From contig NC_134684.1 in assembly GCF_024713945.1 (NCBI RefSeq), forward strand, positions 656,001-720,000: DNA of 64,000 nucleotides, read 5' to 3'. Source of the stretch: Dermatophagoides farinae. Its lineage: Eukaryota > Arthropoda > Arachnida > Sarcoptiformes > Pyroglyphidae. Position numbers and translations under genes: made by a program. The notes under the pieces are model-generated. The model was not told where the DNA came from and ran no database searches. It worked only from the letters and a program-made list of their open reading frames with translations. Below, piece by piece: positions 1 to 64,000 of this stretch. Within the stretch, counting starts at the first letter, position 1, and each line of letters starts with the position of its first letter.

Positions 1-85
1 CCAATAGTAAACCAGTTATGAATACGATTGATTTATACACCAAGATCATTGCCATCATATAGCCCAATATTTCTAATAATTCCAT
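1..85 (-). CDS. 5' end of a membrane protein gene, truncated by the window edge
   Basis: An ATG at 85-83 on the minus strand opens a frame of 28 codons without a stop that runs off the window at base 1. The peptide begins MELLEILGYMMAMILVYKS and continues with hydrophobic residues, as expected for an N-terminal signal anchor or first membrane segment. It is divergent from the gene starting at 566, so the 480 bp between the two starts would serve as a shared upstream region. The family cannot be named from 28 residues. Membrane-anchored short-chain dehydrogenases and similar ER proteins start this way, but that is only a guess. The start codon is the first ATG in the frame. The partial length keeps confidence moderate. 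Confidence 0.45.
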   Translation of the reverse strand, partial: MELLEILGYMMAMILVYKSIVFITGLLL

Positions 86-565
86 GTTATCGGATTAAAC
101 GAAAAAAAAAACAAACACAAATCTGAATGAAAGATATTCACGAATAAAAACTTTTGCTCATTATCGATTCGAAAAGAATTGTTACCATACAAGGTCCATT
201 ATTGTCGTTAGACATAATTGAATATAAAAGAATTTTCCCTGGAATAATTTGATTAAATAGCACACAAAAATTATCGAATTATTGAATCAATGAAAAAGAA
301 TGACGAATTAGTTTTTTGTTCACACCAAAATTTCGAACAATTTTTTTCACACACACACACACACATTGTGATGGACAACTAAATCGATGCGAAATTTGAT
401 TCAATTGATAAAAATAATCGATTGTTTAATAACAATTTCTATATTGTAGAATAATTCGTATATACAACAATTACGAGTCTTTCCTGTTCTACTCTAAATA
501 CTAAAAAATTGATTGCATTCACAATTTCAATAAAAAAGAAAAATTTCACAATTAACATCTAAAAA
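86..565. promoter_or_regulatory. Divergent intergenic region (candidate bidirectional promoter)
   Basis: This is the stretch between the minus-strand start at 85 and the plus-strand start at 566. It is A/T-rich, with a CA run at 349-365 and no convincing ORF. Two head-to-head start codons 480 bp apart suggest a shared promoter. No TATA box or other core element stands out clearly. Confidence 0.3.
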
Positions 566-2079
566 ATGTCATCATCACGTTCATCATCATTATTGTTGCA
601 TAATACATTGAACAATCTATATTGGCAGCTTTATTTTGATATTTATAGTCAAATACAAGATGTACAATTACTGTCACAATTATCATCGACAAGTATACAA
701 AAACATATTGAACGTATTGAAAATTTACAAAATCAATTTGATCAATTAATACATGATTATTTTGGACAAAATTCCAATCATTTTGCAAATAATGAATGGA
801 TTATTAATTCATTGATTGAATTACGAAGATATCTAGAAAGATCTCGAATTGTTGCTGAACTTGCATTGGATCGAATAAATGTTACATCATCATCGCCATC
901 TCTACTAACAACAAAACAAAAAGAAATTAGCAATGATGATGATTGTTACAATGTTGAAACCCAAAGTGAATCGAATGTTTTGAATGCAATGGCCAATCCA
1001 TTTCATAGTACATCAAACATTTCGAAAACAATTCATTATTATGATCAATGGCAACAACAAACAGCATCCACTGTTGATACATTGTCTATTCATCATGTTG
1101 TTGAGCATGATAATGAATCGAAATCGGTGCAAAGTGTTGAACAACAGCAAAAACAAATAAACTATTCGATTCAAAATATTACTTTAAATGATGATGATGC
1201 AGCAATTATGCAAACAACAGTTGTCAATCAATCAGACAATTTGGTATCGAAACGTCCAAAAATTCCTTTAAAAATATATGATGAAAATGGTCAACCTGTT
1301 GATTTGGCTTCACTATCATCAAGTTTGGCCAGTGCAGCTAAAAAATCGAATAAATCTGATGGTGATGAAAACGTTTCTTCAAGTGCAACAATTGATGAAC
1401 AATCAACTCCATTCAAGGAAGAAAATTTTTCAAAAAATTCTTTCCATAATTGGAAATTGAAAATTCTTTTGGCCGATCTGAATGCATTGAATATGGAAAA
1501 TAAAATTTCCGAATTTATAGCTTTATCATTTGAAGATTCTATAAGTGGTGATGATATTGAAAGACATTTGGAACAATTGTATCGATTAGATGAATACACG
1601 AATGATGAAGAATCGTTTAAAACTCATTTGAATTTTCTTAACAAATTATTTGAATTTTCATTTGTACAATTGTCTTTTATGCTACGTATGTATGATCATC
1701 TCTTGCAAACATATAGCCAAATGGAAGCCAGTTCATCACGAAATGATTTTTTGATCGACTGTTTTGCTGAATTTTTCACTATTGCTCGACCATTAATCAA
1801 CAACATGATAAACAAAGACCATGACCATAATGATGAATGTAATCGAATTCGATTTATTTATTTTAAACGGCTATTTCAACGATTATCAGACATTCGTCAA
1901 AACTATCAAAATGGTTGCCTTGATTTATCAGAGAAAAATGTTCGGTAAGTTTTTGTTTTTGTTTTGTTTCAAATCTATATATTCTCTCTGATCATCATCA
2001 TCATATTTACTTCAGAATCATTTCGATGGCCATTGGATTCATCAATAAAAATCAGTTACAATTCTCTTTTGATGGTTGA
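566..2079 (+). CDS. Unrecognised 480-aa protein, two exons
   Basis: Exon 1 is 566-1944 and exon 2 is 2016-2079. They are joined across a 71-bp intron (donor GTAAGT at 1945, acceptor TTCAG ending at 2015). Splicing restores an Arg codon and adds 20 residues ending in SFDG before TGA. The N-terminal ~110 residues look helical (Leu/Gln-rich, repeated Ile/Leu spacing). The middle (residues ~110-285) is Ser/Thr/Gln/Asn-rich and probably disordered. The C-terminal ~190 residues are again helical and hydrophobic, with many Phe and Leu. No signal peptide, membrane segment or catalytic motif is visible. I do not recognise the family; a helical adaptor or complex subunit would fit. The ATG follows an A-rich leader (ctaaaaaATG). 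AATAAA near 2174 is the likely poly(A) signal. The coding frame is long and nearly uninterrupted, so the gene is probably real. Confidence 0.75.
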
Positions 2080-2586
2080 GCAAATAAAGTCAGCGATTCT
2101 TTTTCCACTTTTTTTTCCAATGTAATTTAATTTGTGTTTATCAAGCAAATTATGAAAAAAAATTGATATACAGAATAAAACGATTTTTTTTAAAAAAAAA
2201 CGAATAATTTTTTTTTTCATTTATTGACAAATCAAAACAACAAACAATACAAAAAAAAGAACAAAAAAAAAACGGAATGATGACTGTGAAAATTGATAGA
2301 GATTGTACCGGTGGAATATAATGATTCAATGATTGAATTTGTCATCATCATTGAAAATAGAAAAAAAAGAAAATGATTTTGATGATAAGAAACCAAAACA
2401 ATTGAAAAGAATGGACAATGAAAAAAATTTTTTCGCCATAATAATATGTAATGAGCGTCAATATCGTTATGGTTGATTTTGATCAAAGGTAGATATATTT
2501 TATATATTCGAGATGGATTTTAGAAATTTTAGACTAGAATTCCCAAACGGGAAAAATATTCAAATTTCATTCCATTCCATTGTTGA
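2080..2586. terminator. Convergent 3' ends with poly(A) signals on both strands
   Basis: The plus-strand gene ends at 2079 and the minus-strand zinc-finger gene stops at 2587. AATAAA occurs on the plus strand at 2174-2179. The complement TTTATT lies at 2220-2225 and would serve the minus-strand transcript. The two predicted cleavage sites are therefore roughly 50 bp apart, and the 3' UTRs may abut or overlap. No other gene is seen here. Confidence 0.4.
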
Positions 2587-2649
2587 TTACATTGGTTGTT
2601 GTTTCGAAACAATAATCGAATGATTTGAATTCATTACTGCTGCTGATGA

Positions 2650-2683
<34 letters not shown>

Positions 2684-3993
2684 GGTGTTGTCAATAATGT
2701 TGTAGTGGTGGTAGTATCATCTGCCAATTGAAAATGTGTTGCTACCGATGTTAATGATGATTCCAATATATCGAAATCCGATTCAGTGAAACAGGAATCC
2801 AGGATTTGTTCAAATATGGTACGAAGTTGTTTTTTTCTTGGCCGAGATTGTTCTTGTACTGTTTCCAATCCTTTCTCCAATGAGACAATTACTAATCCAT
2901 TGCTTTGTTGTTGTTGTTGTTGTATTGCGGCGGTATTTATTGTCGATGTTGATGCCTGCTGTGCAACTGCTGTTGATCCGATTGTATCGTTTGACATAGT
3001 CATCATCATTGATGATGGATTAATCGATGTAGATGTCGATGCTGATGATGATGATGAATCTGCAAGCTGATATGATTGATGTGTTGGTTGATATGTCATT
3101 GCCTGGAATGAACTATTTATTTGTTGTTGTTGCTGAACCTGTTGTGAAACTTTGGCCGTCGGAATTGTCGTAGCTGACATCAATTGTATTTGCTGTGTCT
3201 TCGTGGTTGTCGTTTGTTGTTGATTGTTTTGATTATCGATCAATTGTTGAAAATTCAACTGATTCAACGTAGCTGAAGATGACGGTAAGGTATCACTTTG
3301 TGTCGATACATCTACATGTGCCAGATTTGTTTTCATTGTCGTTGTTGTCGTTTTTTCAATTGGTATGGCCATCAGTTTATTGCTAGGAGATGTAGTCAAT
3401 ATCTTAGCAGATCCTAATGAGCCCCCAGAAATCTGTACCTGAAATGAATGGGCAGTAGCCGATGCTGTTTGTGATGATGATTGGTGTAAATGTTGCTGAA
3501 GCTGTGTTGGATTTGAATGATTCTGATGTTGATGAGGATTGGTCGTTGTTAGTACAAGATTACCACCGACAGCTGACAAATTAACCAATGGTAAATGTAT
3601 AAGTTTTGATCCTCTTGTAGCGCCGGTTGTAGCTAATTGAATATTTCCTGCCGATGCTAATCCGGCTAATTGTTGCGGACTGATTTGTATAGTTTGTTGC
3701 TGCTGCTGTTGTTGTCCATTTGGTGTAGTAGCAATGGCTATCACCTGATGATGTTGATTGTTATTGGCCGTAGATAGAAAATTCGTTTGCAACAGTTGAC
3801 CCATTTTTTGTTGTTGTTGTTGTTGTTGTTGATGTTGCTGTATTTGTACTTGTACCGGTGTTTTTATTATCTGTTTACGATGATTGGATTCTTTCTGTTT
3901 TTTTGGCGTTTTAGGTGAAACTGAAACAGATGATGTTGATGAAGCTCGTTGTTGTTGTTGATTATCGGGCAATTTTTGTTGTACAGTCGACGA

Positions 3994-4027
<34 letters not shown>

Positions 4028-6576
4028 GGAGGTGATATATTAGTGGTCAATACATGTCCCAAATGAAATGGAATGTAATTCACCTAGATAGATGACGATG
4101 ATATATTTAAACTTTAAGAATCAAAAAAGTTAAAACTTACTTGTATATGATTCTTTTTAAATATTAAACGGACCGATGAAGGGCATGGATACATACGAGA
4201 ATCACATTGATTCTCAATCTTTAATAATGTTGTTGTGTTTGAATTTTGTGTATTTTCAGAATCTAGATTTGATGATGATGAAGACGAAGATGATGACGAT
4301 GATGATGATAATGTGGATGCTAAAGAAGTTTGTTGTGTGTTGGATATTATTTTTGATAAATCAGCCATCTCTATTTTGGTCATTGGAGATGATGAAATGA
4401 TACCCTGTTGTTGTTGATTAGCGGATGGACTTTGATTATATTTCAATATGATTGCTTGTTGTTGCGTTTGTTGTTGTTGTTGTTTTGTATGATCATCCAA
4501 TTCTTGTGTCTGCAATTGAATACCAGAACATTTATAATAGATACTTCGTGGAAAATCATGGCTAAAACATCTTTCATAATGGCAACCTGTTTGTGGTTCC
4601 AATTCTTTATCTTTCCAATGTTGAAATTCTGTAATAAAATTATAATATAGAATATTAAAACTTTTTATATTGGAAAAAAAAATTTTTTTATACCTTCAAT
4701 TGATGTAAATGTTCGTTTAGTGAATAATAATGAAAAATTCTTATCCAAATCAAATTGATGCACTAGTTCCAGATGACGAAAATATGAATGTACATCTTCT
4801 TGAAATTGTTGACATAATAAACAATAACAATATTTTGCATCCATTAAATCGGAAAATTTATGTACGGAACGTATATGTCTCGTTACAGATGAACTAGAAC
4901 AAAATGATCGTGTATTATCACACAATGGACATAATGTATGTCTTGGTATTTCATCATGATCTTGTGATAAATAATTCGATGCTTGGGTTGTAGATGATGA
5001 TGATGATGATGAAGTTGTTGATGAAGTGTTTGTTGTCGTCGTCGTCGTCAGCATTGTTGTTGATGATGAATTGATTTGTTGCTGTTTATTGGCAAATGAT
5101 TGTTTATGGTTACCGCTGTTGTTACCAATTTCAGACGGTTTATGATTGTCGGTGGAATTCGTCAAATTTTCGCTCATAGATGATGGTGATGATGATGATA
5201 TGATTGACTGGAATTCCTGATGAATTTTTATTGTTGTCTGATTGTTCAATTTTAATTTTGTTTGATTTTGTTGTTACCGAAGTTTCTTTCATCGGCGACA
5301 TTGTTGTCTGTGCAGTCATATGTGCTGATAACGATTCATTCGAATCTGTTTGAATTGTCTTATTCTGTGGACAATCAATTTGGTCAGATTTCAACCAAGT
5401 TTTTTCAATTTCCACATGATCTGCTGCTACTTGGGTTGTTGTATCAAGAACGGCTTTCAAGTCAGCTGTTGTAGATTGTTGGTGCTCTGAATTTTCCATC
5501 GAATTTGTGGTCATAAACAGCTGATCAACAACATTTTTAGTATCCTGATCTTCATCTGATACTTCGAGATTTTTAAGAAAATCCACTTCTTCATCATTAA
5601 TATTAGCGTTCGAATCATCATTGGTATCATCATTGCCACCACCATTAGTATTGTTTTCGACATCATAATCCATTAGCATATAGTCAAATGATGGCTGTCC
5701 AGACATTAACGTTGTCGTTGTCATATCTGAAATTTGATTATTTACATCATCATTATCGATCATCATTAATGATGATGGTGATGAAGATTCCGTTATTAAT
5801 GGTGAAGATTTCATTATTTTTGTTTTCGGTGCATATGATTCATCATCATCATCATTCTCTTCATTATCATCATCTGGTCGACGTATTTGTTGATTATTAA
5901 TTGGTTCAATCATAATAAGAGTTTCAGATGTTGGTGATTCTAATAGATTGTTATTATTATTACTAATTGCATCATTATCATGGACAACATATTGATCTAA
6001 TGACGAGAAAAAAGCATCATCATCAGCATTGGTAGCAATCACATTGGAGCTATCATCATCATTACCATTAATATGCAATTGTTGTTGTTCTGATTGTTGT
6101 TTTTGTTCTTGTTGTTGATCTATTATTGGCAAAAGAAATGTTTTTACATTTTCATTTGAAGTCAATTCTATTTGCGATGATTGAATTATAGTGGTTGTCG
6201 GAGCTATCGAATCAATATTTTTAGGTGTATATGATGATGTTGTGGTTGTTGTTGTCGATGATGATGATGATGAACATGGCAACAATGTTTCCATGGTTAA
6301 TAGATCATGATAGAATTGATCATCATCATCATCATCATTATTATAATCACCATCGAGATGATGAGTAGTTGTAAACATTGTTGTTGCTTCTGATGTTATC
6401 ATCGATTGTAATTGTTGTTGTTGTTGTTGGTATTGGTAATCATCATCATCATCATCATTATCATCATTGCAATGATTTCGATGAATATCCGTTCTAGGTG
6501 ATAGACTATTATTAGCTGATGTTGTTGATTGCGTATGAAATTGATTTGCGTTTGTTGCTGTTGTTGGTTCCAACAT
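2587..6576 (-). CDS. Large C2H2 zinc-finger protein with poly-Q/N/D/S tracts, 1268 aa, four exons
   Basis: Exons on the minus strand are 6576-5278, 5216-4694, 4628-4141 and 4083-2587, with introns of 61, 65 and 57 bp. All have GT-AG ends and restore frame. Two C2H2-type fingers are visible: Cys529/Cys532/His547/His552, and Cys565/Cys568/His581/His586. They are followed by a block beginning FTSIEEFQHWKDKELEPQTG at ~603. That block continues with KCSG, CPSSVRLIF and ends PFHLGHV at ~780; this Cys-Cys-His-His spacing resembles FLYWCH/FAR1/WRKY-GCM1-type DNA-binding zinc domains. The rest is low complexity: acidic Asp runs and Gln in exon 1, poly-Ser/Gln in exon 4. A small conserved-looking helix (RKKQLRTIFEQILDSCFTES) sits near the C-terminus. 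Proteins with this finger-plus-FTSIEEF architecture recur as uncharacterised arthropod zinc-finger proteins (recollection, not a search). It is probably a nuclear DNA-binding protein. A 5'-UTR intron at 6655-6735 is possible. Confidence 0.8.
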
Positions 6577-7606
6577 ATCAAATCATTATGTAGTTTTTTT
6601 TTCAAAATAATCGAAATAATTTTTCAATTTGTAAAAAAAATCAAATTTTCATTGCTGAAATTTATTAAAAATTAATTTGAAATAAAAAAAAAATCTTTAA
6701 ATGATTCTAGAAATAAACAAAGAGAAGAAACTTACGATGTAATTTTTTTTTAATCTTAATATTGCACTTGTTTTTAAGTTGAAGAAGAATAATTTAAGAA
6801 GAACAGCCAAACCAAAGCATAGAATATAATGATAATGAATAGATTTATGAATCGAAAATTTCTAAATCAAAATAATCATTAAACATCATCATCATAATAT
6901 CGAGTATGGTGAGTTATACGATAATAATAACAACAACAACAACAACAAACAATATAGCCGCATGTGATATGATAGATGTATATTACCGAATCTATATATA
7001 TATCGACGTTGTTGTTGTAATGTATAAAAAAAAGATTCTATGTGCTTCTACGACGACAATGGAAAAAAAATTTTTTTTTTGCCTTTTTTTCAAATACCGA
7101 ATTTTTTTGATATATAATACATTCAAACACATCCATTATCAATTATTTTTTTTATCGATATACGTCTTCTATGAATGGTGTGTGAATTTGTTTTTTTTTT
7201 CTCAATGAATTGAGTTGATTCGAATTTAGCCGCGCGGCTAGATTCAAAAGTCATCATGTTGTTTGTGACTATAAAAATGATTTTGATTTTGATTTTAAAA
7301 AAATTCGTTCAATGGATTTTTTTCTTTAATTCTTTCCAAACGGACCAACCAAAGTAAAGTATCCTGGAATTGTGATGTCAAGGATATCGCACACTTTGAT
7401 TTATGTGTGTTTGTGTGCAATAATCTTAAAATTGTCCGGTTGTCAAGTAATGATTGGAAATAATCATCAATAACATTGGTTACAGATTAATTGATCATTG
7501 ATCATTTCGATTGCTTTTTATCATTTATTTCTTTGCATTGCTCTCATCTTTCACCCATCTGATTGATTGATATGTTGATTTTTGTGTGAAATCAAAAAAA
7601 AAAAAA
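6577..7606. promoter_or_regulatory. Divergent spacer between the zinc-finger gene and the GH31 gene
   Basis: This is 1.03 kb between two head-to-head starts. On the minus strand a donor (GTAAG at 6735-6731) and an acceptor (TTTCAG ending at 6655) could define an 81-bp 5'-UTR intron of the zinc-finger gene. The remainder holds CAA and AT runs, a short pyrimidine-rich stretch and no supported ORF. Open frames here (for example 6906-7208) are repeat translations. Confidence 0.3.
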
Positions 7607-10600
7607 ATGGAATCTAAATATGTTGATATACCATTAAACAACAATGATAATGATGATGAAGAAAATACATCAACGACTATTCAACGACGTATTCATCAAC
7701 AAAATTCGACAGCAGATAAACAGAATAATAATGATTTACATGTAATGGTACGAAAAATTTTTTGTAATCATTTTGTTCCATTCGTCGGTTTGTTTGCTCT
7801 ATGTGCATTTATCGGTATCGGTACACCAATGATATGGAATCAGATTTGGAAACCAAATTCAAATGTTACAATTGAAACTGATCTACGTTATGATTGTTCA
7901 CCACTAAAACCGAAAAAAAGTGAAAAATGTTCAGAAATATGTAAATTAGATCAATTAGCTAAATATGATGAAATTCGTTGCTATTATCGTATGGAAACAA
8001 GTGAAGATATTGATGATGATTCTATTCTAATGCCAAGATATTCTATTGAACAAATAGATGATTTTAATTATCTACTTTCATTGAAAACACCACCGCCATT
8101 TATTCATGATCAAAAAAATGATGACCTATCGAAAGATCCAATAATACATCGAAAATTATCACTTTCAATTCGTTATCATAATCCAAACCATTCAAGCGTT
8201 CTCATTAAACCAATTCATGAAGGTAAATATTATAAGGATGAATGATTTACAGAACATTTTCAAAAAAAATTCATTTTTATATAGATGAAACATTATGGTC
8301 GAAAAATTTCGATTTCAATTATCAACCACATAATAGTTCAATCGATTCGGAAGCCGAAATAACAGTGGAAAATGATTTGAAAAATAATTATTTTCAACTT
8401 AAAATTCGTCGAAAAAGTACTGATGCTAAATTGTTTGATATGGGATCACATACACCATTTATATACGCCAATGGTTACATTGAAATCACAACACTATTGG
8501 TTAATGATATTATGTATGGCCTAGGACAATCGAATCAACCATTTAGACATAATTTTAGTATTCCAAGGGTAAGATTTTTTTCAGTTTGAATTTGCGATTT
8601 TTTTAAACACTTTTTTACTTTGTTTTCATTTCAAGAAATGGAATCTATTAAATCAATATCATGATAATCTTACAATGAATGCAACAAGTTTATTCGGTAG
8701 TCATCCATTCTATCTTGGCATTGATAATCCAAAACAAGGCAATGCTTACGGAGTTCTTTTATTGAATAGTTTTCCCATACAGGCCATTATAAATGCTCGA
8801 CCAAGTTTAACATTGCGAACAATGGGTGGACATGTTGAACTCGTAAGTAAATAAGTGTTAAATGTTTAAAATCTATGATAATGTACGTTTTTATAGCACT
8901 TTTTCTACGGCCCTAGACCTATCGATGTCATACGGCAATTACAAAATTTTATCCATAAACCAGCAATGCCACCTTATTGGTCACTTGGATTTCATATGTG
9001 TCATACAAAATGTTCGTTGCCAGAATTCACAAAAACCATCGATAAATTACATTCATTGTCTATACCAATTGAATCTGATTGTGGAACATCTCTGAAAATT
9101 AGCGATCAAAATCAATTTAATCAATTTGCTTCGCAACTTCATAATGCAAAAATTCATTGGATATCAGCTACGATTCCACATTTGTTAACAACAGATGGCG
9201 ATCTATCACAGGATCAATGGAATAAAAATGTTTTAATGATGAAAAAATCTGATACCGATACGAAACGTATACCTTATTCCGGATTGATGACTGGTTGCTC
9301 CAATAATGGTAAGTTTAAAAATTAAAAATTTCAATGAAAATGAATTTTCTCTATTTTTTTTCAGTTGCACAAAATCAAAAAGCTTATTTTCCTGATTTAT
9401 TCAATCGAAAAAGTCGTAATTTATATTCAGAAAATGAATTGAATTCAAATGCCGATGGTTTTATATTGGATTGGAATACACCGGTCAATCTGGCGAATGG
9501 AAATCATTCCTGTTTATCGATGCTCAATCACTATAAATGGAATTATTATTATTTTGCCAGTTTGAATAATAAGAATCCATGTCTTGATTTATTACTATCT
9601 GAATCATCTTCGTCATCTTTAATCAATGATAACAAGCAAACTATTGGACCATATCTAGCATTACATAATATGTATGGATTGAAACATTCACAAGCTGTAT
9701 ATGAAAAATTCATTAAAAATCAAAGAAAAAGACCATTTATAATGAGTTTGGCAACATTTTTGGGCAGCGGACGTTATGGTGGCCATATCGCGACACCAAT
9801 CAATGGTACTTGGGAAATGCTTCAGTTTAGTATGAAACAAATGCTTGATTTTAGCTTATTCGGTATACCGATGAGTGGCTTCCCGGTTGGTGGATATAAA
9901 GGTGAAAAACGTGAAAAAAATGGTAATCTAATGAGACAATGGTATCAATTGGCGTCGATGCAACCATTTATGATTGCCTATAGTGGTTATTTGCAATCAG
10001 AAACACAATACACTGAATCATTAGAGAATACGATTCGTTCTGCAATTAAAACTCGGTATCGAATTCTACCATATTTGTATACATTATTCTATCGTGCATC
10101 CACCGATGGTGATCTTGTGGCTCAACCATTGTTCATACAATTTCCAACCGATATTTTGACGTATAAAATACAAAATCAATATATGTTAGGATCAGCATTG
10201 ATGATATCACCATCATTGGAACAGGATCGATCATCGATTATGGTCCATTTTCCAAAAGGACGTTGGTATGATTTTTATTCTGGACAAATTGTTTGGAATA
10301 ATGATGATGGTGTTGCTGAACTGTCAGTAGTTAATATCAACATTCATTTACGTGGTGGTCATATGGTTATCATTCAAGAATCTAGCATGACAATTGAAGA
10401 AACACGTGAGAATAATGGTTTTCAACTGTATGGTGGATTTGATCGTCATCGACAAGCAAGTGGGGAATTATATTTAGATTCTGGTGATGATTTATTCCCC
10501 GCCAAACGTTATATGCAGGTATTTTTTCAAGCTGAATACACAAATCTTACAATAACTATACAACAAAATGAAGATTTTTGTCGTGCAATGAAAAATCAAC

Positions 10601-10881
10601 TGCAAAAAAAATTGAATACCATATTAGAAACAGTGAAATTATGCGGTGTGATTGAAAAACCAAATCCATATTTGGTCAATGTTTATGAAATTAATCCATC
10701 AAATGACCAGATGAAAAAATTACGAACAATTTCTGGTACAAAATCCATTCAATTTGATGCAAAATTAGGCGTTTTGGTCATAAAAACTGATTTAGATTTA
10801 TGCAATGTACCGTATTCAGATCGACATGTTTCAATTAATAAATTTTTTCTAAATTGGAATTATACTAAATATGAAATTTAA
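7607..10881 (+). CDS. Type II membrane glycoside hydrolase family 31 (alpha-glucosidase-like) protein, predicted inactive, 1011 aa
   Basis: Exons are 7607-8222, 8285-8568, 8636-8842, 8897-9308 and 9365-10881, with introns of 54-67 bp; all junctions are GT-AG and in frame. The protein has a short cytoplasmic N-terminus and a signal anchor at ~56-77. A degenerate trefoil/P-type segment follows (four Cys at 97, 108, 112 and 125; canonical ones have six). The GH31 fold then shows family landmarks: LFGSHPFYLGID, YGPRPIDVI, MPPYWSLGFHMC, RPFIMSLATFLGSGRYGGH. The nucleophile Asp appears kept (FILDWNT, Asp542; family WIDMNE). The acid/base Asp of HWTGD is replaced by Pro651 (HIATPINGTW). The Arg of SRSTF is Leu635, and the Asp of GADxCGF is Pro680. 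By family knowledge these changes should abolish hydrolysis. Length matches lysosomal/intestinal alpha-glucosidases. The start is the ATG in a poly-A context; AATAAA lies at 10893-10898. Confidence 0.88.
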
Positions 10882-13800
10882 AGTTACTGCTAAATAAATT
10901 TTTCGTTATTTTTTTCTCTGTTTACAACATCATGATGAAAAATGTCTTAATTTGATAAATGATTTTACACATACATACACACACATAGAGAGAGAGAGAG
11001 ACAATGGAAAATGAAAACAAAAGGGTTATATGCCAACGACAACGATAACGACAACGACAACATCAACAAGCAAAGAATCTGAATGTAGAATAAAAGAATA
11101 AAAATGAGATTATAATTTGATTTATTCCAGCATACTACATTCATTCATTCATTGTAGCAAAAAAAAAAAAAAAAATAAAATAGGGGTCACACGTAGAATG
11201 TACGTTCATTTCATATTCTGTATTCTGATCATCATCTATTCATTTATTTATATGCTAATTAATGTCTTAGTATGTCTGTTTGTGTAGAGCTTTTATTTTC
11301 ATTGGAAGATGATTATTTTTCTTTTGTTGTTGTTGTTGTTGTTGTCGACACAAACACTGGTTAATAAAAGAATTGGAACGTTTCATTTTAATTCTTCTTC
11401 TTCACTTTCATCATCATCATCATTATTATCTTCTTATCCTTTATAACCAGACATTTTCATTTGAAAGGTGTCTTCTACACTATTATTAGAAAAAAAATTT
11501 GTATGCAAATTGACTCAAGGGTCGTCCAAGAAAAAAAAATGAAAGAAAATTGAATAAATAAAACAAGAAATGAGAACGATTCCGGATTCTGTTTGCCAGT
11601 GATTGAAATAATTAGCATGCATTCATTTTGATTGGAAAATATTGGAGATTTGTTGTCGTTGTTTTTTTTTGGCGGATATTACAGCATTGCTGTCAAGGGT
11701 TTAATTATTGAATTAAATATAAGCCGTATATACAAGTGGAGAGAAAAATTGAACAAACATGATGATGATGATGTTAACGGTAAAAATACAAATGAAAGAA
11801 AAAAAAAGAAAAATGATTTCGAAACAAATATTGAAAAATGAATGGATGCTGGTACACTTTTGGGCAAGATAACAAAGATTGATATATCTACTGCAGCAGC
11901 AGCAAAAAAAAAATCAGAAAATCTTTTTCCAGTCCAGGTCATCTAGCTAGCTAGCTAGCTAGTCTGGTTATAGAGTGAATAAATTGGCCAGCAAAATCTG
12001 GACAGCCATAACAATAATAAGAATAAGAAACAAAATAAGAAAAAAGGTCGAAAACAAAAATGAAAAATTCAATTCGTTAGAATTATCATAATAATAATAA
12101 TAATAATAAACGAATATTATGAACAAAAAATCCAATCATCTTAATGCAACAAATTTATTGCTGATGATAATGGTGAGAATGTGTACAAGAAGAAGAAGAA
12201 GAAAAAAAAGAATCAAATCAAATCATTCAATGGCGAGGTGTATATCATTATCATTATTATTATGATAATAATCACAGAATCACAGAATATATCATCATCA
12301 TGATCATAATAGGAAAAAAAATAATGTCGAAAACATTCAAACAGATTCAGATGATCATTTTTATCAAAACAAGGTCAGAAATGATTTTTTTCGTGTTCTG
12401 CAGAATAATAATTTTGATTTAGATGTAGGTGATAGTGGCTATAATGGCCAATAACAGAAAATGGAATCATGGAAAATTTCGGGTGAAAAAAAAATTCGAA
12501 AAAGTTTTTTTCTTTAATTTCCCAATGATGAATCTGAAATTCCTCAAAAAAAAAATCCAATCAAAAGTAAAACATAAAACTTCTGAGTATGATGAATTAT
12601 GACGTTGATCGAGTGATGATCCGGTCAGCTAACCGGCCAACAGCAACAACAACGAAAATGAAAACCACAAATCAAATTCATTGTGGAATGAGAAAAAAAA
12701 TTTTTTTTCCGCTCTCCATAACAGCAACAAAAAAAAACTTTTACAATCATCGAGTGGATGATGCATTTCATTTCTGGGTTGAAAAATTAAATTTTTTTTG
12801 TTCAATGAATCTGAAGAAGATGACGAAGGAAGAATATTTTCATCATCATCAACATGAATTTTTTGGGCCATTCATTGTCGACGTTTACAAGCAATTGAAA
12901 TTATAATAATAATTTACATAAATGCAAAGAGAAAAACAACTTGTGTTTATTTTATCTATATTGCTCATTGCTCATGTGATATATTGTGTGTGTGTGAAAT
13001 GAGTAGAATTTTTTTTCTTCTTTCTCTAGAAATGCAAACACACTTTATCATTTTAAGAATATTCAAGCAGCATCAGTTATTATAATCATATATGATGGTT
13101 GTTTTGGAATATAATGTCTGCTCATATTAACTTTGCTTTAGTAGCTAAAGTTCATTCAAACAAAACAAAACAAAACAACAAAAAAAAATTCATGATGATG
13201 ATGATGATCATTGTGAAACAATTTGGATGAGCCAAGATAAATCCAGAAATAGAAACAGAAACAGAAAAAAATAACAACACTAGAAAGTTTGATTTACTCT
13301 CATTTGATTGATGCAAATGACTTTTTTTTCTGGGTTTCACATTCAAAAAAAAAAAAATTGCTGCTGCAAATCTTATTCTGCCACCACCACTACCAATAAC
13401 ACCCCCTTCTAGTTATAATGAAACCAGTCATATTCAAGTTAAATCTCACTCTCTCTCTCTCTTGCCAATCTGGCAAATGGAATTTAGTGTTTAATGTTTA
13501 TTGTTGTTGCTGTTTTTTTCAAGCTTCATCTTTCATCCATAAAACGATCCACAACAACAACAAAAAGTTCTTGGATTTCCATGTTCTTATTTCAATGTAA
13601 AATTATTTTTTTTTGTTTTCGTTTTTCGTTTTGCACTAAAACAGCATTCATTGTGTTTGTGTTTGTTGTAATCATGAATCTCATCTTCATGTGTAAAGAT
13701 TCATGCACAAACAACACACACAAACAGCACACACACACCCAGATTGGATTCTTTGAAGTAAAAACAAATGAACGAGAGATATAAATTGCTTTTATCATCA

Positions 13801-16800
13801 GCAAAGAGAAAAAAACAAATTCAACGAATATATACAAAAAAAAACAATGAATTAAAACAACAGAAACGGATTTAAATATATATCAGAATTTAGTGTTGAT
13901 TGTTGTTGGGCTTTAGTCATTTTTCTTTTTTTTTGGATGTGCCAAACACACACACACACACACGCATTACGGTTGAAATGAATTTGAAAACAAACGCACA
14001 CACTTAATCTATTTCAACAACAACAACAAAAAAACAACAGCTTGTTGTTGTTGTTGTTGCAATGACAACTTTGTGGGAAAATAGAAAAAAAAAATTTCGC
14101 AAAAATTCAAGCATGACAAGAAGAAAATCATCAACCGATAAACAAAAACGTGAGAAAATGTTTGCCAGTAAAGCTAACATTTCAGGGCCACACACATAAC
14201 TCGGGTCATGAGGTGGAAGAAAAAAAAATTTTTTTTTCCAAAAAAAAACTTAATTTTCCCCTACACAACCACAATTCAATGGAACAAAACAAACTAACAG
14301 ACAGACAAACAAACACTTCTTGGTCCCGGGTAAATATCTAAAGATTTATATCATCATCATGATTATTTGGTTTGTGTTTCCAGTACGATGCATTCACACA
14401 CACAAAGAAAAAGATTTTTTTTTACTTTTTTAAGAATTCTAAAAAAATGGCATTTACACACACACACACAGACATCCATTTCATTTCATTTCATAAAACA
14501 CACAATTCAATGAAGAATAAATGAATGAATGAATGAACGAATGAATGAATCAAGAAAAAAAATGGCAAGAGAATGAGAAAAAATTCTTTTGGAAATTGTA
14601 TCAAGAAATGATAATAGAAATATAACCAACAACAACAACAACGACGACGACGAACCAGAAAATGGAGAAAAAAAAACTTGATTCATTCAAGTGATAAATG
14701 CTCAGTAAAGGTTCGTGGAAAATTAAAAAAAAAATTCTGAAACTAAAAAAAGATACGAATAAGAATCTAAAAATCTCAATTTTTTTTATATTCCGTAGTA
14801 AGAACTAACACAATTCTTTATGATGATTCTACATTTATTCTCATTTCATTTAGACGATTATTATCATTTATTATTATTTTGTATGAGTGTGTGTGTACCG
14901 TAGAACAAAAAAAAAGAGAAAATTTTTCATTAATAAGAGATTTAATCTAGCGTGTTTAATGCCGGGGAATATTTTTGTTTCCCCCCACTATCAATTTCAC
15001 AAGATTTACAATGGCAAGCAAGCAACAAAAAAATGAATGAATGAATGAATGATCTGTATCAATTGGTTTTTTTTTGCCTGGTGGTGCAAATGTTGAATTC
15101 TGTTTTTTCATTTTCACGTTCAATATTTACCTATGGATTTATGATGATGGCAAAGAAAAAAACAAGATTTATCATGGCAGAATTTGAAGAAAAGAGTGAA
15201 TGTGAGAATCGTTATTTTTTTGTTTGCGCAAACTTTTTTTTCATTCACTATTTCTGTCTGCCTGATTAATTAGATGATCTTTGACCAAAAAAAAAATTGC
15301 GATTTTCAAAATTTTGAAAAATAAGAATCATGTGTGTGCGTGCGTTTGTTTTTTCCATTCTTGCATGTTACAATTGTTTTTAATTTCAATTTTAAACACT
15401 ATATATATGTGAAAAATTCTGTGAATATATATACAAATGGAAAGAATGAATTAATTTAATTCTTTTGTATTTTTTTTTCATCAAGATACTCGGAGCCTGT
15501 GTGTGTGACCCGCATCGTTAGTTGTGAAATGAAATAAACGAAAAACAAAGATAAAAACAGTGAAATTGAAAGCTTTGAATTTCAACCGAAAAGAAGAAAA
15601 AAAAAGATTCATTTGATTAATTCGGTCACACACACACACACATACAAGAGAGACAGAGCTAAAGAATGACTGATGAACAGCGACAGAAAAAAAGTGTGGT
15701 AATTCCAGAATCGAAGAAAGGAAAAAAAATCCTGAAAATGTAACGAAACTAAATGAAAGCCAAAGACTTTGATGTGCATGTTGTGTGTGTGTGTGTGTGT
15801 GTGTAGAACACTAATCTAATTTGTGATCAATTTTAACTTGATTTAAAAGCATTCTTTTTCCCTTTTTTCTACGAGTTTCTTCTCGTGTTTCGTTATCGTC
15901 ATCATCATCATCATCATCAAAATGAGACGAATCATTGACAATTGAATGAATGTGGCAGCACAATATGAAGCAACAGACAAATTAAAAGATTCAAAATTAT
16001 AGTAATAGTAACCAGTATCGAATATCGGTTGTCGACAGCTTCATATATTAAGATTTTTTTTTGTTTTGAAAAAAAATAAGAAAAAGAGACGTAGTCACTA
16101 TCTATCTCCATTATTATTATTATTATTATTCAGAATGATGATTAGGATTGAAAATGGAAAAGTAGCAATATCATCATTCTGTGGGTTAGTAAAATGAGAA
16201 AAAAAAAGTTGGAATCGATTCCAATTCAATGAATTTGCATACAGGGGTACATAGAAAAACATTGATGACGATGATGATCGAGTGTCGTTTTTTTTCCTAG
16301 TACCATTTTCATTCATTCATTCATTCATGGTTTATTATATATCAAAATTTATTTGTTCAACTCTTTTTTTAATAATAACAAAAATGAATCAAAATTAAAA
16401 TTGAAATTGAAATGAATCGTTATGGAAGAAGAATGAAAAAAAAGAAATGAGATATTTTCTTCATCATTTTTGTCTTGGGAACAATAGAAAGAAACTGAAT
16501 GTATGAATGGATGGTCGTTTTTTTTCTTTTCATTGTTCATTCAAAGTTTTTTTTCTAGGTTTGCCACAATCATCTAACCCTCGAACCCATTATCATTATC
16601 AATGATTACTACGTTTGATCATTATTATTAAATTGAATTAAATGCGAAAAAAAGTTCATTTTTTTCCTTCTCATTCGATGTTGATATGATGGACATGATT
16701 TGGTCACAGAAAATTTTTTTTTCGTCTGACCTTTACATTGTTTTCAATCACAAGTAGCAGAAGAAGAATGAAAAAACAAATTGATTACGTAATTTAAATT

Positions 16801-18827
16801 ATTGTCATCAAGAAATTATGATGATGATGATGATGGCGATGGTGACATGCGCATAAATTATCAGGCCAAACAATTTAATGGGTTCCGAAATGGCAAAACA
16901 TACACACAACACACACACACACAGACATAATAGTCTGCCAATTCGTTTATTATTATTTTCCGGTTATATAAAACGAATGACATACACACACACACACACA
17001 GAGAGAGGGAGAAAATGAAGCAAAAATTATTATTATTTAGGACGGAATTCTAGATCAATCAATCATTATCATATGGATGTAATAATACAAGAATAACTGG
17101 GAGAGAAAAAAAATGGAACCAAACTCGATTTGTTCAATTCTGATGATGATGATGATGATGTTGATGTAAATACAAAGCCAATTCTCTACTTTCACATATT
17201 TTACAATAAATGATTAGGGCTGTGATGATGGTTGAGCTAGAAACATCAATACACACACACAACAACAACAACAAATGACAACGACAATTGATCGACGACA
17301 ATTTTTTGTTGCTGTTGTTGTTGTTGTTGTTGTAACAATAACAACAACAGCTGAAAGTGACGAAAGAAACGAAAGAAAGAAATGATCAACTTCTATAAAT
17401 TCAATTTCTAGGTTTTCCATCATCATCATCATCGTTGACATCGACATTAACAAAATCAAATCATTCAGGGTGATTACGATAATAAATAAATATATACAGT
17501 AGATATAAAAAAAATCAATTCTGAACAAACCCGATTTTTTTTCCTTTCAGATCAGTAGGTCAATGGGGAATTTGACATTGTTTTGTCATGTCGTTTCGGT
17601 TTTTGCTGTTGTCGTCGTCGTTGTCGTCGTTGTTGTTGTTGTTGTTGACATGGATGCAATGACATTCAATTGATTGATTGATTGATTGATTGAAGAAACA
17701 AATGAAATTATGAAATGATACAAATTAGAAAAAAAAACAAAACCACAAGCAGAAAAATTTGTCCAAGAACGATATTTATGAGGAAACAGAAAAAAAACTC
17801 ATCACTATAATAATTATCATTAACATTCATTTTTGTCGTTGTTGTTGTTGTTGGCAAATGAATGTCAAGAACAAAAAAAAAACAATACTGGCGGCTTGCA
17901 TGATGGAAAATTGTATATACAATTATCATCTCGTTTAAAACAATGATGATAAAACACTCAAAATAATTTCTCTTTCATTCATTCATTCATCATCATCTGT
18001 AAAAAGGGAAAAAAAATGCTCGGCGATGGTAGTGGATTTGGTTTGTTCAACAATCCTAATGATGATGATGATGATCGTAGTCATTATCATCATCATCATC
18101 ATCATTTTAATAATCAATGTGAATCTTATTTTCTAAATTTTTTATTTCGACAGAAAAAAAATTTGGAGAAAATGAAATGCAAAAAAAATGAACTAAATTC
18201 ACAATTGGTATGCAGAATCGCTTCTTTTTTTTATGGGTACGGGTGGGGCCACCATTCATCCAGTCGACCAACAAATCATCATCATCATCGTCGTCATGAA
18301 TGTTCTTTTTTTATGGCCAAAAGCACAACATCCACACAACACATCATCATTATTTTTTAATGATAAAATGAATTTGAAACAAACAAACAAATAATCCAAA
18401 TAAAAAAAATGAAACAAAATGAATGAGAAAAAAAGGAAAAGAAAAAGTTTTTACAAATATCATCATCATCATCATTATATTGAAGTGAATGTGAAAAAAA
18501 AGCAAAAAAAAATGAAAATTTAAATTTAAATAAAAATTAAAAGGAAAAAAAACCCCAGTGTAATTTAAAATGATTAATGTGCGTGTTGACATCATTGTCG
18601 TTTTTTCTGTTGTATATATCGGGAATGATGACGAGCTTTATTTTTTTTTCACATCATTTTATTTTGCAAATTTAACATGTGATGATATATTAATTTTAAT
18701 AACAAAATTTGAATCAGAAAAAGAGAGAGAGCAAGAGAGCAAGAACATGTTCGAAACAAAATCTTCATTTGGACGGTGATTTATAATACAAAAAAAAATA
18801 AATAAATAAAAGTTACAATTTTCATTA
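10882..18827. other. Non-coding spacer between convergent GH31 and SLC3A-like genes
   Basis: This is 7.9 kb with no supported gene. It contains many microsatellites: GA near 10990, (CTAG)5 at 11943-11962, CA near 13955, GT near 15784, TTGA at ~17669-17693, GTT/GTC near 17600-17648. It also has long A and T runs. Open frames of 60-114 codons (for example 12589-12906 and 18016-18360) are low-complexity translations with no domain signal. TTTATT at 18637-18642 is a plausible poly(A) signal (reverse complement) for the minus-strand gene ending at 18828. Confidence 0.5.
11943..11962. repeat. (CTAG)5 tetranucleotide microsatellite
   Basis: Five perfect CTAG units. The motif is self-complementary, so the run is also palindromic. 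It lies in the intergenic spacer. Confidence 0.9.
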
Positions 18828-21800
18828 TTATTCAACAGTAACAATCATTGCTTCACCTGGATCTAATTGTAATGATTTCATTATAAGAAATTCACTTGTA
18901 CGATTAATATTGGTTGCCATTTGTATGATTGAAAAATGAAATTTATCTGAAAAATCTCTAACAATTGTTTCATTGCCTAGATTTGCAAACACAACATAAC
19001 GATAACGTTTGTATTTGGATAATACATCTATATCATCGCCAACCATTAATCGATGATGATTATCGACCGTTGTAATCATTGTTGATGATTTGGATGGATT
19101 TATACGATCAAAATATTGTTCCAATACGATGGTTGTTTGATCAATGTAATGGAATAGATAATTTATTCGATGATTTAATATGGATGATTTCGATTCTTTG
19201 GTCAGCAAATTCTTTTTATTATTTTGATTATTAGATGATGTTGAAAATTGTTGATTTTGATTTAAAGATTTGGTCTCCAAATCATCAATATAAAGAAAAT
19301 CCAAACGAAAATTAATCAATTCGGCAACAATTTTAACCATTTCTGAACGTTTTTCCACATTAATATGTGTATAATCCGGATGAATTGGTAACCATGATGA
19401 TGTGGATACATTTGGCAGACTAAAATTACCATTCGGTGATTCTGATGACCATGCCATTGGACATAGTTGACTGCCGATGAAAACCTTTTTTTTTATTTGA
19501 ATAAAATGACAGCAAAAAAAAAAGAAAAAAAATTATTTCAATAAAACAAAAAGAGTATATTGACCAAAACAAGAGAAACAAACAAACAAACAAAAAAAAT
19601 GTCATCCAGTCATTTTTTTGTTGTTTTTCATTTTTCACTCATTTTGATTAATTAATTAATTAACTTTTAATCATTGAAAATAAATCCCAATTGGGATTTC
19701 ATTTCATTCATTCATTCATTAATGGATTCACATTCATTTTGAAAATCTTTTTGTTTTCCAGTTTAACCATCATCTGGCTGAATAATTTTATTTCAATGTT
19801 GAAATTTTTATTCAAGTCCTTGTTGTCTGTTTCGTTGAATTATTATTTTCATTTCTTTTTTTTGCTGTTGTTGTTGTTGTTGTTTTACAAATTAAGCTGA
19901 TTACACACACACACACACACAAACAGTAGTTGCAGCAGTACTGAATATTCTGGTGAATAATAATGATTCGAGTTGGAAGCAAAACATCAACAACTAAACA
20001 TGTGACACTGGGAAAATTTTTTTTTTTTTACAAAGTAAAAAACTTGGTATCACATGATACCTAAGACTTGGTGTGTTGAACATGTTGACGATCCAATTAA
20101 ATTTACCACCATGATTCGTATGATGAGATAATAATTGACAATTTTTTTTTCATTTTTTTTTGTTTGTCAAAAAAAAATGAAAAAATCGTAATATCACATT
20201 ATATTTGATGATGATGATGATGACAAACATGAAAAATGTCAAATATAGTAGTAGTAGTAGTTGACAATACAAATGATGGATTTTTTTTCAGTGAAAAAAA
20301 AACCAATCATAGTGGTGGTCAGAAAAAGTGTTGACATTAACACTGTCACACACACACTAACAAAAATTGTCAAAAGATGAGAAGGATTTTATTTTATTTG
20401 CTTCTCATCATTTTATTGTTGAAATTGAGAATTAAAAAAAAACTGCAAACAGTGTGAAGAGAGGTCATATCGTCATCATTAAAAAGAATTTTTTTTTCTG
20501 CAACGACAAAATTGTCATTTCTTTTCTTAAATTTTTTTTATTTGTGTCTATTAGACAAGCAACAGCAATAAAAAAAAGTAACAAAAACCTGAATGAAATG
20601 AAATGAAAAAAGAAATCATACGAATGTTTAGGATTCGACATCGACAACTACAACAACAACAACAGCAAGAAATTTGAAACCACGAAAAAAAATCAAGATT
20701 TATCAGTGACATTTGTTTATTTTGCGTTTATTCGATTAGTCAGAATAATAATCACATAGTATCCGAAACCCCCCAAAAAAAAATAAGAAAACAGAAAAAT
20801 CCATTAAAAATAAATCACCACCACCAGCACAATAATGATGAAACGGAGAAAAACATGGGGCAGAGGCCACTGATGATGATGACAATCATCATCGAATTTG
20901 TTTTTTTTCCCATAATCATCGTCATCATTATTATCAAACAAAATGGAAAAATCTTGTAACCAAAAAAAAAACAACAGCAAAATTTTCTTGAATCATTTGA
21001 TAATTATCGATTCGACAAGATTTAATGATTTTTTTTTCATCTTTTCCACTTAGATGTATGTGATATGTGATTCGAACAACCAAAGATTATCTCAAACGAT
21101 TAATGATGGTTGTTGTTGTTTAAATGGAGAAAAAAAAACATTGGGATAAATCAATTATGTTTTGATTTATATGAAAAAATATCAAACATGGGCAAAACAA
21201 AACGAAAAAAAATGAAAAAATTTCATAGACGTGATCACATGAATCACGAATAAATTGAACTGAATCAGATTCATTTTCGTTTCATTTCGATTCATTAAAT
21301 GAGCTTTGAATGTCAAAATGTCCTTAGTTTGCAAATATATGAAAAACACACAAGGATGAAAAGGATCGAGATTAGTTATTTATCTATATCGCTGTTGTTG
21401 TCGTGTTTATTCAGACAGATTCTCTCAGAGGTTTTAAGAACCAAGTGTCCAAGACAATGCAATAATCGAAAAAAGGAAAAATTAAAAAAAAACTTTCAGA
21501 TCCTTCGAAACTAAATTCTCGGGTGAATGGCTTCTATGTTACATGTGTTACAAACACTCAAGCCAAAAATGAAAAAAAAACAAGTCATCCGATCAATAAT
21601 GAATGAAACAAGTGAAAAAAAATCAAGTACAAAAGCAGCACCAAGTAATAATGATAAACAACAAGCGATAAATAAGGGGAGAAAAGGAATTTTTTCATTG
21701 TTGTTCAAAATTCAAAAAAAAAGACAAAATTCGTTGTCATCCACCACCAATTGGAATGTTCAAAAGAAACTCAAAATCGGGATTTTTGTCGCCATCATAT

Positions 21801-24800
21801 AAATGAAAAAAATGATACGAATCGAATCCATTATTTATATTCGTGGATTCTCGATCCACAAACAAACATACATCAAGTCGAAAAATGGATAGAGACAAGT
21901 TTTTTTGTGGCTATTACAATTCCAATTTCAAATATATGAAAAAAAATTGGTTTGATTGTGTGGCAGCCCACCGATTATTATTGCTTGATGATTGTATGTT
22001 GGCTGAATGTGAATGTTGTTTTTTCAATAGTTTGTTATTGGTATCTGTGTGTGTGGAAATAAACAAACAAAAAGATAATCCCAAAGAATGGGAAAAAAAC
22101 TTTTTATTTTTCACATTTTCATTTTCACACATAAACACATCTCCAGCGGGAAAATAAATGAATATTTCTTTCTTGTTTGTTTCAACACTTTTTTTTTCAT
22201 TTGTATTCAGCCCCCAAAGATTGGTCGATTTATTTTTATCATCCATGGTCATTGTTTGGTTCGAAAATCAACATTAAATATTGGGGAATTTTCATTCAAA
22301 AAGTCAAGAATTCACATATTCTTCTCCTAGAATCGCATAACAACGAAAAAAAAAAACAAAAAAAACCCATTCTCTTTCATTGTTTTAATGTGCATGTGTG
22401 TGTGTGTGTGTATCACATGTAAATAAACAAGATCGATATTAATATTTTTTTTTATTATTAGGTCATATCATCATCAACAACAACATTGAATCTTAATGGA
22501 GAGAGAGAAAAAAAAACAAAAAACACCTAGACAATGGCTGGAAAAAAAAATTGAAAACATTAACATGTATTAATAACAATAATAATAATAATACAACAAA
22601 TGAAAACTTGATCAAGTGAAAAGCCATTGATTTTCATATATTCAATATTTGTTATTGTTGTTGTTTTTATTCTGTAGATAGGAATATGGAATATTTCCAT
22701 CAAAATCACAAAGTCACTGAATGTTAATTATATTGTTGTGTTTATGTGTGTGTGTGTGTGTGTGTAAGAAAGCCAAAAACCAATCAGCTTTTATTACACA
22801 ACATATCGAAGGTCAATAGTTAATTAATATTGAAGAAATAAAGAAAGCAAAACAAGAAATACATTTCAAATCACAAAGAATTTAGCAGAATTTCATTGTT
22901 TTTATTCTGTAGAAAGGCAATTTATTTATGAGAAAGTTTTTATTTTCAAAAAGGGAAAAAAATTCAATTTTTTTTGTTCTTCTTCTCTGTTGAAAATCGA
23001 CCAAAATAGTGACCGAAAACAATTCTATAGAATGCATCATCATTATTATATATATATAAATGCCAACAAATTCAACTTGGAACTATCCAATTCAAACAAA
23101 AAAAAAAGAAAGAAAAGAAAAGAAAAAACTTTTAATTCACGCTCATTTCAATCTATATATATATTTTGTTTGAGTCTCACATTCATTCACTTTTTTATCA
23201 AGCTCATCATGATGATGACGATGTTATTTTTTTTTTGTTCTCGTAAGAAAAAACAATATTCTTGCCCATTGACAGAAAGCCATGCATGGAGAGAGAAAAG
23301 GAAAGAATATGATGATTGCCTCGCTAATGATGATCAAAACAGAAACCAACAAAAGCAACGAATTAACTTTCATAAACAACGGAACAACCAGAGAATATAA
23401 AATAAAGTTGAAGAAATAAAATAAAATGTCATCATCATCATTTTTTTTATCTTTTCCTTGAAAATAAAAAAAAAATCTTTGCAAGTTGATCGTTCAAATT
23501 TTTGTTGTTGTTATTGTTGTTTTATTTTTTTTATCATTGTTTTTGTTTCCACTTTGCACACCCAAAAGTCCAACAGCATCATCATCAGCAAGACATCATA
23601 ATAATCATGAAATGATCGTGATCATAAAAAAACAGAACAAACAAACAAACAGAAAAAAATTGATAACATCTAACACGAATCAAATCGCTGTGTAAAGTAG
23701 TCAAAGATCATCATCGCTGTTCAACTGTTTTCAGTGAAAAAAAAGGAAAAAAAACATTTTTTCCGATTTCTGTTTTCACTGAAATCATTCACACTTTAAA
23801 GATTTTGATTACAACGGTAAAACATGACTTTTTTGCGTTTTTTTTTTTGAATGTTTTTACGCAATTTTTTTTGTAAGTGTGTGTGTGAATGAATAAATTA
23901 AATATAGTCAAAATTATTCGTGACAACAACAACAACAACAACAAAAAAATATGAAACAATTGAAAAATGAGCAAAAAAGTTTCATTTCAAACTTTACAAC
24001 AACAACAACAACAAAAACAAAAAAAAACTAAAAAATGAAAAATAGCAATCATCATCCATCGATAGATAATATTGCTGCTGCTACGATGTTTTTTTCATAC
24101 TATTTTCAAACAAACAAACAAACGAAAACAAATGAAAAAAAAATGAAATTCAATAATCTACTTCTATACTGGAAAGGAAAAAAGAAAAGAGAAAAAAACT
24201 TTTTCTGCATCTTCTTCTTCTTCTTCTTCGTAAGATATTAATGCCATTCTATGAATTCTGGCAGTAAATAAATGTGTTCTGGTGTGCTGGTGTGTGTGTA
24301 TCATGAATATAAATTATTCGAGAAATGAGAAAAACTTTGGTCATGATAGGAAAATGAGATGAAGAAAATTTTCATTTTTGCAAAAAAAAAATCTTGAGCC
24401 TTTTCAAATATTTATCATTAGAATATACAGCCGATGATTAAACAAGTAGCAAAATGAAAATAACATTGATGGCCCATAACATTTCAATAAAATGAAATTG
24501 AAATTGAATGTGGGCAAAGAAAAAAAAAACATAGCATGTCATTGCAAATCCAAAGAGATTATTATTTGAACAAAAATTTTAATCTTTTCAAGAAATGAAG
24601 AAAAAAAATTACAATCATTTTCTATGCCAAATGCAAATGGCAAAGAAATGAAAAAATTTTAATCAATAAACACACATGTGCACACACACAGACAGCAGCA
24701 GCGGAAAAAAATGAACAAAATTTCTCTTTTCTTATTAATTTGGAACCATCAAAATTATTCACAAATAATGAGAAAAAAAACGAAAAAGAAGAAGAAGAAA

Positions 24801-27800
24801 ATTATTACTGAATCAATAAAAATTTTGGATGAAAATTTGAGACAGAAAATCGGCTGCATTGTTTGATCAAGATAAAAAAAAATTCTGGACTAGATTCTTC
24901 TAAAGACAATCAATCGTGAATAAGCTTTGATCGAAAAAAAAACGAAACGAAAAATAAACCGAAACAGAATGCGATGAACCGAAACGAGAAAATAAAAACC
25001 CTCTTGTATGGATTGGATGATATACCACCACCACTGCCACCACCACCATTGGAAAACCAATGATAATTTATTGGCAGTCATATGAAAAAAAAGAGAAATA
25101 GAATTTTTTCATATGAATAAAAAAAAATGTCAACAGTATAACTAAGAAAAAAAATATTCAAGTCATCAACTCTGACTATCAACAACAACAACAACAACAA
25201 CGGAACAACCAATAATCGTTATGATGATGATGATGATAATGATCATCTGAAGAAGCAGCAGCAGAATATTCAACGAAAGAATATATTCATTTCCGCTATA
25301 TTTTCTTCTTCTTTCTTTCTTTCTTTTTGAAGAATATTCTTATGATGGAAAATTTCTATTGATCGATTGAAGAAAAAAAAAATAAATAAATAAATATCGA
25401 TAGTAAACCGTAGCGATATTTATATATGTGAAAACGGAAAACACAAATTTGAATCAATTTGAATAATCATCATCATCTTCATCGCTGTTATCAACTTTTA
25501 TTCACTTTTTTCAAGCTCTCTGAGTGTATTTTCACAGTAAAAAAAGCATCAAACATTATCAATATCCAATTGATTATGTGGCACATGCACTCACACACAC
25601 GCACACACACATTGACATAAAATTGATCATTCATTGATCTTGGATTATTCATTTGTGAAACATTTGGTGGAAAATGAATTCATGGTCTCGAATAATAATG
25701 ATAATGATGATAATGTATAGCCACCACATCATTAAATCATTTTACGGTGTCATCATCATCGTCATCATCATCATCGAACGAATGAATAATGGAATTTTTT
25801 TTCCAGAATAAAAAAAAAAGAAAAAATCTAATGAATTTTACATGCACAGAAGAAGAAGATGAAAAAAAATCAATTTTGTTTCACAACTGAAAATTAATTA
25901 CCAAAAAAATGAAACAGAAAAAAAAATTTTGTGAACTGAGAACCTAGTGGATCAAAGTCAATTAAAACGAAAACAAACAAAAACGAAAAAATTGGAAAGG
26001 GCACCGGGTGGTTTTCGGTGAAATCTGCCCCCAAAAATTTTATTTTTTTAAAATATAAGTCATGTCCATTGATGATTCTCGAGATGGTTTTTAGTTCATT
26101 CGGTCCACCCACTTCCGGTAAAATCGCAAAAAACAACGCGAATTCTCCAGATCTCACTAACTATGAGGTGGTGTAAGTCAATTTTTTCTCACGATAAAAC
26201 TGATTTAATCAACATTTTATTCTGAAAATATCAAAAAAAAATATTTGGTGGAACATGTTCAAAAATCCGGAAGTTCATTTTTTCACCATGTAAGTCTATG
26301 GAGTTCATCATGTGATATCCACAACGTAAGTGTTTATGGTGTTCATTATGTAAGTCTATGATATTGTGCATATTGCAATGGCAATCGATGATAGTCTGAA
26401 CTAAAAACATCCTGATACATCGTTGAAGGATTTTATTGTTCATGTATTAAAATGTGTATGATAAGAATCAATCGGATAAAATCTCTGAATCCAATATCCA
26501 ATACGAAAATATCACCAGGTTGCAAAATACTGGATAAGCCATTAGTTTCTTGGAGAAGAACTTTCAATATTTAGGCATCATTAAGTTTGGCGTTAAGTAG
26601 TCCTGGAACGAATGATTCACCTGATCATGTCCATTAGCCACTCGAATGCTGTACTCAATGATGATGATATGTTGGAATATAATGAATGTAATGAATTATG
26701 CCAACAATTGATCAGTAGAATTGTAGAAACAATAGTACCACATTGTGTATAAATACGTAATTGTTATAGAACATTATATACTTGAATGACCTTTGCTTTA
26801 CCCTTTTGTATACGTTATTTTGTTCTTGTGCTTTTCTTATTTTATTTGCATATCATATACACATTTTAATACATGAACAATAAAATCCTTCAACGATGTA
26901 TCAGGATGTTTTTAGTTCAGACTATCATCGATTGCCATTGCAATATGCACAATATCATAGACTTACATAATGAACACCATAAACACTTACGTTGTGGATA
27001 TCACATGATGAACTCCATAGACTTACATGGTGAAAAAATGAACTTCCGGATTTTTGAACATGTTCCACCAAATATTTTTTTTTGATATTTTCAGAATAAA
27101 ATGTTGATTAAATCAGTTTTATCGTGAGAAAAAATTGACTTACACCACCTCATAGTTAGTGAGATCTGGAGAATTCGCGTTGTTTTTTGCGATTTTACCG
27201 GAAGTGGGTGGACCAAATGAACTAAAAACCATCTCGAGAATCATCAATGGACATAACTAACATTTTTAAAAAATAAAAACTTGGGGGCAGATTTTGACCG
27301 AAAACCACCCGGTACCCTTTCATTCGAAAAACAAACCCAAAAACATCAACATTTTTTTCTACAACCAATACAGAAGCTCAATGGAATTTCAGTGGAATTT
27401 TTTTTTATTTATTAACAAACCAGACAGAAAAACTAATGAGGACACACATACACACACACACAAAGTATGGATTGAAATTGTGTGTCTGTGTGTGTGTGTG
27501 TTTTTTTCCAAATAATTGGTGTCCTTAATGCAGTTGGTAATTATACGAATCTATGAATGTTTCATTGTGTAAGTAATGCATACACATCATCACCAACATG
27601 GCCAAAATAATGACACAAACACATATACAGACACAAAAACAAGCGAACCATAAAAATAATTCTTCTTATTCATTCTAAATAACAACAACAACGGCGACAA
27701 CAACAACAACGAGAGCAAGAATAATAGAAATCAGAATAATATAATTGTAAATGATATATAAAATATGATGATGGAATACAGAATAAAGAGTTGCCACACA

Positions 27801-29791
27801 CATATTTAATTCATAATACTACTACCACCCAGAATCATTCATAATCAACAACCAAAAAAAAAAAAGAAAAAAAGATTGATTATAACCTCCGGGGTTAATA
27901 TACAGCACACACACACACACACATATCTTTTTCATTAGAATTTCCAACAACTCAATTCTCACAAATACAGACACATTTAGAATTCATCTTTATTCATAAT
28001 AAAGATGAGAATAAATTATTATTATTATTATAACCTAATTCTTGTAATATCAATACAGGCAACGAGAATAGTGAGAGAGAGAGAAAAGAAACCTTTACAA
28101 ATTCAAAGATCCCCGATATAATATAATTTCTGGAAAAATGAAATTATTTCGGTCTAGGACCTAGGTATACACACGCACACACACACACACAAACATATTC
28201 TGGATGCTTGGAGTATGGAAATGAAAAAAAAAATAGAAAAAGAGATTGAGTCCGAACAACAACAAAAAAAATAATCATCAATCAAACAAAAGAGAAAAAC
28301 CGTCCAACCATTCCATTCTTTCATTCAAAAAAAAACACTGAAAAAAAATTATTATCCCACCACCACCCCCATCATCATCATCATCATCATCAGTTGATGG
28401 ATTAATTATGAACAAAAAAAAATTTTTTTTTGTTTCACAAAAAAATGCAAAGTAGTGAAGCCAACATTCAGTGAAAAAAAATTGAAAAATTAAAAAATGA
28501 ATTTTTTTTTGCTTTGTTTTTTTTTGTTTTTGTTTGGCGTCATATTGAATTGACTGACCCGAAACTACGAATACAAATCCAAATAAAATGTACATCTTCT
28601 TCATCATCATCATCATCAATGAGACATCATTATAAAGAAGTTCACCCGCTCATTTTTCATTGTTGATTTTATATTTTTATTTTTATTTTGTTTTTTACAA
28701 CAGCAGCAGTATTTTTCATTTATTATGAGCCAAAAAAAAATGAGCTAAAAATGCCGACAATAACAACAACAACAACAACGGCAACGGCAAAAAACGAGAA
28801 AGAGAGAGAGAGAGAGAGAATTGAATGAAAAATCGATTATACGTCACACACACACACACACACATAGAATGAACATTTTTGTCGATGCTGAAAATAGATT
28901 CACACAATGAAAGAGAGAGAAACAAAAATCTATTTTGGATCTAGAATGAACAACAACTATGGCCTGAACAAGTCACCAACTGCTGCTGCTGCTGCTTATT
29001 CTTACTGTGGCTGGCTGATTGGTCCAAGTTGTTATTGACAATAATTAATTTATCAAAAAAAAAAAAAAAAAAAAACACTGAAAAAAAATTCTGTTTGCTT
29101 CACTGAGAAAAATACACACACACACACACACACACACAGTTTTGTTTTAAACTTTTTAAAGATATATATTCAAATCAAGTGAAATAAAATTGCCACACAT
29201 GTAGCATATTTGAAAGAATTCAGGAAAAAAAAGAGTCAAAGTTTAAAGTATCCAAAAAGAGAGAGAGAAATAAATCTATTGACACCAGAGAATCAAGAAT
29301 TTCAATAAAAAACGACGACAACCAGAAGAAAAAAAAAATAATTTTTCAATTGATGCTCTAGTCTAGTCTAGTTGATTTTTTTTTTGTTTTATTCGATTTA
29401 TTCCAACTACTACAACTTTACCATAGATTAAACACACACACACACACACACATAGACAGACCAATTTTTTTCCACCATCATTTTCAACGATTCATGCCAT
29501 AATGATATTTTCACCACTCAAATATTTGGTTTTCTAAATGATTTTTTTTTTGCTTTTACACTTCTAATATTTGGCTAGTTTTTTTTATGATTTGTGTGTG
29601 ATGATGGTGTGGCTGCTGCAGTATCAAACAAAACAAATCCATTCGACGACGACGACGATGATGATGATCACATTCTGCATTTTTTTTTCTGTGCAGATGT
29701 GTAGACCAATGATGGACGGATGCTGCTGCTGTTTTTTTTTATTGGTGGTGGAAGGGGAGGAAGAACGAACGATATATATACGACAACTGTT

Positions 29792-29828
<37 letters not shown>

Positions 29829-32800
29829 AAAAACCATCATCATCATCAAGAATCATCAAGAAGGAAAAAAAATAACAAGCTTTTCGACAATCATTTTTGA
29901 TGATGGTCTTGATGAAGTTTTTTTTTTGATGGTGTTAGTGTGTGTGCGGGGGCGGTTGGTGGAGCTTTGGGGCAATATAAAATGTCGGAAGGAATTCAAG
30001 TTGATTCACGATTTTTTTTTCTTTTTCTCTTGCCACTCGAAATCCCATTGGATAAAGTGGTGATGCAAGAAGAAAAAAAAAGCTTTAGCCAGAAAAAAAA
30101 ATAAAAATGGCACACATATATACACAACTTGATTCACAACGATCATCATTACCATCATCATCATCATCAATGGCTAGTGAATGTGAATGAAGAAATAGGG
30201 GCAAAAAACCACGGCAATAATTACCAGAAAACAAAAAAAAACACAGAAAAAACAATCATCAGAATCAAAAGAAGAAAAAAAAGTGTACCAAAAAAAAAAA
30301 AAAAAAAAAACTTGGTAAAACAGGCGCGGTTACACACTGATGGACTTACTGACTGACTGACTTATTATTAGTCACATCATCTGGCTATATGGTATGGATA
30401 AATAAAATTTGATATTTCTTAATGTTTGATAATATATCCAATAATGATGATAATGATTTTTGGTTAATGGTGGAAAACACAGATAGGGCAGATAAAAAAA
30501 AATGACAAGACCAACAATAATCTGAATGACAATTTGAGAACAAACATCATATCACTGGTTAATAGAAAACAACAACAACAACAACAACAACATCTACTAC
30601 AACTACAACGATAATAGCAGTGACAATAACAGCAGTAGTAAGCAGCAATGATTTAGAATTAGTTTCAGGAACATGTAAAAAAAAAAATTGGAATTAATTT
30701 CATGATGATAGATGAATGAATCATGATTGAAAATTGAAACCAAAAAAAAAAAAAAAAAAAATGATCGATTGTGATTTGATATCCACACAACAATCTCACC
30801 GTTGTTGTTGCTGTTGTTGAAAGCTTTCTAAAAATGTTAAAGAATCTTATCGAAAAAAAACAAGCAAAAAAAGAATTTCATTCAAGTGACACAATGATGA
30901 AGCCAGAAAACAGAAAAAAAAATACACTGATGATGATGATAATTTGATTGGAAAAAAAAGACTAACAAAGTATGAGATCAAATTCCATTTTTTTTTATTC
31001 CAATTTTAGATAATTATCATCATCATCATCATTGGATTATGGGTGTGTGTGTGTGTAATCGATACAATCGATATTTCGGTGTTTTTCTTCTTCTCACTAA
31101 TATATAAATATAGAATAGAGAGATAATCCTATTTTCATTCCTAATTTGATGAAATAATAGAAACGAGAAAAAAAATATTGCTACATTAGTTTTTTACATG
31201 CACAACAACAACAACAACAAAAAAATCACATTTGACCATGATGATATCATAATCACATATCATCATCATCTAAATCTAAATCTGCAGCTATTATATCGAT
31301 AATGACCAAACTAATGACAAAGAAAATAGCAACAAAAACAACGAAACGAAACAAAACAAAACATCAAATCAAATCGACTTAAGTCGAAATTATTGGACAA
31401 CAACAACAGATTCAATTACATAATAATCATGGCAATAACAAAAACAACAACAACAACAATGATGATGATGATGGTGGTGATAATGACAACAAAGATTGCT
31501 GGGCCAACAGAGATTGTTGTTTATTTTTTTGTTTAAAAAGAAAAAAAAAAACAGAAAAAGATGTAACATTTCATCATCATTGTATTTATGAAAAGACCCA
31601 CAAAAAATCGATATATTTTTTTTGGACCCGAGTTTTTGTTTCGATTTTCATTTTCATTTTTTTTCTTTTGATCGACCATTTGGTTGGTTTTTTCTTGTTT
31701 GTGTTGTGTGTATGTGTGTGTATACAATTAAAATTAATTATGATCATTTGTTTTCAAACAACCCAAAACAAACCAAACAAAGAAAAAAAACGAACAGTCA
31801 TTAGTAATGGACGAAAAAAAAAGTTTTGATATGTTGTTGTTGTTGTTGTTGTTGCAGTTACACTGCTACTCCAATTTCATTTCGATTCGAATTGGGTTAT
31901 TTAGAGTTTTTTTTTTTTAAAAAAAGCGGAAACACAAACACAAACATACACACTGAGTAACACAGTAAGTAAAAAGTGAACAAAAAAAAATTTTATCTAC
32001 TTACATTATGGCTACGAAAATCATAAACATTTGAAAGACCAATTTCATCACCATAGAATATACTGATAGTACCGGGCATCATTGCCAATACAAACAGGCT
32101 GGCCAATGAATAATTTGTACCATTCATACGATTAACAAGACGTTTATGTTTTGTACTGCCACCAATACTCCACATAATGGGTGGAAAATCCAAAGGTCTA
32201 TTCAAGAATACATAATTCATTTGATCTCGTATATTGTCAATCCGGTTTGGCTGTAATTTAAGCTCAAAATGTACTAAATCAAAATAATGATATATAGATC
32301 TTATTGATGATTTAATGATTAATGATTTATTATTGAAGTTGGTCGTAGTCGTTGTCGTTGTCGTCGTAATACTATTCCGTTGTTGTTGTTGTTGTTGTTG
32401 TTGTTGATGATGGTTCAAAATCGATGATGAAAATAAAGAATGATTCAATGATTTAGAGGCACTGGAAATACTACTAGATGATGGTAACATTTTATGTGAA
32501 TTGGCCAATATTTTTGGATAACCATCCTCTTCATCACTTATTGTTGTTGATTCTGTTGGATCAAAAAAATCATTCATATCTAATTCATCGAATTCAGGAC
32601 GAAATTCATTCTGTTTATTATTATGTAGTGGTATTGATGGTGAATAGTTGTTGCCATTAAACATTGTTTGTTGTTGCTGATGTTGCTGATGCTGCTGCCT
32701 TCGTCGTCGTCGTCGTCGTTTTGCAGCTGTGACTGATGATAACAATGGTGATAATAAATGGCTTGAACAGATCAATATCTTTTTTGGTATTTTTATCATT

Positions 32801-33619
32801 TCAGTTATTTTATTCGTTTTTGCATACAATTGATCATGATAATCAAATATCCGTCGTAATCTTTGTAGAAAATCTAATAGAATTTTTTCACGTCTTTTTT
32901 TCATCATTGAATCGGATAATGCAATGTTATCACCATTGTCATTGCCATTGTCATTATCATCATCACCATCAAAATCAACATGGATTTTTTCCAAATTTTT
33001 TAGATACAATCCATCAACATAACGTAACCAAAAATCAGCTACTTTCAACATATGTTTTGGTATGGCTTCATTATTCCAATTTAGCCAACGACCTCCAGGC
33101 GGCGTTCCTTCATCATCATCATTACCATTATTATCGTTGGCTGCTAAATTATCAAAACGATGATGATGATGATAATTATGTTGATGATGAACATCATTAT
33201 CGTCATTCGTATTGGTTTTTTTCTTTTTTTGTTGCTAGAATAAAAAAATATGGAAAAAAAACGACGAAACAAAAATTTAATTTTGTGTGAAAATCAAAAA
33301 AAAAAAAAAAAAAATCAATCAATCTTTTCATTTTCTCACGCACACACACACACACACACATCGATTCTATCATTCTGCTTATTATACAGGATTGAAAATA
33401 TGTCAATTTTAATCATAACAATTCTTGACAACAACAACGATGGAAAAAAAATCGATTCAATTTTTTTTTTTATAAACCTAAGGGCTTTTCTTCAACAACC
33501 ATTCACACACTAGTAGTAGTAGTAGTTTTAAATTGCCAGTAAATTCAAATGTGGAAATGATGAAAAAAAAACTTTAACGCTGCACTTTTGATCCATATTA
33601 GGCAAGAATCGATCTCAAT

Positions 33620-33653
<34 letters not shown>

Positions 33654-35978
33654 GAGAAAAAAAGTGGTAAACAATTTACAAATTGGAAAATTGAATTTTC
33701 ACTCAAAATCGTATGCAGTTGATAAAAATTTGAAATTTTTTTTTTTCAAAATTCTGATTAAAAAACGTGTTTTTCACACTTACAGTCATAGTAGTAGTAA
33801 TTGCTGGTGATGGTGATGTAACTTTGACATTTTTTTTGTTTGTTGTAGCTGATTTTCTTCTGGAATGATGATGATAATAATAATTTTCATATTCCATCGT
33901 ACGATTCATCGACCATGGATGTTCATCCGATGTAATTGTTGGATTCAGTTCCAATATCACACGAATTTGATTCGAATGTAAAACTTGAATCTTCAAAGAA
34001 GAAAAAATGGAAAAAAATTGAAAAAATTAAAATTCTGATCATGTTTTATTGTCATCATCATCATCATCATGACTGTTTTCATAGGATCCATGTGAATGAG
34101 TTGTGATCACATCTTGATCATCAACGAATGTTGATGATCATCTATCATTATTATCATTATTGGATCACCAGAATTTGCACTTACCATTTTAAAAAATGAT
34201 TGAAAATTTCCTAAATGTGGATCAACATCATAAAAATTCAAAACATTATCATAATATCTTGGATAATCAAAAGCGGCAAATATTGAATTCAAACGGATGG
34301 CATTGATTCCTAATGAACGAAGATAATCGACACGTTCCACAATACCCATAAAATCACCATAACCATCGCCATCACTATCTTTAAATGATGCTGGAAATAT
34401 TTCATAGAATGTTGTACCATGATACCAATATGGATCTTGATCAAATTGATAACGACGTGTCTGATAATAATGATTAGTAGTGGTGGTTGAACCGAATAAC
34501 CATCGTGGCAACCACCACAGTCCACCATGATGATGATTATGATGATGATGATAACGTAAAAAACTAAACCAAATGATCAATAATGTTATTGATAAACAAA
34601 CGGTAATCGATGACCAAATAATAATTCTAGTCATACGATGACTAAGGGGACAATTGAAACCAAATCGTTCGAAACCGATACGACGAAATTTTTGAAAATT
34701 CTTTTTTCTTCTATTGCTGCTAGAATTGTTGTTGTTGTTGTTGTTGTTGCTGCTGCTGCTGCTGTTGTTGTTATTGTTTGTCACAGAATCCAAATTATTG
34801 GCTGATTGATTTTGTAGATATTTTTCTCTTAGATTTTTTGATAAATCACCTTGAACTTGTATCCATAAATCATTGGGATTATTTTCATTCATTGCTGTTG
34901 ATGATGATGATAAATTCATTGATTCTGGTTCATGATTTTCAACTATCGTATCGATTTGATTCATTGATGTCAAATATACATGATGATTATTCTGATTATT
35001 ATTGATTGTTGTTGTTGTTGTTGTAGCAGTAGTTGTATTTGTTGTTGTTGCTGTTGTAATTGTATCTGAGGCACTGATAATTAAATCATTGTATGAATCA
35101 CTAATTAAACGTGTACCACTATCATTTGTATCACTATCACTTGATGATGATTTACTAATTAAATGATCCAAAAGCATTGGAACATTGTTGTTGTTGTTGT
35201 TGATGTTGTTGTTACTATTCATGGATAATATTTGTGTATCACAAATAGATGATTGATGTAATAGTAATGATGATTGATTAATTTGTTGTTGTTGTTGTTG
35301 ATCTAAAGGATGAGCATCATATTGATTTTGTGGTAATGATAATGGTATATGTGGATGACTTTCAGGCCAATATTGTATTAATGATCTTACTGGTTTATAT
35401 ATAACACTAGGACGATCTTGGATCATATTATTCACAATATTTGAATCATATTGTTGTGTCATTTGTGGATTATGCATCGTTGCATTTATATTGGCCAAAT
35501 GATGCGGATTATGATGTTGATGATGATGATGATGATGATGATGATAATCCAAAGACACTAATGGTGATAATAATGATGATGGTGAACTATTACTATTATC
35601 TGTTGATGATATTGATTCCAATGGTGATGAAATGGCCGGTGGTCGTAATGGTTCATAATGAAATTGGCCATTATTTATTGAACGATGATAATGTATTGAT
35701 GATGATGATGATGATTGTTGCATATCGATTGATGATGGTGATGAACGTATAATCGATGTTTGTTGTACATTACAATCATCATCATTATTATTATTAATAA
35801 TATTAATATTACATTTATTGACATTATTATCATCACAATCATTATCACCAGATACTTCAACATATTCAAGAAAACTAACACCTTTAGTTTGTATAGATGA
35901 TTTTGATGATTTGATGCAAATAATATCATCATCATCATCACCACCACCAACACAATCTAAATTATTCGTCACATTCAT
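18828..35978 (-). CDS. SLC3A (4F2hc/rBAT)-like type II membrane protein with degenerate GH13 ectodomain, 1295 aa
   Basis: Exons on the minus strand are 35978-34185, 33990-33784, 33234-32005 and 19484-18828. Introns are 194, 549 and 12,520 bp, all phase 0 with GT-AG ends; the three donors read GTAAGT. Residues 1-450 form a Ser/Asn/His/Gln-rich cytoplasmic tail, the signal anchor is ~452-474, and the GH13 domain starts at ~517 (YWYHGTTFYEIFPASFKDSDGDGYG, split here as YWYHGTTFYEIF then PASFKDSDGDGYG). Rich rBAT/4F2hc similarity continues: NFYDVDPHLGNF, TSDEHPW, MMPGTISIFYGDEIG, then PMAW...WLPIHPDY in the distant last exon. GH13 motif residues are lost: DxxPNH is ELNPTI (612-617), GFRxD is GLYLK (742-746), GNHD is GGST (1025-1028). 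SLC3A proteins act as heavy chains of amino-acid transporters at the plasma membrane; that role is inferred. A poly-Gln/poly-Arg insert occupies roughly 745-990. The start is the first ATG after a possible 5'-UTR acceptor at 35997. Confidence 0.85.
23729..23784. repeat. Short perfect inverted repeat (hairpin)
   Basis: TTTCAGTGAAAA (23729-23740) is the exact reverse complement of TTTTCACTGAAA (23773-23784). An inner GGAAAAAA/TTTTTTCC pair lies between them. It sits within the long SLC3A-like intron. Function unknown; it may be chance in A/T-rich DNA. Confidence 0.5.
25995..26465 (+). repeat. Left arm of foldback element
   Basis: It begins GAAAGGGCACCGGGTGG and ends near the sequence TATTAAAATGTGTATGATAAG. 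Within it a degenerate motif GTAAGTsTATGGwGTTCAT recurs three times between about 26280 and 26365. Confidence 0.8.
26850..27321 (-). repeat. Right arm of foldback element
   Basis: This is the reverse complement of the left arm. It matches without visible change through about 400 bp of the inner part. It shows small indels near the inner end (two extra bases near 26857) and substitutions and indels in the outermost ~80 bp (27240-27321). Confidence 0.8.
29793..29827. repeat. (AC)n microsatellite
   Basis: About 17 AC units inside the long intron; one of many CA tracts in the window. Confidence 0.9.
33622..33651. repeat. (CT)n microsatellite in intron 2 of the SLC3A-like gene
   Basis: About 14 CT units, purine-rich (GA) on the transcribed minus strand. 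It lies in the 549-bp intron 33235-33783. Confidence 0.9.
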
Positions 35979-38900
35979 TTTAACATTTGAGGACTTCTGT
36001 TTGGTTTGAAAATAAATCACATTAATCACATTTTTTTTTTCACCGAAAATTCAATCCAATATCAGATCTATAAATTTGGAAGAAAAAAACAGAGAAAATT
36101 AATCATTTATAATGGACAATTTATTGTTCGGTATACGAAAAAACAAAAATTTCGGTTGAATCAAATGAAACAAAACAAGAGGACCAAAAAAAAAAAAAAA
36201 AAAAAAAAAAAAAGAAAATTCGTTCCATTCATTTTTAATTCTCGGCAATTTTTCCATAAATTTTCATTCCATCACGAATCTTTTTCTCTTAACGAACTTT
36301 GAATGAATAAATGAATGATTGAACAAAAGGGGATGCGAAAAAAAAGCAGACAACACAAACACAAACACACACACATACACGAATGAATATAGCCATAAAC
36401 AATGGAATATACAACAGGATAGAATCCGGAATCCAAGAATTCAATGTAGAATGAATGAATGTTGGCCCAGAATATATCCTATATATATATATAAATGAGA
36501 GATAATAAACTACCAGTAGTAAAAGTAAAAAAAAAAATAAAGATGAGATTCTGGTAACAAACAAACAAACAAACAACTGAAGCCATTCTGTTTTCTTCAT
36601 CATCCATTTATATATATATATCGGAATGCAATATCTAAACATTTTTTTTTGTTTTTTTTTGGAAAATTAGAGAGAGAGAGAGAATAAAGAAAAAACAACA
36701 CCATTGACAAAAGAGAATCGAATCGAACAAAAAAAAAAAGAATGTCGAATGGAATGAATGAGTTGAAAAAATGAATGAATGAATGAATGAATGAAAACGA
36801 GAATTATACAATAGTGCATTATGCTGTTTTGAAGTAAATCAATCAATTTGGGATCCAACAAACACACATACACACACAAAAATTGGAAAAAAGCTCTATT
36901 TAGCTCCACATATAGCTTTTCAAAATAGTTTGTCGTCGTCATTCTTTTCCTATAATTTTTTTCTCTTTCTCTTTCTCTTCTCTTGATCACACACACACAT
37001 ACACATTATCTATCTATAGATGCAAAAAAAGAAGTAAAAAAAACACACACACACAGACATAGAAATAACTAGAATAAACGAATGGAAGAATCTCGTTAAA
37101 ACATTTCTTGGGTTTTAAATGCAATGAATGTAGTGAATGTCGAATGAATGAATGAACAGCCATATAATTCTGTGAAATGAAAAAAAAATAAATAGAAAAA
37201 AATGGACAGCAAAATTTTATTTCTTTATTCGTAAATGAACAAAAATTCTGCAATGGAATATAATTGGAATCGGGTTGGATTGAATTTTGGAGAATATAGT
37301 GGGATTGTCGAAGAAGCATAGATGAAATGTAACAGAAAAAAAATTGGCATTATCGAGAAGAAATTTTTCAAAAAAAAATTTTTTTTTTGTTCAACTCAAG
37401 AAAATAAAAATTCCATCATCATCATCATCAGTGGGCAGCAATATTCGCCTTTGATGTATGCAATTTAGTTGAAATGGATCATGGATATTGTAATCACCAT
37501 CATCATCATCATAGTCATCCATTCCAGTAAAGAACATTTTTAATGATAATGATGACACACTCTATGTGGATAAAAAAAAATACACACAGACAATAATAAT
37601 AATCATCATCATCATCTCCGGTTCATGATCCAATTTCCTCCTGCTTATATTTTTTGCCTTCAAACACAGAAACACTTAAAAAAACGACAAAGAAGAATAA
37701 ATATCTACACAAAAAGACATTTTCAACATAAAAAAAAAGTTTTTGTTTTTACTGCTGCTGTGTTAAGTTTTCTGAGGCTTTAGGTTTGTTTCTGGTAAAT
37801 TACTGAAAAGAATAAAATGGGTTGAGATTTTTTTTTTCATGACAACAGAATATTCTTTGCCGATCATCATTTCAAATGTTGTCTACATGTCGTTTCTTTC
37901 GTTTTAATATTACGAATCTAATTTTCGGATATCAAATTGAATTTTCAGTATTTTTTTTTTTTTTTTGGTTTCATCGTCATTTGTTTGTTTATTTATTTGT
38001 GTCTGTTTTGTAGGGAAATATAAAAAGAATCGACATGTGTGTGTGTGTGTGTGTGGAATATTTTTGTTTTTTTTTTATTGCAGATAAAAAAATTGAAATT
38101 TTAAGTGAGAAAAATTTAAAAACTACGTGTTCCAATGATGATCATAGATTAAAGCGAGAAAAAAAATGGACATGGAAATGAAAAGATATGAAATGAAACA
38201 GTGAAAGATAACAAAAAAAAATTTTCCCTTTTTCCAACAGGAAAATGAAATGTTTGTCAGATGGATAGAGAATCTTTGAAGATTCATTTGAATTCATAAA
38301 TTTTATTTTTTTTTTTTTTTGGTTCTTGTTCGTTTACCAACTATAAACATTGTTTGGTTGGCCGGAGAAAAGTGGCGGAAAACATCCATATAAACGATTG
38401 CAAGCCAGCCAGCCAGTTAGCTAGCTAGCCATTTAGACATTATCAGATAATCAACCAACAACCAGAAATACGACAGATATTAATGAGATTAATTAAAAAT
38501 TATTATTATCATGACACTTTTTTTTATATTCTAGTCGTCGTCGTCGTCGTTGCAGTTGATTTTTTTGTTTTGTTTTGTTTTGTTGTCACATTGTTTTGCT
38601 TAACCATTGTGAACATTGTGAATACAAATGGTAGACATACATTATAAAAGATAAAAGTGATAATTTTTCAACAAAAAAAAAAAAGAAAAATCACAGAATA
38701 ATTAGTGAATATGAACAGAAAAAATTCGGTCATTGTTGCAAGTAAAGTGAGGTTAAATTAAATACCGACGATGATATAAAAATGTAATCAAAATTCAAAT
38801 ATAAACCAATCGATTGATTATTATCAATGACGTAAATATACATCTGCAATACAAGCAAGCAAGCAAACAAACAAGCAAGCAAGCACGGAATAAATCATAA

Positions 38901-38979
38901 ATTAAAAGACCGATTATTAATTGAGATATTCTATATATAGAATATAGAATATGTGCAAGTAATTTGTATTATGAGACCA

Positions 38980-39011
<32 letters not shown>

Positions 39012-40570
39012 ATAATAACAACTTTTTTTGCCGTTTAGTTCATCATTCATAATAATGATGGTGAGGAGTAAAACACAAAATCATTATTATTATGCCGGAA
39101 AATACAAAAAAAAAACACTATTTGTGTTGTTTGTTTTGTCCAGAATCATCAATATATGGTCGATGGTATGCGAACAAATAACAACAAATAAAACAAAGTA
39201 CAACGGAATTTTGTTTGATGTTGTTGAAATGGATGGGAAACAAACAAAAAAAATTTTTTTTAATGAACCACCATCACCACCACAACCACCAGCATTGATG
39301 ATGGACTAATGAGAATAGTAAAACAAAGTTGATTCTAAATTAAAATGAATAATAAAAAATAAAAATAATAGACAAATGGGAATAAAGACCAGAATATTCA
39401 CAGAATCAGTCAAAATAAAATGTAGAAGGATGTGCAGCTGCTGCTACTACTACTGCTGCTAATGCTGGAGAAAAAGAGATAGAAAGACAGACAGACGGAA
39501 AATGACAATGAATAAATGAATGAAGACCAATGATGATGAACAAACACAATTAGTGGTATATTTTGAAGAAAATAGAAAAAAATCACACCCACACCCACAC
39601 ATAAATACAAAATTAGTGGCAAAAATAAAAATAAAATTAGCCAGACCTATTGATGATCAACAACAAAAACAACAACAACAAAACAGCGGAAAAAAAGTTC
39701 AAAAGTGATGTTTTGTTTTGCGATTGATTATCTTCATCACAAAAAGCTCATCATCATCATCATCAACATCATGATTATGGCTCAAATTATGGCCTTTCAA
39801 TATAATTTTTAATGTTTAATGTACTGGAACCATTTTTTTTGGAAAGAAAAAATTCATCACACACACGCACACTTTGTAACCTATTTTGAAAAAAAACAAA
39901 ACGAAAAAAAATGTTGATGGTATTTTAATAATATGCACCCAAAGAACAAAAAAAAACGTACTAAAAAGAATCCTGAAAACCTGTACATGGAAATATTATA
40001 ATTCCTTAGATGCTTAGAGACAGAGAGAGAAAAAAAATCGATAAAGTCATAACCAATAGGCATACAATGTTTCACAATTGAAAAGAATGGGAAACACAAA
40101 AAAATTTCATTCCAAACGCAACAACATGAGATAACCTCATTCTTTCACACCACACACACACACACTCTCTCTCTCTCTATCTCGCTTGACGAACAATGAA
40201 AACAAAAAATCCAATATCTTTATCTACCATCAATGGAACAAAAAAAAGAAATAAAGAGTTATTGAGTGGAAACATTTGACATGTGAAATGAATCTGAATT
40301 TTTTGTTTTCTTCGCTTGTAATCACTAGAGAATATTTTTTTCCACCACCATCATCATCGTTGTGGCAATCAAATTGCATTACCATTTGATTTGAATTGCA
40401 AACAAAAAAAAAAAAAACTTTCATTGCACGTTACATGAAACTTTAAAGAAAAAAATTTTTTTTTTAATTTTATCTTTTGATTTCACGAGCAAAAAATAAA
40501 AAATGATGATGATATTCATCATCATCGAGCGAAGAAGATGAAGATGAAAATGAGCCAATGATCTCTCGTC

Positions 40571-40622
40571 TTTTTTTTTAATATTTCCATCATTTGAAAA
40601 ATGATAGAAATATGAAAAAAAA
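40571..40622. repeat. Compact inverted repeat / hairpin
   Basis: ATATTTC pairs with GAAATAT and ATCATTT with AAATGAT, separated by a single mismatch, with a 3-nt loop. Flanking T8/A8 runs extend the stem to about 22 pairs. It lies in intergenic DNA and has no assigned function. Confidence 0.55.
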
Positions 40623-43600
40623 GAAGAAAAACTTTTTACTTTTCATCTTTTTCTAACAACCAACCAAGAAAAAAAAATCTACATAAACCAAATGTAGAAA
40701 AACTTTTATTCTTTACAACGGGAAAAAAAATTTGAGAAACACAAGAAACATTTATCTTTATAATTTTTTTTTTTTTTTTTGAATTCTGGTAGATGTGTAC
40801 GACAGCTACAAAGTGTTTTTCACAAGTCAAAACTTTTGTGTGTGTGTGTGTGTGTGTGAGAAACAAAAAAAAGCCGTAAATTTTCATAAATACTTTATAT
40901 TACACACACAGAAACAGTCTGAATGCAAACTGCAAATCGTATGATTATGATGAATTCTGGAACATCACCAACACCACCACCACCACCATTACCAACAACA
41001 ACATATACAAGAAAATTTTCAATCCAAAAAAAACGGATTCATTCTGGATATATTAACAACGTGAATACATCAGAAATAAGCGTATCGTGCTGTCTTTTTT
41101 TTTCTTTTTTTGAGAGAAAAAAAACATCAAGTTTTTTTTCGATGTTAAAATACCGGGGAGTGAGTGGTGGTAGTGGCGGGGGTGAATTGAATATTGCAAG
41201 AATTGATGGAATTATCTATCTCTGCGTGTGTGTGTGTGCAGGTTTTAAAAGCTGAAAGAATTATATATTTCGTAACGTATAAAAAAAACCATCATCATCA
41301 TCATCATTTCGTTAATAAGGATGATGCCGGAAAAAAAAGAAAAACAAAAAAAAAGATTAGATCACAGACAGGCAACCAAATTGGAAAAAAAACGAAAAAT
41401 AACGAAAAAAAAATCTCAAAAATTCAATTTAGAATAAATAGAAAATGAAAATTCTTGAAAGACAAGAAAAATCCTCATTGCTGTTTTCATACATCGGGAA
41501 AAAAATATATTGGGCGTTGAAAGCAAAAAAAAAAAAAAAAAAAAATTAGACAAAAACAACGACAAGAAAATTGAAAGGCCGGACTCCAAAAATTGAGAAA
41601 ACATCAATGTTACTGGCAAATTCCTTTTCGATATTTGACATATATAAAAATATAAGGAAATAAAATTGAAAAAAAATCGAATCGACAGAAAAAAAAGAAA
41701 AAAAAATCTGGTTCGTTATCATCATCTTCATGATCATGTAGTCGACAGTTTTTTTGTTGTTGTTGTTGTTGTTGTCAGAATCAAATTCTTTTATTTTCTT
41801 AAAGAGAAAAAAAAGGAATTTGTTTGTATAAAAAATTTAGTCATTCTGTGCAAAGTTCGTGTGTGTGTGTCTGAAAACAACAGAAGAATGGCACAGATTT
41901 TCGTTGTTTAAAAATGTCCAGAGTTTCATTTCATTTCATTTTTTTGACAAATAAAAAAATTGTAAAAAGTAAGTTACAAATTGATTGACATTGATATGTA
42001 TAGTCATGTTTGGGACTATTGAGACAAATGATGGAAATTCTAGCTAGTAAAATCTATGCAAATCTCCACAGAATACGTACCTTTGTAGATGTTTTTGAAG
42101 TATTGTATTGTTTTTTCAATTTTTGGAAAAGTGTAACAAAAAAAAAAAAAAAAAGTAAAGTCAAATATTCACACACACACACAGGGCGTCCGGAAACGAA
42201 CAAGAAATATAAAGTGAAAGGAAATTATGCTGATATTGATGTATCCGGGTACGGAAACGGAATATTTATAAAAAAAAAGTTTCAAAAAAAATGTGAAGAT
42301 AAAGATTAATTTGAATTTTTGTTTTTTTTTTTAAATGATGATGGTAGTAGGAATAGTAGTGGTAGTTGTATTAGTGCGTCTTTTTTTTTTTTTTTTGATT
42401 ATTTGCAGAAAAAAAATCAAAATCACCAAAACAAACAAAACAAAAATGAGATTAGATTGAGAAATAATAATCAAACACACAAACACACACACACACGCAG
42501 AGACAATGATGAAATCAGAAATTTGAAACAATCAAATTCTGATGATGATGATGATGATGATGATTGGATGAGCAAACAAACAAACAAACAAACAGTGAAA
42601 ACGTGCACATTTGTAAATCTTAAAACACAAACAATCAATGAATCAAGTTTTTTTTCTTTGCAAAAAAAAAAAAAAATTTTCGAATGACGAAATTTTGGAT
42701 CAGATAAACAAAATGTATGCGCTGTTGTTGTTGTCGTTGTGATCGTTGTTTGCCGGATACTGTCTAGTTTGATTCTGACCCATCGAAGAATGTTATTACA
42801 ATCAGTCTGTACATCGAATAATGATCAAAAAAAAAAAAAAAAAAATGGTATGCTTCTACCATATCATATATGAAAATATATAGTTTTACGTTATGACTAG
42901 TGGACTAGTGGTACAAGAATAATGTATATATGAATGGCGGGAAACAAAATTGACCGGTTTTGTTGTAGCAGAAGCAGTAGCAACAGCAACAGCCACAGTA
43001 GCAGTAGTTTCATTCCATAATTATTTACCCGAAAAAATTCTTCATTTTTCAATGGGAAACAGAAAAAAAAATGCAAACAGATCAATGAAAATTCAGTTTA
43101 AACATCCAAAACAAAACAGAAAAACAGGAGAAAAAAAACAATATCCGTATCAAGTGTGGATCATAAAAATTTTTGATCAACAAATTTTCCAATGAATTCT
43201 TTCAATTTTTCATCCGGAATTTGTGTATATCATGTGATTATAAATCTGAAAATAGAGAAAATGAAAATGAACATGGAAATAAAACAGAAAAAAAACAAGA
43301 AAAAAAACGACTAAATGATAATAAATGGCCACCACACATTGAATAAACAGAAATTCACTATTACACATTTAAAGGGATTGATAAAATTTTTGTTGTTGTT
43401 GTTGTTCTACTTGTTCTTCTTTTTGGCCAGAAAAGAGATTCAAATCGATTACAAAATCTGATTAATGTGTGTTGAATATACTACAAATTCTAGATTCTTC
43501 TGGATTCCGTTTAGTTGGATTCAAGTCACAAAAAACAACAACAACAAAACAGAATAATATTCGTGGATCGATCAATGATGCATCAATGACATAGATTATA

Positions 43601-46600
43601 TGAATAGTAAAGAAATATTTTTCTTTTGAATTTTTTTTTCACTTCAAATGAAAGATAATATTATCACAGCAACAACAACAACAAGGACAAGTGAATGACA
43701 AGTAATGCCAATGCAAACCATCGAACAACAACAACAACAACAAAAACGATAAAAAGAAATTTCTGTGGATCGATCGATCGATCCATTGAAATAACACACA
43801 CATCAACTTTTTTTTGTGTGTGTGCCATCCGTTTTTGTCCCAAGAATATAAATATTCAGAGAAAACCAATATAGAGAGGAAGAAATAACAAAAAAAAAAT
43901 TGATCATCATCATCATCATCGTTGTCGAATTATTATTATGATTATGATGATGGTGATCATCATCATCATCTTCATTCGACAGAAACAAGAATGATGATGA
44001 TGATAAATATAATAATGATAAAAATAAACAAACAAACAAGAAAAACAAAACAAAACAAAAAAACGAAAGATATGACAGTTTTTTTCCCCTGCATTCAGAG
44101 AGCAGAAAAACGATTCAGAATGAATATTCTGAAATTCTTGTTGTTGTTGTTGTTGTTAGTCGATCGAATTTTTGAAAAAATCATAACGATGATGATGATG
44201 CAATTTATTTCATTTTTTTTTCTTGTGGCTTCCAAAATATTTAAGGAAATTCATTTCATTTCATTTCCTGTCTCTTTTTTTTATTGATAAATTCTCAACA
44301 TTGAATCCATACTAGTACTGATGGACCAAAAAAAAACTAGCTCAGTGGGAATAAATCTTTGTCATAATATAATAGACATTTAACTTTGAAAAAAGAAAAA
44401 TTTTTTTTGTGAATTTGATTCGAATCATTTTGATGTAAATCTAACAAATATATGGACCCAAGGATAATAAGTGTGGGTGTTGGTGTTTGAACCACTATAT
44501 GTGTGTGTGTGTGTGTGAATTGGGAATTCGGCAGTAAATTCATCTGATTCTGGTTTTTTGTTGTGTGCATTAGATATTGGATTTTTATCTTTGTTTTTTT
44601 TGTGGGCTGCTCATATGAGTGAGTGAGTGAATGTAATCACACACACACAAAGTGATCAATCATCAATTGGAAAACAAAGACAAGAAAAATAGAAGCCATA
44701 AACATGAAAAAAAACAAATAACAAACAAACAAGAAAAACTAACCCAAAATAAAGAATAAATAAATGTGAAGCCAAAAAAAAAAAAGAAAAATCGAAACAA
44801 TCGAAAACTTCTGGAAACGGGAAAATATTGTTCATCATCATCATCATCATCATAAGATTCTAATGCATTACATTACAATTTGCTTTTGTACATCTTTATT
44901 TATCCAAAAAAAAAGAAATTTTTTTTGGCTATCCTAAAAACAACATCACAAATGTTGTAATAATAATTGCAAAAAAAAAAAAAAATTCTGGCACTTATTC
45001 TGGTTTCTCTGTGTGTGTACGTAATAATCAACATATATTAAATCGACGATCACCATCACCAGAAGAATAATTTCCTTGATGATTCCCTATAGACGATATA
45101 TATCGTTGTTGTTTTGTGTTTGATTAAGGGCTTAGATAATTTAATGGAAAAAAAATAGATCAACTTTTTCCGCGTTCAAATTCATGATGGAATTTCGAGT
45201 GGAAATTAAAAAAAAAAAAAAAATTCCATGATGGATCATTTAAATATAAACGCAGACACTCAAAAAAAAATGGTACATTCTACCTTTCTATTCGAGTGTG
45301 TGAATGGAAAAAGAATGTGCAAAAAAAAATTTGTAGAAAAATTGAATTTTTTTCCGTTTCGAGGAAATAAAATAACCAAATAACGCGAATACCATTGTGA
45401 CATATAATGATGGGATTATTGTGTTGTTGTTGTTGTTGGTGGTGGTGGTGGAATTAAATACAAAAAAACCGGCCAGTTTCAAAGTTTTTGTAACGAAATA
45501 ATAATGAGTATATGATTTCTATTTTCGGAAACATTTTTCATTCGAAACAAAAATGATTGGTCGGTCGAACGGTTGAAAATGGCGCATCAATGAATATTCG
45601 ATTCAATTGAATTTTGGAATGCAGCACATCATCAGATGGCATCATTTTTTTTTGTCTTCACTATTCAAATGTTGAATGTAATTGACTTTTGGCTGTAAAA
45701 ATGCAATGAAAACAAAACTGAAATGTTCACATTAAGAATTGGAAAAGAAAAAGCAAATCATCATCATCATCATCATCATCTTGAAATCAATAATAACCGT
45801 TTTTTCTTTCTTTTAAAAACAGCATAAATATTTCTAAACGATTGAAAAAATGAATGAATGAGATCGATGAAAATATCGAGAGAGAGAGAGAGAGAGACAG
45901 AGATATAGAGATCGATAATAAACAGATCAATAACACACACACACACGCACAGACAGAAAAAAAATGATCAAACGAAGCAAATAAATTTCGATTGATGATT
46001 TTGATTTTAGTTTTCAATTCTCTATGCTGTCTATGATGGTTGAATCAATTTTTATTCTTCTAAATTTGAATCGTTTTTGATTCAAAAACAAAGAAAACGA
46101 ATGAAAACAAAAAAAATTTTAATGATTACATAGATACGACATATGTGAAGAGAACGTTTTTTTTTTGAATTTTTGTTTTTTGCTTTTTTTTTGTTCATTG
46201 AAAAAAAAAGAAATTTGATTGATCAACCAACCAACAGGCCAAAAACAAACAAAAACGATTCCAAGATTTGAAGCCAACAACGATGATCGAGTACTTTATG
46301 TGTCCGGAACGACAAAAAAATAACAACAACAAAAATCCATTCAAAAAGTTGATACTGACTGATCGGGTTGAAATGAACGAAGAAATAGAAGAAAAACTAA
46401 ACGGAAACTAAATCAAGAATTCTGTAATAGATCAAGATCTTCAACCTATTCACCTATATTCGATGAAATGAAACATCGGAAGAGAGAAAGAAAACATTGG
46501 AAATCCACGAATCACCATTTGGTAAATGTTCAAATCTGTGGTTTCAGAATGGACACAACGACGACAACAACGAAAACGAAAATGATTTCGGGAAAAAAAA

Positions 46601-46964
46601 CAATGACAAAACACTTGAAGATGGCCATACACTCACATACACACACTGAAAAGAATTCTATTTAGATACATCGAGTATATCATACCATGTTCAATTTCAA
46701 TGTTGTGTGTGTGTGTGTGTGTGTGTACAATGTACATCCACTTCTTCTTGATAGGAATTCGATCGAATAGATTTTTTTGTTTTTTTTCTATGTCAAAGAA
46801 TGGATACAGAATTAGTGTTCCTTTTTTTTCTTTTGCTTGTTTTTTTTGGGCAGCATCAGCAGCAGCAGCAGCAAAAAAAGGATACAGAAATCAAAAATAA
46901 AAATAGTGACGGTCAATTGACTTCCAATTGATTTGTATTTTTCAGACTTTCAATTCCATAGATT

Positions 46965-46967
<3 letters not shown>

Positions 46968-46995
<28 letters not shown>
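46968..46995. repeat. (TC)n microsatellite
   Basis: About 14 TC units followed by a short TATC stretch. Confidence 0.9.
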
Positions 46996-47001
<6 letters not shown>

Positions 47002-48801
47002 ATCCCAAATAGGACAACAAATATAAGCTGTATTCATCGAGCCGAAACTGAATCCAAAATGAAAAAGAAATGAACAAAATGGGAGGCAAACAAACAAACA
47101 AACAAACGAAAAAAAAGAAGACAATTTGGTCCAGCCAAAATATTTTATTTCGATTGTCGATGTCTTATTGATTTTTTTTTCCATTTTATTTTATTTTCAA
47201 ATCAAAAATATCTGTGCAATTTATTCAAAAAAAAAAAAGAAAAAAAAATTCTTGAAGCACTCGAGGATTGTAAGATTTCCGGAAAATTTTTTTTCCCGAA
47301 AACATTTCCTATATATTCGAATCAAATCTGCTTCATCAATAACTGAATGGCCATTCGATTCCAGTCGCAAAAAAAAAATCTTCAGAATAACAACAACAAC
47401 AACAACAAATAAACAGTGTGGTCAATCATTCAGTCAGTCAGTCAGCCATTCCAGTAGTGTACACTATTCAACCAGAAAAACAAACAAACAAACAAAAAAA
47501 AACTTGATCTACATTTGTGGAATGAAAACAATTCTCATAATAAATGGATTTGTATACAAGTGATTCAATTGCAATGATTGAATAGAGTTTCGAAATAACT
47601 TATTGTTGGCTTTTTATTGACAAAGTAGTAAATATTTACTCACTAACACGGCACATGACATACCAAATCAACCAAATGGTCCAAAATTTTTTTTTTTTTG
47701 ATCAAATATGTGCCCTACATTTTTCAACAACAAACTATTTATATATTATTAAGCGAGTAATCAACTGTCTATGATGATGATGGTGATGATGATTTGATTT
47801 GCACTTAATGACTATTTATTCTGAAATTTGTCTTATTTACACACACACACAAACACACAAACAGACATCATCATTATCAAAAAAAAAACCACTGCTTCAT
47901 ATTCAACAACCAAATAGATTCCGATTCATTTCCGTTGTTGTTGTCGTCGTCGTCGTAGTCGTTTTTTTCTGGTTTAAGGAAAACCAAAAAAATAAAAATA
48001 TGACCAAAGTCGTTATGATTATTATGTAAACTTTCAAGAAAGCATTCATAACCGGCTTTCATTCAAAAAAAAAAAAAAATGTTCATTCCATTTGGACACT
48101 TGAAGCTATGGAAATGAAAAGAAAAATACAACAACGGAAATGACACAAGTAAGTGAATATTGCATAAAAAAACCAAACCTTTCCACTTACGAAACGAAAC
48201 GTTCTTTTTTTTCTATTCAATAGTCCATTTTGGATATGGTTAATTTTGGTGACAGTCCAAAATCCATTTAGTATCAATCTATTAGCTTCTCATCATCATC
48301 AATCTTGTCTTGAAAAAAAATAGCTTGAAGATAGATATAGATGGATTTCATTCGATCGACTATTGGATTTGTTTGAAAATTTAAAAAAAAAAATTGATCA
48401 CACATGCATGTATACACACACCTATCGCAGATTGAATATGTTGACAATTTTCTGTGAGTCTGTGAATTTCTATTGAAAGAAAAAAAAAACACACACGCAC
48501 ACACACACAAACATCGTGACATTGAATCATTCAAGCGAAAACTTTCCGAAAAAAAAAAATCTTATGCATACACATATATCATTGGTTGGTTAAAAAAATT
48601 TTTTTTCAAATTGAAACAGATCGAATTGAATGAAGATTTATTTCCGCAACGCACACACACACAGGCGCCAATTAAATCCTTTGATCATTGGATGAAGAAC
48701 AAAAAAAAATCATCAAACGAAATTTTTTAAAACTTTGAAAAAAACATTTAGAGACATTCAACAATGATTTTCAAAGATTCAATTAGAAAGAATCTCAGCG
48801 A

Positions 48802-48832
<31 letters not shown>

Positions 48833-49228
48833 ACCATTGGTTAGAATTCCGTGTGTTTATCATATGAATGAAATATAGTTGGCAAATACGGTATTTTCAG
48901 TTCAATAAATCGAAAAAAAAGAAAGTGAAAAGCAAGACCAAATAAAAAAAAAATCAAAGAATCGACTGGCTTAAAAATGAATTGGAAATAGGAATAGTTC
49001 GAATGAATGAGCAAAGAGATATATCCACCACCACCACCATCAACATCAATATTTGAGTAATGGAAAAAAAAGATGTCACACATACGACTGGAAACAAAAC
49101 AGAAAAACAACGTTTTCCCATAGTGTTCCAATGATGCAGAAATTTTCTTTTTTTTTCTTCCATTCAGTCAGTCATTCATTCATTCATCATTTCCTCTTTT
49201 TTTTCTTCATTCACAGGGGTTATCATTG

Positions 49229-49230
<2 letters not shown>

Positions 49231-49268
<38 letters not shown>
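49231..49268. repeat. (CA)19 microsatellite
   Basis: A 38-bp perfect CA tract, the longest dinucleotide run noticed in the window. Confidence 0.95.
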
Positions 49269-49269
<1 letters not shown>

Positions 49270-50450
49270 CAATGATAATGCCGACGATTCATTCATTTCC
49301 AAAATGAATAATGATTCGAAATCTGAATCCAGAACACAGAAAACAAAAATAACAAGAAGAATCATCTTGACGAAAAAAGAAGAAGAAGAAGAAAAAGAAG
49401 GAAAATAATAATCATCAGTGATGATCTAAAACTTGTTTTCTTCTGTCGACGACATTTTCTTTGACGGATTTATAAGAAAAAAAATCGAATCGATGGAAAA
49501 TGTGCGCGTAACAAAATTGATTAAATTATAGTTTTTCTACCCACCAAAAAAAAAAGACAAACAAAACAAAAACAAAAAAGAGAATCCAAAGACCATTTAG
49601 TAGTTGTTGTTGTAAAAGATTTTGTCTTCGAAAGATTATCGAAAGCTTTTTTTTTATTCCAATGCATTTGATTTGGATTTTTTTTTTGTTCTTCTTGAAT
49701 CGATTTGGACCACACGAATATTCTATATCATCATCATCATCACCATTGTCGGTTAATGGTCATGATGAAGTCAGCAAAAAAAAAAAAAAAAAAAAAAGAA
49801 AAAAAATGAAAATGCGAGATGAGATATCCGGATGTTTTAATGTTTCTCTTTACAACAAAAAATAATGGTAAAAGTGTAAAGATATGAAAACAAATAAATT
49901 CTTGACCGGTGGTTTTCACATTACATACGTTTTTAGTGAATGCTTTTTCATCATCATCATATAATATTCATTCAATCTCTCTCTCTCTTGGTTTTACTTT
50001 CAAATCAATTTCTTTTCACTTTGTATGCGTGAGTGTGTGCATGTTGCTGACTTTGTGGTTTTTTTTTGTTTTGTCTTGTTTGTTTTCAATAAGAAAAGGA
50101 AATTTTTTTTCTGAAAATTGAAGCATTGTGGTTTCCATTTCATTTTATTTGATTTGATCATCATCATCATCATCATCATTGTGGATGGTAAGGTAACACA
50201 AACACATTAATATCAGTAATAAAAGTAAAGTGAAAATAAATTCATTTGACGATTAAAATTTGATTTACCCCGTGTTCATCGGATACACCACCCACGCGTA
50301 CATGTACAGAAAAAAAAGCTTTTTGAACACCAAACACACGGTTTTTGTGTGCAAAAGTCCATCATCATAAAAGCATCATATCAAGTAACAATTAGATTAA
50401 ATGGATGTATAGTGTTTGTATTCTGTTATTGTTTCCTTGTTATAAACAAA

Positions 50451-51308
50451 TTAACCCTAGAAAGGTAACCTACGTAAAATTTATGCTTTTTGCACTTCAA
50501 AATGTTCCAAAAAAACACTCACGATGCTAAGACAGCTGGAACCCCTTTCTATTCCTCAAGAATATATTTCTACACCTTTAGAAATAGAAAAGATCCAGTT
50601 TTCGCCTTTTATTTGTTATCTATAAGCTCAGACGTAAAAGCTTGTACGTAAAATTTACGTATGGTTGCCTGAATCAGCATAGAAAAATCTTAGAAAATTT
50701 TGCTGAGAGCGATAGTTTCGGAAATTTTTCCCAAAAAACGTCATTTATGAATAAAAATAATTTTAATCTTTTTCTTTTTTTAATCTTTTCACTTGTCAAA
50801 AACGTTTTTTCTCGCAATATTTTTTGAAATAAACGTCTTTTCTGTTCATTTGTTTATGTTTTTCACTTTATTCAAAATTAAAATGCTTGCAAAAAGCGTT
50901 TAACAACGACCGGATGTAAGCGTTGTGGCACCGCCCCCGTGGCGAATATCAGATAAAAATTTGTCAATCATGTTTCGAAACACAATCATCGATTGATTAA
51001 TCATATTTACAGGATAATTTTTCATTTTTTCTTGACGCTGTGATAATTTCAAAATTGACAATAAAAAAAAATTCAAAATTTACACCATATCTTTGATTTG
51101 ATATTTTTGAACTTTCCACTTTTGAAAAATGATTTTTTTTTCTTTAATATAAAATAGAGGTGTGATTCAATGAATAAACGTTAAAATTTAACATAAATAA
51201 TCAGATGAATAATTTTTATAGCGGAAATAAGTTAGGCATATCAACTACGTAAAATTTACGTAGGTTACCTTTCCCGCAATATCGATAAGGTTACCTTTCT
51301 AGGGTTAA
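50451..51308. mobile_element. piggyBac-type MITE with TTAA target duplication
   Basis: An 850-bp body (50455-51304) is flanked by TTAA on both sides (50451-50454, 51305-51308). The termini are a perfect 16-bp inverted repeat, CCCTAGAAAGGTAACC on the left and its complement on the right. Ends beginning CCCTAGAAAG with a TTAA duplication are diagnostic of the piggyBac superfamily. The right end carries a second, subterminal copy of AAAGGTAACCTACGTAAA at about 51247-51275, giving asymmetric ends typical of piggyBac. Three ACGTAAAwTTwACGT-like palindromes occur inside. The longest internal frame (50642-50827) is 61 codons with no transposase similarity, so the element is non-autonomous. Confidence 0.88.
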
Positions 51309-51945
51309 TAGAATTTTTTTTTCTCTGTTTTGGAATCAAATCAACAACAACAAAAACAAAAACAAATATTAATTTTAATCAAAGTTTATAGTTTTCATCA
51401 AAAGATGGCGTTACAGAGTGAAATAAACATATTCGAAAAATTTGTTTATCAAATTTCAAACGATCGAGTTTCATGTCAAAGTTTAATCATCATTCCATAT
51501 ACTTTTTTTTTGTTTAAATTTGATTTATTAAGAGACAAATACCAAATTATCATTATCTTTTTGTTTTCAAATCGATCATTGTCAATGATTGTTGGGATGA
51601 TAAAATATTTTATAAGACTGAGATTGAATGACTGACCACATCATTAATTAATCAAAAAAAAAAAAAAAAAAAAAAAAAAATGACCGAGGAAGAAAAATGT
51701 TTTGTTTTGTTCATCAAGAAATATAGAATAACTATATAATATATAATTTATGTGTAATGAAGTGTATTAAAACAATTGTCTGAAGCAGTTTATCAATTAT
51801 TAGAATTTATATATAAATTTCTTGGCAGAATGAATGGAAAAACTTTTTTTTTATACTAATGTTTTAAACAACAAAATGATGATGATGATGATGAGCCAAA
51901 TCCTTCATTCATTCATTGATCAATAAGATTGCGCATTCCAAAAAT
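51309..51945. other. Spacer between the MITE and the TFIIS gene
   Basis: It contains a 27-bp A run (51654-51680), an ATG repeat near 51877, and the probable TFIIS 3' UTR. A 101-codon plus-strand frame at 51330-51635 has somewhat less repetitive composition than other spurious frames, but no recognised domain and no splice partner. I do not call it a gene. Confidence 0.4.
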
Positions 51946-53224
51946 TTAGCAAAATTTCCATCGTTTTCCGCATTCATTACAATAACAGAATGTTGTCATT
52001 GGTTCATCGGCGCTACGTGTTTGAACCTAAAAAATAATGAATGGAAAAAACAAGTGAAATAATGATGATAATATTGTTATCGATGATAATACCTGATTAT
52101 AAGTACAATTATTCCTTTTACATGCTGGACATTTTATCAGATCAGTTTTCGTTCCACCTGTTAATGACATTTGAGCATCATTGATTGCTTCTTTTGTGAA
52201 TTTTTGTCTCAATTGTTTCATTTCATTGCTGGCCATTTCCTAGAAATAATCAAAAAAACACAACGTTTCAATATTGAGATTAAATAAATTGCCATCAATC
52301 AACTAACCTCGGCTGTCATCGCTGCAATTCTTTCGGGTTTAATATGTCCCCGTAGTACATTCAATTTGAGATCAGGATTCTTTTTATCATTCAAATTCGA
52401 TACACGTGAACGAACACGATTCTTGTATCGAAGATTCGTATCTTTAAATTCTTTATAAATATTGTCCTCAATTTCGGCGGCTAATATTTCCACATCATAG
52501 AATGCTTCGTCTTTTTCCATTTCAGGATCCGGTTTCAATGCGTTTGCCAATAATTCACGACATTTAAGACGAACAGAATTAGTTGTATCAGAAGGAAACG
52601 ATGTTTGTTTGGGTAATTGTGGTGGACGTCTGGACGCCATGCCAACGCTGCCACCACTACTTGCATTTGATGAATTATTGTTGTTATTATTATTATTATT
52701 AGAACCATTGATCATATTCGGTGATGATTGTGATGACGATTGTGATAATCTAGAACTATCATTATTACAATCAGCCATAGAATCCATTGAAATCATTCCA
52801 TTATCGTTATTATTACAAGTTTTGTTTCCATTGTTGTTTCCACTACCAATCGCCGCACCGCTACCACCACCATTACCATTATCTTTTTCATTCAATAATT
52901 TTTTCCATGTTTTAATCAATGATTTCGATAACGAACTAATCTCTTCGTCGTGAATTGATTTTCGTAAATGATTAACAATTTTCCCAATATTCGTTTTCTG
53001 TATCTGATCCAATGTGATTTTCATTCGTTGTAATGCTTTCAAAATGTCTACAGCTTGTGCAGCACTCTGTTTGTTGTTGTTATTGTTGATGGAGGGAAAC
53101 AAAAAAATAAATAAATAATCACTAAATTCTTTTCAAATCATTAGCTACATACCGAAGTATCCTTTCGAATTGCTATTTTATCCAGCTTTTTAGCCACACG
53201 CATCAATTCTTCATCATTGGCCAT
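51946..53224 (-). CDS. TfIIS: Transcription elongation factor S-II (TFIIS), 352 aa, four exons
   Basis: Exons on the minus strand are 53224-53153, 53066-52308, 52239-52093 and 52026-51946, with introns of 86, 68 and 66 bp, all phase 0. Domain I (LW/TFIIS-N) covers residues ~1-85. A Ser/Asn-rich linker (~86-175) contains a poly-Asn run. Domain II (~178-300) shows [13 protein letters not shown] and [19 protein letters not shown]. The C-terminal zinc ribbon uses Cys314, Cys317, Cys342 and Cys345. The acidic tip RSADEPMT carries Asp333 and Glu334, which stimulate RNA cleavage in backtracked RNA polymerase II. All key residues are intact and the length is close to the usual ~300 aa plus the longer linker. 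It lies 780 bp downstream of the sprint gene on the same strand; no functional link is implied. Confidence 0.97.
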
Positions 53225-54003
53225 TATGAATGGTGAGAAATTAAGAATTTTTTTTTCAGCAAAAAATAAAAGGGAACACTTCGAATTTGCTCGCAGACAT
53301 AGAGGAATGAAAGCAAAAAAAAAAATTATGCCGGGAAAAACGATGAAAACAAGCAGCCGAAATGATGAGATTGAAATGAAATTTGAGCAAAGAGGGAGCC
53401 CGTGGCCGATTAGAACAACGGCCGACAAGCAAACGAACAAACAACCAGACAACCAGTTTTCTCACACCAAACACAAAATTAACGAGCACGAGCAGTTCGC
53501 AAAAAAAAACAAACCAAAATAAAATAAAATAAAAACACGACGAAAGTATTCTTCATAGAATACGTTACAAATTACCAGAAAAAGAAAAAAAATTCGAATC
53601 ATTTTACCGCGAATAAAAGAATCCAGACGAAAAAAAAAACAAAATTAAAACAAATGATGAAACGGAATTGATTCTGTTTAATCAGAATCAGAATTCAAAA
53701 AAATTTATTTATTCATTTATCAAGATAAATAAAATCAAAAAAAGTGAATGTGTGTATGTGGATTTTGGACAAAAAAATTTTTCAATTTATTGACTGACAA
53801 ATTTTGTTGTATCCCGTTATTTTACTGACTAGCAAACACGATGATCTATTAGTTTTTTTTTTGAAAGTTGATGATCAATTTTTTTCTGTTTGTCATTTTA
53901 ATTACAATTGTTTAATGATGATGAATGAGTAATTGAGTGAATAATGAAGTTGAGAGAATTGAAAAAATAAAAAGTAATATAAACAGCAATGAATGAAGAT
54001 GAC
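53225..54003. promoter_or_regulatory. Spacer between the sprint 3' end and the TFIIS start
   Basis: This 779 bp should hold the TFIIS promoter/5' UTR and the sprint 3' UTR. TTTATT at 53786-53791 and 53704-53709 gives AATAAA on the minus strand, about 215 and 300 bases after the sprint stop. The bases next to the TFIIS start (53230-53480) are less A/T-rich than most spacers. Confidence 0.35.
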
Positions 54004-57000
54004 TCAATTTGGGCTAGTGATTGGCCAAATAAATTTAGCATCACAACGTTTATAGGCAAACATAGTGGATTCATTTCGTGCCATCAATTCTGATTTTATC
54101 ACCTGTGGATATTCATTGTCCAATAGTTGAATTTCTTCCAGACCATTTTCTTTGATACGATATAACGAATAATCTTCTGGATTCGTTATACGAAATGTAT
54201 GCGCAATCATACGACAAACTTCTTTCGTTGTCATATTATGTCGAACTGGTACAGTTTTACAAGTGATACTTGATGTAAGCTCGTTTGGTATCATAATCTT
54301 CATATATGCTTGCATATTGGCTATCGAAGGCAATGCTAATGGTGCACATGTAGAACCCGATGATATCATCGCTCCACCACCATTAGTCGTAGATGAATTC
54401 ATTTGTCTTTGAAGATTTTCTGATGGCTGTGCTTTCAACATTGAAAACATTGATTGACCACCACCACCAACACCATTCAATGTGATAATATCTTCCAATG
54501 CTCGAGCATTATCAGCTGTATACATTGTTTTTAGCACTTGTATTGCGCTTGATAAAACCGTTAAATAGTAGCTACCTTCGCCATTCAGAATGGATGGATG
54601 CAACAATCCAAGCATATATTCGGATTCAATTTCCGCTGAAATTACACCACAATGAACAATTAAATAGACCAACATGGGTAATAAATCATCACCACTGAAA
54701 GCTCGATTATATTTCGATTGTTTATCACTACTACATTTCGATGTTATTTTTTCTTTATAATTTCCATTCAATATGGCTATACAACGTAATAAATGTTCCA
54801 ATTTTTTTATCGGCGAATAAGATTGTTGTAATCGTCGTAAATTTTTCTGTATTTCGGCCATAATTCTTGGATCAATTGGCAATAATTCCGTACGGATTCC
54901 CAGCTCTTCGGGCGTTTTATTTTGTGCCAATTTAATGTTGGTGGATAAAATTTTCAATGAACCAGACATTGTATGTGAACGAATGAATAATTCGTATAGA
55001 AAATTCTTCAATGGTTTAATGATTAATTTTTGCAATGAAACTTCAAGTATTGAATCAATATTTAAAAATTGATTCGGTTTCAATCGACTTCGTTCATTTT
55101 GGACAATTTTAATAAAATCACCTTCACCATGTTTGATTAGATAATTTTTCATTCCATTCATAAATTGTCTAACGTAGCCAAGGATCCTGTTTTTTTATGA
55201 GAATACAAACATATATCAATCAATAAACAAAATTAAAAAATCCAAATCAATCAATACTTACACGCTAGGATTTGGATCAGTCGTTTCTTTCGTACATTCA
55301 ATAAAATTATCAATCGATTTAGCAAAAGTATTATCTTTTCGTGCAGCCAATTCAAATACATAATTGCTAATATTGTAAGCAATATTCAATTTGATACCAT
55401 CATCCGTAGACGATGATGAATTTCGTGGCTGTTGTGGATTTTTTTCTTTCAATGTAATTTCACTATCATCTCGTTTAATGAAATGTCCATTCAATGTTTG
55501 TTCATCAGATTCATCTTCAGCAACACTATCATAATCATCTTCATTTGTTTGTGGCACTACTAAACCATGTGGATGTTGTTCTTGATTCAATAAAAATGAA
55601 TTAAAATTAATGAGATCATTGTTAAGTAATTGTCTAGTTGAATTCGTAGAATCATCATCATCTAAATCTAATCCACAATGATTTGTGGACGATTGACCAC
55701 CACCATGATGTAGTTCGGAAATGAACAGTGATTCAACCACATCCATATTCCATGGTTCAGAAAATTCAGTACAAACATCGGTAGCAACCGATTTGGCCGT
55801 TAGTTTACGTTCACGATCCGAACTGTCTTGTTGCAGTGGTTGTTGCTGTTGACGATGTTTTTTATTAATCAAATTCATCGAATCAATATGTGTGATTTTT
55901 GGTACAGCTAATTCTGGTGCTTTAGCACTAATCAAATCTTCCACCGTGGTGATATCACTTTTCATTGAACCATTTGTTGTGATACTCGAACGTTTCAGAT
56001 GTTCAAGCTGAGCTAATGACATTTTCATAGCCAATTGATTTTGTATCGAACGATGAATACGACCATTGTGGTGACATTGATCACCACCACCAATACCAGA
56101 ATGCCATTGCCAAGCACTATCGAGTGTGGAGAACGCAGTATCATGTTTCGGATTGAAAGATTTCAATCCTTGATTCTGCTGCTGATGATGATGATGATGA
56201 ATAAATTGATTACGTCGTTCATTCATCAATGTTTCTCGTATTGAATTTAAATCTGAACCACTGACGGCGGTGGCAAAACGATTACGAAAATTTTCCAATA
56301 AACTTTCCAATGAATGACTCATCGTAAACGTTGTTGGATTCAATGAAGAAGATTCCATATCCATAGTATTTTGACTATTACTAGCCAATTCTGGATCCGA
56401 ATGTCGTTTCGGTTGTTGATGCTGTTGATGAATAGCAACCAAAGCATCGATGGGATCCATATAAAAACATGATAATGATGAATTGGCACGTGTGATTCGA
56501 CCCATTTGTGATTGGTTTGGTGTCAATAATAATTGTTTATTTGTATCATAAGTTTGTGTGCATACATCACATTTTATCGATGATGATGGTGGCGGTGGTG
56601 GTTGCTGAGCATCGATTGATGGCTGTAATTCCGTAACGGCCGCTAGTGAATGTTGTGGTGGTAATGGTGCAGGTGATGGTGTTTGTTGATTTTTTATTTC
56701 CTCTTCACCGATCATGATCGGTACAGGTGACAATGATGATGTATGGTGATGTTGTGGTGCCTGAATCATTTGATTGTAATAATTTCTGTATTGTAGAGAT
56801 AAATTATTGGAAATTTCATCATCATCGTCGTTGTATTCTTCTACTTCCAAAATATTTGGTGTAATTTTATGTGTTAAAGAAAATTTAGCCATTTCAATCT
56901 CTGATTCAGTCATTGACATTGGACTGAGTAGATCCTGTAATGCCGCCGGTTTCGATTGTTGATTTGATTGATAAGGTTTTTTCGTACGTAGACTCGATAA

Positions 57001-60000
57001 TGGTGGACCATTTGCAGGCAATGGAGGCGGTGTTGTTGAACCACCACCATTTGGTGAATTACGATTACGAGGTGGAATCGGTGGAGGCACATAATTTGGT
57101 ATTCTTGGTGGTAGTTTAGGCAAATTATTTTGATGATTATGATTTTTGATTGTAGGATTATTATGCACTTCAACGATTGTAGTCGTATTTGCTGTTGCTG
57201 TTATTGGTGATGATATTGAATCTTCATTGATAGTTTTTGTCGGATTAATCATCATCAATGGACTGTTTGATTGATGATCACCACCACATGTCATTGAAAG
57301 ATTTTTAGGAGGTAAAGGTGGCGGTGTCGGTGAAACAGCATTTGATTGTGATGGCATAGTTGTAGGTGATGCTGAATCTGAGGTATTTCGACGTGAACGA
57401 ATTGAAATTGACGGCGGTGGCATCGGTGACATTGACATAGATGATTTTGATTGATTCGATTCACTAGAATTGGAATTATGGCGTCGAGCTTTTTGTCGAT
57501 TGTAATGTTTTGTAGGTTGTTGTTGTTGTTGTTGTTGAGGTGGTGGTTCTTGTTGTTGATTCTGATTTTGATTAATCATAGCCAATGTTTCATTGTTAAG
57601 AGAATTTTTTGGCAATTGTTTCAACGAAACAAATTTTGATTGCCAAAATTCTTGACCAAGCAATGCTAATGATGTTAATTGACTACGGCCAGAATTTAAT
57701 AAAACCGATGGCAAATTTAATTGAACAGGTAATTCATCTTGACATTGTGAATAATGGATAACTAGCTGTAGAATTGAATTGAAATAATGTTCAGATCCTT
57801 CTAAACGAAAAACTGACGATGTCGATGATGATTTTGTCGTTGATGATGATACTGGTGCTTTGGTAATTTTCTCAATAAGATAATGTTCAACATGTGGACC
57901 ACGTCCTTGTGGTAATCGTACGGATACAGCCATTGTATTCGGTTTACTTGATTGTCGAACCTAAAAATAGAGAAAATGAGAAAATCATTTGTGTCTTTAA
58001 ATACAATGAAAGAAAACTTACAATGAAAACACCGACATTTTTGCCCTGAAGATAATGAACGACCGTAGCACGATTTATATGTGGCAGATACCAAATTGTC
58101 TGTGTCATTCTGAATCGTTGATCATATGACAATTCTTTCACGGAATCCAAATTATTCACATTATTTGTATCAACCGTAGTAAGTGTTGTCGTTGTTGCAT
58201 CTTCTTCTTCTTCTTCTCCTTCTAGATCATCAGATTCAGCAAGATCACTAGTACGTTCATAACTAACATCGGCAGCTGAATCTTCGGATTCAGCCGGTCT
58301 CATGATTTCGTCTTTCAACATTTTTTGATTAATAAACGATGTAATTGTTTTTGGTTGTTGTTGTTGTTGTTGTTGATTTTGATTCTTTTGTTGATGAGAA
58401 TGAGAATGATTTTTCATAATTGAAATCACTTGAACCATTGATTTGGTTGATGGATCAATTTTAGTGACTATTGAACCAGCTGCTACTGGTCCAGGACTTG
58501 TAGATTTAGGACCATCATCATCTTCATCTTCCTCTTCATCATCGGTATTATCGTCAAGCATATCATTACTTTGTTCATCATCAGCATCAACTTCATAGGC
58601 AATTTCTCTACCATCATCATCATCATCGTCGTCGTCGTCGTCTTCTTCTTCGTGATCTAATTCATCATCATCATCGACATTACCTTCTGGCAATAATGCA
58701 AGAACGTCTACTGTTGTTGCTGTTGTTGTATCATTTTCATGTTGATCATAATTGTCATCCGATTTTCGATCATCATTATCGTTGTTTTTGTTGTGTGACA
58801 ACGACATTTGTTTTACTACGATATTAGGCTTGGTCAATTCGGATGTTTCCGTCGTCATCGATAATGTTTCCTTATCCAAAGCCTAAAAGCATTAACAGAC
58901 GAGAAAAAAACAAATTAGAATTAGTCCAGCCAGACAATCATCATCATCATCATCAGTAGTAATAAAAAAGTGCGAAGATTAAACAATTAAGATAGTCGAA
59001 CCAAGCAAGCAAGCAGATTTGATTTCTTTTTTCATTCTTCTTGACACACTAACAACAACAAAAAAAGCTATCAAATTCCTTGAATATGCATCCAAAATAG
59101 CTTCAATTCCAATGATGATGATGAGGATAAAAACCTCAGGTTCATAGGTCATAAATGATGAACAAAAAACGAAAAACGAAACGAAGTGAAATGAAATGAA
59201 AAAATTTTGATTACCACCAGGTGAGATTTGCACCAACAAATAACCAAAAAAAAACAGCATCTGTTCAAGCCAAACTGTCATCATCATCATTATTGGCCTT
59301 TTAACTCGACCTTGGACATTTTAAAAAATTCCAACCAAATAAACAAAACAAAAAAATGAAAAAATAGATTTCTTCTTCATTTCATTTCAGATGATATCGA
59401 CCATAAATGATGGTGACAATTAATCATTGAAATCATAACGATGTTATTATAAATGAAACAACGAGAAAAAGATATATTTGGGTGACACATAAACAACGAC
59501 AACAACAAGGACAAAAAAAATCCCAGTCATTTTTTCTTCATTTTAAATTGATGGATGTGGAAACATGGACATGGTATTTACCGAAAAAAAAATCAAAAAA
59601 TAAACGACGATTGTCCATTGATCATCATCAGATTAAAGTTTCACTTTAATGATGATGACTATAAACAACAACAACAACTAGATGATTACGATGTTTTTTT
59701 TTCCTTTTTGACCCAATCGCTTAGAAATCATCATGTCCGATGATTTTTTTTTTTTTTGATATTAATTTGTTTGTCCGATTTGTTTATTATTGTCATGTGT
59801 GGTAGAAAGTTTTTAATATCGTGTGCATTTGTGTATGTAGGACGACGACACAATGATGATAATTCATTCAATATGCTACTAAGCCATACATGATTCAGAG
59901 GTCAAAAGAACAGCAAAAAAAAAACTGATTCAACCCACGCCATTTTTTTTTTTTTTTTTGGTGGATCAATAATAAAAACTAGTAAAGTTCATCATAATCA

Positions 60001-63000
60001 TCATCAATTTTCGGCTTTTCATTCATTTTTACTTTTTGGAAAATTGAGAGCGTAAATAAAACAAAGGTATCGCTATTATTTTATAGATTATAATCGCTTA
60101 ATTGGAAGTTTTTTCTCTCTCTCTTTCTCACTGTTTGTTTAAGTTTTTTACTTACTTACAAACTACATTTTTTCCATGTTACGGTCTACTTATTATGGTC
60201 ATGATGATCATCATCAACGATGATGATGATGATTTTGATTTTTGAAATTTGTCAAATTTGTGTTTAACCATCGATTGATCGATGGTGAAAAATTACAACT
60301 GACTGACACAAAATGTTTGTATCAAGAGTCGACTCATAGAAACGAGAAAAAAAAACAAAAGGAATGAAGATTAATATATAATATAATGCGGCATGGTTTT
60401 TCCCAGAATAAATTCCACAATTCTGGTTTCTATTCCACACTAATGAAAAAAAACCATGAATTCTGTGCGAGTTCTGCAATGCTGTCAGTCAAAATTCCAT
60501 AGAATATACAATGGCCATTCATGTGAAATTCATTCATTCAATGGAAAAAAAAGAGAAAAAAAAAATGTAAAGAAAATCCATTCTGTTTCATGTCAACTGA
60601 AAAAATGTACGTCGTAAAATTTAATTTCAATTCATATAATGATAATAAACAACCACAACATACCAGTATCGAAGAAAAAATCCGTTTAATATACAGTTTT
60701 TGGAAGGATATTTTTTATCTAGCCTAGAAAAGGAAAAATTTTTCAACTAGCAATGATCGATTGACGGTTAAGAAGTTCAGATGAAAAAAAAATCATTGAA
60801 TTTTTTTTTTTTTTGAAAAAAAATTAAGATTCTTTTTATCAGTTTTTTTTCTCTATAACTGTGATGCTGATACAAGATCAAGCAGCTCTCGTATCATCAG
60901 CATCACCCACGTACGTAGAGAAAAATTTTAAATTTAAAAAAAAAAAATCTATCACAGTGATGACAAGTGAAAAAAAAAACAAAACTAGATCAAGATATTA
61001 CCGCTATCACTCTGCACATTAAAAAAAATAGAGTTGACTTGAATTTTTTTTTAATTCCTAAATCGAAAAAAAAAATCTCATCATTCAAGCAAAATGTTGA
61101 AAAAAAATCGATTTAAACAAGAAAATTGCGAACAAAAAAATCATCATCATTTATCTCTCGATGTGGAATGAACCAAACTGTGCCGCTACTTTTTCAAATT
61201 AAACCCCCTTGGTTCATTTAATCAGTTAATCAAAAAAAAAAAATCACCACCACCAACACAACAACCTGGTTTAAAAATAAAAAATAAAAATGACTGCCAA
61301 TTATGGAATGATGGTTGAATGTCAATGTGTGGTTTTTATTTTCATTTTGAATTCGCAGGAAACAAAAAGACAAACAAAATTTCATGGAATGGAATAAAAA
61401 ACACTCACACACACACAGACAATTCAATGGAATCAAGAGAAAAATTACATTTTTTTTAATTAAAAAAAACATTCATTTTCGGTCCATAATTAATTATTAA
61501 GGAGCATCAGAATGAATGACAAAAAAAAACCGAAAAACAACAACAGCCATATGACACCTTTGCGACATCAATATATAACAATTTTCTTTTCTTTCTTATT
61601 CCTTTCGTATAGATATTGAAGAAAAAACCAATTCATCCATGCATGAAAATAGATTAGATCCAATTTTCTATGTAGGACAACAACAACGAGCAAAAAAAAA
61701 AAAAAGAAATCTAAAAACAAAAATTATACATGTCGCCTAATCATCATCATCATCATTTGTTGTTGTCACCATAATCATATGTCACATACATACAACCCGT
61801 TTTCATGGTCTAAGAATAGAGAGCAAGAGAGAGGTTAAACCCTATGATAATGATGAAACGAAACTAATAATTTCGTTCAACGTTTGAAATATGCAATTTC
61901 AACAGTACATCATCATCAGAATCATTGCCGTATAATAAAAAAATTGTTACTTTTTTTTGCCGTTCAATTTTTCATTATTCATCAATTACCACCATAGATA
62001 ACAATGAGCAATTCATGACGCCTACGCCGATAATATAAATCGTTTATATATTACGAAAAACTATTAGAAACAATTTTATTAAATAAAGAATAAAAAAAAA
62101 AATTCTGAAAAAAGTGAAACAAAATAAAGTGAAAGAAAATATTTCAAAATGACAGAATAATGAACGACAACGACATAGAGAAACCATTTAAGCTGAATGA
62201 ATCTTTTCGTCTTTTCAGACTAAAGTCAAATGATGAATCAGCAAGACAAAAACCAGACATACACACAAGAAAAAAAACTGCAGAATATTGCAAAAAAAAG
62301 AAGAAAATTCCCCTCTCCAGAACCTCACAGAATGTAACATGATGATGTCAAGGCAAAACCATACAAAGAAAAACGATTACAAAAAAGCCTTTCGAACAAA
62401 AAAAAAGAGAACCGTTTAAATTAATTTTCACTTTAAGTGGAAAAATTTCCCTTTGGACACCAGAATTGCTCTCAAATTAATTTTCCAAGTGTGTGTGCGA
62501 GTGTGCGAGTGCAAGAATTTTATTCACAAATCTTTGTAAGCGGGTAAATTGATTTGAATTAATTAGCTGAAGCATCGAATTTTCACTCACATAAAAATTA
62601 GTGTCTGTGTGTGTATCGATAATGAATTCCAAAGAATTTTTGTTGTTTTTTTTCAGTTAAAGAAATTATTATTGCAATGACGTGACCCATATCATCATCA
62701 TCATCATCATTACAATAATAATGGACAATGGGGATAATAGATATACACAGGAATCATTATACAATGGTCAAGAACACACGTTATTCCAGATGTTCACATA
62801 ATCAAGTGCCTTAAATAAAATTTTTTTGTTTGTTTGTTTGTTGTTTCATTTGCATTTCTTTTTTTCTGGAACAACAACAACAACAATAAAATTTTGGTTC
62901 CCACGTCCACCAAATTCGGTGAATATTTTGTTTCGAAACAAAACAAAAAAGTTCCGATGAGCATAATAAAAATGAAATGAAAACTTTCTGAATAAAAAAA

Positions 63001-63611
63001 AACTCGGTAGAAACCGGAAACATGAGATAAGATGAGATGAGATGAGAAAAAAAAATTCACATTAATCATTTGCGTAAACAGGATATTTCTTAGTTTCGTG
63101 AAACTTATAAATGATGATCATGATGATGATGATGATGATGATTTTTCATCATCATAACTATTTTGTTTTCAATTTTTCTTTGAATAATTTAAATGAAATG
63201 AATATTTATTCGTTATTTTGGTTGACGATCATCATCATCATCATCATCATCGATACGACGAGATATGAATTATAGATTAGTGTGTGCATGTGTGCGTGTG
63301 TGTTTGTTTTTTTTTCAATCATCATTTAGTGTCATCGAAATAAAATTTTTTTTTTCACTTACAAGTTGAAAACCAGAAGAATCGTTCGGATTCGTTATTG
63401 GTATATTTGAATTTGAAATAAACGTTGTAAATGTATTATTCATTGGTAAACGATTTATCGATGATATTGGTTTTGATTTGTTTTTTGTTAAATTTTTTTT
63501 ATTCAAAATTTTTTTCATTGATGTCACCATCTTCGGTGGTGTTGATGTCGATGTTGTTGATGACAATGAAAATGATACAGATGATTTTTTAAATCGATCA
63601 ATCATCATCAT
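54004..63611 (-). CDS. spri: Sprint/RIN-family Rab5 guanine-nucleotide exchange factor (SH2-VPS9-RA), at least 1663 aa
   Basis: Exons on the minus strand are 63611-63363, 58882-58022, 57960-55262 and 55186-54004, with introns of 4480, 61 and 75 bp, all frame-preserving. The SH2 domain spans ~342-454, crossing the 61-bp intron. Its phosphotyrosine-binding Arg372 is present in VFIVRQSS (family FLVR). Proline-rich SH3-ligand stretches (PPPIPPRN, PPLPPKN) lie between SH2 and VPS9. The RIN-homology/VPS9 region (~1270-1491) contains GDDLLPMLVYL with catalytic Asp1437 and Tyr1444. A Ras-association domain occupies ~1565-1650. The family catalyses GDP/GTP exchange on Rab5 at early endosomes downstream of Ras and receptor tyrosine kinases. 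Acidic Asp/Glu runs fill residues ~120-210. The first exon is assigned by its phase-0 donor (GTAAGT at 63362) matching the phase-0 acceptor at 58882. The ATG at 63611 follows an in-frame open stretch, so coding may extend further upstream. Confidence 0.9.
58883..63362 (-). other. 4.48-kb intron of the sprint gene
   Basis: It lies between the donor at 63362 and the acceptor AG ending at 58883. It contains A/T runs, ATC and CA repeats, a miRNA-like hairpin at 60846-60925 and no supported exon. Assignment of the exon at 63363-63611 to this gene rests on matching phase, strand and adjacency, so the intron is inferred. Confidence 0.65.
60846..60925 (-). ncRNA. Candidate intronic pre-miRNA-like hairpin (80 nt)
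   Basis: Read on the minus strand the segment folds as follows. A 10-bp outer stem (TTTTTCTCTA/TAGAGAAAAA) leads to an internal loop of 9 and 5 nt. Then come GTGATGCT/AGCATCAC (8 bp), a 3-nt bulge, GATACGAGA/TCTTGTATC (9 bp with one G-U) and a 9-nt loop, GCTGCTTGA. On the plus strand the G-U becomes an A-C mismatch, which favours the minus strand, the sense of the host sprint intron. Size and shape suit a miRNA precursor, although the bulge and large internal loop are imperfect. It matches no conserved arthropod miRNA that I remember. It could instead be a chance or transposon-derived inverted repeat. Confidence 0.45.
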
Positions 63612-64000
63612 TTTATCATCGATTGTAGCAACATTAATCGACGGTTTTTTCGTACTTGAAAAACTCCCACCACCACCACCATTACCACCATTACCATCAT
63701 TAGCAATAAAAGCAGCAGCAGCAGCGGTAACAATATCTGAAGCTTTTAAAACGTTTATATCGATGAAAGCATTTTGAATTAGTCGTTGTCGTCGTTAATA
63801 AAGATGAACGATGAGCAAAAATAGAAATAGAAAGCAAACAAGATAGATCAACAACAACAACAAAAATTTGACAATGTGTGTGTTTGTCATGATAAACGAA
63901 AACCAACAAAAAAAAGGTGAAAAAAAAACGAAAATCAAAACGAAACATTAACATGTAAAACAAATAAAAACAAAATCATTACAAACTGAAATGTCAAATC
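63612..64000 (-). other. Upstream of the visible sprint exon; possible further coding
   Basis: The frame of the exon beginning at 63611 stays open upstream to a stop near 63797, encoding Ala5, Gly-rich and LKASDIVTAAAAA-type sequence. No in-frame ATG occurs there. This could be coding sequence entered through an acceptor I cannot fix, or 5' UTR. The remainder (63790-64000) is A-rich with CAA repeats and shows no gene. Confidence 0.35.

Follow-up and report, generated by a model that had tools for sequence, protein, structure and literature searches.

The long inverted repeat in a predicted intron of Dermatophagoides farinae is very probably a DNA transposon of the cut-and-paste kind, non-autonomous and Spy-type (PHIS superfamily). 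It is related to L015, an element of 4.1 kb in the same genome that has an open transposase frame. The window, i.e. the whole stretch of DNA analysed, is C8:656001-720000 (64 kb), and its source is a dust mite, as the first-pass annotation had supposed. On C1 of the same genome, a group-2 allergen gene encodes a protein nearly identical to Der f 2 in the PDB, and Der f 2 is placed on chromosome 1 in the published D. farinae assembly as well (PMC11074847). That annotation proposed the repeat as a hairpin source of siRNAs. The features of the element and its surroundings, in window coordinates, are as follows.

19485..32004, minus strand: intron of 12520 bp predicted in the GH13/SLC3A-like host gene, from donor, acceptor and alpha-amylase pieces in the flanking frames
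25996..25998, no strand: AAA half of the AAATTT insertion site
25999..27317, no strand: putative Spy-type transposon, non-autonomous, over its whole length of 1319 bp; C4:4848886-4850204 matches it at 100%
25999..26459, plus strand: left terminal inverted repeat, with end type A in the outer ~70 bp
26460..26856, no strand: 397-nt loop that separates the arms; the C4 twin has the same sequence (100%)
26469..26609 (C8:682469-682609), minus strand: broken transposase-gene fragment, corresponding to aa 465-511 of L015 with one stop and 70% identity
26669..26856, no strand: 188-bp second segment of the loop, also present at 98-100% identity in four other copies
26857..27317, minus strand: right terminal inverted repeat, with end type B in the outer ~70 bp
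27318..27320, no strand: TTT half of the AAATTT insertion site, from the flanks of two-ended copies

The inverted-repeat scan returned arms at 25995-26459 and 26857-27321 (465 nt each, 97% complementary, 397 nt apart), which is exactly the span 25995..27321 annotated at first, and this was the sole inverted repeat of at least 80 nt reported across the window at seed 14. Comparison of the two-ended copies places the element borders at 25999 and 27317. When the two arms are compared without gaps, 14 differences are found in arm positions 1-63 and one (at 103) in positions 64-461, and the longest identical run is 358 bp. The arms had been described as identical over the inner ~400 bp; they are indeed near-perfect there, but one mismatch lies within the inner 398 bp. 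RNA of the host-gene strand is predicted to form a full-length hairpin at -863 kcal/mol (a value with no shuffle control at that length), in agreement with the earlier statement that the transcript could form a long double-stranded RNA. A structured RNA family was rejected, since the Rfam search of 25900-27400 at E 0.1 gave no match. Each arm also contains the same 71-codon open frame, at 26231-26446 (minus strand) and 26870-27085 (plus strand).

Three open frames on the minus strand (36050-34107, 33234-31993 and 19532-18828) match the Pfam Alpha-amylase family at 2-85, 312-360 and 387-437, with E-values of 1.5e-16, 1e-5 (both above the curated cut-off) and 0.0041 (under the cut-off), respectively. 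An in-phase donor (AAT/GTAAGT, first intron base 32004) and acceptor (AAG/GTT, last intron base 19485) join the last two frames, and the resulting length of 12520 bp assumes that no small exon lies inside boundaries which are predicted from sequence. Among the PDB matches of the first frame are rBAT/SLC3A1 chains, ranked below insect and bacterial GH13 proteins. The placement of the repeat inside an intron of an SLC3A-like gene is thus supported, as a predicted intron of a GH13/SLC3A-like gene. Because the element lies in an intron, transcription with the host gene is expected, and the element would then be spliced out. A passenger of this kind might influence its host, with the hairpin altering splicing, editing or expression of the GH13/SLC3A-like gene. 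We consider such an effect rather unlikely: the element sits within a single predicted 12.5-kb intron and the genome contains an ADAR-type deaminase gene, but its distances to the donor and the acceptor are 4.7 and 6.5 kb, and both splice sites are intact.

A search of the mite's own genome with the left arm found at least 32 matching stretches, grouped into at least 16 places; this is a lower bound, and some of the places are fragments only. The first-pass annotation had suggested looking for other copies, and these places carry the arm sequence in whole or in part. At one of them, C4:4848886-4850204, the full 1319 bp of the window element recur without a difference between unrelated flanks. 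Nine copies of this family (family 1) keep both ends, the window copy and 8 others. Since the arm sequence is scattered and the twin has other flanks, a dispersed transposon family has these arms as its terminal repeats, and the identical twin on another chromosome suggests that the window copy moved recently. In the two 4-kb stretches flanking the C4 twin, 10 frames of at least 90 codons are present, none of which is gene-like by eye.

The dispersed copies also bear on the assembly. Molecules joined to their own reverse complement produce near-perfect inverted repeats, so a false palindrome of that origin would look much like the one observed. However, the flanks on either side are distinct, the two outer ends are of two distinct types, the loop is unique, and the same structure is present at other places in the genome. 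An assembly palindrome, which the first-pass annotation had named as the case that would overturn its reading, was rejected because copies with the same arms lie in different flanks, and we regard it as virtually impossible.

A consistent insertion signature is found at the ends of the copies. All of the 10 two-ended copies (nine of family 1 and one of family 2, described below) begin with GGG, end with CCC, and are flanked by AAA on the left and TTT on the right. With ~35% A and ~35% T, such flanks are estimated to arise by chance at ~0.002 per copy; the count covers two-ended copies, as seven of the 16 places lacked the second end. Direct repeats of 2-10 bp were not found around these 10 copies, whether the border is set at GGG/CCC or at AAA/TTT; at the GGG/CCC border a direct repeat is impossible, because A stands against T.

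Family 2 shows the insertion to the base. It is represented by L060 689-4756 (C1:3958188-3962255), a 4068-bp element with 590-bp arms that are 98% complementary, flanked by AAA and TTT, whose transposase is 55-56% identical to that of L015 over aa ~156-786 and contains one stop. L060 sits in a repeated host sequence, which has three frames of at least 120 codons and three empty relatives (L074, L075 and L076). Compared with the joined flanks of L060, two empty sites match at 200/200 bases and the third at 190/200 with a 9-base gap, and all three contain one AAATTT. Therefore, family 2 inserted without target duplication. When the joined flanks of the nine family-1 copies were searched, the listed matches, from 40 scored candidates out of 71, contained no acceptable empty site; a single one of them spans a family-1 junction, C5:1661310, but it is A-rich with 77% identity and was set aside. 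For family 1, the claim of no duplication is based on its own flanks together with its sister family 2.

The relative with an open transposase frame, L015 (C8:3217004-3221149, 4146 bp), has the same arms around a 791-codon frame. This frame matches Pfam DDE_Tnp_4 (E 4.4e-15) and DDE_Tnp_1, and its C-terminus is SWIM-like below the cut-off. The residues D420, D500 and E549, counted from the first ATG, are likely to be the catalytic triad. In a comparison of five related pieces, the first D is present wherever its position is covered (3 of 3), and the second D and the E are each conserved in 4 of 5. A PDB sequence search with the transposase gave no match. Between the N-terminal Cys-rich part and the catalytic part of the frame, L015 1863-2103 consists of about four tandem units (TAGTSKTLT-like). 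Further broken transposase relatives are present in L061 (C10:1249820-1253689), where two stand side by side, and in L064 (C4:655243-656037), which covers an N-terminal part; the scan for inverted repeats of at least 40 nt found none in L061 and a 44-nt low-complexity pair as the only one in L064.

Other transposon groups with long terminal inverted repeats, namely ISL2EU, PIF/Harbinger and Foldback/MULE elements, were considered as the source of the arms, and we judge such an origin highly improbable. The DDE_Tnp_4 domain matched by L015 is also common to PIF/Harbinger-like transposases. However, no AT, TWA or 9-bp duplication flanks the copies: PIF/Harbinger was rejected because the TWA target duplication is absent, and Foldback/MULE elements, which make a 9-bp target duplication, were rejected for want of it. 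ISL2EU, the sister group of Spy (PMC11304231), resembles the mite elements in its DDE transposase and in a GG start that is usual in ISL2EU as well (PMC4482050). ISL2EU is described as duplicating AT at the target, and most of its elements have a second ORF with YqaJ (PMC4482050). It was rejected because the AT target duplication is absent here. No second Myb/SANT or YqaJ ORF was seen in L015, whose next longest frame has 127 codons; the Pfam scan covered the 791-codon frame.

The features of both families agree instead with published descriptions of Spy, which is reported to prefer AAATTT, to leave no target site duplication, and to have a transposase of ~700 aa and terminal inverted repeats of 5-691 bp (PMC11304231). 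In the mite, insertion between AAA and TTT is seen in every two-ended copy; duplication is absent, from flanks without repeats and three family-2 empty sites; L015, with 4146 bp and 791 codons, lies within the element length of 1165-5910 bp and above the 500 aa of the DDE transposase ORF that characterise Spy; and the terminal repeats are ~461 bp in the window element and ~590 bp in family 2. One DDE ORF of ~700-800 codons with this target is likewise described for cgSpy of Colletes gigas (PMC11304231, PMC4482050), whose terminal inverted repeat of 467 bp (PMC11304231) is close to the ~460 bp found here, and both species have a very young copy pair. The window copy departs from Spy and cgSpy as described there in being non-autonomous, in the partial reversal of its interior and in carrying an unexplained segment of 188 bp. 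Its two unlike outer ends (types A and B) may be a further difference. The assignment was made by target site, absence of duplication, ORF and terminal inverted repeats against the published descriptions. Most known Spy elements are from insects, but seven arachnid species have them too (PMC11304231), and D. farinae may be one of the seven. Literature searches found no paper on Spy DNA transposons in dust mites and, for Harbinger with Dermatophagoides, none on transposons as judged from the listing.

The interior of the window element points to its derivation. Because the loop holds a broken piece of the L015 transposase gene, the window element is, as its sequence indicates, a non-autonomous derivative of a transposase-encoding element like L015. 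Compared with L015, this fragment is reversed relative to the ends. The whole loop is shared at 99% by two further copies on C3 and C2. The 188-bp segment has no match in L015 and is therefore not explained by deletion of this intact copy; pieces with 77-92% similarity to it are found at C10:1993362, C3:6744482, C2:5449860 and C6:1137565.

To describe how the arms evolve, we compared 22 arms of 13 copies, leaving out C2:285-286 kb, C1:6367-6368 kb and C5:4037 kb as fragments. By their outer 70 bp the arms are of type A or type B, and each of the nine two-ended family-1 copies has one of each. On average, the outer 70 bp are 83% alike within a copy (79.7-87.0, nine copies), while the same end type is 97% alike between copies (111 pairs). 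The inner arm behaves differently: the mean within a copy is 96% (92.8-99.7; 99.7% in the window copy) and that between copies is 94% for either end type, although the pairs are not independent and the within-copy excess is small on average. The window left arm is 91.9% identical to the left arm of L015 and 88.1% to its right arm, less than the 99.7% between the two inner arms of the window copy, and the close copies on C3 and C2 are 98-99% identical to the window arm, nearly matching the likeness of its own two arms. In the arm tree, 3 of the 17 inner forks are well supported. Of 11 non-autonomous copies, three of which were judged from one end, 10 have the interior reversed relative to L015; the exception is C10:26798, whose right end is missing.

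From the above, the following course may be proposed. Transposase from an intact copy would recognise the outer ends, conserved as types A and B, excise the element and insert it between the AAA and TTT of AAATTT without duplicating host bases. If the two arms of a copy recombine or undergo gene conversion with each other, their inner ~400 bp would stay alike, and the same exchange would flip the interior; exchange of this kind probably explains both the inner-arm likeness and the reversed interior. The reversal could also be a single inherited event, since the non-autonomous copies share ancestry, or could come from another, unseen autonomous relative. RNA of an element transcribed with its host gene could fold back, and any siRNA output would be a by-product.

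The proposal of a hairpin-siRNA source goes further: the intron would be transcribed, the arms would pair, Dicer would cut ~24-nt siRNAs, and other copies would be silenced in trans. The hairpin is long and near-perfect, and the idea is reasonable for this species, as the earlier statement that dust mites lack piRNAs and control transposons by siRNAs holds for D. farinae: it has no piRNA pathway, its transposons are countered by ~24-nt siRNAs that depend on Dicer, and knocking down each Dicer releases multiple TEs from repression (PMC5805368). In this genome, 22 Piwi-domain stretches, of any class, are listed. A precedent exists for Tc1 of C. elegans, in which read-through transcripts over the terminal repeats fold back and feed RNAi (Sijen and Plasterk 2003, as cited in PMC3878927). 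As with Tc1, transposon inverted repeats transcribed from outside can pair; the Tc1 products are reported to be processed by the RNAi machinery, whereas here pairing is a potential of the sequence.

The possible targets were traced by shared 24-mers. Of 19 other loci tested, 14 contain 24-mers of the arms, and in L015 these start at 157 positions. However, the matches in L015 (526-831 and 4344-4626) lie within or at the terminal repeats and do not touch the transposase frame (1650-4025), and the 5 loci of 19 that share no 24-mer include family 2 and the other transposase relatives. The normal transposase mRNA may contain little arm sequence, because AATAAA occurs at L015 4236 and 4244, at the inner edge of the right arm; this evidence is weak, because AATAAA is common in such A+T-rich DNA (10 in L015 after 3900). 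RNA editing is another possible fate of the hairpin, given the ADAR-type deaminase gene, which also counts against siRNA production.

In the main text of the dust-mite siRNA study, the words “hairpin” and “intron” are absent, and “inverted repeat” appears once, about Drosophila (PMC5805368). The siRNA master loci reported there are from the same species and yield transposon-directed siRNAs, but these three loci, which span 62 kb, contain many TE types, have reads from both strands and are not described in that text as single hairpins, unlike the window element. The structure is accounted for as transposon ends, which nine copies have in pairs, and a silencing function is not needed to explain it: it is the terminal-repeat anatomy of a Spy-type transposon. 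Hairpin-siRNA production from the window copy is possible, but nothing found sets this copy apart as a silencing locus, because nine family-1 copies are two-ended and a second family has 590-bp arms. We therefore regard a trans-silencing source as quite unlikely.

A related idea is that, in a species that lacks piRNAs, young intronic Spy derivatives whose arms of 460 bp are near-perfect act as a self-made brake, in which host transcription would make Dicer substrates, and selection or conversion would keep the inner arms identical because the brake depends on their identity. Homogeneous inner arms and long arms in two families fit such a brake and do not require it, and we hold it very unlikely.

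In summary, the sequence evidence indicates that the window element is a genuine Spy-type transposon, young, non-autonomous and located in a predicted intron, and that its hairpin is normal anatomy. D. farinae would thereby gain two families from a group of transposons whose insertion leaves no target duplication: family 2, whose clean empty sites show the AAATTT rule to the base, and family 1, which has both a very young derivative and a copy whose transposase frame is open. Together they provide a set of long hairpins in a species that silences transposons by siRNAs, which makes the fold-back idea testable with existing small-RNA libraries.
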